DNA of 64,000 bases from Hyphomicrobiales bacterium (GTDB lineage: Bacteria > Pseudomonadota > Alphaproteobacteria > Rhizobiales > Aestuariivirgaceae), in assembly GCA_025359265.1 (NCBI GenBank), contig JANYHB010000027.1:1-64000 (forward strand). The letters run 5' to 3'. The notes beneath the pieces were generated by a model, which worked only from the letters and a program-made list of their open reading frames with translations, was not told where the DNA came from and did not search any database. Position 1 is the stretch's first letter. Every line of letters starts with the position of its first letter. The translations under genes and the position numbers were made by a program. Shown in pieces: positions 1-64,000 of this stretch.

Positions 1-942
1 AGAACACACGCGCATGAAAGCAATCCGGTCGCGGTGGTTAGGGTCCATATTGGCCTGAATTTTAAACACCACTCCGGTGAGCCTGGGTTCAATCGCCTTC
101 ACCACGCGCTGCCGGGCTTTTTGATCTCGCGGTGGTGGCGCATAGGCAATGAGTGCATCCAATAAATCGCGAACACCGAAATTCTTCAACGCTGAGCCGA
201 AATAAACTGGCGAAAGATGGCCTTCTAAAAACGCCTGGTGATCAAAAGCGTGCCCGGCCATGGATTGCAGCTCAATCTCTTCGCGGAAATGCACAGCACC
301 GCGCGGCAAAATGTCATCAATCAATTTATCTTGCGGGCCGGAAACTGCAATGCCCTCTGGGTCCTCGTCTATGCGGCGCACGCGGTTGTGGATGAGATCA
401 TAAGTGCCAGTGAAAGTTTTGCCGATGCCGATGGGCCACACCATGGGCACAACTGTGAGGGCCAAGCCCTTTTCAATTTCATCCAGCAGAGCCAAAGGCT
501 CTTGCGCCTCGCGGTCAAACTTGTTGATGAAGGTGACGATGGGAATATCGCGCAAGCGGCAAATTTCAAACAGTTTGCGCGTGCGGTCTTCGATGCCTTT
601 GGCCCCGTCGATCACCATCACGGCAGCATCCACAGCCGTCAGTGTGCGATAGGTGTCTTCGCTGAAGTCTTCGTGGCCTGGTGTATCCAACAAATTGAAT
701 ACCACATTGTTATATTCAAAGGTCATCACCGAGGTGACAACAGAAATGCCTCTGGCCCGTTCAATTGACATCCAGTCCGAGCGGGTGCGCCTGCGGTCAC
801 CCTTGGCGCGCACTTGGCCAGCCAGCTGAATGGCACCACCGAACAGTAACAGCTTTTCGGTTAACGTGGTTTTTCCCGCGTCCGGATGGGAGATGATGGC
901 GAAGGTTCTGCGCCGCTTCGCTTCGGATTGGATGTCTGCCAT
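1..942 (-). CDS. prfC: Peptide chain release factor 3 (translational GTPase), C-terminal part beyond window edge
   Basis: Minus-strand reading from ATG at 942: MADIQSEAKRRRTFAIISHPDAGKTTLTEKLLLFGGAIQLAGQVRAKGDRRRTRSDWMSIERARGISV..., RF3-type G1 and RGISV motifs; open to window start, hence missing from the ORF track. Confidence 0.93.
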   Translation of the reverse strand, partial: MADIQSEAKRRRTFAIISHPDAGKTTLTEKLLLFGGAIQLAGQVRAKGDRRRTRSDWMSIERARGISVVTSVMTFEYNNVVFNLLDTPGHEDFSEDTYRTLTAVDAAVMVIDGAKGIEDRTRKLFEICRLRDIPIVTFINKFDREAQEPLALLDEIEKGLALTVVPMVWPIGIGKTFTGTYDLIHNRVRRIDEDPEGIAVSGPQDKLIDDILPRGAVHFREEIELQSMAGHAFDHQAFLEGHLSPVYFGSALKNFGVRDLLDALIAYAPPPRDQKARQRVVKAIEPRLTGVVFKIQANMDPNHRDRIAFMRVCS

Positions 943-1025
943 GATTGCAGGCGGGCTTAGCTTCATGGGCCTGCAACGTCCAGACTTTCGTTGAATTGGC
1001 TTTGAAGCTATGGCACTAATCGCAA

Positions 1026-1970
1026 ATGACAAATCTGGCTCTCGTTGGGGATATCGGTGGCACGAATGCGCGCTTCGGCTTGCTGGAGCTTGGTTCGATG
1101 GAGGTGCGCGATGTTGAGGTGATGAAGGGGGATGATTTCCACACTTTGGAATCGGTCATTGCCTACTATCTCGACAAGCGCGGCATAACTGAATTAGCCG
1201 CGGCAGCCGTGGACGTGGCAGGCCCCGTGGACCGCGAAGAAGTGCGCCTAACCAACAGACCATGGGTATTCTCGGCTGAATCGCTGCGCATCGCAGCCCA
1301 TGCCAAGCGTTTCCGGCTGCTGAATGATTTTGAGGCCCTGGCGTGGAGCCTGCCGCACATTGCCCAAACTGATCTTGTGCAATTGGGCGGCGAGGCCAAA
1401 AGTGAGCCTTTGGTGAAAGTGGTGCTGGGGCCCGGCACAGGCCTTGGCGGGGCGGCTTTAACACCAACGCCAAGCGGCGGTTGGTTGCCCGTTGCAGGCG
1501 AAATGGGCCATCAAACACTGTGCATCGTCACCGCAGAAGAAATGGCCCTTAAAGACAAGCTGGTAGGCAAGGACAAATTCGCCGAAATCGAAGACGTGCT
1601 CACCGGTCCTGGCATGTTGGCACTCTACAATGTCATTGCTGAAAATCGCATTGCAACAACGCCCGAGCAAGTAATGAAATCTGGCCTGGCGGGCACAGAC
1701 GCTGCGGCAGAAAAAACCTTGCACCACTTCATGACTTTTTTGGTGCGCTTGGCGGGAGATATGGCCATGGCCCTGCAAGCCCGGGGCGGGGTCTATCTGG
1801 CCGGCGGCATTGCACCTTCCCTTGTTGAAAAATTAAAGGCGCCGCAATATCGCGCTGTGTTTGAAGAAAAGGGGCGGCTTTCAGATCATATGAAAACCAT
1901 ACCGCTCTATGTGATCACCGATCCGTTTCCCGCTTTCAAAGGCTGTGCCGCGGCACTCAACGCGAAATGA
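1026..1970 (+). CDS. glk: Glucokinase
   Basis: MTNLALVGDIGGTNARFGLLELG; bacterial glucokinase signature. Confidence 0.92.
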   Translation: MTNLALVGDIGGTNARFGLLELGSMEVRDVEVMKGDDFHTLESVIAYYLDKRGITELAAAAVDVAGPVDREEVRLTNRPWVFSAESLRIAAHAKRFRLLNDFEALAWSLPHIAQTDLVQLGGEAKSEPLVKVVLGPGTGLGGAALTPTPSGGWLPVAGEMGHQTLCIVTAEEMALKDKLVGKDKFAEIEDVLTGPGMLALYNVIAENRIATTPEQVMKSGLAGTDAAAEKTLHHFMTFLVRLAGDMAMALQARGGVYLAGGIAPSLVEKLKAPQYRAVFEEKGRLSDHMKTIPLYVITDPFPAFKGCAAALNAK

Positions 1971-2566
1971 AAAATTCGGTTTTACTGGTCATTGATGTGC
2001 AGAATGATTTCTGCCCAGGTGGATTGCTGGCAGTGAATGGCGGCAACGAAATCGTGCCACTGATTAACAAAATGGCGCACGAATATGCAAATGTGGTGTT
2101 GACTCAGGATTGGCACCCAGCGGGCCATGCGTCTTTCGCGTCTCAGCATGATGGTCTCCAGCCTTTCACGCAAATCGAATTGTCTTATGGCCCCCAAACC
2201 CTATGGCCCGATCATTGTATCATCGGCTCATCAGGTGCTGAATTCCACAATGGTCTGGATCTGCCCTATGCTGAATTGATCATCCGAAAAGGCTTTGACA
2301 AGGCCATCGATTCTTACTCGGCGTTTTTTGAGAACGATCATAAAACTCCCACCGGCCTCGGCGGCTATCTAAAAGAGCGCGGGTTCACCCGTATCACCTG
2401 CGTCGGGCTCGCCTTCGATTACTGCGTGCGTTACTCGGCCGAAGATGCGGTGAAACTAGGTTTCAAAGTGGAAGTAATCGAAGCCGCAACCCGCGCCATT
2501 GGTCTGGGCGGCACGGTGGCAGCAACGAAGAAGAGTTTTGCTGAGCGTGGAGTCGCGTTGCGTTAA
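1967..2566 (+). CDS. pncA: Nicotinamidase / pyrazinamidase
   Basis: LLVIDVQNDFCPGGLLAVNGG, TQDWHPAGHASFAS, GLAFDYCVRYSAEDA; start overlaps glk stop. Confidence 0.94.
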   Translation: MKNSVLLVIDVQNDFCPGGLLAVNGGNEIVPLINKMAHEYANVVLTQDWHPAGHASFASQHDGLQPFTQIELSYGPQTLWPDHCIIGSSGAEFHNGLDLPYAELIIRKGFDKAIDSYSAFFENDHKTPTGLGGYLKERGFTRITCVGLAFDYCVRYSAEDAVKLGFKVEVIEAATRAIGLGGTVAATKKSFAERGVALR

Positions 2567-4002
2567 ACAGAACTCACATAAGCGGTTTTCACCGCCGTAT
2601 AAAACTCTGTCGCATAGCGCCCTTGCTCACGAGGCCCGAAGCTGGAACCCTTGCGGCCACCAAATGCCACATGATAATCCACGCCAGCCGTAGGCAAGTT
2701 CACCATTACCATGCCCGCTTGCGCTTTGCGGCGGAAGTCATTGGCTGATTTGAGCGACTGTGTGTAAATGCCTGACGACAAACCAAACGGCGTGTCATTA
2801 GCCACGGCCAAAGCTTCCTCATAGGAATCCACCTTGATTACCGTAGCCACTGGCCCGAAGATTTCTTCTTGGTTGATGCGCATGGAATTTCTGGTTTTCA
2901 CAAACAATGCGGGTGAAAGATAATAGCCTTTGGTGTCGCGGTTCAAACGTTCGCCACCCCATGCCAGCTCAGCGCCTTCTTCGCGGCCAATACGGATGTA
3001 GTCCTCATCTTGTTTCATCTGTGTTTCATCAACCACCGGGCCGATTTGTGTACCCTCTTTCAAAGCGTGATCAACCTTCAGGCCTTTCAACGCGGTGATG
3101 GCTTTATCCACAAAGGCATCGTAGATTTTGCTCTGCACGATAAGGCGCGAAGACGCTGTGCAACGCTGGCCGGTTTGGAAAAAGGCACCATCTACAGCTC
3201 CGGCAACAGCGGCATCCAGGTTTGCATCATCCAAGATCACCAAGGGATTCTTGCCGCCCATCTCTAATTGAAATTTGCGGTTATGCGCGATGCAAGCCTG
3301 CGCCACTTTTGCACCAGTCCCGACTGAGCCCGTAAAGGAAAGGGCATTCACATCTTTCGAATCAAGCATGGCTTGACCCACAACCGAACCACGCCCCATC
3401 ACCAAATTAAAGACGCCTTTGGGCAAGCCAGAGCGCGATATAATTTCAGCAAGCGCCCAAGCAGTCGCCGGCACCAGATCAGCAGGTTTGAATACCACGG
3501 CATTGCCATAAGCCAAAGCCGGCGCAATTTTCCAAGCCGGAATGGCGATGGGGAAATTCCATGGGCAGATGAGGCCCACCACGCCAACCGCTTCACGCGT
3601 GATCGTCACATCCACATTGGGCCGCACGGACGAAACCTGTGTGCCCTCAATGCGCAAGGCTTCCTGTGCAAAGAATTTGAAAATCTGCGCTGCTCGCGTG
3701 GTCTCGGCAATGCCATTGGCCAAAGGTTTGCCCTCTTCGCGCGAAAGTATGCGGCCGATTTCTTCTTTGCGGGCGAGAAGTTCCGTGCCGATCATCTCCA
3801 GCGCATCGCAGCGTTGCTGTGGCGTTGAAAGCCCCCAAGCAAAGCTGGCGGATTTGGCTGCTGCGATGGCTTCCTCAGTTTGCGCTTTGTTGGCCTGAGT
3901 GAATTCACCTACCACATCGCTGATGTCCGATGGGTTGATGTCCGTGGTTACACCCACGCCTTCCATCCAACTACCTGCAATGAAATTCTGCTTTGCAGCC
4001 AT
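2563..4002 (-). CDS. NAD(P)-dependent aldehyde dehydrogenase (alpha-ketoglutarate semialdehyde dehydrogenase-like)
   Basis: ALDH family motifs: [66 protein letters not shown]; start likely MAAKQNF at 4002. Confidence 0.88.
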
Positions 4003-4071
4003 GCTCAAATTCCTCAATTAATTTGTATGATAATTAGCAGACTTGTTCAGTGAGGCAAAGCGGCGAAACCA

Positions 4072-7630
<3,559 letters not shown>

Positions 7631-7633
7631 CAG

Positions 7634-8746
7634 TTAGACACGCATCGGCATCAGCACAAAGAGTGAGTGTTCATCTTTCGGATCGCGCACCACGGTGGGC
7701 GAGCCGGCGTCATTAAACTCAAAGCGCATGGTTTCAGCCTTCACTTGCGAAGCAACGTCTAAAAGATAGCGTGAATTGAAGCCAATTTCCATCGGCTCAC
7801 GGTCATACGCAACCTGGATTTCCTCTTCGGCAGAGCCAGAGTCTGGGTTGTTCACCACCATTGTCAGCTTGCCCTCGCCCAACGCCAGTTTCACCGCACG
7901 GCTTTTTTCAAATGAGATGGTGGACACACGGTCCACCGCTTCGGCAAACTGCTTGGCATCTGCTACCAAAATCTTGTCATTGCCGCGCGGGATCACGCGC
8001 TCATAGTCTGGGAAAGTGCCATCGATCAGTTTAGACGTCAGCACGAGCTTGCCCGCTTTGAAGCGGATTTTCTGTGACGAGATGGAAACCTCAACTTCGC
8101 CATCATCGCCTTCCAGCAGCTTCACCAGTTCCAAAACTGTTTTACGCGGCACAATGATGCCAGGCATGTCTTGCGCCCCGGCAGGCAGCGCCATTTGGCT
8201 TTGCGCCAACCGGTGGCCGTCAGTTGCCACGGCGCGCAAGTGATTGCCCAGTTTCACCTCATGAAAATAAATTCCATTGAGATAATACCGCGTTTCTTCA
8301 GTTGAAATGGCAAACCGCGTGCGCTCAATTAGGAAGCGCAGCTCGGTTGAGGCCAGCGTAAATGTATTGCCAAACTCACCGCTGGAAAGATCAGGAAAAT
8401 CCTCAGGCGGCAAAGCTTGCAAAGCAAAACGTGAGCGACCGGCCACGATGGCCACGCGGCCTTTGTCGCCGGCTTGGTTAAGTTCGAGCTGGGCCCCATC
8501 AGGCAGTTTGCGCACAATGTCATAAACCATGTGGGCGGGCACGGTGGCCGCACCCTCTTGGGCCACGTCAGCGGCTACAGATTCTACAATCTCAAGATCA
8601 AGATCAGTGGCCGTGAGCTTCACCTCGCCGCCCTTGGCATGAATCATGACGTTGGATAGAATAGGAATGGTATTGCGCCGCTCCACCACACTCTGAACGT
8701 GATTCAACGCTTTTAAAAAAGCCGATTTTTCAAGTGTAACGCGCAT
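7634..8746 (-). CDS. dnaN: DNA polymerase III beta sliding clamp
   Basis: MRVTLEKSAFLKALNHVQSVVERRNTIPILSNV...FVLMPMRV; likely start at 8746. Confidence 0.97.
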   Translation of the reverse strand: MRVTLEKSAFLKALNHVQSVVERRNTIPILSNVMIHAKGGEVKLTATDLDLEIVESVAADVAQEGAATVPAHMVYDIVRKLPDGAQLELNQAGDKGRVAIVAGRSRFALQALPPEDFPDLSSGEFGNTFTLASTELRFLIERTRFAISTEETRYYLNGIYFHEVKLGNHLRAVATDGHRLAQSQMALPAGAQDMPGIIVPRKTVLELVKLLEGDDGEVEVSISSQKIRFKAGKLVLTSKLIDGTFPDYERVIPRGNDKILVADAKQFAEAVDRVSTISFEKSRAVKLALGEGKLTMVVNNPDSGSAEEEIQVAYDREPMEIGFNSRYLLDVASQVKAETMRFEFNDAGSPTVVRDPKDEHSLFVLMPMRV

Positions 8747-8804
8747 GCTGCTGACTGTCCCTTTGGACAAGAGACAATGGCGAAACTACGCACCAAATTC
8801 AAGT

Positions 8805-10244
8805 TTATTGCTGCTCAACCAACCTTATCAACAGGGCGAGCTCACGAGCCAGTTTGTCATCATTCTTCATCTGCTGGTCAATTTTACGCACCGCATGAAG
8901 AACGGTAGAGTGATCACGCCCGCCAAAACGGCGGCCAATTTCCGGAAGCGAACGCGCGGTCAGCTTTTTGGCCAAATACATCCCAATTTGGCGCGGCATA
9001 ACCACCTCGCGGGCACGGCGCGGCGAAAGCAAATCATTGCGGCCCACATTATAGTGGCGGCTGATCACTTTCAGAATGTCTTCGATCTTGATCCGGCTGG
9101 TATCAGCCGATCCTGCCGCATCACGCAAAACCATGGACGCCAGATCAACGGTGATGGATGATTTATTGAACTGTTGATAGGCCACCAGCTTGTTCAAGGC
9201 ACCTTCCAACTCCCGGCCACCACCGGTAATCCGCTCTGCTACAAGCGCCAGTATTTCCGGTGCAATGGTGGTCGACGGATCATTGCGCAACATGATCATG
9301 TGGCGCTGTTCCACAATTTTGCGGCGTTGCTCCACATCGGGTGTTTCAATATCAATCACCAACCCACCCAACAGGCGTGAGCGCATGCGCTGATCAATCG
9401 TATCAAGTTGCGTTGGCGGCACGTCGGCCGCAATCACCACTTGCCGTTTCGCATCCACCAACGAATTGAAGGCATGGCTAAATTCCTGCAGCATGGCTTT
9501 GCCTTGGAGGAACTGGAAATCATCAATCAACAATACATCCACGTTGCTGAATTGGTCTTTGAAGGCCAGTGTATCGCGGTTGCGAATGGCATGAATGAAG
9601 CCATACATAAAACGTTCTGCCGTCAGCATCAAAACCTTGCGGCCCGGTTGCAGCTGGCGCACGCGTTGGGCCAAACCATTCAATAAATGGGTTTTGCCCA
9701 AGCCCGCGGCTGAGTGAATATAGAGGGGGTTGAACGTCAAAGCTTGGCCCGCGGTGCCGTTGGCCACGCGCATCACGGCGGCATGGGCCAGCTGGTTGGA
9801 AGCACCAATCACGAACGTATCAAAAGTTTGGGTCTCATCCAAAGCCGCGCCGCGCTCTGGCACAAGAAGTGATTGGATTTGCGCCGCCGTTGCACTGTTG
9901 CGTTCCGGCGATGGTGACCGTGGCGCATCACTGCCAACTGACTTGGTGGATTCGCCTTGCTGCCTCACACGAACATGGAGCGACTGCAAAACGCCCATCT
10001 CACCCTCAGCCACTTTACGCAGCTTGTTGACATAATGGTTCTCAATCCAACTTTTTAGAAAGCGAGTGGGAACGGAAACCGTCAATTGTCCGAGTGAAAG
10101 TTCTTCACAGTCCATGCGGGCAAACCAGCTATTAAAGAGATCATCTCCCAACTCAGCCTTTAGCCTGGCCGCCACTTTGCTCCACTGACTACGCAACAAC
10201 ACTTTGTTATCAGTGCCTAACCGCTCAACCGCTGCTTGTTTCAT
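8805..10244 (-). CDS. dnaA: Chromosomal replication initiator DnaA
   Basis: AAA+ [28 protein letters not shown]-terminal [17 protein letters not shown]. Confidence 0.98.
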
Positions 10245-10665
10245 TTTGCCTCATGCCCATAAGTCTGCATTCACATGCCAAGAGCATGTGTTGCTTGTGT
10301 TTCAACAATTTTAGAATTAGGGAGCTTTGCCCCCATGAACACACCAACTCACTGCACTAATCGTCCAAACTCATAACTCTTCCCCCACCATCAAGCTGAA
10401 CACTTGAAACCCTATCGTAAAACTCGGATGCGTGATTGCCTCTCCCGCCACCTCTCGTGAAAAACGCTAGTCAAACCTGCGGTGACCCTGCAATAAGTTT
10501 TGCAAGTCCTTCCGTACACGGAGCATGGAATTGCCGATAATATGGCCCTACTTCTTCGTAAGTGTTTATATTAAGTATCTGAATTATATGTATAAAAAGT
10601 GGTAGCACCTTAATTTGTCACAGATGCAATAAATGCGTCAAAGCTGGCTTTGGTTAGCCAAAAAC

Positions 10666-10680
10666 TTAACAATTCATTAA
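10666..10680. promoter_or_regulatory. Candidate CtrA-binding box (TTAA-N7-TTAA) in dnaA-rpsT intergenic region
   Basis: TTAAcaattcaTTAA, exact match to the CtrA full-site consensus. Confidence 0.5.
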
Positions 10681-10768
10681 CAACTGAACCTAAATTTTTC
10701 ACCAACCGTCATAAGCCATTGATTTTATTTGTCTTTGCCTGTCACTAACCTTCCGTGTTCGGACAAAC

Positions 10769-10803
10769 AAAAACGCCGCGCGAGGTTTCGAGCGGCGTTT
10801 CGT
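10769..10803 (-). terminator. Rho-independent terminator of rpsT
   Basis: AAACGCCGC-gcgaggtttcga-GCGGCGTTT inverted repeat; T-tract on the minus strand, downstream of rpsT. Confidence 0.85.
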
Positions 10804-10855
10804 TTAGATTAACTGAGTAGAATTCAGGCGCACGGTCGCGCCAAGACCGGCGAGC

Positions 10856-11122
10856 CTAGCCCTTCATGGCCCGAACGCGCAGCGTCAACCGCGAAACTTT
10901 CCGCGACGCGGCGTTTTTGTGCATTACACCTTTATTGGCACCGCGCATCACTTCCGTCGTGGCCAGCTTCAAGGCGCTTTCAGCGTCTACCTTCTTGCCC
11001 TCAACAATCGCTTCTTCAACTTTGCGCACGGATGTGCGCACTTTGCTGATGCGGTTCCTGTTTACAGTCGCTTTGCGCGCCGAGCTGCGGGCGGCTTTTT
11101 TGGCAGATGAAGTATTGGCCAT
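10856..11122 (-). CDS. rpsT: 30S ribosomal protein S20
   Basis: [39 protein letters not shown]. Confidence 0.97.
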
Positions 11123-11292
11123 GAATGATCCTAGTTAAACTTTAAAACTGTTGGTGTCTGAATCGGGGCCGAGACAGGTTCCTGAACGCTAAGTCCAAGA
11201 AACGCTTCACAGCTTGAGAATGGCGGGCTTATAGTAAGCCAAATTCAAACCGTCAACCGCCGATTCTTCAGTTCGCTTGTGGGAGTAAACTT

Positions 11293-11640
11293 GTGACGCA
11301 ATATAGTGAAAATCGCCCGTGGGGTTCCTTTCATGTGTTGGATGAAAGCCAGGGTTATAAAGTGAAACGCATTGTGGTGAAAGAGGGCGGCCGCCTTTCG
11401 TTGCAAAGCCACAAACACCGCGCTGAACATTGGACAGTGGTTGAAGGTACGGCCACAGTCACCGTGGATGTCAAGGTTGCAGCTATGACGCGCGGCCAAG
11501 CAGTGGATATTCCCCTCGGCGCAAAACATCGCCTCGAGAATCTGCACAAAGGTGAAGTCACGTTGATTGAAGTGCAGTTCGGCGCCTATCTCGGCGAAGA
11601 TGATATCATTCGCTATGAAGATGCTTATGCCCGCGCCTGA
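11293..11640 (+). CDS. Cupin protein, mannose-6-phosphate isomerase type II-like domain
   Basis: RPWGSFHVLDESQGYKVKRIVVKEGGRLSLQSHKHRAEHWTVVEGTATVT, PMI type II C-terminal cupin. Confidence 0.85.
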   Translation: MTQYSENRPWGSFHVLDESQGYKVKRIVVKEGGRLSLQSHKHRAEHWTVVEGTATVTVDVKVAAMTRGQAVDIPLGAKHRLENLHKGEVTLIEVQFGAYLGEDDIIRYEDAYARA

Positions 11641-12565
11641 TGGTGTCAAAAACCATGCGCCCGGCACCGTCACCAAGAAGCAGCACGAACGGCGCATTGG
11701 CGTGGATATCGGAGGTACCAAAATCGACGCTTTGGTTTTTGACCACGCCGACAAAGTGATATTCGAAAAGCGCATCGATACCCCAAAAGACTATGAACCC
11801 ATGATCAAAGCTGTTGCAGGTTTGGTTGAAGAGGCCGGCAAAGGCACAGTGGGGATTGGCGCGCCAGGTTCTGGCGATCCCGAAACGGGGGTATGGCGAA
11901 ACTCCAATTTTGTGGCCTCTAACGGTCAAACTTTGGCGAAAGACTTGGAGGCGGCTATTGGCCGCCCCATTCGTATCGAGAATGATGCCAATTGCTTTGC
12001 TTTGTCAGAAGCCAAAGACGGCGCTGGCGCGGGGTTTGGCAGCATCGCTTTTTTTACCATCGGCACGGGCCTCGGCGGTGGCTTGGTAATTGATGGCAAA
12101 ATCATTCGCGGGGCACATGCCGAAGCTGCTGAATTTGGCCACACCGGCCTGCCTTGGATGACCGAGCTTGATTGGCCGCCGGTCAAATGCTTTTGCGGCA
12201 AGCAGGGATGCGCTGAAATGTATGTGTCTGGCACCGGTTTGGTGCTGGATTACAAGCGCGTCACGGGATTTGAACTCACCGGCCAGGAAATTATCGCGCG
12301 TGCAAGGCTAGGGGCCGTTGCCGCAGCCGCAGCACTGATGCGCATGCAAGACCGTTTCGCCCGCATCTGCGCCAATATTCTGAATGTGATCGATCCCGAC
12401 ATCTTCGTCATGGGCGGTGGCTTGTCAACCCTGCCGGAGCTGGTGGAGGAATTGCCCCCTCACATCGCTCGCTATACATTCAGCGGCAAGGCCATACCGC
12501 GCGTTGAAAGAGCAAAACACGGCGGCAACAGCGGCGTGCGCGGTGCAGCCAGGTTGTGGGGTTAA
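11621..12565 (+). CDS. ROK family sugar kinase
   Basis: RRIGVDIGGTKIDALVF, GIGAPGSGDPETG, IENDANCFALSEA, CFCGKQGCAEMYVSG; start probably 11615-11627, overlapping the cupin gene; ends ...GGNSGVRGAARLWG*. Confidence 0.9.
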   Translation: MLMPAPDGVKNHAPGTVTKKQHERRIGVDIGGTKIDALVFDHADKVIFEKRIDTPKDYEPMIKAVAGLVEEAGKGTVGIGAPGSGDPETGVWRNSNFVASNGQTLAKDLEAAIGRPIRIENDANCFALSEAKDGAGAGFGSIAFFTIGTGLGGGLVIDGKIIRGAHAEAAEFGHTGLPWMTELDWPPVKCFCGKQGCAEMYVSGTGLVLDYKRVTGFELTGQEIIARARLGAVAAAAALMRMQDRFARICANILNVIDPDIFVMGGGLSTLPELVEELPPHIARYTFSGKAIPRVERAKHGGNSGVRGAARLWG

Positions 12566-12583
12566 ACGGTGTTATAGTAACGC

Positions 12584-12612
12584 TTGACGTTAATAACGAC
12601 ATCCATTATTAT
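12584..12612 (+). promoter_or_regulatory. Candidate sigma70 promoter of higBA
   Basis: TTGACG (12584-12589), 17 bp spacer, TATTAT (12607-12612); higB ATG at 12621. Confidence 0.6.
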
Positions 12613-12620
12613 ATGTAATC

Positions 12621-12899
12621 ATGATCAAGTCATTCGCTGACGCGGACACCAAGCGCTTGTTTGAGCTTGGTCATGTGCGGCGTTGGGCCAGCATTGAGCG
12701 ACAGGCGCTGCGCAAAGTGGTGCAACTCGATCTCGCCGTGACTTTGGGTGACATGCGAGTGCCACCCGGCAATCGGTTGGAGGCCCTGAGTGGGAATCGC
12801 AAAGGTCAATGGAGTATCCGCATCAATGACCAGTTCCGCTTGTGTTTCCGCTGGACTGACGAAGGCCCCACAGATGTTGAAATCGTTGACTATCATTAG
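12621..12899 (+). CDS. higB: HigB/RelE-superfamily toxin
   Basis: MIKSFADADTKRLFE...LVTLGDMRVPPGNRLEAL-like, GQWSIRINDQFRLCFRW; 92 aa followed by higA. Confidence 0.92.
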   Translation: MIKSFADADTKRLFELGHVRRWASIERQALRKVVQLDLAVTLGDMRVPPGNRLEALSGNRKGQWSIRINDQFRLCFRWTDEGPTDVEIVDYH

Positions 12900-12911
12900 A
12901 GGAATGAGAGC

Positions 12912-13211
12912 ATGGCAAAAGTTTTGAAGCCCGTTTCTCCGGGAGAGATGCTGCAAGAGGAGTTCCTTACACCCTTGGGCATGACAAAATACCGCTTGGC
13001 CAAAAGCATCGGCGTTCCGGCCCAGCGCGTTGGTGAGATTATTGCGGGCAAGCGGGGCATAACGGCGGATACCGATTTGCGGCTGTGCCGTTTCTTTGGT
13101 CTGTCCGACGGATGGTGGCTGCGTTTGCAGGCCAACCACGACACCGCCCTCGCCAAAAAAAAGTTGGCAGGAGAATTGGCCAAGATCGTGCCGCTGAAGA
13201 ATGCGGCTTAG
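12912..13211 (+). CDS. higA: HigA-family HTH antitoxin
   Basis: PVSPGEMLQEEFLTPLGMTKYRLAKSIGVPAQRVGEIIAGKRGITADTDLRLCRFFG. Confidence 0.93.
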   Translation: MAKVLKPVSPGEMLQEEFLTPLGMTKYRLAKSIGVPAQRVGEIIAGKRGITADTDLRLCRFFGLSDGWWLRLQANHDTALAKKKLAGELAKIVPLKNAA

Positions 13212-13244
13212 GGTCCCCGCCAAGCCATCCATGCCTAGCCCGCA

Positions 13245-13297
13245 CCAAATGGGGCGGCAACAGCGGCGTGCGAGGCGCGGCAAGGTTATGGGATTAA
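13245..13297 (+). pseudogene. Displaced/duplicated 3' end of ROK kinase gene (codons for ARTKWGGNSGVRGAARLWD*)
   Basis: Matches ROK C-terminus RAKHGGNSGVRGAARLWG*; 20/20 nt identity (12521-12540 vs 13253-13272), then mostly synonymous differences up to the stop. Confidence 0.85.
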
Positions 13298-13368
13298 ATT
13301 GAAAATGCCCCGATTAGTCAAATCGATGAAGTTGTATAGTTTTATTATGATGCTGGAAGGGTAGTAAC

Positions 13369-13878
13369 ATGAAATCGGGTATTGAAAATCTAACCGATGA
13401 AGAACTTGAGAATTTCGTCAACAACTATCAAAGGGCGCGAAAGACGGAGGGGGGAAAGTATCCCCTTTCTTCGCTAGTGCTCGAACAGGAAAAGCGCAAA
13501 AAATCACACTTCAGCGGGCGTGAAACTGTTGAGGCAATCATACGGCTGTGTCGCCAAACACGGGAACATCACGTTACCTACGGCACCTTGTACAGTTGTT
13601 TGGCCCCCCGAGCGGTCTGGAAAGGTAACGCTACCCAATCGCTCATGTCGAAAGTACTAGATAAGGCTGCCTATTATTGTGTTTCCAACCAACTTCCTAT
13701 TCTAACTGTCCTTGTAGTTCGCGTAAACGGAAAGCTTTCTGAGGAAGCGGTGCTGAATATTTATAACTACGCTAAGAAGTTTGGACTCGAAGTTGGATTT
13801 GACCCAATTGCATACATAGATGAACAGGTTCATCAGTCTTTGAAATTTGTGTCAGGTGAGATTGAGTTGCCAGCGTAA
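13369..13878 (+). CDS. Hypothetical protein (169 aa)
   Basis: Intact ORF with methionine start; family resemblance only (...TYGTLYSCL...YYCVSNQLPILTVLVVRV...). Confidence 0.7.
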   Translation: MKSGIENLTDEELENFVNNYQRARKTEGGKYPLSSLVLEQEKRKKSHFSGRETVEAIIRLCRQTREHHVTYGTLYSCLAPRAVWKGNATQSLMSKVLDKAAYYCVSNQLPILTVLVVRVNGKLSEEAVLNIYNYAKKFGLEVGFDPIAYIDEQVHQSLKFVSGEIELPA

Positions 13879-13918
13879 GAAATGCTTTCAAACCTCTTGA
13901 GGCTGCCAACTTCTCATT

Positions 13919-14908
13919 TTACACCTTCTCCCACTTCCGGCTCTTCTCTGACTTAAAAAATGCATCGATGATCTTCATGTTCTTAATGGCATCATCCAAG
14001 CCCCAGGCCAGCCTCTTCTTGGCGCGGATGCTGCGGCCGAAGGCTTCGGCTTGCAGTTGGTATTGATCGCTCACCGGATAGGAATGCCACACCCCCATAT
14101 TCATCTCTTCGCCTTGCACAAAGATGCGGTTCGGCGTGTCGGGCGGCGCGTTGAAAGGGATTTCAATTTCAATGCGCCCCTTGGTTCCCATAATCTGCAC
14201 CCGTTGAAACGGTGCAAGCTGGGTTGAGATCGTAAAGCTCAAATGCCGCCCTTTGCCAAAGTCAGCAAGGCCCCCCATCAGGCGATCCACTTTGAATTTG
14301 GGATCATTGTCAATCGTGCCAATCACGCGCTTAGGCTCACCATCAAAAATGTACCGGGCAATGGTGATGGGATAACACCCAATATCAAGAAGCCCGCCAC
14401 CTCCTATGCCTGCCATGTTGCGCACATTCTTGGGATCGCGGTTGAAATAGGTGAACATGACTTGAATGGCGCGAACCTCACCAATCTCGCCCGCCTTCAC
14501 CCGGGCCTTGGCATCAATCCACTGCAACGCATGGCGCACCATAAAAGCTTCGGCGATTTGCACTTTGCGCGGGGCTTTTTGAAGCTTTTTCGCCTCCTTG
14601 GCGGTGATGGCAATGGGCTTTTCACACAGCACATGCTTGCCCGCCTTGGCCGCTGCCATGGTCAGCGGTACATGCAGGTGGTTGGGCAAGGGGTTGTAAA
14701 CGCACTCAATCTCGGGGTCTGCCAGCATCTCCTCATAAGATCCATAGGCCTTGGCAATGCCCAACTTGGCCGCCCATTCTTGCGCCGTTTTGAGGTTTCG
14801 TGACGAAATGGCAACGATTTCAATATCGGGGCTTTTCAGCATACCCGGCAGAACTTTGGTCACGCCGATATTGGCTGTTGAGACGATACCCCATTTCACT
14901 TTTGTCAT
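13919..14908 (-). CDS. Gfo/Idh/MocA family oxidoreductase
   Basis: KWGIVSTANIGVTKVLPGMLKSPDIEIVAISSRN, YNPLPNHLHVPLTMAAAKAGKHVLCEKPIA. Confidence 0.93.
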   Translation of the reverse strand: MTKVKWGIVSTANIGVTKVLPGMLKSPDIEIVAISSRNLKTAQEWAAKLGIAKAYGSYEEMLADPEIECVYNPLPNHLHVPLTMAAAKAGKHVLCEKPIAITAKEAKKLQKAPRKVQIAEAFMVRHALQWIDAKARVKAGEIGEVRAIQVMFTYFNRDPKNVRNMAGIGGGGLLDIGCYPITIARYIFDGEPKRVIGTIDNDPKFKVDRLMGGLADFGKGRHLSFTISTQLAPFQRVQIMGTKGRIEIEIPFNAPPDTPNRIFVQGEEMNMGVWHSYPVSDQYQLQAEAFGRSIRAKKRLAWGLDDAIKNMKIIDAFFKSEKSRKWEKV

Positions 14909-15057
14909 TATTAAGCTCCCCTTGTGATTGCCACGTGCTTAATGTGTCGCGCAAAGAAAGAACAGTGCCGCAATCACAAAGTTTGTGAGCGACAGGTAAC
15001 TTGCGAGCTTGCTGAAAAAGCGCAATAGTCACAACCATGTCATCAGGGAGAAACACA

Positions 15058-16020
15058 ATGACGCAATCAGTTGCCAAATCTTTAGCCACTTTAGCTTTGA
15101 CCGCCAGCCTGTTTGGTTTTTCAGCTGCAGCACAAGCAGGTGACGCCGCTACGTGCCAGACTGTCAAAATGTCTGACATTGGCTGGACGGATGTAACCGC
15201 CATCACCGCTCTCACCGGTGCCATGTTGGACGGCATGGGCTATAAGGGCGACATCAAGCTTCTTGAAGTGCCGGTCACCTTCGCTTCGATGAAAAACAAG
15301 GATATCGACGTGTTTTTGGGTAACTGGATGCCTTCGATGGAAGCCGACATCAAAGCCTATAGTGCCGACAAATCCGTTGAGACAGTGGCGGCTAACTTGC
15401 CTACCGGCGCTTTCTATACTTTGGCCGTGCCAGAATATACTTACGCCAAGGGCCTGCATGACTTTGCTGACATTGCCAAGTTCAAAGACAGCCTGCACGG
15501 CAAGTTCTTTGGTATTGAGCCCGGAAATGATGGCAACCGCCACATTCTGGATATGATCAAGGATGCAAAATTCAAGCTGGATGGATTTGAACTGGTAGAA
15601 AGCTCTGAGGCGGGCATGCTCTCGGAAGTGGCCAAGGCCACCCAGAACAAGGAAGATATTGTTTATCTCGGCTGGGCTCCGCATCCGATGAACAACACGT
15701 TCAAGATGAAATATCTCACCGGTGGTGATGATCTTTTCGGGCCTAACATGGGCGCTGCCGTGGTCAACTCCACCGTGCGGCAAGGCTATACGGCAGAGTG
15801 CCCCAATGTCGGCAAGCTCGTAAAGCAGCTGAAGTTCGAAGTGGGCATGGAAAATGAAATCATGGATCAAATTTTGAATAAGAGCGTGGATGCCAAACTG
15901 GCCGCCGTCGCCTACGTGAAGGCCCATCCCGATGTGATCAAGCCCTGGCTGGAAGGTGTAACAACTTTCGACGGTAAAGGCCCGGCGCTGGACGCGGTGA
16001 AAAAGGCCCTTGGCCTTTAA
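15058..16020 (+). CDS. choX: Choline/betaine ABC transporter substrate-binding protein
   Basis: Signal peptide; VKMSDIGWTDVTAITALTGAMLDGMGY, VFLGNWMPSM, YLGWAPHPMN; start at 15058 after RBS gggag. Confidence 0.88.
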   Translation: MTQSVAKSLATLALTASLFGFSAAAQAGDAATCQTVKMSDIGWTDVTAITALTGAMLDGMGYKGDIKLLEVPVTFASMKNKDIDVFLGNWMPSMEADIKAYSADKSVETVAANLPTGAFYTLAVPEYTYAKGLHDFADIAKFKDSLHGKFFGIEPGNDGNRHILDMIKDAKFKLDGFELVESSEAGMLSEVAKATQNKEDIVYLGWAPHPMNNTFKMKYLTGGDDLFGPNMGAAVVNSTVRQGYTAECPNVGKLVKQLKFEVGMENEIMDQILNKSVDAKLAAVAYVKAHPDVIKPWLEGVTTFDGKGPALDAVKKALGL

Positions 16021-16041
16021 GGCAATTTGGTGAGAGAATGC

Positions 16042-16070
16042 AAGGCGGGCTGTTGGGGCCCGCCTTTTTT
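16042..16070 (+). terminator. Hairpin with T-tract between choX and choW (terminator/attenuator)
   Basis: AAGGCGGGC-tgttggg-GCCCGCCTTTTTT. Confidence 0.85.
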
Positions 16071-16095
16071 GTAACCAAGGATCGGCAACACAACC

Positions 16096-16950
16096 ATGGA
16101 ACAAATTTTCAATCTTTCCTTCATCCCCAAAATTCCATGGGGGGCCTGGGGTAAGATATTCTTCTCATTTTTCACGTCGAACTTTGATTGGTTCTTCCGC
16201 GGCATTGCCAAGGCAATGGGCTACGTATTGGATAATCTGGTGGTCTTGCTTCTGTCAGCTCCGCCACTATTGATCATCATCGCACTGGCGGCCATCGCTT
16301 ACCTCGCCAAGCGCTCTTGGAAATTGGCACTGGGCGTCTTTCTCGGCTTCGCCTTCATGCTCAATCAAGGAGAATGGAAGGAAACGATGCAAACGCTGGT
16401 GCTCGTGTCTTTTTCAACTGCTGCAGCCGTTGCCATTGGCGTGCCGCTGGGCATTTATGCTGCCCACCGCCCCAAGGTTTGGCAATATCTCAGCCCGCTT
16501 CTTGATCTGATGCAAACCATGCCAACTTATGTTTATCTTATTCCGGCGCTCATTCTATTTGGCCTTGGCGCACCGTCGGGCCTTCTCGTTACGGTCATCT
16601 TTGCTGCCCCTGCCGCCATTCGCATGACCCATCTGGGCATCACCTCGGTGCCCAAATCAATGCTGGAAGCGGGTGAGGCTTTTGGTGCCAGCCGTTCACA
16701 GCTGTTGTGGAAAGTGGAATTCCCGGCGGCTCTGCCCACGGTGATGGCCGGGGTTACTGAATGCATTATGCTCTCGCTTTCGATGGTGGTGATCGCGGGC
16801 CTCATCGGGGCCAATGGTCTGGGCAGCCAAGTAGTGCGTGGCCTGAACCAGTTCAATGTTTCGCTGGGCGTGGAGGCGGGCACGTGCATTGTATTGCTGG
16901 CCTTGATGCTGCACCGTGCCACCCACGTTGAACATGGAGTAGGCCATTGA
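16096..16950 (+). CDS. choW: Choline/betaine ABC transporter permease (ProW-like)
   Basis: ProW-type permease: VAIGVPLGIYAAH, LDLMQTMPTYVYLIPALILFGLG. Confidence 0.88.
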   Translation: MEQIFNLSFIPKIPWGAWGKIFFSFFTSNFDWFFRGIAKAMGYVLDNLVVLLLSAPPLLIIIALAAIAYLAKRSWKLALGVFLGFAFMLNQGEWKETMQTLVLVSFSTAAAVAIGVPLGIYAAHRPKVWQYLSPLLDLMQTMPTYVYLIPALILFGLGAPSGLLVTVIFAAPAAIRMTHLGITSVPKSMLEAGEAFGASRSQLLWKVEFPAALPTVMAGVTECIMLSLSMVVIAGLIGANGLGSQVVRGLNQFNVSLGVEAGTCIVLLALMLHRATHVEHGVGH

Positions 16951-18137
16951 CCGCCGTCGTCTCGTTCAAATCTGTTGATATTCTTTTTGGCAAGGATCAA
17001 CGGCACGCGCTGAAGCTTTTAGACAGCGGCGTGGCACGGGCCGAGATTTTGGATCAGACCAGCGTGGTGTTGGGTTGCGCCGGCGCATCGCTTGATGTGC
17101 AAGAGGGTGAGATCAGCGTTTTGATGGGTCTTTCAGGCTCAGGCAAATCCACTCTGTTGCGCGGCGTCAACGGCCTTAACAAAGTGACTCGTGGCACCAT
17201 TGCAGTATCTGACGGCAAAAGCATGATTGATGTTGTGACGTGCGATGCTGCAACGCTGCGCAACCTCCGCCAGAAAAACGTGGCCATGGTGTTTCAGCAA
17301 TTCGGGCTGTTGCCATGGCGCACGGTGGCAGAAAATATCGGCTTTGGCCTGGAGCTTGCGGGCGTGTCTCAAGAGGAACGCCAGACGCGTGTGGACAAGC
17401 AGCTGAAGCTTGTGGGTCTGGAGCAATGGGCGGGCAAATATGGCCATGAACTATCAGGCGGTATGCAGCAGCGTGTGGGATTGGCCCGCGCCTTCGCAAC
17501 CGAAGCGCCGATCCTCTTGATGGATGAGCCGTTCTCAGCTCTTGATCCCTTGATCCGCACCAAGCTGCAAGATGAGTTGCTGCAGCTTCAAAAGGAATTA
17601 AAGAAAACCATCATCTTCGTTAGCCATGATTTGGAGGAGGCACTCAAACTCGGCAACACCATTACCATCATGGAAGGGGGCCGCATTGTGCAATCGGGCA
17701 GGCCGGAAGATATCGTTCTGCGCCCCGCCAACGCCTATGTGCGCGACTTCATCGCAAACGTAAACCCTTTGTCAGTGCTCACCGCATGGAATGTGATGCG
17801 CGGTATTCATGAGTTGGAAAAAGACAAGGGCGGGTGGATTTGGCTCGATCGCCGCAAAACGACGAGATTTAAACTCGGCAGAGACAATCGCGTCACATCG
17901 GTGGAGCGTGATGGCGCAAAAGCCGAGTGGGTGTCCTGTGTCGATGCCGAAAAAGTCTTTGCCGCAAAAGACAAGCCTGTGTTCTGGGCCACGCCTGGCA
18001 CATCTCTCAAGACGGTGATGCTGGCCATGCATCAATCAGAAACCGCACCAGTGGCGTTGTTCAACGCCGACAACACTTTTGCCGGCGCCATCGGCGTGCG
18101 CGATGTTTTGCGGGCCGTTCTGAAGCGGGAGAGCTAA
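16947..18137 (+). CDS. choV: Choline/betaine ABC transporter ATP-binding protein
   Basis: VLMGLSGSGKSTLLRGVNGL, HELSGGMQQRVGLARAFA; TTG start overlapping choW stop. Confidence 0.88.
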   Translation: MTAVVSFKSVDILFGKDQRHALKLLDSGVARAEILDQTSVVLGCAGASLDVQEGEISVLMGLSGSGKSTLLRGVNGLNKVTRGTIAVSDGKSMIDVVTCDAATLRNLRQKNVAMVFQQFGLLPWRTVAENIGFGLELAGVSQEERQTRVDKQLKLVGLEQWAGKYGHELSGGMQQRVGLARAFATEAPILLMDEPFSALDPLIRTKLQDELLQLQKELKKTIIFVSHDLEEALKLGNTITIMEGGRIVQSGRPEDIVLRPANAYVRDFIANVNPLSVLTAWNVMRGIHELEKDKGGWIWLDRRKTTRFKLGRDNRVTSVERDGAKAEWVSCVDAEKVFAAKDKPVFWATPGTSLKTVMLAMHQSETAPVALFNADNTFAGAIGVRDVLRAVLKRES

Positions 18138-19303
18138 AAACTTTCGCCTGCTTGCAACGGTCCAACGCCCAGTATTCTTGCTATTGTCTGTCCGATATCA
18201 GAAAACGTTTGATGCAAACCGATGGGTCCAGGCGTTAGCGATGGACAGAACCACAACACAGGCACACGCTCACGAGTATGATCGGTGCCTTCAAAGCTCG
18301 GGTCATTGCCGTGATCGGCGGTGATGAAGACATGATCATTGGGGCCAACCAAGTGCAGTGCTTCAGCCAACCAACGATCAAACTTTTCCAGCAAACCTGC
18401 ATAACCCGCAACATCGCGGCGGTGTCCGAAATCTGTGTCGAAGTTGACGAAATTCACCATGAGAAATCCGCCAGCTTGCAGTTTCGGCATTTCGGATTGG
18501 GTGGTGTCCATCAACATATCCATGCCAGAAATCTTGATCTCGCGTCCCGTTCCGCGGTGCGCATAGATGTCGCCAATCTTGCCGATGCTGCAAATGTCAC
18601 GCCCCGCATTGCTAAGCACATCGAGCAGCGTGTCATGCGGCGGCAACACGGAATAATCCTTGCGGTTTCCTGTGCGCTCAAAGGTCTTTGGCGTGTGGCC
18701 GAGGAAAGGCCGCGCGATAACCCGACCGATATTGAGTGAATAAGAAAGCTCCCGCGCAATCGCACATACTTCATAGAGGCGCTGCAAGCCAAAGTGCGTT
18801 TCATGCGCGGCAATCTGGATGACGCTGTCTGCACTGGTATAGATAATCGGCTTGCCGGTGCGCAAATGTTCTTCGCCGAAATCTTCAATCACTTGGGTGC
18901 CGGAAGCGTGGCCCATGCACAGCAGGCCCGGCACATTGGCGTTGGTGATCAGCTCATTTAAAAATTCTTTGGGAAAAGCCGGGATGGTGGTGGGGAAATA
19001 ACCCCAGTCTTTTGCCAGCTGCACCCCGGCGATTTCCCAATGTCCAGTGATTGTGTCTTTGCCACGGGAAACTTCAGTGGCAGCACCATAACGCCCAATG
19101 ATTTCAGCCATTGGAAACGGATCGACACCGCCCGCAACTTTAGCCGCGCCCCCAAGGCCGAGTGAGGCAAGGGTGGGAATATGCAGCGCGTGTTTTTCGG
19201 CTATATGGCCGAACGTGTTGGAACCTTCATCACCAAACGCCGCGGCATCCGGCGCATGGCCCACGCCAAATCCATCCATGATGAAAAGGAAGGCCCGGCT
19301 CAT
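18134..19303 (-). CDS. deoB: Phosphopentomutase
   Basis: MSRAFLFIMDGFGVGHAPDAAAFGDEGSNTFGHIAE, TADHGNDPSFEGTDHTRE. Confidence 0.96.
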   Translation of the reverse strand: MSRAFLFIMDGFGVGHAPDAAAFGDEGSNTFGHIAEKHALHIPTLASLGLGGAAKVAGGVDPFPMAEIIGRYGAATEVSRGKDTITGHWEIAGVQLAKDWGYFPTTIPAFPKEFLNELITNANVPGLLCMGHASGTQVIEDFGEEHLRTGKPIIYTSADSVIQIAAHETHFGLQRLYEVCAIARELSYSLNIGRVIARPFLGHTPKTFERTGNRKDYSVLPPHDTLLDVLSNAGRDICSIGKIGDIYAHRGTGREIKISGMDMLMDTTQSEMPKLQAGGFLMVNFVNFDTDFGHRRDVAGYAGLLEKFDRWLAEALHLVGPNDHVFITADHGNDPSFEGTDHTRERVPVLWFCPSLTPGPIGLHQTFSDIGQTIARILGVGPLQAGESF

Positions 19304-20610
19304 GGTGCTATGCGTTCCAAGATGACTGCGAGATCCGCCGTATCCTCTTGCACAAAATGATAGGCCTTGCTTACTTTTGCACCGATGTTCCAGCCGAGTT
19401 CTTCATCATCACAATGAACAATGAGGGTTGGTTCGTCGTGCCCAAGCACCTTCCCGACACCAGGCAGCCTGGTAAAGCCTACGGCATGATTGATCTTATC
19501 GCTGGCGACACGGCGACCGCCCCCGAGTTCAATAACCCCAAGACCAATCTCGCGCGTATCGACCCGCGCGATCTTGTTGCCGCCGGCTTTCGTGATTTCA
19601 AGTTTGAACTTTGCTTGCGGCAAATATTTTGACGCCGACCTGAGGAAGTCACTGGGCCCACCAAGTGCCGAGACCATTTTTTCAAACCGCTCAGCGGCAC
19701 TGCCGTCACTCAAACTCTTGCTCAAACGGGCTTGCCCATCGCCGTGATCTTTGGCGATGCCGGTGCCCACAAGCAGTTCGGCTCCGAGTTCAAGTGTCAC
19801 TTGGTGCAAGCGACGATCACGATACTTGCCAGTGAGATAGTCCACGGCGTTTTGCACTTCCACCGCGTTACCCGCACAGGATGCCAGAGGTTCATTCATA
19901 TCCGTGATCAGTGCCGTGGTTTTCAATCCCGCCCCATTGGCCACGCTCACGAGGGATTTTGCCAGCCCCACCGCATCTTCGCGCTTGGTCATGAACGCGC
20001 CGGAGCCGCATTTAACGTCCATCACCAGATGTTGCAAACCAGCGGCCAGTTTTTTCGACAGTATGGAGGCCGTGATCAGCGGCACACTCTCAACCGTGGC
20101 CGTGACATCGCGGATGCCATAAAGGCGTTTGTCGGCAGGGGCGAGATCAGCTGTTTGCCCGATGATGGCGCAGCCCACTTCGCCCACCACTTTGCGGAAC
20201 AGGGCGTTGTCTGGAGTCGTATTGTAGCCTGGAATCGCATCAAGCTTGTCTAGCGTTCCACCCGTGTGGCCCAGCCCACGACCGGAAATCATTGGCACAA
20301 AACATCCGCACGCCGCCAACATGGGGGCCAACATCAGTGAGACGTTGTCGCCAATGCCGCCTGTGGAATGTTTATCCACCACCGGCCCCGGCAAATTCCA
20401 CTTGAGCACGGTGCCGGAATCGCGCATCGCCAGCGTCAAGCCCACGGCCTCTGCAGCGCTCATGCCTTTGAAAAACACCGCCATGGCGAAGGCGGCAACT
20501 TGGCCTTCAGACACTCTGCCACTCGTCAGTCCTTTGATGAACTCTTGCACTTCGGCGGTGCTGAGTGCGCGGCCATCGCGCTTGGCGCGGATGACTTCTT
20601 GCGGCAACAC
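19300..20610 (-). CDS. deoA: Thymidine phosphorylase
   Basis: MLPQEVIRAKRDGRALSTAEVQEF, VDKHSTGGIGDNVSLMLAPMLAACG. Confidence 0.96.
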   Translation of the reverse strand: MLPQEVIRAKRDGRALSTAEVQEFIKGLTSGRVSEGQVAAFAMAVFFKGMSAAEAVGLTLAMRDSGTVLKWNLPGPVVDKHSTGGIGDNVSLMLAPMLAACGCFVPMISGRGLGHTGGTLDKLDAIPGYNTTPDNALFRKVVGEVGCAIIGQTADLAPADKRLYGIRDVTATVESVPLITASILSKKLAAGLQHLVMDVKCGSGAFMTKREDAVGLAKSLVSVANGAGLKTTALITDMNEPLASCAGNAVEVQNAVDYLTGKYRDRRLHQVTLELGAELLVGTGIAKDHGDGQARLSKSLSDGSAAERFEKMVSALGGPSDFLRSASKYLPQAKFKLEITKAGGNKIARVDTREIGLGVIELGGGRRVASDKINHAVGFTRLPGVGKVLGHDEPTLIVHCDDEELGWNIGAKVSKAYHFVQEDTADLAVILERIAP

Positions 20611-21395
20611 TATTTCAAATCCTTGAAGAAGCGGATCAGCAGCCGTTTCATATCGCCCGCCGCCTTCATGCCTTCGCGCTTGGTTTCTTCGTGTGAAGGC
20701 GAGGCACCTTTGATGCCTGCGGCCAAATTGGTGATGGTGGAGATTGCAGCAACCTTCATTCCCAGCCTGCGGGCCAGAATGGTTTCGGGGGCTGTGGACA
20801 TCCCCACTGCGGTGCCACCGATAATTTGCATCATTCTAATTTCAGCCGGTGTTTCAAACGACGGGCCGGAATACCAGCAATAAACGCCTTGTTTCACCGC
20901 TATCTTTGCTTTTTTCGCCGCGGCCACAAAAGCCTTTCGTAAATCCGCATCATAAGCATTGGTCATGGAAACAAAATTTTCGTCGCCATGCTGACCCATC
21001 AGGGGGTTCATGCCGGCGCAATTGATATGGTCGGTGAGAAGCATGAGCGAACCGGGCTTCATCGAGGATTTAAGAGATCCCGCCGCGTTGGTGAGGATCA
21101 AAGTTTTTATGCCCGCATCTTGCAATTGTTGCAATGCCGGGCGCATCACCGCCGCATTGCCATCTTCATAAGCATGCGCACGGCCCGCCAACACGGCCAC
21201 TTCAACCCCGCCGATATTTCCCAACACCAACTTGCCCGCATGGCCAGAAATTCTCGGAACGGGAAAACCAGTAAGCTCCGTATACGCAATATCCAGCGGC
21301 TGCTCCACGGCATCAATCACTGAACCAAGAGCCGAGCCTAAAATGACGGCATACTTTGGCACGCGGCCTTGAAGGCGGGACTTCAAATCACTCAT
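20610..21395 (-). CDS. Purine nucleoside phosphorylase (trimeric PNP family)
   Basis: AVILGSALGSV, LILTNAAGSLKSSMKPGSLMLLTDHIN, GVYCWYSGPSFETPAEIRM. Confidence 0.93.
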   Translation of the reverse strand: MSDLKSRLQGRVPKYAVILGSALGSVIDAVEQPLDIAYTELTGFPVPRISGHAGKLVLGNIGGVEVAVLAGRAHAYEDGNAAVMRPALQQLQDAGIKTLILTNAAGSLKSSMKPGSLMLLTDHINCAGMNPLMGQHGDENFVSMTNAYDADLRKAFVAAAKKAKIAVKQGVYCWYSGPSFETPAEIRMMQIIGGTAVGMSTAPETILARRLGMKVAAISTITNLAAGIKGASPSHEETKREGMKAAGDMKRLLIRFFKDLK

Positions 21396-21784
21396 TTCAA
21401 ATTCTCCGGCCCAAAACTGGCGGGCAGCAATTCATCCAGCGTGAAGGTTTTCAGCAGTGAACCCTGTTCTGTGCAGCAATGGATTTTTACGTCGCCACTT
21501 GCAAACTCTCTGATCTTCTGGCGGCAACCACCGCAGGGTGTGCATAATGTATCGCCATTGCCCAGAACAGCAACTTCAGTAATGCGCGTGCCGCCCGCCA
21601 TTATCAGGTGTGCGATGGTCGAGCATTCTGCGCACCAGCCTTGGGGGTAGGCGGCGTTCTCCATATTCGCCCCCGCGTGAATGCGGCCTTGCTCATCCGA
21701 CATTGCGGCGCCGACATAAAATTTGGAATACGGCGCATGGGATTTTTTGCGCGCCGCCATGGCAGCTTCAATGAGGTGACGCAT
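21392..21784 (-). CDS. cdd: Cytidine deaminase
   Basis: RKKSHAPYSKFYVGAAM, GWCAECSTI, CTPCGGCRQKIREF. Confidence 0.95.
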   Translation of the reverse strand: MRHLIEAAMAARKKSHAPYSKFYVGAAMSDEQGRIHAGANMENAAYPQGWCAECSTIAHLIMAGGTRITEVAVLGNGDTLCTPCGGCRQKIREFASGDVKIHCCTEQGSLLKTFTLDELLPASFGPENLK

Positions 21785-22746
21785 TATCGATCCTTTAAAT
21801 AGGGAATACCGGCTGCTTTCGGCGGTATAGATTTGCCGATGAAGCCCGCCAACAACACAATCGTCATCACATAAGGCAGAGAGTTGAAAACCTGCACGGG
21901 GATTTCAAAGCCAAAAAGATGCACGCCCTGCATGAAGTTTGCGATGGCTTGCAGGAAGCCGAATAGCAAACACGCCCAGAGCGCGGGCCAAGCCCGCCAG
22001 TTGGCGAAAATCAATGCGGTGAGGGCCAGAAATCCGCGCCCGCCAGACATATCGCGTACGAAGCTGGTTTGCAGTGCAGTTGAAAGATAAGCGCCCGCCA
22101 CACCGCACAATATACCGGCGATAATCACGGCCTCATATCGCAGTCGCGCCACAGATATGCCCGCTGTATCCACAGCCTGCGGATTTTCACCCACTGCGCG
22201 CAGGCGCAGGCCAAAGCGGGTCTTTGCCAAAGTCCACGCCGTTAACGGCACCATGAGAAGTGCCGCATAAGTCAGGATGGAATGGTCAAAGACAATTTTG
22301 GCGAATGGGCCAAAACCCGGCGTATTCAAAAGGGCATCCTTGCCGGGAAAGGAGATGGCTGAAAAGCGCGATGCATCATCCAGCTGCGGCGTGCGCCCAC
22401 CTTGCTTGAACCATGAATGGCCCAGCACCACGGCCAAGCCTGCCGCCAACATATTGATGGCGACACCCGAGACCACCTGATTGCCACGTTGATTGATGGC
22501 GGCATAGCCATGCACCAGTGAAAAGCTGATTGAAACGACAATGGCCAAGAACAGCCCAATCCACGGCGAGTGAAAGTAGGCCGCCCCAGAGGCCGCAGCA
22601 AAAGCGCCCGCCAGCATCTTGCCTTCAAGGCCAATGTCCACAATGCCAGAGCGTTCACTCCACAAGCCCGCAAGGCAGGCGAGAATCAAGGGCACTGACA
22701 TACGAATGGTGGAGGCCAGAATTTCAGGAAGGATTGAAAAGTCCAT
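21784..22746 (-). CDS. Nucleoside ABC transporter permease
   Basis: GLWSERSGIVDIGLEGKMLAGAFAAA; BMP-type ABC permease in operon. Confidence 0.9.
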   Translation of the reverse strand: MDFSILPEILASTIRMSVPLILACLAGLWSERSGIVDIGLEGKMLAGAFAAASGAAYFHSPWIGLFLAIVVSISFSLVHGYAAINQRGNQVVSGVAINMLAAGLAVVLGHSWFKQGGRTPQLDDASRFSAISFPGKDALLNTPGFGPFAKIVFDHSILTYAALLMVPLTAWTLAKTRFGLRLRAVGENPQAVDTAGISVARLRYEAVIIAGILCGVAGAYLSTALQTSFVRDMSGGRGFLALTALIFANWRAWPALWACLLFGFLQAIANFMQGVHLFGFEIPVQVFNSLPYVMTIVLLAGFIGKSIPPKAAGIPYLKDR

Positions 22747-22749
22747 GTC

Positions 22750-23865
22750 TCAGCCTTGCCTCGCAAAAAGGATGCTGAGATAAGGTCGGAAGGCCTGTTC
22801 CAGCGCGCCCATAAATAAAATCACCAATCCTTGGATCACCACAACCATATCGCGGTTGATATTCTGATTGCCAAACGAAAGTTCTGTGCCGCCTTGATAG
22901 AGTAAACCGAAGAGCAAGGCCGCAAGCATGATGCCCAGTGGATGTGAGCGGCCCATCAGCGCCACGGCAATGCCAACAAAGCCAGCGCCTTGCACATATT
23001 CAAGAACCAACCGATGTTGCGCACCCAGCACTTCGTGAAAAGCCAATAGGCCGGCAAGCCCGCCCGAGATGGCCATGGTGATCATGATGATGCGCGATGG
23101 CTTAATGCCCGCATAAACCGCGGCATCCATGTTGGCGCCAACCGTGCGAATTTCATATCCAAGCCTGGTGCGCCAGAGAAGATACCACACCATCCAAGCA
23201 GCCAGCAGGGCTATGAAAACTGTGGGATTCAAAGGCGTTGCCGGAATCTTCACGCCAATCCAACGGCCGATTTCTCGAAAATTCATGATATAGGCATCAT
23301 TGATGCCACGGCTTTCAACCGCCATTTTGCCGACGGGGCGGAACACCATGTTGATCATATAAACCATCAAACTGGCGGTGATATAATTCAACATGATCGT
23401 GGTGATCACAATGTGGCTGCCGCGCTTGGCCTGCAGATAGCCGGGAAACCAGCCCCAGGCAGCACCCACCACTATGCTGCCCATCAAGCACACCAGCAAA
23501 GTGATCGGTTGCGAAATGCCCACGGGCAAAACGGACGCGAGTGCGCCGCCGAGGATTAAGCCGGGTGTGGCGGCACCCAGGCCCGCTGCATAAGCTTGGC
23601 CCTCACCGCCAATGTTAAACAGGCCTGCATGAAAAGCCACTGCAACGCACAAGCCAGTGAAGGTAAAATTGGTGGCGTAATAAAGCATGTAAGACCAGCC
23701 CTTGAGAGAGCCCAAAGCACCATCCAACATGATAGCCAAAGCCTGAAACGGATTTTCACCTATAAGTGCCACAACCAGCCCTGCCACAATGAAGGCGATG
23801 GCAAGGTTGATGAGGGGGATAAGGCCCACGTCCACCCAGGTGGGAAGCTCAGTGCGCGCGCTCAT
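22750..23865 (-). CDS. Nucleoside ABC transporter permease
   Basis: GLCVAVAFHAGLFNIGGEGQAYAAGLGA; paired permease. Confidence 0.9.
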   Translation of the reverse strand: MSARTELPTWVDVGLIPLINLAIAFIVAGLVVALIGENPFQALAIMLDGALGSLKGWSYMLYYATNFTFTGLCVAVAFHAGLFNIGGEGQAYAAGLGAATPGLILGGALASVLPVGISQPITLLVCLMGSIVVGAAWGWFPGYLQAKRGSHIVITTIMLNYITASLMVYMINMVFRPVGKMAVESRGINDAYIMNFREIGRWIGVKIPATPLNPTVFIALLAAWMVWYLLWRTRLGYEIRTVGANMDAAVYAGIKPSRIIMITMAISGGLAGLLAFHEVLGAQHRLVLEYVQGAGFVGIAVALMGRSHPLGIMLAALLFGLLYQGGTELSFGNQNINRDMVVVIQGLVILFMGALEQAFRPYLSILFARQG

Positions 23866-25382
23866 GCCGCTTCCTTGCTGACGCCGGCCATCAGCAGGCC
23901 CAGTTCACGCTCGTCAGCCGAAGGCTCACGCTCACCCATCACCCGGCCAGCGAACATCACCAGGATGCGATCAGACAACGAGCGAATTTCATCAAGTTCC
24001 ACGGATACCAGCAAGATTGCTTTGCCCTGGTCGCGCAGTTGGATGAGGCGGCGGTGAATAAATTCTATGGCGCCGATATCGACGCCGCGCGTTGGCTGGC
24101 CAACGATAAGGAGATCAGGATTGGAACCAATCTCGCGCGCCAGAATAATTTTCTGTTGATTGCCGCCAGAAAATTTTGCGCTTTTTAAATTCGGATCAGC
24201 GGGCCGCACATCAAATTCTTCCATCTGTCTGCGCGTCAGATCAGTAACGGCTTTTTGGTTCAGGCGAAAACCTTTACCAAGCGCGGGGTTGTGTTGATAA
24301 CCAAGAATGGCGCTTTCGGCAGCACTGAAGGATGTAATGAGGCCGCGGTGATGTCGATCTTCCGGCACATGCGCCATGCCACGCTGCCGCAGGATTGCGG
24401 CATTATCCAGGGCCGCAACATCTTCACCCTTGAACAACACGTGGCCCGATGTGGCTTTCGCTATACCCGTAATCACGTCAAGCAATTCTGATTGCCCATT
24501 GCCTGAGACACCTGCAATCCCGACGATCTCACCCTTGCGTACTTGAAAAGAAACATCATCCACGCGAGCAATTTTTTTCTTGTCCAGCCAGGTGAGATTT
24601 TTGACATCAAGAATAATATCACCAACCTTGGCAGGCGTTTTATCCACCCGCAGCAATACACGACGCCCCACCATGGCTTCAGCCAACTCGCCAACATTGG
24701 TTTCCGCAGTTGCAAAATTGGCCACCACTGCGCCGCGGCGCATGACGGAGATGTGATCAGTGATCGCCATAATCTCACGCAGCTTGTGCGTGATGAAGAT
24801 TACGGTTTTGCCTTGGTCACGCAAGGTTTTCAAAATACGAAACAGATGATCAGCTTCTGCCGGCGTCAGCACGCCAGTGGGCTCATCGAGAATCAGAACG
24901 TCTGCGCCTTTGTACAACGCCTTGAGAATCTCAACGCGCTGTTGCAGGCCCACGGGCAATTCGCCAACGGTGGCATCAGGATCAACGTCCAGTTCATATT
25001 CTTCTTCCAGCCTCTTCAGCTCCCCCCGGGCTTTGGCAAGCGCCGGGCCGATTAGCCTGCCGCCTTCTGCGCCCAGAATAATGTTTTCGAGAACTGTAAA
25101 AGGTTCAACCAACATGAAATGCTGATGCACCATGCCTATGCCATGGCTGATGGCGTCGGTAGAGGATTTGATTTTGACGGGAACGCCACGTACTTTGATC
25201 TCACCCTTGTCGGCTTGATAAAAGCCAAACAGGATTGACATCAAAGTGGATTTGCCAGCGCCATTCTCTCCGATTATGCCATGAATAGAGCCTTGCGCAA
25301 TCGACAGAGATACATCGCTATTGGCGTGCACAGCGCCAAAGCGCTTGTCGATATTGTTAAGTTCAATGGCCGGTGTCTGCAA
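23862..25382 (-). CDS. Nucleoside/sugar ABC transporter ATP-binding protein (two ATPase domains)
   Basis: GIIGENGAGKSTLMSILFGFYQADKGEI; second domain GIAGVSGNGQSELLDVITG. Confidence 0.93.
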   Translation of the reverse strand: MQTPAIELNNIDKRFGAVHANSDVSLSIAQGSIHGIIGENGAGKSTLMSILFGFYQADKGEIKVRGVPVKIKSSTDAISHGIGMVHQHFMLVEPFTVLENIILGAEGGRLIGPALAKARGELKRLEEEYELDVDPDATVGELPVGLQQRVEILKALYKGADVLILDEPTGVLTPAEADHLFRILKTLRDQGKTVIFITHKLREIMAITDHISVMRRGAVVANFATAETNVGELAEAMVGRRVLLRVDKTPAKVGDIILDVKNLTWLDKKKIARVDDVSFQVRKGEIVGIAGVSGNGQSELLDVITGIAKATSGHVLFKGEDVAALDNAAILRQRGMAHVPEDRHHRGLITSFSAAESAILGYQHNPALGKGFRLNQKAVTDLTRRQMEEFDVRPADPNLKSAKFSGGNQQKIILAREIGSNPDLLIVGQPTRGVDIGAIEFIHRRLIQLRDQGKAILLVSVELDEIRSLSDRILVMFAGRVMGEREPSADERELGLLMAGVSKEAA

Positions 25383-25407
25383 GAAGTTGCCTCAACACTT
25401 GCTGGTA

Positions 25408-25463
25408 AAAAAACGCCTCACCCCGAATGGCCGCATTGGCGGTATCGAAGGGCGAGGCGTTTC
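25408..25463 (-). terminator. Strong hairpin with T-tract between BMP gene and ABC ATPase (attenuator)
   Basis: Inverted repeat AAACGCCTC...GAGGCGTTT, minus-strand T7 tract. Confidence 0.8.
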
Positions 25464-25475
25464 AATTTGCGTCAG

Positions 25476-26471
25476 TTACTCAACTGGGCACTTGCTGTCG
25501 GCCATATAATCATGCACCGGCGTTTTGCCGCTGATGATATCCGCCTTGGCCATTTCAACAGCCTTTTTCATGTCATCTGAAACCATGGCTTTGTTATTAT
25601 CGTCCATGGCGTAATCAACACCGCCCTCTTTAAGGCCAAGCGCTTGAATGCCGCCCTTAAAGCCAGCGTCGCCGCCCTTCATGGTGTTGTAAACGGCAAC
25701 GTCAACGTGCTTCACCATTGAAGTGAGTACCGAGCCAGGGTGCAGATAGTTCTGGTTGGCGTCAACGCCGATAGACAACTTCTTGGCATCAGCCATGGCT
25801 TGCAACACCCCAAGGCCTGAACCCCCAGCAGCGGCATAAACCACATCCGCTCCCTTGGCCATTTGGCCCTTGGTGATTTCACCAGCTTTCACGGGGTCGT
25901 TCCATGCTGCACCGGTGTCACCCACCATGTTCTGTGAAACCTTGGCGTCTTTGTTGACAGACTTGACGCCTTGCACATAACCACAGGCAAAGCGGCGAAT
26001 AAGTGGAATATCCATGCCCCCCACAAAGCCCACGCTGCCGGACTTAGAGGCCTTGGCGGCCATCATGCCGACAAGGTATGAGCCTTCTTGTTCTTTGAAA
26101 ACGATGGAAGCCACGTTTGGCAAATCAACCACCATGTCAACGATTGCAAATTTCAGATCAGGATAATCCTTGGCCACTTTGGTGACGGCTTCGGCTTGGG
26201 CAAAACCGGCTGCGATGATGGGTGAATAGCCCTTGTCAGCGAAATTGCGGATGGCCTGTTCGCGCTGGGCTTCATTGGCAATTTCAAACTCGGCATAACC
26301 TTGGCCGGTTTCTTTCTTGAACTTTTCGGCACCGTTGAACATGGATTCGTTGAACGACTTGTCGAACTTGCCGCCAATGTCGAACACAATGGCAGGCCCC
26401 GCACCGGCGGCAAATGCGCCAGAGATCATGAGGGTGGAAAGTGCTACTGCACCGAGCAGTGATTTTATCAT
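25476..26471 (-). CDS. BMP-family nucleoside-binding ABC substrate-binding protein
   Basis: MIKSLLGAVALSTLMISGAFAAGAGPAIVFDIGGKFDKSFNESMFNGAEKF; Bmp/PnrA family. Confidence 0.93.
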   Translation of the reverse strand: MIKSLLGAVALSTLMISGAFAAGAGPAIVFDIGGKFDKSFNESMFNGAEKFKKETGQGYAEFEIANEAQREQAIRNFADKGYSPIIAAGFAQAEAVTKVAKDYPDLKFAIVDMVVDLPNVASIVFKEQEGSYLVGMMAAKASKSGSVGFVGGMDIPLIRRFACGYVQGVKSVNKDAKVSQNMVGDTGAAWNDPVKAGEITKGQMAKGADVVYAAAGGSGLGVLQAMADAKKLSIGVDANQNYLHPGSVLTSMVKHVDVAVYNTMKGGDAGFKGGIQALGLKEGGVDYAMDDNNKAMVSDDMKKAVEMAKADIISGKTPVHDYMADSKCPVE

Positions 26472-26593
26472 CGTAAAACTCCTGAATTTTTGACCAGCTG
26501 AATAAGCCATGCATCAATGAACGCTAAATTTAACGTTTTGGCAAGATGTGGGGCAGAAGCTGCCCTTGAAATATTTGCGAGGCTTCCCATTTC

Positions 26594-26854
26594 ATGCGTA
26601 TGGAACAGAAACATCATATCGACGTCTCCCCCGAACAGTTGCAAGCCATCGGCAATGGCTTTTTGGCCTATGTGAAGCCCATTGGCGCCGCTGATGCCGC
26701 CCGCATGCTTGGCCAGCCCGTTCAGGCCGGGCCGGAAGGCAAGCTTTTCGTGCTGTTTAACGCCAACGGGGCACCGATTTCGATTTCGCAGAGCTATGAA
26801 GCCGCCGTTGGCAATGCCATGGAGCACGAAATGGTGGCGACCAGGCTTCATTAA
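26594..26854 (+). CDS. DUF1150-like small alphaproteobacterial protein
   Basis: YVKPIGAADAARMLG...KLFVLFNANGAPISISQSYEAAVGNAMEHEMVATRLH. Confidence 0.8.
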   Translation: MRMEQKHHIDVSPEQLQAIGNGFLAYVKPIGAADAARMLGQPVQAGPEGKLFVLFNANGAPISISQSYEAAVGNAMEHEMVATRLH

Positions 26855-26858
26855 AATA

Positions 26859-26877
26859 ATTTCCTATTATAGGAAAT
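26859..26877. repeat. Palindrome ATTTCCTAT-T-ATAGGAAAT
   Basis: 9 bp perfect arms immediately downstream of the DUF1150 stop codon. Confidence 0.8.
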
Positions 26878-26970
26878 AACATAATTTAGCCACAACCAGC
26901 CCTTAAGTTCCTTCTTCGAAAGGACACGGATATGGGTCTGGTGATAGTTCTTTTTGCGGTGATGTTGGTT

Positions 26971-27196
26971 TTAAGCGACCAACCCGCCCTTCAGCGCGGT
27001 CTCAATCAGCTTCACAGTGTTGCTGATGCCATACAGCGCGGCAAGGCTGCCGAACCTGAGGCCGCGTTCGTCGTCCAGCAACACTTGATACAGCATGTGA
27101 ACCAAGTTTGCGCCACGCCGATGGAGCCGTCTTTTTGCGTCGTAGTGTAGGGATCGCGATGGCCGATGTCGTTAACTTTGGTTTGAAATATCAACA
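26971..27196 (-). pseudogene. Truncated duplicate of lysK 3' end (C-terminal ~75 codons, one frameshift)
   Basis: [30 protein letters not shown](-1 nt)..[41 protein letters not shown] versus lysK C-terminus. Confidence 0.93.
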
Positions 27197-27341
27197 GAGC
27201 TTCAAGTTCAACCACTCAGCGCGCCAATGGCAGCCTGAAAAATTTTGCCCCGCCGATACGCTGTTCAGGCTTGTTTCGCCCAGCTTTGCCATATTCATCA
27301 AGCGCAATAGATTGCAATCAAGCCAACTGTCCGTGAGTGCG

Positions 27342-27373
27342 GCTGTTTCACAAGTCACGACTTGTGAAACAGC
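27342..27373. repeat. Palindrome GCTGTTTCACAAGTC-ac-GACTTGTGAAACAGC
   Basis: 15 bp perfect arms, 2 bp spacer; related palindrome at 28638. Confidence 0.95.
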
Positions 27374-27418
27374 TTCTTGCATAAACTAACGGGACCAAAA
27401 AAAAGTTCTTGCTATTTG

Positions 27419-27436
27419 TTACACCTTATGGTGTAA
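27419..27436. promoter_or_regulatory. Candidate ArsR-family operator
   Basis: TTACACC-ttat-GGTGTAA, 8 bp upstream of the arsR-like ATG, in promoter region. Confidence 0.6.
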
Positions 27437-27443
27437 TATTTAA

Positions 27444-27767
27444 ATGGATCATCTTTCAGATGTTTTGACTGCGATTTCTCATCCGACACGGCGGACGATG
27501 ATCAAGCACCTCACGCGCGGGCCAGCGCGGTTTCTCGACGTTGCAAAGCCATTTGACCTTGCCCTCAACGCCGTGACCAAGCACCTCAAGCTGCTTGAGC
27601 GCGCGGGCCTTGTTGCGCGCGAGAGGCGCGGCCGAGAGGTTTTTGTTTCATTGCGGCCGGAGCCACTGCGGGAGGTTTCCATGTGGATTCACGAATACGA
27701 ACATTTCTGGACGAAGCAGCTCGATGAACTTGAGCAGCACTTCAAGTCCAAGAAGAAGTCGAATTGA
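27444..27767 (+). CDS. ArsR-family HTH transcriptional regulator
   Basis: LTAISHPTRRTMIKHLTRGPARFLDVAKPFDLALNAVTKHLKLLERAGLVARERRGREVFV. Confidence 0.93.
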   Translation: MDHLSDVLTAISHPTRRTMIKHLTRGPARFLDVAKPFDLALNAVTKHLKLLERAGLVARERRGREVFVSLRPEPLREVSMWIHEYEHFWTKQLDELEQHFKSKKKSN

Positions 27768-27791
27768 TTAAACAAAGCAAAGGAGAAAGCT

Positions 27792-28106
27792 ATGAAATTT
27801 GTTCTGATCTCGCGCCACACCGGCGGAAAACAACCCCCTGCGCAAGACGCGGAAAAACTGATGAGCGACATGGGAGCATGGCTCGGGACGCTTCGAAATC
27901 AAGTGGCCATTCCTGTTCGGGGCGGCACCAGCGTAACCGCCAGAGCGATTGAGGCTTATGCTGGTGAAGTCGGTGGCGTGATTATGTTCGAAGCCGACAA
28001 TTTGGATCAAGCTTCGCGCCAAGCACAGAAATCGCCTGGTCTCAAATATGGCTGGACGCATGATGTGTTTCCCGAAATTTCGCTGGAAGATGCGGCTCAT
28101 TCTTGA
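27792..28106 (+). CDS. YCII/DGPF-like domain protein
   Basis: Small ORF with RBS (aaaggagaaagct) between ArsR and SRPBCC genes; MKFVLISRHTGGKQPP...AIPVRGGTSVT. Confidence 0.65.
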   Translation: MKFVLISRHTGGKQPPAQDAEKLMSDMGAWLGTLRNQVAIPVRGGTSVTARAIEAYAGEVGGVIMFEADNLDQASRQAQKSPGLKYGWTHDVFPEISLEDAAHS

Positions 28107-28153
28107 AAGCATGACCTGTCAGTCTTGCCGAAGCATAAAAAAGGAGATGATCA

Positions 28154-28573
28154 ATGACGGATGCCCGTAAGAAAGTAGAAGCGCAGGTGCAGCGCGAGAT
28201 TTCCGCGTCGCCCGAAGCGGTTTTTGATGCCTGGTTTGATCACAAGGTTCCGGGCAATCCGTGGAACATCGCCGACAAGTTCATCCTAGATCGCAAAGTT
28301 GATGGTCTTTTTTACTGGTCAATGAAGGATGATGCGCATTACGGTCGTTTTTTGTCCATCACGCGCCCAGCATTGGTTCAAAAAACCTGGGTGTCGCGCA
28401 GTACCTACGGCGAGGAAAGCCAAGTCACGATCACCTTTGAAAAGCAGGGTGAAAACACCTTGATGAGGATCGTCCACAGTGGGCTTCCAGATAAAGATAG
28501 TGGCAGGAAACACGAGCAAGGCTGGACGTATTTTCTAGACATCTTCCTTGAACAGTTTGGTCGGATAAAATGA
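28154..28573 (+). CDS. SRPBCC (AHSA1-like) domain protein
   Basis: VQREISASPEAVFDAWFDHKVPGNPW...GWTYFLDIFLEQFG. Confidence 0.88.
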   Translation: MTDARKKVEAQVQREISASPEAVFDAWFDHKVPGNPWNIADKFILDRKVDGLFYWSMKDDAHYGRFLSITRPALVQKTWVSRSTYGEESQVTITFEKQGENTLMRIVHSGLPDKDSGRKHEQGWTYFLDIFLEQFGRIK

Positions 28574-28637
28574 AGGCTAGATCAATCGAATTGTGGCGCA
28601 TGATCAGCTTAAGGTCGATGACCTGATGGCTTCAGCG

Positions 28638-28667
28638 GTGTTTCGCAAGTCTAAACTTGTGAAACAC
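28638..28667. repeat. Palindrome GTGTTTCGCAAGT-ctaa-ACTTGTGAAACAC
   Basis: 13 bp arms with one G/A mismatch; shares ACTTGTGAAACA with 27342-27373. Confidence 0.92.
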
Positions 28668-28760
28668 TTCCGAACCTATCCAGTTCAATGGCTTAACTGT
28701 TGCATAAGTTCGTTTCAAAATCGCCAAACAGGTGAACGGAGAAAAAACTCTTAGGTCACG

Positions 28761-30389
28761 CTATTTCACCAGCCCACCCTTCAGCGCAGTTTCAATCAGC
28801 TTCACCGTGTTGCCATTGCCGTAGAGCGCGGCGAAGCTGCCGAACCTTGGGCCGCGCTCTTCGCCCAGCAACACCTGATACAGCATGTTGAACCAGCCTT
28901 GTGCCACACCTATGGAGCCGTCTTTCTGCGTGGTGGTGTAGGGCGCGCGACGGCCTACTTCATAGACTTTGCTTTGAATGTCTTCCGCCGATGCGCCTTC
29001 TGGCAGTGCAGCAATCGCAGCGGCCAGATCGCGCAATGCAGCAGCTTCTTCTTCCGTGGCCGCGCGGTATTGCTTGGCAGGCTTCACAAAGTCTTGGTAA
29101 TAGCGGATGGCATAACCCACCAGATTATCCAATCGCGGATGGGTGGAAGGATCAAGTTCCGGCTTATAGCGCTTGATGAAGGCCCACATCACCGCCTTGT
29201 CTTCCGTGTTGGCCACCGTGGCCAAATTCAACAGCAGCGAGAACGACAGGCCCGCCCCCTCAGGCGCTGGCGGATGCCCACCGTGCACATGCCACATGGG
29301 GTTCATCAACAATGCCGCAGAGTCGTTACCTTGACGCTGATAAGCCGACAAAAACGCATCATATTCATCCACCGCGCGCGGGATCACATCAAAATACAAC
29401 CGTTTGGCCTCACGCGGCTTTTGGAACATGTAAAGCGCCAGCGAATTGGGATCAGCATAAGTCAGCCATTCATCAATCGTCAGGCCATTGCCTTTTGATT
29501 TGGAAATCTTCTGGCCAATGTCATCAAGGAACAGCTCATAAACATAATGCTCTGGTGCTGGCACGCCGAGGATTTCGCAAATCTTGTCATAGATCGGCGC
29601 ATTGGTTTGATGGTCTTTGCCGAACATTTCAAAATCCACATGCAAGGCGGCCCAGCGCATGCCGAAATCCGGCTTCCATTGCAGCTTGGTGCGGCCACCG
29701 CGCACGTCAAGCGTGATCTCGGTTCCATCTTCATCATTGAAGGTGACAGTGCCCACCTTGGCATCCACCTTCTTCATCGGCACATAAAGCACGCGCCCTG
29801 TCGTGGGCGAGATCGGCAACACGGGAGAATAGGTGGCTTGCCGTTCTTCACCCAGCGTGGGCAACATCACATCCATGATGGATTGATATTTTTCCAGAAC
29901 ATGGATGAGCATGGCATCAAAGCGACCTGACTTATAATAGTCCGTTGCCGAAGCGAATTCATAATCAAAGCCAAACGTGTCGAGGAAGCGCCGCAGCATG
30001 GCATTATTGTGATGGCCGAAACTCTCATAGTCGCCGCCAAACGGATTGGGCACGGAGGTGAGGGGCTTGTGCAGATGGGGTGCCAAGAAGTTCTTGTCTG
30101 GCACATTATCAGGAATCTTGCGCATGCCGTCCATGTCATCTGAAAAACACAACAGCCGCGTGGGCAGATCGCTCATCATTGCGAAAGCCTTGCGCACCAT
30201 TGTGGTACGCGCCACTTCGCCGAAGGTGCCGATATGCGGCAGGCCTGAAGGGCCATAACCGGTTTCAAACAGAACTTGTTTCTGCCCGGTTTTTTCCACG
30301 CGCTTCAATATATTTCGTGCCACCTCAAAAGGCCAGGCTTTGGAGGCAAGGGCGGCGGCGCGAAGGTCGGGAGAAACACTCTGTGTCAT
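28761..30389 (-). CDS. lysK: Lysyl-tRNA synthetase, class I
   Basis: [25 protein letters not shown] (HIGH-like), [16 protein letters not shown] (KMSKS); likely start MTQSVSPDL at 30389. Confidence 0.95.
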
Positions 30390-30449
30390 GGCGGTTGCTT
30401 TAGTGTTGTGCTGCAACACGGTCAATCCCGCCCTCACATTGGGAAAATA

Positions 30450-31295
30450 CTAGGACAGATATTTCTTCAAAAATGCGATACTGCGGCTCCAGGCCAGATC
30501 CGCAGCGGTTTTGTCATAACGCGCAGAATTCGTGTCGTTGTTAAACGCGTGGTTGGCGCCATCATAAACATGGATCTGATAGGTTTTACCAGCAGCTTTC
30601 AATGCGGCCTCGAAGGCCGGAATGCCCGCGTTTGTACGGTCATCAAGGCCAGCATAATGGAGCAGCAAGGGAGCCTTGATTTGAGCAACATCTGCCGCAG
30701 GGGGCTGCATGCCGTAATAGGCCACGCCCGCATTCAATGTTGGTTCACCCACAGCGAGTGCGTTGACCGCGCTGCCACCCCAACAAAAGCCGATGCAGCC
30801 GCCCTTGCCATTGCTTTTCGACTGGGTTTTTGCCGCCGCCAAAGCGGCCCGCGAGGTGGCCAAGATTGCGCCGGGTTGTAAAGTGCCGATCAAATCACGT
30901 GCCTTGTCTTCATCGGCAGGTGTGCCACCGAGGCCGTTCAGATAGTCTGGTGCCAAAGCGACAAAACCTTCTGCGGCCACACGCCGCGCAATGTCTTTGA
31001 TATGCGGGTTCAGGCCACGGTTCTCGTGGATAACCACCACGCTGCCGAATTTACCCTCGGCCTTGGGTTGCACCAGATAGCCCGCACCCCCCTGAAAGGT
31101 GATCGCAGACGTTGTGATGCGGGGATCGCCCTCAGGCAAAATATCGGCCATTGCATAATTATTTTCCAACAACGGCAAAAGCGCGGCTGCCGCCGCAACA
31201 CTGCCAGCCATGAGCGCAAGCTTATCGAGAAACGCCCGCCGGTCCATGCCGCCATGCGTAAAGGTGTCGAAAAGTCCAATGATTTTCTGATCCAT
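30450..31295 (-). CDS. Dienelactone hydrolase family protein
   Basis: VVIHENRGLNPHIKDIARRVAAEGFVALAPDYL, GCIGFCWGGSAV. Confidence 0.92.
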   Translation of the reverse strand: MDQKIIGLFDTFTHGGMDRRAFLDKLALMAGSVAAAAALLPLLENNYAMADILPEGDPRITTSAITFQGGAGYLVQPKAEGKFGSVVVIHENRGLNPHIKDIARRVAAEGFVALAPDYLNGLGGTPADEDKARDLIGTLQPGAILATSRAALAAAKTQSKSNGKGGCIGFCWGGSAVNALAVGEPTLNAGVAYYGMQPPAADVAQIKAPLLLHYAGLDDRTNAGIPAFEAALKAAGKTYQIHVYDGANHAFNNDTNSARYDKTAADLAWSRSIAFLKKYLS

Positions 31296-31410
31296 GCCTT
31301 ATTCCCTTTATAAATTGAACATCAGCTTTGGCTTCAAACATGACAATTCCAAGGACAATGCACAGGGTGTGACCTTTGAATTTCCGCAAGAGCAATCTAT
31401 AGAATGAATC

Positions 31411-34215
31411 GTGAACTATTTTGATCCAAACCTGAAGCTTCCTCCTACCGCCATGCCTGCCGCCATGGGCGCTGTGCTTGCGGGCGCAAGCTTGGGTGCC
31501 GCGGCGGCGTTGGCGCGACTGGGAGCCTTGCCCCACCTCATTTGCCATTCCGGGTTTGTGATTGAGCGACTGGCGCAACAGGCGGCTGCCACCAAGTCGT
31601 TGAGCCGCTCGGCACATGAACAGAAGCACTGGGACGTGGCAGAGCTATTTGCCTTTGTCGCCCCCGCGCGCATGGCCACGCCCACGCCAGCGGGTCTTGC
31701 GCGGTCATTGGGGGTTGAACCGGGCGCTGATGACGGCGCCACGCTGACCGCGGTGGCAGAAGATTTGCTGCGCCGTCTCACCAGCCCCACTTATCCCTTT
31801 TTGCGTGAAGCTTCTGAAGCCGCGCATTTTCTGGCCCGCAGCAACTGGCCTTGGGCCAAAGCCGTGCTGGCCAGCCTCTCCAAGGCTAATCCGAAATTGG
31901 AGAATGCGCAGTTTGCGACGGGCCTGAATGTATGGGACCGGGTGGAAGAATGGGAAGACGAAGGCCAGCGTGCGCCGGGCACGCAGCTCACTGTAGAAGA
32001 AGATGAAGCCAAATCCTTTCTGCGCCGCATTCTGGGCAAAGGGGCAGAGCGCCGCGAAAGCCAGCAGGATTATGCCGCTACCGCCACCTATGCTTTTGCC
32101 CCGCGCGACCGCAAGGAAGTGAATAACATTCTCTTGGCTGAAGCAGGCACAGGCCTGGGCAAAACCTTGGGCTATCTCGCCCCTGCCTATTTGTGGGCCC
32201 GCAAGAACAACGCGCCCGTTTGGATTTCAACTTACACCAAAAATCTGCAACGCCAGCTGGATCAGGAAACCGCACGCATGGTGCCAGACCCCATGGAGCG
32301 GCGTTCACAAATCGTCATCCGCAAGGGCCGTGAAAACTATGCCTGCTTGCTCAACATGCAGGAAGTGTTCGGCCGGCTGACAGCGGCCAATGCGCGCTCA
32401 GCTTTATTGGCCACCTTGATTGCCCGCTGGGCAAGGTTCTCACGTGATGGTGATATTGTGGGCGGGGATTTTCCAAACTGGTTGATGCCGCTGTTTGCCG
32501 AAACCAGTTTGGACGGCGAAGCCCGCAGTTCCACGCCCACGTCTTTGGGCCTCACCGACAGACGCGGCGAATGCATTTATGCCGCTTGCCCGCATTTCAA
32601 ACGCTGCTTTATCGAAAAGTCCGTTCGTGCAGGCCGCAAGGCCGACATCGTGATTGCCAACCACGCACTGGTTTTGCACCAAGCCGCACTTGATCATGCC
32701 ATCGGCGTGGCCAAAACCGCTGAGGAAGAGGCCGCACCGGGAGGCTTGCGCCGCTTGGTGTTTGATGAGGGCCATCACTTGTTTGATGCGGCTGACTCGG
32801 CCTTCGCTGGTCATCTCACCGCCCTTGAAGCTTCGGAATTACGGCGTTGGCTGCGCGGGCCAGAAACTGAACGTCGGCGTGGGCGCGGGCTTTCAGAACG
32901 CATGGGTGATCTGCTTTCCGGTGAAGAGAAAGCCGAAAAATATTTGGCCGATGTGTTGCGTGCGGCGGCCTCACTGCCCGGCCCTGGTTGGACACGGCGT
33001 ATTCAATCCGGCCATCCGGAAGGTTCAGCAGAAGAATTCCTCACGCTGGTGCGCCAGCAAGTTTTGGCCCGCTCTGAAGCGGGTGCCTCCAATTCGCTGG
33101 AGGCTGATTGCCTGCCTCTCGTCACCGCTCTGCCGCCGGCCATTGATGATCTCATCGACCATTTGATTTCTTTGCAAAAACCAATGACGGCGCTGGCCAA
33201 TTTGCTGCTCAAGAAACTTGATGATGAAGCCGCCGAGTTGGCAACTGCCGATCGTGGCCGCATTGAAGCCATTGCGCGCGGGCTGAAACGGCGCGGCGAA
33301 TTGATGGTGGGTGGCTGGGTATCCATGCTCAAACAGCTACAGGGCCAAACCAATCCTTTGTTTGTGGAATGGTTTGCAGTGGAGCAAGTTTTTGGCCGTG
33401 AGCATGATGTGGGCTTTCACTCGCATTGGATTGACCCATCCGTGCCTTTGGCCAATGCCGTGCTGCGCCAAGCCGATGGGCTGATCATCACTTCGGCGAC
33501 ACTGAAAGATCGGCCGCCTGATGTGCCTGATGATTGGAGCAATGCCGAAGCCCGCACCGGTGTGATCCATCTGCCCTATCCGGTGAAACGCGTGAGTTAT
33601 GATTCACCCTTTGACTATGCCAATATCGCGCGAGTGGTGGTGGTGAATGATGTGAACCGCGAAGACATGGAGCAAATCGCTGCCGCCTACCGTGAATTGT
33701 TTTTGGCAGCGGGCGGCGGGGCCTTGGGTTTGTTCACTGCGATTGCGCGGCTGAAAGCTGTCCATAAAAGGCTGGCCCCCGGGCTCGCCAAAAAAGGCGT
33801 GCCCCTTTATGCCCAACACGTGGACCCGATGGATACGGGCACGCTGGTGGATATGTTTCGCGCTGAGCGCGACGCGTGTTTACTGGGCACGGACGCGGTG
33901 CGCGACGGCGTGGATGTGCCAGGGGATTCTCTGCGCCTCATTGTAATGGATAGAGTGCCTTGGGGCACACCGACGATTTTGGAGCGAGCCCGTGCCGAAG
34001 CCTTCGGCGGCAATGCCTACAAAGACATGGTGGTGCGTTTGCGCCTGCGGCAAGCCTTTGGCCGCTTGATCAGACAAGAAGGCGATCGCGGCGCTTTTGT
34101 AATTTTAGACCCGCGCTTGGCCACCAGATTCACCACGGCGTTCCCGCCCGGCATCCGCGTGGACCGCGTGGGGCTGGTGGAGGCCATCGATTTGGTGAGA
34201 ATGGTGGCGCAGTGA
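31411..34215 (+). CDS. DinG/XPD-like ATP-dependent DNA helicase
   Basis: LAEAGTGLGKTLGYLAPA, VFDEGHHLFDAAD, RLRQAFGRLIRQEGDRG; GTG start. Confidence 0.9.
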   Translation: MNYFDPNLKLPPTAMPAAMGAVLAGASLGAAAALARLGALPHLICHSGFVIERLAQQAAATKSLSRSAHEQKHWDVAELFAFVAPARMATPTPAGLARSLGVEPGADDGATLTAVAEDLLRRLTSPTYPFLREASEAAHFLARSNWPWAKAVLASLSKANPKLENAQFATGLNVWDRVEEWEDEGQRAPGTQLTVEEDEAKSFLRRILGKGAERRESQQDYAATATYAFAPRDRKEVNNILLAEAGTGLGKTLGYLAPAYLWARKNNAPVWISTYTKNLQRQLDQETARMVPDPMERRSQIVIRKGRENYACLLNMQEVFGRLTAANARSALLATLIARWARFSRDGDIVGGDFPNWLMPLFAETSLDGEARSSTPTSLGLTDRRGECIYAACPHFKRCFIEKSVRAGRKADIVIANHALVLHQAALDHAIGVAKTAEEEAAPGGLRRLVFDEGHHLFDAADSAFAGHLTALEASELRRWLRGPETERRRGRGLSERMGDLLSGEEKAEKYLADVLRAAASLPGPGWTRRIQSGHPEGSAEEFLTLVRQQVLARSEAGASNSLEADCLPLVTALPPAIDDLIDHLISLQKPMTALANLLLKKLDDEAAELATADRGRIEAIARGLKRRGELMVGGWVSMLKQLQGQTNPLFVEWFAVEQVFGREHDVGFHSHWIDPSVPLANAVLRQADGLIITSATLKDRPPDVPDDWSNAEARTGVIHLPYPVKRVSYDSPFDYANIARVVVVNDVNREDMEQIAAAYRELFLAAGGGALGLFTAIARLKAVHKRLAPGLAKKGVPLYAQHVDPMDTGTLVDMFRAERDACLLGTDAVRDGVDVPGDSLRLIVMDRVPWGTPTILERARAEAFGGNAYKDMVVRLRLRQAFGRLIRQEGDRGAFVILDPRLATRFTTAFPPGIRVDRVGLVEAIDLVRMVAQ

Positions 34216-36680
34216 CGCTTCCAGGCCACTTTCAAAACTGGTTCAGATCCAAAGGCTGGCAGCCCCGCCCCCATCAGTTGGAAATGCTGGAACTGGGCCG
34301 CAATGGCCAAAGCGCTCTGCTCATCTCCCCAACGGGCGGCGGTAAGACACTTGCGGGTTTTTTACCCACCCTGGTTGAGCTTGCCGCGCCGCACATCACT
34401 GCAGGCATTCACACACTCTACATCTCACCGTTGAAAGCGTTGGCTGTTGACATTGCCCGCAATCTGGAAACGCCAATTGGGGAGATGAAACTGCCTGTTT
34501 CGATTGAAACCCGAACCGGCGACACATCTTATGCCAAGCGCCAACGCCAGCGCCAAAAGCCGCCAGATGTTTTGATCACCACGCCAGAGCAAATGACCTT
34601 GTTGATCGCTGATCCCGCCGCAGCCCATCTGTTGCGCAACTTGCAATGCGTCATCATCGATGAGCTGCACTCCATCGTTTCGCAAAAGCGTGGTGTATTA
34701 TTGTCACTGGCGCTGTCACGATTAAGAACTCACGCACCCCAGGCGCGCTTTACCGGGCTTTCGGCCACGGTGGCTGATCCTGATGCTTTGCGCGCGTGGC
34801 TTGCGCCGGTGGGCACACCGCCTGTGCCCCTCGTGCTCGGCAAGGCAGGGGCACCGCCGCGCATTCGCATTTTGGATTCGGTGGAGCGCGTGCCGTGGAG
34901 CGGGCACTCGGCGCGGTATTCAATTCCCGAGGTTTACGAAACCATCAAAACCGCAAAAATGGCTTTGCTCTTCGTCAACACCCGTTCGCAAGCGGAGTTG
35001 CTGTTCCAAGAATTATGGAACGCCAATGAAGATCATTTGCCAATTGCATTGCACCACGGCTCGCTTGATGTGATGCAGCGCCGCAAAGTGGAAGCCGCGA
35101 TGGCCGATGGCAAAATCAAAGCCGTGGTCTGCACTTCAACACTCGATCTCGGCATTGACTGGGGTGACGTGGATTTGGTGGTGCAGGTGGGCGCACCCAA
35201 AGGTTCATCGCGCCTGTTGCAACGCATTGGCCGCGCCAATCACCGCCTCGATGAATCCAGCAATGCCTTGTTGGTGCCGAGCAATCGCTTTGAAGTATTG
35301 GAATGCGTGGCCGCACGCCAGGCAGCTGAAGAAGGTGCGCAAGATTCGGAATATCCAATGACGCGCAAGCTGGATGTTCTGGCCCAGCATCTTATCGCCT
35401 GCGCATGTTCAGGGCCATTTCATGCGGATGCGTTGTTTGCGGAAATAAAATCGGCTTTCACCTATCGCACTTTAAAGCGCGAGCGTTTTGATCAAGTGCT
35501 TGATTATGTGGCCACTGGCGGTTACGCATTGAAATCCTATGAGCGTTACGCCAAACTGAAGCAGGGCGAAGATGGCCAGTGGCGCTTGGCGCATCCTCAG
35601 CTGGTGCTGCGCTACAAAATGAACATGGGCACTATCGTTCAAAATGAAATGATGAAAGTGCGTCTTTCGTCGGTCAAAATGCGCCAAGGCCGCCGCACGA
35701 TATTGGGCGGGCGCGTGATCGGCGAATTGGAAGAATATTTCCTTAGCCAGCTTGGCGTGGGCGATACTTTCCTGTTTGGCGGTGAAGTATTGCGCTTCGA
35801 GGGCATGGATGAGTTTGGCGCCCTGGCCACAAGGGCACCGGGCAGGGAGCCGCGCGTGCCATCATATAACGGGGGCAAATTTCCGCTTTCAACTTATCTG
35901 GCAGAGCGCGTGCGCGGCATCCTTGCCGACAAGGCGCAGTGGCAGAGCCTTCCGCCGCAAGTGCGCGACTGGTTGAGTTTGCAGAGTTGGGCTTCGGTAC
36001 TGCCCAAAGCTGATGAAATGTTGGTTGAAACCTTTCCCCGCGCGGAAAAGCACTACATGGTATGTTATCCCTTTGAAGGCCGCTTGGCGCAGCAAACACT
36101 GGGCATGTTGTTGACGCGCAGGCTTGAGCGTTGGGGCGCCAAGCCGTTGGGCTTTGTCGCCTCGGAATATGCACTGATGGTGTGGATGGTGAATGATCTT
36201 TCGGCCATGATTGATCAAGGCCGCATCTCACTGCCTAAACTTTTTGATGAAGACATGCTGGGCGATGATCTTGAGGCGTGGTTGGCTGAAAGCAATATGA
36301 TGAAATCCGCTTTCCGCAACTGTGCGATCATCGCTGGGCTGGTGGAGCGTAATTTTCCCGGCAAGGAAAAAACCGCAAGGCAAGTGACGGTGAACACCGA
36401 TCTGATTTTTGATGCCTTACGCAGCCATCAGCCCGATCACATCCTGATGCGGGCCGCTTGGGAGGATGCTGCCGACGGTTTGATCAATGTTGAACGCCTG
36501 GGTGCCATGTTGAAGCGCGTCAAGGGCCATATCCTGCACAAGGCGCTTGAACGTGTCTCGCCACTGGCGGTGCCTGTGCTGCTTGAGATTGGCCGCGAAT
36601 CGATTCAAGGTGAGGCACATGATGCCCTTCTCGCCGAAGCCGAAGCCGAACTTGCCGCTGAGGCCAGCCGTCTTGCTTGA
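34212..36680 (+). CDS. Lhr-type DEXH helicase (ligase-associated DNA damage response helicase)
   Basis: LLISPTGGGKTLAGFLPTLVEL, VIIDELHSIVSQKRG, TSTLDLGIDWGDVDLVVQVGAPKGSSRLLQRIGRANHR; GTG start overlapping upstream stop. Confidence 0.88.
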   Translation: MTLPGHFQNWFRSKGWQPRPHQLEMLELGRNGQSALLISPTGGGKTLAGFLPTLVELAAPHITAGIHTLYISPLKALAVDIARNLETPIGEMKLPVSIETRTGDTSYAKRQRQRQKPPDVLITTPEQMTLLIADPAAAHLLRNLQCVIIDELHSIVSQKRGVLLSLALSRLRTHAPQARFTGLSATVADPDALRAWLAPVGTPPVPLVLGKAGAPPRIRILDSVERVPWSGHSARYSIPEVYETIKTAKMALLFVNTRSQAELLFQELWNANEDHLPIALHHGSLDVMQRRKVEAAMADGKIKAVVCTSTLDLGIDWGDVDLVVQVGAPKGSSRLLQRIGRANHRLDESSNALLVPSNRFEVLECVAARQAAEEGAQDSEYPMTRKLDVLAQHLIACACSGPFHADALFAEIKSAFTYRTLKRERFDQVLDYVATGGYALKSYERYAKLKQGEDGQWRLAHPQLVLRYKMNMGTIVQNEMMKVRLSSVKMRQGRRTILGGRVIGELEEYFLSQLGVGDTFLFGGEVLRFEGMDEFGALATRAPGREPRVPSYNGGKFPLSTYLAERVRGILADKAQWQSLPPQVRDWLSLQSWASVLPKADEMLVETFPRAEKHYMVCYPFEGRLAQQTLGMLLTRRLERWGAKPLGFVASEYALMVWMVNDLSAMIDQGRISLPKLFDEDMLGDDLEAWLAESNMMKSAFRNCAIIAGLVERNFPGKEKTARQVTVNTDLIFDALRSHQPDHILMRAAWEDAADGLINVERLGAMLKRVKGHILHKALERVSPLAVPVLLEIGRESIQGEAHDALLAEAEAELAAEASRLA

Positions 36681-37353
36681 CACTGTGATCAGTTTGGGCG
36701 GCGTGGAGCTGCGGCCTGATCTATCTGGCGCGTTGTATGTGCCCGATCTTGCCGCGCTGATCATTTCAGATTTACATTTGGAACAGGGCACATCACTGGC
36801 GCGGCGCGGCATCAGCGTGCCGCCCTTTGATACGGGCATAACCATTGGCTTGCTGGAAAGCGTAATCAACCGCTGGGCCCCACAGCGTTTGATTTTTCTG
36901 GGCGATAGCTTCCACGACGATGATGGCGAGAGACGCATTGAGGCGGCGCTGATGCAGCGCTTGAAAAAAATTGCGGTGGCACATGAATGTTTCTGGATTT
37001 GTGGCAACCACGATCCATCGCCGCCGCGCCATTTGGCAGGCCATTCAGCCGATCATATTTTGTTGGGGCCTCTAACCCTGCGGCACGCGCCACAACGTTT
37101 GCGCAAAGCAGAAATCGAAATTGCCGGCCACCTGCACCCTGGATGTGCGGTGGCGCAACGCGGACGGCGCGTTTCCGGTAAATGCTTTATCGCTGATGAA
37201 CGCCGTTTGATCATGCCAGCCTTCGGTGCCTACACCGGCGCACTTTCAGTGTTTGCACAGCCCTATGAGCGCCTGTTCAAGCGCGAGGAAACCCGGGCTT
37301 GGATGATTGGCCAAGAGCGGCTCTACAAATTTCCGTTTGCCAGGCTGTGTTAG
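36619..37353 (+). CDS. pdeM: Ligase-associated DNA damage response metallophosphoesterase PdeM
   Basis: ALIISDLHLEQGTSLARRG, FLGDSFHDDDGE, WICGNHDPSPP, IAGHLHPG. Confidence 0.88.
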   Translation: MMPFSPKPKPNLPLRPAVLLDTVISLGGVELRPDLSGALYVPDLAALIISDLHLEQGTSLARRGISVPPFDTGITIGLLESVINRWAPQRLIFLGDSFHDDDGERRIEAALMQRLKKIAVAHECFWICGNHDPSPPRHLAGHSADHILLGPLTLRHAPQRLRKAEIEIAGHLHPGCAVAQRGRRVSGKCFIADERRLIMPAFGAYTGALSVFAQPYERLFKREETRAWMIGQERLYKFPFARLC

Positions 37354-40300
37354 CCCGCTTGTTTTTGCATCAAGTTCAGCAAATCCGGAGTGACTTGGCC
37401 CGTTACGGTTAACCCCTGCTTGATTTGAAACAGCTTGATGGCATTAGAGGTTTTGGCATCCAAAGCGCCATCAGCGGCACCCACACGGTAACCCAGCCTA
37501 TCAAGCAAAGCCTTTGCCTGATCATTCACATTGCTGGGAATTGGTGAATTTTGTGCGGCTTGGGGGTTCCACTGCGCATCATTGGCACCAACGGTGTTGG
37601 CCGTTTCCGGCGCCTTTTCAGGAACCCAGGTTTTGAACTTGGCTTTCACCGCGTCAACCGTTGCGGCGGCCAGCGATTTCGACAAGGTATCAACATGGGT
37701 TTTTGCATCGGGGTCATCTTGCGCTGCCGCTGCCATATACCAGAACAACGCCGCCGAATTATCTTGCTTGGTGCCCAGCCCACGCTCAATTAAAACGGCA
37801 AGGTTGAACTCGCTGTCTTTCAGGCCGTGTGATGCAGCAAGTGAAAACCACTTGTAGGCCCGCGTATAATCCGGTGTTCCAGCTTCATTGCCGGCTGAAA
37901 GAACGGCGGCATTGTGCATGGCCTTCACATTGCCCGAAGCGCCGGAACGTTCATACCAAGACAGGGCTGCAGCGAGGTTTTTTTCAACACCCTTGCCGCG
38001 CTCATAAAGTGTGGCGAGGCGATATTGCGCCGGGGCGGAGCCTGCGGCCGAGGCTTTTCCATACCAATAAGCCGCTTTGGCATAATCAATCACCGTTGTG
38101 TCGCCATTCAGATAGTGGCTGGCAATGATGAATTGTGCACCGGCATCACCACCTTCGGCTGCTTGCCGAAGTTTGCTGGGCCCCACAGCGGCATCAATGA
38201 CCACGCTGACTGGTTTGGCTGAAGTTGCTGCAGTTTCTGCTGCGGGTGCTGCAGGCGCCGTTTTAACCGCAGGCAATGTGCCAGTAAGAATCGGGTCTGC
38301 CGCCGGAAAGGCCGAATTTGCATCACCTTGTTGCATGGGCTTTGCCAAAGGCGCAGGTTCTGGCTGCAGTGGTGTTGTTTGTTGCTGCGCGCCAGCCGGT
38401 GATATTGTTATAGGGGCTGCTTCAACCGCTGCTGGCTGCTCCACTGCTGTTGATGGGGCAGGCGCGTCGGTTTGGTGCATCCGGCCAAGCATATTGGTAA
38501 TGCCAAACGTGCCAATGGCCAGCACCAGGAAGCCGATGAGGATTAACCGGCGCCTGCTGCCCTCGATGGGATTGGCAGGCTTTGGCGCGGCGGTGACGGA
38601 TTCAGTTGCCAGCTCTGGCGTGGCCGCAGCGTGCAAGCCGGCGTTTCCATCGCTCCGCCGTTTCAAGAACGGTAAACTGAAACCCTTCGTTTTTATGGAG
38701 TGTTGCTTCTTTTCCGGCACAACGCCAGCTAAGCCATGCGCGGTGGCGTTCTGGCTGGCCTGATGCATGCGCCGTGCGGCTGCTACAAAGTCGCTGATGC
38801 CGCCCTCTGGTGCTTCAGCCGGGCTTGCCGCTGGCGTGTTGGCTTCATCAGAATAGGCAAATGGATTATGGGAACTGGTAAAAATCGGATCCATAAAGTT
38901 TTCTGATTTCGGCTCATTTTGGAATACCGAAGCCATATCTGGCATTTCGAGTGGCTCATCATTCGTCGCTTCAATCGGATGCGTTGTCGTGGCAAAAATT
39001 AATGGTTCATCAGTGATTTTTTCAGCAAGCTCAGCATCTGAGCGAATGGAGACGGTCTGCTCAAGATCGGGTGAAGCGAAAGCGGTTGGCCCAGCCGCGT
39101 GAACCAGCCGCTGGCCGATTGCCGCGGTTTCCAGCTCTGCCAGTTTGCTCACAATATGTTCAAGTGTTTCGTGAACGGCTTCAAGCGTTTCTTGGCTGCG
39201 CTGGTCAGCATGGGCCGAAGCTTCACGTACGGCTTTAAGACCACTTTCCAAGGCCATGATTTCGGGCGCATGGGCCAGTGAAACCGGGGCTGCCGTCTGT
39301 CCGGCCACTTGCGCGACCATGCTGCGGGCCGCATCACTGGCAATGTCGTGGGTGGATTTGCGGTTCTGCTCAATGGTGTCATAAAGCTGGCTGATGGCCC
39401 GCTCAATGGTTTCAAGATGCCCAAGCTGATGTTCAGTGCGCGCCAGCCTGTCATCAACCTCAACAAGTTTTTGCGTCAAGGCCTCTGCATGTTGCGCAGA
39501 TGGGGCCTGCAATGATTGGGCAAGGCGTTGGTCAAGCTCTGCAAAGCGCCGTTCCAGATCAGAGAGAGCCGGCATATTGCGGGCAGCCGCTTCAGCCTTT
39601 TCCAGCTTCTGCGATATTTCAACAACTTTGCGATCGATTTCAGCCATGGGCTGGGCGTGGGCATTTTGTGCCACTTTGGTTGCAAGCTGTTCAATGGCAA
39701 TTTTCAGCGCACTCACATCCCGATCTGATGCTTGGCCACGTGAAGTCTCATCAATGCGGTTGTTGAGCTTGTCGATCTCTTGTCTAAAGCGCTGGAACTC
39801 AGCCGGCCCCACTTGGTTTTGGGCAATCGACTGCTTGGCTTCATTGAGAAGACCGACAATACGCGCCTCAATCGTGCGCAGTTCGCCCTGGGCTTCTTGC
39901 ACCGCTTGCGTTTGGGCACGGTTGGCCAAGGTTTCAGCCGTATCCCGCACCGTATCAATGCGGCCGGTCAACTGCTCAATTTGGGAGCGTAGCTGCTCGG
40001 TGTAAGCGGGCTGCGCGGGCTGTTCGATCTTGCGGGCAAGTTCGGCCAAGCGGTTCTCAAGCTGGCTGAAAGCCGGAGCCTGTGTACTTGCACCACCTGA
40101 AGCGCGAGATGCCATTTCACCCATGCGCTCTTGCAGCGATTTCATGTTTTCGCGGGTGCGCTTGTCTGAAACATCAAGATGCTCCACAATGTTGCGCACG
40201 GCCTTTTCCAAAGCCATGAAGCCTGGTGCTTCTTCGATTTTTGCAGGTTGCGCCCGCGTGATTTGGCGGCTGATGGTGGCCAAGCGGTCATTCATCGCGG

Positions 40301-40673
40301 CAAATTGTTCAGTCGTTTGCCTTTCGCTTGTTTCAACGCGACCTAAAACTTTGGCAAATTGAAATTGGTCTTCAGCTGATGGCAGCGGGCGGTAAGACCC
40401 TTCGGTTTCGCGTGAGGCCAATCTGGAAAGTTGCGCTGCAATGTTTTCCAACTTGCTGGCGGCGCGTTCAATTGGATGGGTGGAAATCAGGCTGCGGGGT
40501 TCGCTCTGCGCGGATGTTCCGTCTTCGCTGGGCACAGTGCCATCGGCCTGCACGTTGATGGCAGAATTCAACCATTCACCCAACGTCATGCCTGAACGGC
40601 GCGCGGCGGATTTGGCAACTTCCCTGAGCTCAGGCTCAACGCCCTTGATGCTCCATGGAATTCCTGGCTTCAT
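37350..40673 (-). CDS. podJ: PodJ-like polar localization protein: coiled coil, TM, Sel1 repeats, peptidoglycan-binding domain
   Basis: MKPGIPWSIKGVEPELREVAKSAARRSGMTLGEWLN; long coiled coil; AAYWYGKASAAGSAPAQYRLATLYERGKGV Sel1 repeats; C-terminal PG-binding fold. Confidence 0.85.
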   Translation of the reverse strand: MKPGIPWSIKGVEPELREVAKSAARRSGMTLGEWLNSAINVQADGTVPSEDGTSAQSEPRSLISTHPIERAASKLENIAAQLSRLASRETEGSYRPLPSAEDQFQFAKVLGRVETSERQTTEQFAAMNDRLATISRQITRAQPAKIEEAPGFMALEKAVRNIVEHLDVSDKRTRENMKSLQERMGEMASRASGGASTQAPAFSQLENRLAELARKIEQPAQPAYTEQLRSQIEQLTGRIDTVRDTAETLANRAQTQAVQEAQGELRTIEARIVGLLNEAKQSIAQNQVGPAEFQRFRQEIDKLNNRIDETSRGQASDRDVSALKIAIEQLATKVAQNAHAQPMAEIDRKVVEISQKLEKAEAAARNMPALSDLERRFAELDQRLAQSLQAPSAQHAEALTQKLVEVDDRLARTEHQLGHLETIERAISQLYDTIEQNRKSTHDIASDAARSMVAQVAGQTAAPVSLAHAPEIMALESGLKAVREASAHADQRSQETLEAVHETLEHIVSKLAELETAAIGQRLVHAAGPTAFASPDLEQTVSIRSDAELAEKITDEPLIFATTTHPIEATNDEPLEMPDMASVFQNEPKSENFMDPIFTSSHNPFAYSDEANTPAASPAEAPEGGISDFVAAARRMHQASQNATAHGLAGVVPEKKQHSIKTKGFSLPFLKRRSDGNAGLHAAATPELATESVTAAPKPANPIEGSRRRLILIGFLVLAIGTFGITNMLGRMHQTDAPAPSTAVEQPAAVEAAPITISPAGAQQQTTPLQPEPAPLAKPMQQGDANSAFPAADPILTGTLPAVKTAPAAPAAETAATSAKPVSVVIDAAVGPSKLRQAAEGGDAGAQFIIASHYLNGDTTVIDYAKAAYWYGKASAAGSAPAQYRLATLYERGKGVEKNLAAALSWYERSGASGNVKAMHNAAVLSAGNEAGTPDYTRAYKWFSLAASHGLKDSEFNLAVLIERGLGTKQDNSAALFWYMAAAAQDDPDAKTHVDTLSKSLAAATVDAVKAKFKTWVPEKAPETANTVGANDAQWNPQAAQNSPIPSNVNDQAKALLDRLGYRVGAADGALDAKTSNAIKLFQIKQGLTVTGQVTPDLLNLMQKQAG

Positions 40674-40807
40674 TTGCACTTTCTCCAATGCCAGCCGAAG
40701 GCAAATCACATGTTGCCGGCTATAAAACCTGAAAGTTAACTTTTTAGGTAAAGATTGCGTTAAAGCGGGCCACTTTTTGTATGATTCTTTACGATTGGAA
40801 TGCACCC

Positions 40808-41662
40808 ATGGCAAAAATGGCTTTTGTATCTTCACCGCTAGACCGGATGGCTAATCACCGCACCAACGCTGCTTGGCTTTCAAGCCAAATGACCAGCGAG
40901 AATGCCAATTTCATTCAAATGTTTGGCGATGGGCTGCGCATGCTGGCGAATAAGCCGATTTTGAATCGTCCGGCGGGCCAGCATGATTTCATTTTTTTGG
41001 GAACCGACGATAAAAATGCACCGTGGTTCGCCTTTAGCGCCAATGCGGAAGGGGAAATGCAGGCGTTACGTCCGTTAATGATGTCTCACACAATGCCTCA
41101 AGAAAAACTGTCAATCATGGCGCAAGCCCGAAGCTTGCTGCATTGGCATGAGCGCCACGGTTTTTGTGCCAACTGCGGTCACCAGACTGAAATGTCAGAT
41201 GCGGGCTATCGCCGCCATTGCCCCTCTTGCAAAACCGATCATTTCCCACGCACCGACCCGGTGGTGATCATGGCCGTGCGCCACGGTGATAGGCTTTTAC
41301 TGGGCCGTCAAAAGGCTTGGGCACCCGGCATGTATTCCGCAGTGGCAGGCTTTATGGAGCCGGGTGAAACGTTGGAGCAGGCCGTGGCGCGCGAAGTGAA
41401 AGAAGAAACCGGAATTATTGTCGGCAAAGTAAGCTACGTGGCCAGCCAGCCTTGGCCCTTCCCATCCAGCTTGATGGTTGGCTGCGTGGCCGAAGCTGAG
41501 AGTGACGCGATTTCACTGGATGATAAAGAATTAGAGGCTGCGCGCTGGTTTTCATTTGATGATGTGCGGTTGATGTTAAACGGAAAACACCCAGATGGCA
41601 TCCACGCTTCGCACCCCTGGGCGATTGCGCATTATGTTCTTACGGCAGCGCTCGAAGTTTAA
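40808..41662 (+). CDS. nudC: NADH pyrophosphatase (Nudix)
   Basis: FCANCGHQT...HCPSCKTDHFPRTDPVVIM zinc motif; GFMEPGETLEQAVAREVKEETGI Nudix box. Confidence 0.94.
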   Translation: MAKMAFVSSPLDRMANHRTNAAWLSSQMTSENANFIQMFGDGLRMLANKPILNRPAGQHDFIFLGTDDKNAPWFAFSANAEGEMQALRPLMMSHTMPQEKLSIMAQARSLLHWHERHGFCANCGHQTEMSDAGYRRHCPSCKTDHFPRTDPVVIMAVRHGDRLLLGRQKAWAPGMYSAVAGFMEPGETLEQAVAREVKEETGIIVGKVSYVASQPWPFPSSLMVGCVAEAESDAISLDDKELEAARWFSFDDVRLMLNGKHPDGIHASHPWAIAHYVLTAALEV

Positions 41663-41740
41663 TTATTTCATCCAGTGAAATAAATCTTGCCAAGCTGGCA
41701 AAAACGGTTTTAGTTTCAGCTCACAACAGGTGAGGCCACC

Positions 41741-43195
41741 ATGTATCTAGGGTTGGATTTCGGCACGTCTTCCGTCAAAGGCGTGATCATCGATGATAAT
41801 CAAAAGCTCATCGCCACGGCCTCTTCGCCCTTAAAAGTATCTCGCCCGCACCACGGCTGGTCTGAACAAAACCCGGCACATTGGTGGAAAGCCGCCAATG
41901 CCGTGGTGAGAGCTTTGCGCAAAGCCAAACCCAAGGCCATCGCCGCCGTTAAGGGCATTGGCATGAGTGGCCAACAGCATGGCGCAACCTTGCTCGACAA
42001 AAACGGCAAGGTACTGCGCCCCTGCATTTTATGGAATGACGCCAGAAGTTTTGAAGAATGCGCCGATATTCTGCGCGATTGCCCTGATGCTAAGGCCATC
42101 ACCGGCAATGTGCCGTTGGCGGGTTTTACGGCGCCAAAATTGCTCTGGGTGCGAAAGCATGAGCCAAAGATTTTCGAGCAAGTGGCAAAAGTATTGCTTC
42201 CCAAAGACTATATCCGCTTTTGCATGACGGGCACCTATGGCTCAGACATGAGCGACAGCGCGGGCACTTATTGGCTTGATGTGGCCAAACGCGATTGGTC
42301 TGATGTTGTGCTCAAAGCCACTCATCTGCGCCGCGACCAAATGCCAGAATTGTTTGAAGGCACCGATGTAACGGGCCGCATCACCGATAAGCTGGCGAAA
42401 GAATGGGGCATGCTGTTGAAGCCCGTCGTCGCAGGCGGCGGCGGCGACAATGCTGCGGCTGCCGTGGGTATCGGCGCCGTGCACGATGGCGACGCGGTTC
42501 TCTCGCTGGGCACATCGGGTGTGATGTTTGTGGCCAATGAAAAATTCAGCCCCAACACGGCGCGCGGCGTGCACGCCTTTTGTCACGCCGTGCCAAATAT
42601 GTGGCACCAAATGGGTGTTATCTTGTCAGCCACCGATTCTATCGAATGGTTAGCCCGCTTGTTAAAAACCCCAGCCCCGAAACTCACCGCCGCCCTGGGC
42701 AACAAGCTTGCAGGGCCTGCCGAAGTTTTGCTGCTGCCCTATTTTTCGGGCGAGCGTACGCCAGTGGGAGACTCCCAAATTCGCGCGGCATTTTTGGGTC
42801 TTGGCCATGAAACCGACGCCAAGTCTATGACCCACGCCGTGCTTGATGCCGTCGCCTTTGCGTTTCGTCAATCGCTTGATGCATTGCGTGATGGAGGCGC
42901 AACCGTAAACCGCCTTACTGCTGTTGGCGGCGGCACGCATTCCGAAATCTGGTTGAAAATCATTGCCACCGTTCTGGATGTGCCGATTGACCTTCCCGCA
43001 GCAGGCGACGTGGGCGGTGCGTTCGGCGGCGCACGCCTGGGCTTGATCGCGGCAACCGGAGCTTCATACAAAAAGATTTGCACCAAGCCCAAAATTGCCA
43101 AGACCATTTTACCTGAGAAAAAAGCGCAAGCGGCTTACGAAGCTGCATATCGTCGCTACATTCAAATTTATCCAGCCATTAAGGACATCAAATGA
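41741..43195 (+). CDS. xylB: Xylulokinase
   Basis: [33 protein letters not shown]. Confidence 0.95.
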
Positions 43196-44499
43196 GTTTC
43201 TACTCAACCAAAGACGCCATCAAGTTTGAAGGGCCGTCAACTTCAAATGACTTGGCTTTCAAATATTACAACCCATCGCAAAAAGTGCTGGGCAAAACCA
43301 TGCGCGACCATCTGCGTTTTGCGGTTTGCTATTGGCATACGCTGTGTTGGCCAGGCGGAGACCCTTTTGGCGGTGAAACTTTCATGCGCGAATGGCACCA
43401 TATGGCAGACCCGATGAAGGCTGCCGAGATGAAGGCCGAGGTAATGTTTGAAACACTGCGCATTCTCGACATTGATTACTTCTCTTTTCATGATCTTGAC
43501 ATTGCGCCCGAAGGCAACAACCTCCAGGAATTCAACGCCAATGTTTCAGCCGTTGCCAAAATTCTTGAAAAACAAATGGCCAAGCACAACAAAAAACTGT
43601 TGTGGGGCACCGCCAATATGTTCTCCAACCGCCGCTTCATGGCGGGTGCGGCCACTAACCCAGACCCAGACGTGTTCGCCTATTGTGCAGCCCAGGTGAA
43701 ACACTGCCTCGACATCACCAAAGATTTAGGCGGCGAAAATTATGTGATGTGGGGCGGGCGTGAAGGTTATGAAACCTTGATCAACACGAGGATCGGCCAA
43801 GAGCTGAAACAGGCGGGACGTTTCTTGTCGCTTGTGGTGGAATACAAACACAAGATCGGTTTCAAAGGCCCCATCCTGATTGAACCGAAGCCCAAGGAGC
43901 CATCGACACATCAATATGATTACGACGTGGCCACGATCTTTGGGCTGCTGAAATCATATGGCCTTGAGAACGATGTGAAAATGAACATTGAGCAAAACCA
44001 TGCCATTCTGGCGGGCCACACGTTTGAACATGAGATTGCACTCGCTGCATCGCTGGGTATTTTCGGTTCGCTGGATTTGAATCGCGGCGGCTATCAAGTG
44101 GGTTGGGACACCGACCAGTTTGCCATGAATGTGCCGGAACTCACCTTGATGATGCTGGAGGTAATTCGCGCAGGCGGCTTCACCACCGGCGGCATGAACT
44201 TTGACGCGAAAATCCGTCGGCAATCGCTTGATCCTGATGACCTGCTTTACGCCCACGTGGCTTCGATGGATGCCTGCGCGCGAGGTTTGCTCAACGCCGC
44301 CAAGATTATCGAAGATGGCAAACTCGATGCTGCGGTCGCCAAACGCTATTCTGGCTGGGACAAGCCAGAGAACAAAGCCATGTTGGACAAAGGCGCGACT
44401 TTGGAATCTATCGCCGCCCGCGTTCACAAAGACAAGATTGAACCGCAACCCAAGTCTGGCCGCCAGGAATATCTCGAAGGCCTTCTCAATACCGTATAA
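43192..44499 (+). CDS. xylA: Xylose isomerase
   Basis: [57 protein letters not shown]. Confidence 0.97.
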
Positions 44500-44517
44500 A
44501 CATTCAGGGAGAACCCA

Positions 44518-45576
44518 ATGCCCACCACCATCAAAGGCCCCGCCATATTCCTCGCACAATTTGCCGGCGACAAGGCACCGTTCAATTCATTTGATAGCAT
44601 TTGCAAATGGGCCGCAGGCCTTGGTTATAAAGGCGTGCAAGTGCCCACCTGGGATGCACGCCTTATCGATTTGAAGAAAGCCTCGGAAAGTAAAACCTAC
44701 TGCGACGAACTCAAAGGCACCGCCGCTAACCACGGGTTGGAAATCACTGAGCTCTCCACCCATTTGCAGGGCCACCTGGTAGCCGTCAACCCGGCTTACA
44801 CTGAAGTGCTCGATGGCTTTGCCCCCAAAGAAGTGCACGGCAATGCCAGTGCGCGCCAAGCTTGGGCTGTTGAACAGGTGATGATGGGGGCAACCGCTTC
44901 CAAAAACCTGGGCCTGCATTCTCACGTCTCGTTCACTGGCGCTTTGGTCTGGCCCTATCTCTATCCATGGCCGCCTCGCTCGCCCGGCATCATCGAAGAA
45001 GGCTTCACCGAATTGGCCAAGCGCTGGCTGCCTCTGCTCAATAAATTTGATGAATGCGGCGTGGATGTGGGCTTTGAAATTCACCCCGGCGAAGATGTGA
45101 TGGATGGCATCACTTTTGAGATGTTCCTCGAAAAACTCAAAGGCCACAAGCGTTGCCAAATCAATTACGATCCCTCGCATTTTGTGTTGCAGCAATTAAA
45201 CTATCTCGATTTTATTGACATCTATCACGAGCGCATCTGCGCGTTTCATGTGAAGGACGCAGAGTTTAATCCGACCGGCCGTCAAGGTGTTTATTCCGGC
45301 TTTCAAAATTGGACGCAGCGCGCCGGAAGGTTCCGCTCACTAGGCGATGGGCAAGTGGATTTCAGCGCAATTTTCTCCAAGCTTTCCGAATATGATTATG
45401 ACTCATGGGCGGTGCTGGAATGGGAGTGCTGTTTGAAGTCTTCCGACCAAGGAGCGGCTGAAGGGGCGCCCTTTATCCAAGGCCACATCATCCAAACCAC
45501 CGGCAAAGCCTTTGATGACTTTGCCGCAGGCGAGGGCGCAAATAAGGCACAGATTAAAAGGATGCTTGGGATATAA
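44518..45576 (+). CDS. Sugar phosphate isomerase/epimerase (xylose isomerase-like TIM barrel)
   Basis: GYKGVQVPTWDARLIDL, VDVGFEIHPGEDVMDG, YDPSHFVLQQLNYLDFIDIY. Confidence 0.9.
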   Translation: MPTTIKGPAIFLAQFAGDKAPFNSFDSICKWAAGLGYKGVQVPTWDARLIDLKKASESKTYCDELKGTAANHGLEITELSTHLQGHLVAVNPAYTEVLDGFAPKEVHGNASARQAWAVEQVMMGATASKNLGLHSHVSFTGALVWPYLYPWPPRSPGIIEEGFTELAKRWLPLLNKFDECGVDVGFEIHPGEDVMDGITFEMFLEKLKGHKRCQINYDPSHFVLQQLNYLDFIDIYHERICAFHVKDAEFNPTGRQGVYSGFQNWTQRAGRFRSLGDGQVDFSAIFSKLSEYDYDSWAVLEWECCLKSSDQGAAEGAPFIQGHIIQTTGKAFDDFAAGEGANKAQIKRMLGI

Positions 45577-45581
45577 GAATT

Positions 45582-45607
45582 CATCCTCCCTGACGGGAGG
45601 ATGTTTT
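45582..45607 (+). terminator. Rho-independent terminator downstream of xyl operon
   Basis: CATCCTCCC-tgac-GGGAGGATGTTTT. Confidence 0.85.
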
Positions 45608-45668
45608 CAGCATCTTGAATCTCTCTCCTGCGCTCCCCATCTAATTCATCGCATTGGAGGGCAGTGTA

Positions 45669-46115
45669 ATGATTTTCATTTTGAATCTTCTCTGGTTCGT
45701 TTTAGGCGGCTGGATTGCTGGCTTGCTGTGGATCTTTGCGGGCGTCATCTCAGCACTCACCATCGTGGGCCTCCCCTGGGCGCGGTCCTGTTTCATGATT
45801 GCACGCTATTCATTCTGGCCCTTCGGCTATGACATCGTTTCGCGCGACCAATATTATGGCCGCGAAGACCTTGGCACCGGCACATTGGGCACCATCGGCA
45901 ATGTTGTTTGGTTCATCTTCGCGGGTTGGTGGTTGGCTTTAAGCCATCTGGCGCTGGCGGTGAGTTTGGCAATAACCATCATCGGCATCCCCTTCGCTTG
46001 GGCGCATGTTAAACTGGCTCTGGCTTCTTTATTCCCCGTGGGAAAAACCGTTGTGGCTACCGATAGCTTGAACCTGAGGCCGCCGCGAAAGCTCACTCAA
46101 GTTCGGCAGGTGTAA
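45669..46115 (+). CDS. YccF domain-containing membrane protein
   Basis: ILNLLWFVLGGWIAGLLWIFAGVISALTIVGLPWARSCFMIARYSFWPFG. Confidence 0.93.
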   Translation: MIFILNLLWFVLGGWIAGLLWIFAGVISALTIVGLPWARSCFMIARYSFWPFGYDIVSRDQYYGREDLGTGTLGTIGNVVWFIFAGWWLALSHLALAVSLAITIIGIPFAWAHVKLALASLFPVGKTVVATDSLNLRPPRKLTQVRQV

Positions 46116-47025
46116 ACCGATAAGGCGTTGAACAGAATTCACACACCACTTCGATCGTGCCGTCTTTTTCCATGTCGGCGCGATCATTTTTGGGGAAGTT
46201 GCGCAGCATGGCCTCCACCGTTTCGCGCGAGCACGTGCAGTGGCGCGTGATGGGAATAGCCGGATAAACCGTAACGCCATCTTCGTGATATAAACGATAG
46301 AGCAAATCCTCTGAGCTGAGCGTGGGGTCTAGCAGCTCGTGATCTTCAACCGTGTCGAGCAACAAACGCGCTTTCACCCAATTATCATCTTCCGGCGTTT
46401 CCGAAACAAAACTTTCCGGCGCATCGCCCATCTGTTCCGGAATGGCTGAAACGCCACCTTCATTGGGTAGATGCTGAACCAATATGGCGCCCGCGCGCCA
46501 ATGTTTCGCCTTTTCACCACGTGATAACATTGGCCCCGCGGCAACGCGCAAGCGCGTGGGAATTTGCTCAGATTGCAGAAAATATGTATGCGCGGCTTCC
46601 GCCAAAGTATTTTGGCCCAATGGCACAATGCCTTGGTAACGCTCCATATCTTGTCCCTGGTCCACCGTCATCGCAAGGTAACCTTCGCCGAGCAGTTCTT
46701 TTTGTTTTGGCGCTTGCAAGCCTTCAAGCTTTGTCTTGTCAAACTTCGCCATGCCGCGCACCTGGCCCGGCACCACATAATCAGCAACCAGCATCGTCAC
46801 CGGCCCATCCGTTTTGGTTTGCACGATGAACTTGCCGTTGAACTTCAGCGTGGTGCCCAACATGGCGGTGAGGGCAACACTTTCTGCAACAAGTGCTGAA
46901 ACCGCATCGGGATAATCATGTTTCGATAATATGTCATCAACCACCGGGCCAAGCCGCACCAAACGGCCACGCACACCTAATGGCTTAATGGCAAAAGGAA
47001 TGACCTGATCGGTGGCGGCGCTCAT
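46093..47025 (-). CDS. hslO: Hsp33 redox-regulated chaperone
   Basis: LDTVEDHELLDPTLSSEDLLYRLYHEDGVTVY, CTCSRETVEAML...CEFCSTPYRF. Confidence 0.95.
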   Translation of the reverse strand: MSAATDQVIPFAIKPLGVRGRLVRLGPVVDDILSKHDYPDAVSALVAESVALTAMLGTTLKFNGKFIVQTKTDGPVTMLVADYVVPGQVRGMAKFDKTKLEGLQAPKQKELLGEGYLAMTVDQGQDMERYQGIVPLGQNTLAEAAHTYFLQSEQIPTRLRVAAGPMLSRGEKAKHWRAGAILVQHLPNEGGVSAIPEQMGDAPESFVSETPEDDNWVKARLLLDTVEDHELLDPTLSSEDLLYRLYHEDGVTVYPAIPITRHCTCSRETVEAMLRNFPKNDRADMEKDGTIEVVCEFCSTPYRFTPAELE

Positions 47026-47942
47026 TTTCCAAAGCAGCTCAGCAAAATCGCCTTCTGCGCATGCACGCGGTTTTCGGCTTCGTCGAAAACGGCAGAATGT
47101 GCGCCATCAAACACGCCGTTTGTCACCTCTTCATTGCGGTGCGCCGGCAGGCAATGCATAAACATCGCCTCCTTGGCGGCGTGCAACATCAGCGCTTCAT
47201 TGACTTGATAGGGCTTCAGCAAATTATGGCGCGAGGCCACATCATCATTATGCATCGAAACCCAGGCATCGGTGATCACGCAATCCGCATGCGCGACAGC
47301 TTCTTCTGCCGACACCAAAACTTCAACATCCGCCTTGTGCTGCGTGGCCCAATTCAACACCTCGTGGCGCGGGCGCAGCTCCGTGGGGCAACCTACTTTC
47401 AGCGATCCGCCTAAAACACCAACAGCCTCAATCCATGAGGCGCATACATTGTTACCGTCGCCGATCCACGCGATGCGCTGCTTTGAAATATCGCCCTTGC
47501 GCTCTTCCAGCGTCTGCACATCAGCCAATACTTGGCAGGGGTGCGTGTAATTGGTCAGGCCGTTAACCACAGGAATGGTGGCCGCCGATGCGAATTCCAA
47601 CAGGGTTTCATGTTTGGCAGCGCGGATCATCACGCCGTCCACATAGCGCGATACAACACGCGCGGTGTCGGCAATCGTCTCGCCACGCCCCAACTGCATT
47701 TCTGCGCCAGATACCGTGAACACTTCGCCGCCCAATTGGCGCACGCCCATTTCAAACGAAAAGCGCGTGCGGGTGGAAGGCCGTTCAAAAATCAGAGCAA
47801 TAGCTCTGCCCTTAAGCGGCTGATCAATATCTGCCTCACCCTTGGGTAAATGAGCACGCACTTTTTTGCGACGCGCGGCTTCGTTCAAAATTTTCCGAAG
47901 TGCCGGCTTGGTGAAATCCTTGATATCCAAAAAATGCGTCAT
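47022..47942 (-). CDS. argF: Ornithine carbamoyltransferase
   Basis: FERPSTRTRFSFEMGVRQLGG, MHCLPAHRNEEVTN. Confidence 0.97.
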   Translation of the reverse strand: MTHFLDIKDFTKPALRKILNEAARRKKVRAHLPKGEADIDQPLKGRAIALIFERPSTRTRFSFEMGVRQLGGEVFTVSGAEMQLGRGETIADTARVVSRYVDGVMIRAAKHETLLEFASAATIPVVNGLTNYTHPCQVLADVQTLEERKGDISKQRIAWIGDGNNVCASWIEAVGVLGGSLKVGCPTELRPRHEVLNWATQHKADVEVLVSAEEAVAHADCVITDAWVSMHNDDVASRHNLLKPYQVNEALMLHAAKEAMFMHCLPAHRNEEVTNGVFDGAHSAVFDEAENRVHAQKAILLSCFGK

Positions 47943-47945
47943 GAT

Positions 47946-49121
47946 TTAATTCTTTTCAAAAGTGGCGGCTGCGGCCTCAAGCTTGTGCAGGGCCTCCGTC
48001 ACGTCAGCGTCATTGACGATAAGCGGCGGCAACAGGCGCACCACGTTATCACCGGCGCCAATCACCAAGATATGCTGCCCCAGGGCCGCCTTCACGAAAT
48101 CGCTGTTGAGCACTTTTGTTTTAATGCCCATCATCAGGCCTTCGCCGCGAATGTCTTCAATCACATTTGGATAAAGGTCCTTGAGGCGTGCGAGGCCCTG
48201 TTTCAAGTTCAGCGCTTGGCGGTTCACATTTTCCAAAAAGCCATCGGCCAACACCACATCAAGTACTGCATTGCCAACCGCCGTGGCCAATGGATTGCCG
48301 CCAAAGGTGGAACCATGTGTGCCAGCGACCATGCCGGATGCCGCTTTCTCAGTGGCCAGCACAGCACCCAGGGGAAAACCACCGCCAAGGCCTTTGGCAA
48401 TGGCCATAATATCTGGTGTGATGCCTGCCCATTCATGTGCGAATAATTTACCCGTACGGCCAATGCCACATTGGATTTCATCAAACATCAGCAACAGGTC
48501 ATGTTTGTCACACAAAGCCCGAAGGCCGCGCAAACATTGCGGTGGAACCGAACGAATGCCGCCTTCGCCCTGCACGGGCTCAATATAGATTGCCGCGGTG
48601 TGCGGGCCAATGGCCGCTTCCAGTGCCGCGTGATCGCCAAAGGCAACCTGATCAAAGCCTGGCGCCTTGGGGCCAAAGCCATCAAGATATTTCTGCTGAC
48701 CACCGGCAGCCAAAGCCGCCAGCGTGCGGCCATGAAAGGCCCCTTCAAAAGTGATGATGTGGAATTTCTCAGGCTGTCCCAAAGCCGCAAAATGTTTGCG
48801 CGCCATTTTAATGGCAAGCTCGGTGGCTTCCGTGCCTGAGTTACAAAAAAATACCGTGTTTGCAAAAGTGTGTTCAATCAACCTTTCGGCCAGCTTCACT
48901 TGGCCGGGCATTTGATAAAGATTTGACGTATGCCAAATCTTGTTCGCTTGCTCAGTCAGCGCTGCAATTAAATGCGGGTGCGCATGGCCACAAGAATTCA
49001 CCGCAACCCCCGCTCCAAAATCCAGATATTCGGTGCCGTCCTCGGCGTAGGCGCGCACGCCCACACCGCGCACAAAGGCAACTGGTGCTCTGGCATAGGT
49101 GGGCAAAACGGCTGCGATCAT
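47946..49121 (-). CDS. argD: Acetylornithine aminotransferase
   Basis: [40 protein letters not shown]. Confidence 0.94.
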
Positions 49122-49264
49122 AGCGATCTCCAAAAACCAAAAGCGCCGACCAGAAAAGTCAGCGCAGTTAAAAGATGGGTTTAGTCAAGTGCAGGCGAGG
49201 GGTCAATGGTGGCTTATGAACAGGTGAGTCAAAATAGCGCATGTTCACATGGTTAATTCGGCGC

Positions 49265-49279
49265 TTAAGTCTTTGTTAA
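49265..49279. promoter_or_regulatory. Candidate CtrA-binding box upstream of gcrA
   Basis: TTAAgtctttgTTAA in argD-gcrA intergenic region. Confidence 0.6.
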
Positions 49280-49466
49280 GAGGCAGACGAAGTACAAAAC
49301 TGGGGAAAACAATGCGCAGACGAACCTAATTTCTTGTCTCGCTAACTCAGCCCATAGTAGGAACAATCCAACAGGGCCACGATATGTGGTGCCTCAATTC
49401 AGTGAAGTGTTGAGTTTAAGGCGTGAGTGCGGGGGCCCGCAGTCGCGAATGCGAGAGGATTCTGAT

Positions 49467-50009
49467 ATGACGGATGTTGCGGTAGCACCGGAAAAGGCCA
49501 TGTGGACGGAAGACCGCGTGGGCACACTAAAGCAGCTTTGGGCTGAAGGCCTCAGCGCCAGCCAAATTGCCGGACGTTTGGGCATGGGTGTCACGCGCAA
49601 TGCCGTGATTGGCAAAGTGCACCGCCTCAATCTGGCCGGCCGCGCCACACAACCGCGCAGCACCACGCCGCGCAGCACGGTTCGCAAAACCCGTGAACCT
49701 TCTATTCCCGGTCGCTCACCTTCTATGCCCACGGCGGGCAATACTGCTTTGAAGCCCTATCATCAAACTGCACCGCGCCCCATGCCGTTGCCAGAGCCTA
49801 AACCGCTGCGCTTGGTGGATAATGCCAAAGATGGCCGCATCACAATTTTGCATCTCAGCGACAAAACCTGCAAGTGGCCCATTGGTGACCCGATGCATGA
49901 TGATTTCTGCTTCTGTGGCCACGGCCCACGTGATGGCTCGCCCTATTGCGAATATCACGCGCGCATTGCTTATCAGCCACCACAGAACCGGATGCGCCGC
50001 GCCGGGTAA
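49467..50009 (+). CDS. gcrA: GcrA cell cycle regulator
   Basis: MWTEDRVGTLKQLWAEGLSASQIAGRLGMGVTRNAVIGKVHRLNLAGR; C-terminal CKWPIGDP...FCFCG. Confidence 0.95.
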   Translation: MTDVAVAPEKAMWTEDRVGTLKQLWAEGLSASQIAGRLGMGVTRNAVIGKVHRLNLAGRATQPRSTTPRSTVRKTREPSIPGRSPSMPTAGNTALKPYHQTAPRPMPLPEPKPLRLVDNAKDGRITILHLSDKTCKWPIGDPMHDDFCFCGHGPRDGSPYCEYHARIAYQPPQNRMRRAG

Positions 50010-50010
50010 T

Positions 50011-51564
50011 TCAGCGCGGAGTTTCAATCAGCGCTAAACTTACAAAACTGCTTAGCACTTCTTCGGCTTGCCGGGCTGCCGCTTTGGCGATTTCTTTTTT
50101 GCTGGTCAGCCTCCGGCCCTCTTGTGCCAACTCAAACTGGCCGTCTGTACAGCTGCGTACAAAATCTGCCGTAAGTTGAGCTGTCGTCTTGGTTCCATCA
50201 CTGGACCTGAGAAAATGCACCATCAGAGGATTGAGTTGCACCACACCATGCAACATATTGGTTGTTTGAGCGGCCCCCGTGGCGGCGGAATAAGCTGCAA
50301 GTGAGAAAGCTTTGGGCCGAGCGCCCAGCGCATTGGCAATTTCTATTGCATCGCTGGATGGATCAATCACGCCATACATCACCAAAGCCAGCATTGCTGG
50401 CGATGCATCACCCAAGCCCACAAGCAATTCATTGAATGACAGACTCGCAGGATAAGCCGCAATCAATCTCTCCATCAAGCGCGCGTAGATTTCATCCGGC
50501 ATCGGCCAAGGGGCCATGCCGTCAGCGATCAACACTTTCTGCGCAGCGTCAATATGAATACGTGTGTTGCTGCGGCACGTAAAGTGCAAGCCTTGCAGGC
50601 TTTCAGAAGAAAGATTGCGGCTAATGCTTGCGGTCTGATGGTCATGCACCAAAAGCGTGGATCTGAATTGGCGGCCCTTGATGAAATCCAGTAATTGTTC
50701 CATCGCCACTTGCTCGCCACCACTCCTTGCCATGATTTCCTGTTGCAGCTCCGGCGACGAACCAATTGGAATCATCTCGCTGATTTCAGCATCGCCCAGA
50801 TAGGCAAGACCAGCAGAACCGGCGTGTTTTAAAAACGCGGTGAGAGTACAGGGGGAGTTGGTATCTTCCAGATATTCATGTGCCACATAATCTCTGCGCA
50901 TCTTGGCGATTGTCTCATCCTGCTCTCGCAGCGCCATGCCATAAGCTGTTTTGGCATCACTGTGGCTGGCCAGGAAATGCAGCATCTCGCTGGCCGCGTC
51001 CACTTTTTTTGGCAGTTCTAAATCTGCCGACAACACCGAAAGCGCTACATCGCGAAAGGGTTGCTTCATGCGCCAGCCTGGCAAAACATTGTAACTTACA
51101 AAGCCAATGCCTTGCGGTGCGAGGTGAGCTTTCAGCGCATGGAAGATGGCGTCCTGAACCGGCTTTTCCACCCAGCTATAAATGCCATGACAAATGATGA
51201 AATCGAATTGGCCCAAAGCCGGGCGAAGATCGGTAACGCTGCAACATTCCAAGTGCACATTGCTGAGGCCAAGCGCTTTAACGTGTTGCCTTCCACGTTC
51301 AATCTGCACCGGAGAGATATCAATGCCCATGAATTCAGCTTTCGGAAATCGCAAAGCCAGAGGCAGTAAGTTGCCGCCTTCGGCTGAACCAATGTCCAAC
51401 ACCCGCGCCTGCGCCAATGGCTTAGCCGACAGCCCGAAAATTTGCGCAATGGCTGCCAGTCGGTTGGGCTGGCTTTGCTTTACGCCAACCGAAACATAGG
51501 GCATCGCATCATAAGACTGCGCCACTTGCGCAAGCTTGGCTCGGATATTTTCAGCGGTGGGCAA
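50011..51564 (-). CDS. SAM-dependent methyltransferase with methyltransferase regulatory domain
   Basis: ARVLDIGSAEGGNLLPLALRFPKAEFMGIDISPVQIERG; regulatory-domain-like C-terminus. Confidence 0.88.
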   Translation of the reverse strand: MPTAENIRAKLAQVAQSYDAMPYVSVGVKQSQPNRLAAIAQIFGLSAKPLAQARVLDIGSAEGGNLLPLALRFPKAEFMGIDISPVQIERGRQHVKALGLSNVHLECCSVTDLRPALGQFDFIICHGIYSWVEKPVQDAIFHALKAHLAPQGIGFVSYNVLPGWRMKQPFRDVALSVLSADLELPKKVDAASEMLHFLASHSDAKTAYGMALREQDETIAKMRRDYVAHEYLEDTNSPCTLTAFLKHAGSAGLAYLGDAEISEMIPIGSSPELQQEIMARSGGEQVAMEQLLDFIKGRQFRSTLLVHDHQTASISRNLSSESLQGLHFTCRSNTRIHIDAAQKVLIADGMAPWPMPDEIYARLMERLIAAYPASLSFNELLVGLGDASPAMLALVMYGVIDPSSDAIEIANALGARPKAFSLAAYSAATGAAQTTNMLHGVVQLNPLMVHFLRSSDGTKTTAQLTADFVRSCTDGQFELAQEGRRLTSKKEIAKAAARQAEEVLSSFVSLALIETPR

Positions 51565-51853
51565 GGCGCACCAGTTGGGTCATATCAACCTGGGATTCAG
51601 CGAGGCCGCGCGCCACGCCCTCTCGATCAGCTTCGGTTCTGTTCTGGCTCACCTTCCATTTGCCTTCGATGGACGCAATGGTGATTTCAATGCCTACAAT
51701 GCCTTTGAGCTGGCTTTCAACATAGTGCGTGGGCGCATTTGAAACGTGCCACGGCTGGGCCAATGGAAACTCACGCATACGGGTAAGATTTTCCATCTTC
51801 AGCGCGTGCTGAAGGTCAAGTCGCTCTTCCTTGAAATGCGGCGGCTGATGCAT
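51551..51853 (-). pseudogene. Internally deleted PaiB-like FMN-binding regulator remnant
   Basis: N-term MHQPPHFKEERLDLQHAL joined to C-term PWHVSNAPTHYVESQLKGIVGIEITIASIEGKWKVSQNRTEADREGVARGL; core flavin-binding region missing, frame kept. Confidence 0.8.
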
Positions 51854-51855
51854 AT

Positions 51856-53874
51856 TTATTGCAATAACCGCGGAATCTTCTCGTTGAACTCTTTTACAAA
51901 CACCTGCTTCTTGCCTTCAAACGCCTCGATCTTGCCCCACACAATCCATTGCGTTTTCGTACACGTAAGGCGGCCATACGTCTCGGTACGGGTTTCCCAT
52001 TTGCCGCGCTTGCGGCCGTCGGTCCAATGGGTTTCCATTTTCGCTGATAATGGATTGTCCGGAAGAACAGAATAATTCTCGCGGCCCGCACACCAAATCG
52101 TCAGCCCTAATTCCTTGATCGTCTGCGTGCCGAAATCGTCGATGATTTCCAGCCGGGTTTCGCCGGTCTTAGGGTCAACCGTCATCTCACGTTTGTTATT
52201 GGGGGGTTTAACCAGTTTGAGATCAACCGGCTTGGCAGCCTCAGCTTCGTTAAAGGCCACCAACTGCCCGGCCGCATATTTCTTGCGTATGGGCATGTGC
52301 AATTCAGAGCCGCCTGCATAAACTGTAAGCTTCACATTTTCAGGCGCTGGCCACATCATGGGAAAATAGGATGTGGAAATCGCCACGCGCAGCTTGTGGC
52401 CGTGCGGCAGTTTGTAAGCCACATCATCCAGTTTGATCTTTACGCGGTAACGCTTGCCCGGCTCCAGCGGCATTGGCTCGCTGCGTGACTCGCGCTGCGT
52501 CAAATTTTGCAAATGGTAACTAATGCGGCTCACCTCACCTGTGGGCCACACATCATTGAGACGCACAGCTATATGCGCCACGGGCTTATTCACACTGAAG
52601 TCAAGCTCAACCAACGGCTGGCCAACAATTTCCATATCCTCGGTCGTCGCAGGGCTTTCGAAGGTGAGGGATTGGCTATCATCTTTGGCTTGGTCACCGG
52701 CAAATTCCGGCCCACACCAGATGATGCAATACTCTCCGCCATCAAAGCCGGTGGTCTGCTTTGATGAAATCTCCAAGGCTTTCTCATCACCCCTTCCACC
52801 AGCAATGCCTTTGTCGGTCAGAAACCATTTCTTGGTTTCGATATTGCCAAAGCCCCAATAGCTTTCGCCAATCCAGCGCCCCTTGATTTCCGAAGGAAAT
52901 GAACCGGGCCGCCAAGGCTCCATCACATAGACGCGGTAATCCGGCTCATTCGTCACCTTGGTGTCAATGTTCTTCAAATAGAAATCCCACCAGCGCAGCA
53001 TCTCTTGCAGAAAACCAATTTTCGGATCAGGCACGGCAAAATGTGGATATTTATGCGCCCATGGCCCAATGATGGCTTTGCGCGGACAACGCAGCCCCTT
53101 CATCAAACGCGGTACGGCGTTGGAATAAGCATCATTCCATCCACCCACAACCAGCGTGGCCGCAGTGATGGCACCGAAATTCTCGCACACCGAACCGTGC
53201 TTCCAATAGTCATCACGGTGCGGATGTTGCAGCCAAGGGATGATGAGGAATGGCTCTTTCTTTAGCCGCTGCAACCACATCTTCTTCCATCCAGGGCCAA
53301 CAATTTTCGGATCAGGCGGGCGTGATGAATAACACAACATGGTAGCCGCCCAACCCATGTTCTCGTTCAACAAAGTGCCGCCCTTGTAATGAATATCATC
53401 TTCATAGCGATCATCGGTTGAACAAATCGTCACGATGGCTTTGAGGGCAGGCGGTTGGCGTGCCGCCACTTGCAACGCGTTAAATCCGCCCCATGAAATG
53501 CCGAACATGCCAACTTTGCCGTCACACCATTTTTGTTTGGCAAGCCACGCAATCACTTCCAGCGCGTCATCTTGCTCTTGCCTGGTATATTCATCCAGCA
53601 TAATGCCTTCGCTGTCGCCGGAGCCTCGCATATCAACGCGGATTGACGCATAGCCATGGCCAGCGAGGTAAGGATGTGTCAACGCATCGCGCACATGCGT
53701 GCCGTCAGTCTTACGATAGGGGAGATATTCAAGAAGCGCTGGAACGGGTTTTTTCTCAGCGTCAGTGGGCAGCCACAGGCGTGCCGCCAGTTTGGTACCG
53801 TCTGCGAGCGGGATCCACAGGTTCTGGATTTCTTTGGTTTTGCGGGGAAATTTGCTAATCGTTTTGGTGGACAT
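51856..53874 (-). CDS. CocE/NonD family hydrolase (X-Pro dipeptidyl-peptidase-like)
   Basis: VDMRGSGDSEG, GMFGISWGGFNALQVAARQPPALKAIV. Confidence 0.93.
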   Translation of the reverse strand: MSTKTISKFPRKTKEIQNLWIPLADGTKLAARLWLPTDAEKKPVPALLEYLPYRKTDGTHVRDALTHPYLAGHGYASIRVDMRGSGDSEGIMLDEYTRQEQDDALEVIAWLAKQKWCDGKVGMFGISWGGFNALQVAARQPPALKAIVTICSTDDRYEDDIHYKGGTLLNENMGWAATMLCYSSRPPDPKIVGPGWKKMWLQRLKKEPFLIIPWLQHPHRDDYWKHGSVCENFGAITAATLVVGGWNDAYSNAVPRLMKGLRCPRKAIIGPWAHKYPHFAVPDPKIGFLQEMLRWWDFYLKNIDTKVTNEPDYRVYVMEPWRPGSFPSEIKGRWIGESYWGFGNIETKKWFLTDKGIAGGRGDEKALEISSKQTTGFDGGEYCIIWCGPEFAGDQAKDDSQSLTFESPATTEDMEIVGQPLVELDFSVNKPVAHIAVRLNDVWPTGEVSRISYHLQNLTQRESRSEPMPLEPGKRYRVKIKLDDVAYKLPHGHKLRVAISTSYFPMMWPAPENVKLTVYAGGSELHMPIRKKYAAGQLVAFNEAEAAKPVDLKLVKPPNNKREMTVDPKTGETRLEIIDDFGTQTIKELGLTIWCAGRENYSVLPDNPLSAKMETHWTDGRKRGKWETRTETYGRLTCTKTQWIVWGKIEAFEGKKQVFVKEFNEKIPRLLQ

Positions 53875-54131
53875 GGCGATTGATTAGATGAGTTTGCCTT
53901 GGAAATGAAGCGTCTGAACTGTGAATTATCAACAGGCGCTATTCCGGCTTGCCGCCCACTTGCTAAAGCTCTGCCAGGCGAAGCCCGCGCTGGCGCAACA
54001 GATCCTGCTCTAATGCATGCAGTTGTTGCGAAAATCCAAAAAAAGGTATGGGCATGGATTTCCTCTGCCAATTCGCCTTCCAACAAAAGGGAATTTGGCA
54101 AAAGCGTCAAGCGCTATCAGGCTGCGCCTTT

Positions 54132-55013
54132 TTATGAGAAGTGGCTGATGGCTTGCGCGATGGCTTTGAAACTTGCTGCGGCTTCCGTGCTTAACTTGCG
54201 CGCCCGCAAAAAGGCATGCACCAAATTGGGCTCTTCGCGCACTTCGGCCTTCACGCCAGCTGTACTCAGCTTTGCGGCGTATTCATGGGCATCATCATGC
54301 AGCGGATCATGGGCACAAGCCACGAGGAATGCGGGCGGCAAACCATGATAATTCGTCTCCACCAAAGGCTGCGCAAACTTGTTGCCTATGCCGCCATAAG
54401 TGTCACGATAGTAGATCGTGTCTTGTGTTGAAAGCCCGGGTGCTAGGGCTTGCGTAACGTAAGATCCTTTGCTGACGTCGCCGCCAAGGCCGGGATAGAT
54501 CAATACTTGGCCTTTGATTTGTGTCATGCCTGAATCTCTTGCCTTGAGGCAAAGCGCGGCCGCCAGATTGCCGCCCGCGCTATCGCCCGCCACCACACAA
54601 GGGCCAAGCGATTGCAACACCGCCCAACACTGATTGAAGGCAGCGGGGAACGGATATTCAGGCACCAAAGCATATTCCACTGCCGTCACCTCCACCTGCG
54701 CCAGATCAGCCAGATCAGCGCAAATGGCATCATGGCTCTCAATCCCACCAACAACAAAGCCGCCGCCATGCAGGTAAAGCAATTTGGCTCTCGCTTGTTG
54801 TGGTGTGTAGCGACGGCATTTCACCACGCCAACATTAAAATCAAGAATGGCAACATTGATGGGGCGTCGGCCTGCAAAGTGCTGGCAATATCGATCATAA
54901 AACGCCCGTTGCTCGTCCAGCGTAAAATTCACTGCATTGTCAGGATAAAGCCTCTCGCCTTCTTCCAGAAAGGCAATAATGCCAGCGTCTGTAAGTTGCG
55001 GATATTTGCTCAC
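54132..55013 (-). CDS. Alpha/beta hydrolase (HSL-like esterase)
   Basis: LYLHGGGFVVGGIESHDAI, CVVAGDSAGGNLAAALCL. Confidence 0.92.
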   Translation of the reverse strand: MSKYPQLTDAGIIAFLEEGERLYPDNAVNFTLDEQRAFYDRYCQHFAGRRPINVAILDFNVGVVKCRRYTPQQARAKLLYLHGGGFVVGGIESHDAICADLADLAQVEVTAVEYALVPEYPFPAAFNQCWAVLQSLGPCVVAGDSAGGNLAAALCLKARDSGMTQIKGQVLIYPGLGGDVSKGSYVTQALAPGLSTQDTIYYRDTYGGIGNKFAQPLVETNYHGLPPAFLVACAHDPLHDDAHEYAAKLSTAGVKAEVREEPNLVHAFLRARKLSTEAAASFKAIAQAISHFS

Positions 55014-55672
55014 GCTGTCATTAACGCAGCATTGCGCAGCGCTTTCACATTGGCCGCATGGTCGCCCTTGAATATCGAACTGCCTGCCACCAGCACATTT
55101 GCCCCGGCGCGAACCGCTGCACCTGCTGTTGAAACGTCGATCCCGCCATCCACTTCAATATCGATATTACGCCCGCCCGCCAAGGCTTTAGCCTGGGAGA
55201 TTTTAGACAGCATGGGCCCGATAAATCGCTGCCCGCCAAAGCCCGGATTCACCGTCATCACCAAGATAAGGTCAAGCCGATCAATCACAGGTTCAATCGC
55301 TGAAACTGGCGTGGCCGGATTGATCGCCACTCCCGCCCGCTTGCCCAACGCCTTAATGGCTTGCAACGAACGATCCAAATGCGGCCCCGCCTCAGCATGG
55401 ACGGTGATACAATCCGCCCCCGCGCCTGCAAACTGCGCCAGATATGGATCTGCTGGAGAGATCATCAAATGCGTGTCAAACGGCACATGGGTGAGTGGCC
55501 GCAGCGCTTGCATGATCGGCGCGCCAAATGAGATGTTAGGCACAAAATGCCCATCCATCACATCCACATGCACCCAGTCAGCTCCCGCCGTGAGAACCGA
55601 CAAAACCTCATCGCCAAGTTTCGAAAAATCTGCAGCGAGAATGGATGGAGCAATGATAAGAGGGCGGGTCAT
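55010..55672 (-). CDS. rpe: Ribulose-phosphate 3-epimerase
   Basis: IIAPSILAADFSKLGDEV, WVHVDVMDGHFVPNISFGAPI. Confidence 0.97.
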   Translation of the reverse strand: MTRPLIIAPSILAADFSKLGDEVLSVLTAGADWVHVDVMDGHFVPNISFGAPIMQALRPLTHVPFDTHLMISPADPYLAQFAGAGADCITVHAEAGPHLDRSLQAIKALGKRAGVAINPATPVSAIEPVIDRLDLILVMTVNPGFGGQRFIGPMLSKISQAKALAGGRNIDIEVDGGIDVSTAGAAVRAGANVLVAGSSIFKGDHAANVKALRNAALMTA

Positions 55673-55730
55673 GGCCCTTCATAGTTGAGGGCGGAGGCAA
55701 AAACAAATGTCTTGTCCATGACATTTTAAT

Positions 55731-55855
55731 CTTCTCCCCTTGCGGGAGAAGGTGGCGCGCAGCGCCGGATGAGGGGTCGCTCCGACGAAAAACTTTTGGT
55801 TCGGAGCGACCCCTCACCCGCCCTGTCGGGTACCCTCTCCCGCAAGGGGAGAGGG
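55731..55855. repeat. Palindromic MITE-like intergenic repeat, copy 1
   Basis: CTTCTCCCCTTGCGGGAGAAGGTGG ... ACCCTCTCCCGCAAGGGGAGAGGGG terminal inverted repeats; internal GAGGGGTCGCTCCGA / TCGGAGCGACCCCTC stem. Confidence 0.92.
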
Positions 55856-55871
55856 GCAATGTTGGCAGGGC

Positions 55872-56888
55872 TTAAATCAAGCTGGCGAAATGCACGGCCG
55901 TGTCGCTCATCCGGTTTGAGAAGCCCCATTCATTATCGTACCAAGACAGGATGGAAACGAAGTTGCCGTCCATCACCTTGGTTTGATCCAGATGGAAAAT
56001 CGATGAATGCGGATCGTGATTGAAGTCGGAAGAAACATTGGGTTGCGTGGTGAAAGTGAGGATGCCCTTCAGGGCGCCACTGGCGGCGGCTGCCTTGATG
56101 GCATTGTTGATTTCTTCCACCGTGGTGGCGCGCTTGGCGATGAACTTCAAATCCACCACTGAAACATTCGGTGTTGGCACGCGGATGGAAATACCATCAA
56201 GCTTGCCCTTAAGTTCGGGCATCACCAGGCCAACCGCCTTTGCAGCGCCGGTTGACGTTGGGATCATGCTCAAGGCCGCAGCCCGCGCGCGGTAGAGATC
56301 CTTGTGCATGGTATCAAGGGTTGGCTGGTCACCCGTGTAAGAGTGGATGGTGGTCATCATGCCTTTTTCAACGCCAATCGCATCGTGCAAAACCTTCACA
56401 ACCGGAACGAGGCAATTGGTGGTGCAAGACGCATTCGAAATCACCATGTCGTCCTTGGTGAGGGACAGATGGTTCACACCATAAACAATCGTCTTGTCGG
56501 CACCATCGGCAGGCGCTGAAACGATCACGCGCTTGGCACCCGCAGTGAGATGGGCCGAGGCTTTGTCTTTCGAGGTGAAAATGCCGGTGCATTCCATGGC
56601 AATATCAACGCCCATTTCCTTCCAAGGCAGTTGCGACGGGTCTTTTACCGCTGTCACTTTGAATTTTTCTGAGCCAACATTGATCATGTCTCCTTCCACG
56701 CGCACTTCATGCGGGAAGCGGCCATGCACGGAGTCAAACCGCAGTAGATGCGCGTTGGTTTCCACCGGGCCCAAATCATTCACAGCAACAACTTCAATAT
56801 CTTGACGGCCAGATTCATGGATGGCGCGCAAGATATTGCGCCCGATGCGGCCGAAGCCATTGATTGCGACGCGAACTTTTTTGGCCAT
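55872..56888 (-). CDS. gap: Glyceraldehyde-3-phosphate dehydrogenase, type I
   Basis: [36 protein letters not shown]. Confidence 0.97.
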
Positions 56889-56976
56889 GGGGCACTCCTG
56901 TTAAGGTCTGGGTTTGGCGGGCTTATAGCGCAGATTTATAACCCGCCAAGCACAATTTGAGGGGCGTACATCATTT

Positions 56977-58878
56977 TTATATTCTGCCGCGCTCAGCCAG
57001 TAACCTGACCACAGCCTCAGCAGCTTCTTCCGACGATGAAACCGCGGTATCCACGCGCAGTTCCGGTGCATCCGGCTTTTCATAGGGCGAGGAAATGCCG
57101 GTGAAGTTCTTCAGTTCTCCTCGCCGCGCTTTGGCGTAGAGGCCTTTCACGTCGCGCTTTTCGGCCTCAACCAAAGATGTATCCACGAAAATCTCCATGA
57201 ACTCGCCTTCGCCCATCAGTTCGCGCGCCATTTGACGCTCAGCCTTGAAGGGGGAGATGAACGAGACCAGGGTGATCATCCCGGCATCCGTCATCAGCTT
57301 GGCCACTTCGCCCACGCGGCGAATGTTTTCCACGCGGTCTTGATCGGTGAAACCCAGATCGCGGTTAAGGCCGTGGCGCACATTGTCGCCATCCAAAAGA
57401 TAAGTGAGTTGCCCGCGTGCGTGCAATTTCTTTTCCACCAGATTGGCGATGGTGGATTTGCCAGCGCCTGAAAGGCCGGTGAACCACAGCACTGTTGGCT
57501 TTTGCCGCAACAATACGGCACGGGCATTCTTGTTAACATCCATCGCCTGCCAGTGAATGTTGGCCGCGCGGCGCAAGGCAAAATTGATTAAGCCAAATCC
57601 AACCGTGTTGTTGGAGAAACGGTCAATGATGATGAAGCTGCCCAAGGTTTTGTTCGCCGTGTAGGGCTCAAATGCCAGCGGGCCTTGCAGTTCCAAATTG
57701 CATAAGCCAATTTCATTGAGCGCCAAAGTTTCAGCTGCCTGGTGTTCCAGCGTGTTGACATTCACTTTGTATTTCAATTTATCCAAAGTGCCGGGCAACA
57801 TTTTAGTGGCGGATTTGATGAGATAGGCGCGGCCCGGCAGCATGGGCTCATCACCCATCCACAAAACCTGCACTTCAAATTGATCAGAAACTTCAACAGC
57901 AGATTGCGCCGCGCAAATCACATCGCCACGGCTGGCATCAACCTCATCAGCCAGTGTGAGTGTGATGGCCTGTTCGGCTTGCGCTTCCGAAAGGTCACCA
58001 TCCTGCGTAACAATGCGCGTCACTGTGCTTTGCTTGCCCGATGGCAGAACTTTCACCTTGTCGCCCGTCTTCACGCTGCCCGAAGCAATGGTTCCGGCAA
58101 AGCCACGGAAGTTTTGATCGGGCCTGTTCACCCATTGCACAGGCAAGCGGAAGGGTTTTAGCTTCGCATCGTCCCCAACTGGCACCGTTTCGAGATGGCC
58201 CATCAAGGTTGGCCCCTGATACCACTGCATTCGCGATGAGCGCTCAATCATATTGTCGCCCATCAAAGCTGATACCGGGATTATTTTGATTTCAGACGTA
58301 ACACCAAGATCAGCAGCAAACTTGCGGTAATCGGCTTCGATCCGCTCAAACACCTCGCGTGAGAAGCCCACCAAGTCCATCTTATTGATGCACAACACCA
58401 GATGACGAATGCCCAGCAGCTTGCAGATGAAACTATGGCGCCGCGTCTGCGTGAGAACGCCTTTGCGCGCATCAATCAGAATAATGGCAAGCTCGGCAGT
58501 TGATGCGCCGGTGGCCATGTTGCGTGTATATTGTTCATGCCCCGGCGTATCCGCCACGATAAACTTGCGCCGGGCCGTGGTGAAAGCGCGGTAGGCGACG
58601 TCGATGGTAATACCCTGTTCGCGCTCTGCCGAAAGCCCATCCACCAGCAAGGCGAAATCCAAATTGCCGCCTTGTGTGCCAAGCTTTTTTGAATCCGCCT
58701 CCAGTGCGGCTAGCTGATCCTCAAACAACATCTTGGATTCGTAAAGCAGGCGACCAATGAGTGTGCTCTTACCATCGTCAACCGAACCGCAAGTGATGAA
58801 ACGCAATAAATCCTTATTTTCTTGTTCTGCAAGATAAGCGTCAACATTGCCGCCCTTGAACTCAACAAAGCGGGTCAT
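56977..58878 (-). CDS. cysNC: Bifunctional sulfate adenylyltransferase subunit 1 / adenylylsulfate kinase
   Basis: [27 protein letters not shown] GTPase; C-terminal [29 protein letters not shown] kinase. Confidence 0.95.
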
Positions 58879-58900
58879 ATGTAAGCTCCAAATCTAAATT

Positions 58901-59051
58901 CCTTCTCCCCTTGCGGGAGAAGGTGGCTTGCGCCGCCGTCGGCGCAAGATGGATGAGGGGTATGGTTCAACACGCGCAGTGCTAGCATGGAAGGATCGGA
59001 GCGACCCCTCATCCGGCACTTCGCGCCACCTTCTCCCGCAAGGGGAGAAGG
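58901..59051. repeat. Palindromic MITE-like intergenic repeat, copy 2 (between cysD and cysNC)
   Basis: Perfect 26 bp terminal inverted repeats CCTTCTCCCCTTGCGGGAGAAGGTGG / CCACCTTCTCCCGCAAGGGGAGAAGG. Confidence 0.93.
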
Positions 59052-59068
59052 ACGATGAATGAAATCCA

Positions 59069-60181
59069 TCAGAAATACCCTTCCTGCTTCTTTTTCTCCA
59101 TCGATTGGGAAGCATCCTTGTCAATCACGCGGCCTTGGCGTTCAGATGACGTGGCCACCAGCATTTCTTCAATGATGTCATTGAGTGAAGTTGCTTCTGA
59201 TTCAATGGCCCCGGTTAAAGGATAGCAGCCCAGCGTGCGAAAGCGGATTTTCTTCATCTGGGGCTTTTCACCCGCGTGAAGCCTCATGCGGTTATCATCC
59301 ACCATGATGAGCTGCCCATCGCGCTCAACAACCGGGCGCTCGGCCGCAAAATACAAAGGCACAATTGGAATATTCTCGCGCGCAATATATTGCCAGATGT
59401 CCAGCTCCGTCCAATTTGACAGCGGAAACACGCGAATGCTTTCGCCCTTGTTCTTGCGCGCGTTGTAGAGGTTCCACAATTCCGGCCTTTGATTCTTCGG
59501 GTCCCAACGGTGCTTGGTGTCGCGGAAAGAAAAGATGCGCTCTTTGGCACGGGATTTTTCTTCATCGCGCCGTGCCCCACCAAAAGCTGCATCAAAACCG
59601 TGATTGTCCAGCGCTTGCTTTAGACCATCGGTCTTCATCACTTGCGTGTGCAGCGCCGAGCCATGATCAAACGGGTTGATATTTTTAGCCACACCTTCGG
59701 GGTTAATGTGCACAATCAGCTCCAGCCCCAGCCGCCGTGCCGTTTCATCGCGCATCGCAATCATCTCACGGAATTTCCAACGTGTATCCACATGCAAAAG
59801 CGGGAAGGGCGGCTTGGCCGGATAAAACGCTTTCATGGCCAGATGCAACATCACGGCAGAATCTTTGCCGATGGAATAAAGCATCACCGGCTTTTCACAT
59901 TCGGCGGCCACTTCGCGGATAATGTGGATAGATTCGGCTTCCAGCTTTTGCAGATGGGTGAGGCGGTCGTTTGCGATCATTGGTTTTGCCTTTGGTTTTT
60001 GCGCCGCCATCCAGCCGCGCACTTTGTCCATGGTTCTGGCCGAAGGGCTGCGGCCCTCGCGTAAATCAAACACAAAATTGGGATCAGCGAGAGCGTTTTT
60101 GCCCAAAGCGCTAGGATCTATGCCTGAATTGGCCAAAAATTGTTCAATTTCGCTCAGAAAAATGCTGGAAGTATCACGCAT
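59069..60181 (-). CDS. cysD: Sulfate adenylyltransferase subunit 2 with N-terminal HTH-like extension
   Basis: Canonical CysD from [42 protein letters not shown]; preceded in frame by [58 protein letters not shown]. Confidence 0.9.
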
Positions 60182-60182
60182 A

Positions 60183-60207
60183 ATAGGAAATTTCCTATCA
60201 TATGATA
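60183..60207. promoter_or_regulatory. Overlapping perfect palindromes adjacent to cysD start
   Basis: ATAGGAAATTTCCTAT (60183-60198) and TATCATATGATA (60196-60207). Confidence 0.6.
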
Positions 60208-60304
60208 ATTTGAATGTCAAAATCCTATTTGAAATCTCGGTGATATTTAAGATGAGGCCAAATCCAATTCCGGCTAAATGCGGCGCAACAGGAGTTTTCA
60301 TCCG

Positions 60305-61336
60305 ATGAATCGTTGCGTTCTCGCCCTATTTGCCTCTGCCGCATTCGCCACCGCTGGCATGGCGCAAGTGAAGATGGATGGCACCTTTACGGCTGCCAAG
60401 GCCTGTGAAGCGGTGGTGTCGATCAAGAAAGGCACCAATCCAGACAAGGCCGCAATTAATGCTGGCAAGGCCTATCATCTGTTGGGCAAGAATAAAGATG
60501 ATGCCACGCATTATTGGATTGAAGTGCCGGACGCGCAACCAAAACAGCGCTGGGTGGCGGTGGATTGCGGATCAACTGATGGACATGCAGCGATCACCGC
60601 GCCAGCCCCAGCCCCCAAACAAGGCAACGTCGCCGTCAACACACCACAAGGCACCGTAAAACCCAAACCTCAATCTCGCGGTTTTGGCGGCGGCGTGCCT
60701 TACTACGCTTTCGCTTTGTCGTGGGAGCCAACTTTCTGTGAAGCCATGCGCGATAAAGCTGAGTGCAGGGCCGAATCGCCATCTTCCTGGGAAGCGTCAC
60801 ACTTCACATTGCACGGCCTGTGGCCACAACCGCGCCGCAATCAATTCTGTGGTGTTGATCCCAAATTATCGGCCCTTGATGACCAACATCAATGGGACGC
60901 TTTGCCCGAACCGGAATTAAGCCCACAAACTCGCGCTGCCCTCAACATCGCCATGCCCGGCACCCTCTCCAACCTGCAACGCCATGAATGGATCAAACAT
61001 GGCACCTGTTATCCTTCAGGCAACGCCGAACAATACTTCAAAGATGAAATCCGTTTGGAAAATGAAGTGAACGCCTCCGCCGTCCAGCAGCTTTTCGCGC
61101 TCAACATTGGCCGGAACATTTCCGCGCCAGAAATTCGTGCTGCCTTCGACCAATCATTCGGCAAAGGCGCTGGCGATCATGTTCAGGTGGAGTGTGACCG
61201 CAATGGCCGTCTGTCGGGCTTCACAATGAACTTGCGAGGCGACATTCCGGCAGGCACAGATTTGAAAACCTTGCTGGCCGCCGGTGATCCAGCGCAAAAT
61301 AAATGTGATGGCGGAATGGTGGATCCGGTCAGATAA
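60305..61336 (+). CDS. Secreted ribonuclease T2 family protein
   Basis: [21 protein letters not shown] signal peptide; [20 protein letters not shown] (CAS1), [11 protein letters not shown] (CAS2). Confidence 0.92.
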
Positions 61337-62504
61337 TCTCTGCTGCCAGTTCCGCAATGCGCCGAGCCGCTTCGGCAATCTCAGCTTCATCCACAGACAG
61401 GGCCACGCGCAAATGGCCCGCGGCTGATAAACCAAAGCTTTCGCCCGGCATAGTCACAACGTTTTTCTCTCGCAGTAAGCGCAGGGAGAAGGCTTCACCA
61501 GAAAGCCCCGTCTTGCGCACATCCACCATAACAAACATGCCGCCTTCGGGCATGCGCGCCGTCACCTTGTTGCTGCCGCGCAAGCCTTTCAACAAAGCTT
61601 TCGCACGCGCAACATACAGTCTTTGCATCTCTCGGGTTTCTGCGAATTCGTGCGTCAGCGCATAGGCAGTCGCATCCTGCAGAAACTGTGGTGAACCAAA
61701 CAACAGGGTTTCTGAAACTGAAATCACCTTTTCGCAATAGGCCGCAGAAGCCGCAATCCACCCCGCCCGAAAGCCGGGCAGCGCGTGAGATTTTGAAATC
61801 GAAGAGCAAACAATCACTCTCTCTTCCAGTGCCTTGTCAAAAAACGGCGAATAGAATTTCTCGTCGCCATGAATCAAAGTGGCATAAACTTCGTCAGACA
61901 CAATCCACAAATCATGTTTCACCGCCAATGCCGAAATGTCTCTAATCTCAGCCTCGGTAAACACGGCACCGGTGGGATTGCTCGGCGAGTTCAACAATAT
62001 GGCCCGGGTGCGCGGCGTGATGGCGTGTTCGATGCGGGCAACATCCGGATGAAAGCCACGATCTGCATCCAACCTCACCGAAACCGGAATGCCGCCGGGT
62101 GCGGAAATCACGGCTTCGTAAGTAGCATAGTAGGGATCAAGCAATATCACCTCATCATCCGGTTCGATGATGGATAAAAACGCCACCGCCAAAGCCGTTT
62201 GCGTGCCCGGCAAAAACAGAAATTGATCGGGCGCAATCGCGCGCCCCGTTTGCTTCGTATAGTGTTTCGAAAGCGCATCAAGCAAGGGCGCTTCGCCATT
62301 GCCACCGGAATAACGTGTGCGTCCGGCTTGCATTTTCTTGGCGGCAACCTCCAGAATGGCAGGAGCAGGTGGCAAATCCGGCTCACCAATGGAAAGAAAA
62401 ATCAATTTCTCGCCAGCATCGCGCCGTTGTTTGCCCTCAAAATGCACCGCCCATTTATTGGCGGCCAAATTCGCAACGCGGTCTGTTATTTTTGCAAAAC
62501 GCAT
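61329..62504 (-). CDS. Class I/II PLP-dependent aminotransferase
   Basis: FLSIGEPDLPPAPAI, LLNSPSNPTGAVFTEAEI, CSSISKSHALPGFRAGW. Confidence 0.93.
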   Translation of the reverse strand: MRFAKITDRVANLAANKWAVHFEGKQRRDAGEKLIFLSIGEPDLPPAPAILEVAAKKMQAGRTRYSGGNGEAPLLDALSKHYTKQTGRAIAPDQFLFLPGTQTALAVAFLSIIEPDDEVILLDPYYATYEAVISAPGGIPVSVRLDADRGFHPDVARIEHAITPRTRAILLNSPSNPTGAVFTEAEIRDISALAVKHDLWIVSDEVYATLIHGDEKFYSPFFDKALEERVIVCSSISKSHALPGFRAGWIAASAAYCEKVISVSETLLFGSPQFLQDATAYALTHEFAETREMQRLYVARAKALLKGLRGSNKVTARMPEGGMFVMVDVRKTGLSGEAFSLRLLREKNVVTMPGESFGLSAAGHLRVALSVDEAEIAEAARRIAELAAEII

Positions 62505-62518
62505 GATCACTCTTTAAA

Positions 62519-64000
62519 TTACGCTTTAACCTTATCAAGCGCCATGCGCCCAAGGGTTACGTAATCCGTCTTGCCACTTCCCAGAAGGGGCAGTTGTTCA
62601 CATTGTACGATAGTCTTTGGCACCATCAACTCATGGGCACCCTCGCGGCGCAGCGCATCGCCGATCATTTTGCGATCAACCTTCGCCAGCGCAGTGAACA
62701 ACACCAGCTGTTCACCCTTCTTTTTATCCGGCACAGCCACCACCGCTTGCGACACATCGGGGAAAGCCGTTTGTAATTTGGCCTCAATAGCGCCGAGCGA
62801 TATCAACTCGCCCGCAATTTTAGCAAAACGTTTGGCGCGGCCCAAAATGGTGATAAACTTCAAACTGTCTACATCAACAATATCGCCGGTGTCGTGCCAA
62901 CCATCCGGCGGCGCTTCAATCACGCCGGGCGTGTCGGCGCGCAAATAGCCCAGCATCACATTGGGGCCCTTTACAAAAAGTCGCCCGCCTTGTTCAATGC
63001 CAGGCACCGGTTCAATGCGCCACGCTATGCCATCAAACATCTGGCCCACGCTACCCACGCGGTAATGCAGTGGCGTGTTGATGGAAAGGGCGGGCGAGCA
63101 TTCCGTCACCCCATAGCCTTCATAAATGCGCAAGCCGAATTTATCCATCCAGATCTGCCGCGTGTCGGGTTTCAAGCGTTCAGCCCCTGCCACAACCAGG
63201 CGCATGCTGTAAAAATCATAAGGATGCGCCGTTTTTGCATAACCATTCAGAAACGTATCTGTGCCGAACAAAACCGTTGCATCGATATCGTAACAAAGCT
63301 CTGGTATGATTTTATAATGCAGCGGCGATGGATACTGAAAACTGCGAATGCCAGAAAACAGTGGCAGTAATATCCCCGCCAACAATCCAAACGCGTGAAA
63401 CACCGGCAGGGAATTAAACACCACATCATTGGGCGCAAAAGCAATGCGCGCGGCAGCCTGTTGCCAATTCGCATTCAAGTTTCGGTGTGAGAGCACCACG
63501 CCCTTGGGCAAACCCTCAGAGCCCGACGTAAACAGAACAACGGCCGGCAAATGCGCATCTGTCACTGCCCCAGCCCGCTTGGACAACCATCGCGGAAAAT
63601 ATTTGCTGGCTAATCCAAACAGCTTGTCGCGTGTTCCAATCGCAGCCCGCACATCTTCAAGATAGATTATTTTGCAGCCAACACTCAGCAGCTCCACATC
63701 CTTTTGCATTTCCGCCGTCTCAATAAAACGCCGCGAGGTGATTATGGTGCGCACCTGTGCTGCGGTGCAGGCGGCCGCCATGTTCATGGCCCCCGTTGAG
63801 AAATTCAACATCGCCGGAACTTTGCCATGCGCCATCAAACCAAAGAAGGTGAGCGCGCCGGCATTCGCGTTGGGCAACAACACGCCAACATATTTTTCTT
63901 TGCCCGTCAGTGCGGCAAGCTTGCGCCCCAGTACCATGCAACCCATCACCAAGCGGCCATAGGCCAGCGGTTGACGCTGAATATCCTCGATGATCACTTT
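62519..64000 (-). CDS. AMP-dependent acyl-ACP synthetase/ligase (Aas-like), N-terminal part beyond window
   Basis: AVVLFTSGSEGLPKGVVLSHRNLNANW, EGYGVTECSPALSIN; frame open to window end. Confidence 0.87.
   Translation of the reverse strand, partial: KVIIEDIQRQPLAYGRLVMGCMVLGRKLAALTGKEKYVGVLLPNANAGALTFFGLMAHGKVPAMLNFSTGAMNMAAACTAAQVRTIITSRRFIETAEMQKDVELLSVGCKIIYLEDVRAAIGTRDKLFGLASKYFPRWLSKRAGAVTDAHLPAVVLFTSGSEGLPKGVVLSHRNLNANWQQAAARIAFAPNDVVFNSLPVFHAFGLLAGILLPLFSGIRSFQYPSPLHYKIIPELCYDIDATVLFGTDTFLNGYAKTAHPYDFYSMRLVVAGAERLKPDTRQIWMDKFGLRIYEGYGVTECSPALSINTPLHYRVGSVGQMFDGIAWRIEPVPGIEQGGRLFVKGPNVMLGYLRADTPGVIEAPPDGWHDTGDIVDVDSLKFITILGRAKRFAKIAGELISLGAIEAKLQTAFPDVSQAVVAVPDKKKGEQLVLFTALAKVDRKMIGDALRREGAHELMVPKTIVQCEQLPLLGSGKTDYVTLGRMALDKVKA

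Follow-up and report, generated by a model that had tools for sequence, protein, structure and literature searches.

A CysD with a predicted N-terminal XRE-like helix-turn-helix domain and a matching palindrome at its own promoter in Aestuariivirga

Why should an enzyme of sulfate activation begin with what looks like a DNA-binding domain? The question is raised by a cysD gene of Aestuariivirga, a genus of soil and water bacteria. The gene lies in the first 64,000 nucleotides of contig JANYHB010000027.1 (assembly GCA_025359265.1, Hyphomicrobiales bacterium), a stretch referred to here in its entirety as the window. An earlier note had described a single continuous frame in which a helix-turn-helix (HTH)-like extension precedes CysD, and had pictured an enzyme that represses its own operon. 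The coordinates, residues and internal ATG (59980) given there were all correct, with 67 residues ahead of this in-frame ATG (residue 68). Features of the locus are collected in Table 1.

Table 1. Features of the fused cysD locus, in window positions; operators, promoter and recognition helix are predictions.
Feature	Position	Strand	Remarks
HTH-CysD fusion CDS	59069..60181	-	370 aa + stop
N-terminal XRE-like HTH domain, residues 1-62	59996..60181	-	AlphaFold2, fold matches, purifying selection
Predicted recognition helix, residues 36-41 (FVFDLR)			D39 is the candidate specificity residue
Linker, residues 63-73	59963..59995	-	From alignment; holds internal ATG 59980
CysD enzyme (sulfate adenylyltransferase small subunit)	59072..59962	-	TIGR02039, PAPS_reduct; PP-loop SIGKDS intact
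cysNC (bifunctional CysN GTPase subunit / APS kinase)	56977..58878	-	PRK05506, 1045 bits; downstream of cysD
Predicted operator O1	60183..60198	.	Perfect 16-bp palindrome ATAGGAAATTTCCTAT; core TAGGA-N4-TCCTA at 60184-60197
Predicted promoter	60192..60220	-	TTGACA (60220-60215), 17-bp spacer, TAGGAA (60197-60192); consensus match only
Predicted second, half operator	60223..60228	-	ATAGGA, just upstream of -35, about three helical turns from O1

The reading frame is unbroken on the minus strand from ATG 60181 to its stop at 59069. It is formally open farther upstream, where ATG 60301 would give a protein of 410 aa, and this start was ruled out, as protein conservation begins at 60181 and the stretch before it holds the predicted promoter and operator. 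Residues 77–370 match TIGR02039 over the whole model (positions 1–294) at 524 bits, against a cut-off of 396.6, and the nearest solved chain for the enzyme part is 1zun_A (aligned over residues 68–370). The fused gene is the sole CysD found in the window's genome, and its active-site motifs are kept. CysD works in a complex with CysN, and membership in the CysD family is borne out by the adjacent cysNC gene, which is presumably co-transcribed and co-regulated with cysD. The interval between the two genes (58880–59065) holds an inverted-repeat element, CCTTCTCCC-CTT-GCGGGAGAAGG, together with a second similar copy. This element looks like a dispersed intergenic repeat, and one of its arms scores as terminator-like. 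On the other side of the fusion gene, and with a promoter region in common with it, lies a divergent gene (60278–61336) for a ribonuclease T2 family protein.

The earlier note had proposed that the fusion be sought in other genomes, and it is present in 28 of 37 Aestuariivirga genomes, the window's own included. The other nine comprise four with a plain CysD, starting MPQAP or MQQAP, three without a strong CysD match, and two (G026 and G030) scored for the domain alone, which they lack. The same loci are found in a second genome collection, among them those of Aestuariivirga sp. and A. litoralis KCTC 52945 (Hyphomicrobiales). In a CysD tree, the four unfused genes form one clade (99/95) nested among the fused genes, such that one gain and one loss account for the pattern. 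Pairs of relatives give a dN of 0.04–0.14 for the domain versus a dS of about 0.6–1.7, and on this measure the domain is under purifying selection. The linker differs in length and sequence between species in the alignment, with the frame always kept. A frameshift, an assembly error or a chance open frame is ruled out by the occurrence of the fusion in 28 genomes and by the dN and dS of the domain. A separate observation concerns the A. litoralis genome, where a second CysD-like frame, divergent in sequence, contains a TGA in frame (G017:C1:54304-55245).

The proposed HTH nature of the extension is supported by structure prediction. An AlphaFold2 model of the domain, built on a 32-sequence alignment, has four helices (residues 4–19, 23–31, 36–41 and 48–61) with a pLDDT of 90. 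The nearest solved folds in Foldseek are mostly of the XRE/lambda-repressor type and include C.BclI, SinR, ClgR, HipB, C.Esp1396I and others, with TM-scores of 0.65–0.76 by query length and E-values above 1. Membership in the XRE/lambda-repressor-like group is thus assigned at the level of the fold, as a four-helix, all-alpha HTH, and with E-values this high the case for an HTH depends on how consistent the hits are, together with the operator evidence below. Sequence searches with residues 1–62 gave no match to the HTH family models of Pfam and NCBIfam (HTH_3 and relatives), no convincing match in the PDB, and nothing in PHROGs. The full-length protein is modeled with moderate confidence (pLDDT of 72), and residues 65–70 of the linker are a low-confidence stretch. 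Taken together, the model and the fold matches support an XRE-like HTH in the N-terminal domain.

If the domain binds DNA, a likely target is found at the promoter of its own gene. The palindrome O1 sits directly ahead of ATG 60181. O1 is the sole instance of ATAGGN6CCTAT, and likewise of TAGGAN4TCCTA, in the 2.65-Mb genome, and within the window it is also the only occurrence of the looser TAGGN6CCTA. The predicted -10 hexamer falls inside O1, and several relatives have a fuller site where the window has its half operator. The promoter call reflects a match to consensus and carries no weight as evidence on its own; its 17-bp spacing is the same in four relatives (L003, L004, L006 and L029), and several other species have TTGAC at -35 from the ATG. 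Transcription is predicted to start at or near ATG 60181, which would yield a leaderless message. Such messages are known in Alphaproteobacteria and make up 7% of those in Methylorubrum (PMC9320726).

The distribution of the operator follows that of the domain. The 150 bp upstream of each gene were scanned against the ten specified positions of TAGGAN4TCCTA, with dinucleotide shuffles as controls. All 28 fused cysD genes have an upstream site matching at 8–10 of the ten positions, and 25 of these sites match at 9–10 (each p<0.015 versus the shuffles). The remaining three (L021, L024 and L027) reach only 8/10 and are weak on their own, and some fused species have no more than an 8/10 site, at a distance from the start codon. 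In many species, another site stands beside or upstream of the -35. In contrast, ahead of the four genus members without the fusion and of two outgroup genes, the best matches are 5–6/10 and cannot be told from the shuffles. The unfused four are a single clade nested in the genus that lacks domain and operator alike, and judged from these upstream regions the two come and go together within Aestuariivirga.

The same domain is not confined to CysD. Profile searches of nearly 800 genomes from the order and class recovered standalone proteins of 57–90 residues, tandem double-domain proteins, and N-terminal fusions to several unrelated enzymes. For instance, the domain precedes homoserine dehydrogenase (PRK06349) in 19 genomes examined, all of one family other than the window's, and a TAGG-N6-CCTA-type site at 8–10/10 lies before 19 of the 19 genes. 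The loci L030 and L188–L202 are of this kind, and belong to one family of the order. Class II fumarase (TIGR00979; L062:1483-3123) carries the same N-terminal HTH, here with a recognition helix of hybrid type (NDGKFVFDLR), and has the partial site TAGGAAATATCCCT upstream. So does CoaBC, an enzyme of coenzyme A synthesis (TIGR00521; L187/L169 in one genome, L187:759-2177), which has a near-operator, TAGGAAATTACCTT, upstream. An AMP nucleosidase (PRK08292; L084:1299-2972) has a divergent HTH copy, and no exact palindrome was seen within 200 bp upstream of it. Finally, an NDGK-class HTH is joined to a methyltransferase-like protein of 450–490 aa (L155, L076, L087 and L175–L186). This fusion partner has a FDAGVGDGT-type motif and gave no Pfam or NCBIfam match; some of its genes have TGGG-N6-CCCA upstream, while many are without an exact palindrome within 200 bp. 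Many standalone members have a TAGG-N6-CCTA-type site upstream as well, and many distant members of the family lack an exact palindrome within 200 bp. At two loci (L118:3255-3896 and L120:3248-3919), a standalone member lies divergent to an S24 peptidase-type repressor with TAGG sites in between, an arrangement that suggests a two-gene regulatory switch.

Across this family, the kind of operator correlates with the recognition-helix residue that precedes a conserved Leu (D39 in the window protein). The count was made on 51 sequence clusters, and an exact T-x-GG-N6-CC-x'-A palindrome within 200 bp was required. Where such a palindrome is present, it is TAGG-N6-CCTA in 16 of 16 clusters with D, N or Q at this position and TGGG-N6-CCCA in 11 of 11 clusters with R or S. 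The resulting division of 16:0 against 0:11 gives a Fisher p of 8e-8, which is optimistic, and serves as a guide more than as a strict test, since the clusters share ancestry and are not phylogenetically independent. This grouping of residues is a refinement made once the data had already been inspected with the recognition helices grouped by a DP or DG motif; the first grouping worked with two exceptions (L062 and L083), and the refined one fits better, with L083 left out of the classing. An exact site within 200 bp is missing from slightly more than half of the R/S clusters and from roughly one in three D clusters. One cluster with T at this position has the operator TCGG; in L069, a member with Thr there, a perfect TCGGAATTATCCGA palindrome ahead of the gene points to a possible third specificity. 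The correspondence of residue and operator would be hard to explain unless the domain itself reads the site.

On these grounds, autoregulatory DNA binding by HTH-CysD is strongly supported by comparison. The window protein holds a predicted DNA-binding domain and an enzyme in one polypeptide, and comparative sequence evidence places an operator at the fused gene's own promoter. What the earlier note had supposed about binding to that promoter gains comparative support from three observations: a palindrome covers the promoter, it occurs together with the domain, and recognition residue and operator are correlated across other enzyme fusions. Its further claim of repression fits the position of the operator; the repressing sign itself we infer, because the operator overlies the predicted -10. 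It is therefore probable that HTH-CysD is a negative autoregulator of its own operon, acting via its built-in XRE-like HTH on the -10 palindrome. In the mechanism proposed, the N-terminal HTH would bind as a pair to TAGGA-N4-TCCTA over the -10 of the predicted leaderless cysD promoter, and the second half or full site near the -35 would be bound too. HTH-CysD so placed would block RNA polymerase, and the output of cysD-cysNC would thereby be kept in line with the amount of CysD. More speculatively, substrates (ATP, APS) or assembly with CysNC may change the binding, which would make the protein a trigger enzyme reporting the state of sulfate activation. The simplest version is feedback on the amount of CysD, for which no sensing is needed.

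The chief rival to self-repression is that the operator belongs to another repressor, such as a LexA-like S24 protein, and the fused domain is an evolutionary passenger. The divergent S24 neighbors of two standalone members, mentioned above, speak for such a protein, but the window gene is divergent to a ribonuclease T2 gene and not to an S24 gene. The non-LexA S24 protein of the genus occurs whether or not the fusion does, its HTH is of another kind, and no good operator lies upstream of it. Furthermore, the type of operator tracks the small domain's own recognition residue, and domain and operator are absent together, all of which makes a separate repressor unlikely.

A comparably low probability is assigned to autoregulation in the opposite sense, in which the fusion would activate transcription, or would switch between activation from an upstream site and repression from the one close to the start. 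XRE proteins such as the C-proteins of restriction-modification systems both activate and repress from paired sites. Such C-proteins are among the fold matches of the domain, and the second sites next to or upstream of the -35 in many species would suit this behavior. Repression is nonetheless favored by the best site in the window and its close relatives, which covers the predicted -10 and the start.

It is very improbable that the domain has no DNA role and serves CysD folding or the joining of CysNC, with the palindrome a coincidence. CysD does operate in a complex and N-terminal extensions can be structural, but the operator accompanies the fusion in 28 of 28 cases, is absent in the unfused clade, and is paired with the same domain on unrelated enzymes. 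Least probable of all is translation mainly from ATG 59980, giving a CysD of normal length with the upstream frame as a leader or minor form: an AAAGG stands eight bases before this ATG, which is common to part of the window's subclade, but the low dN of the domain relative to dS indicates that it is translated, and in at least five fused genes the linker offers no ATG, GTG or TTG codon. In those species, the full-length form is thus the only evident CysD, and the dual translation starts once suggested are not conserved in the genus. A second, shorter form is possible in the window's species and is not needed.

Self-repression by HTH-CysD can also be set in a broader frame, which is offered tentatively and with more doubt than confidence. 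The domain may be a portable HTH module for autoregulation, so far undescribed, that became joined on separate occasions to at least five metabolic enzymes of Alphaproteobacteria with no relation to one another (CysD, homoserine dehydrogenase, CoaBC, fumarase and AMP nucleosidase, plus the methyltransferase-like protein). These enzymes would be self-repressing via a simple one-residue code, and catalytic or assembly state would gate their binding to DNA. No prior description of a CysD-HTH or homoserine dehydrogenase-HTH fusion, or of the domain family, was found in the open-access literature searched. To our knowledge, most enzymes that regulate their own genes have been described as isolated cases. 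In this family, a single small HTH without annotation has apparently been attached to several unrelated biosynthetic enzymes whose promoters carry related operators. Confirmation of binding would make this a natural plug-in design, with a simple specificity code, by which enzymes control themselves, and would single out sulfate activation and the synthesis of homoserine and coenzyme A as points of direct, enzyme-level transcriptional feedback in these bacteria. The family also suggests a role for many unnamed small proteins of Alphaproteobacteria.

Compared with the CysD of the CysDN ATP sulfurylase (1zun_A, TIGR02039), the window protein is a complete, ordinary CysD next to cysNC, and differs in its 62-residue predicted DNA-binding domain and N-terminal linker. 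With XRE/lambda-repressor-like regulators (C.BclI, SinR, ClgR, HipB and C.Esp1396I), it shares the four-helix HTH fold and a short palindromic operator, predicted in this case, at the regulator's own promoter. Unlike these regulators, its domain matches no family model and serves as a portable N-terminal module on enzymes. BzdR, described as a regulator evolved from an enzyme and an HTH domain (PMC3602430), likewise joins an HTH to an enzyme-like domain; it is presented there as an enzyme turned regulator, whereas the window enzyme retains its active-site motifs as the genome's only CysD found. Repressor domains built into enzymes are not new in themselves and are found in the trigger enzymes PutA and BirA (PMC6978683). 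Like these, HTH-CysD is a metabolic enzyme with its own HTH-type domain and, by inference, control of its own operon. It differs in that the enzyme is one of sulfate activation, in that the HTH has no Pfam or NCBIfam match, and in that at least five unrelated enzymes bear the domain and several of these have related operators.
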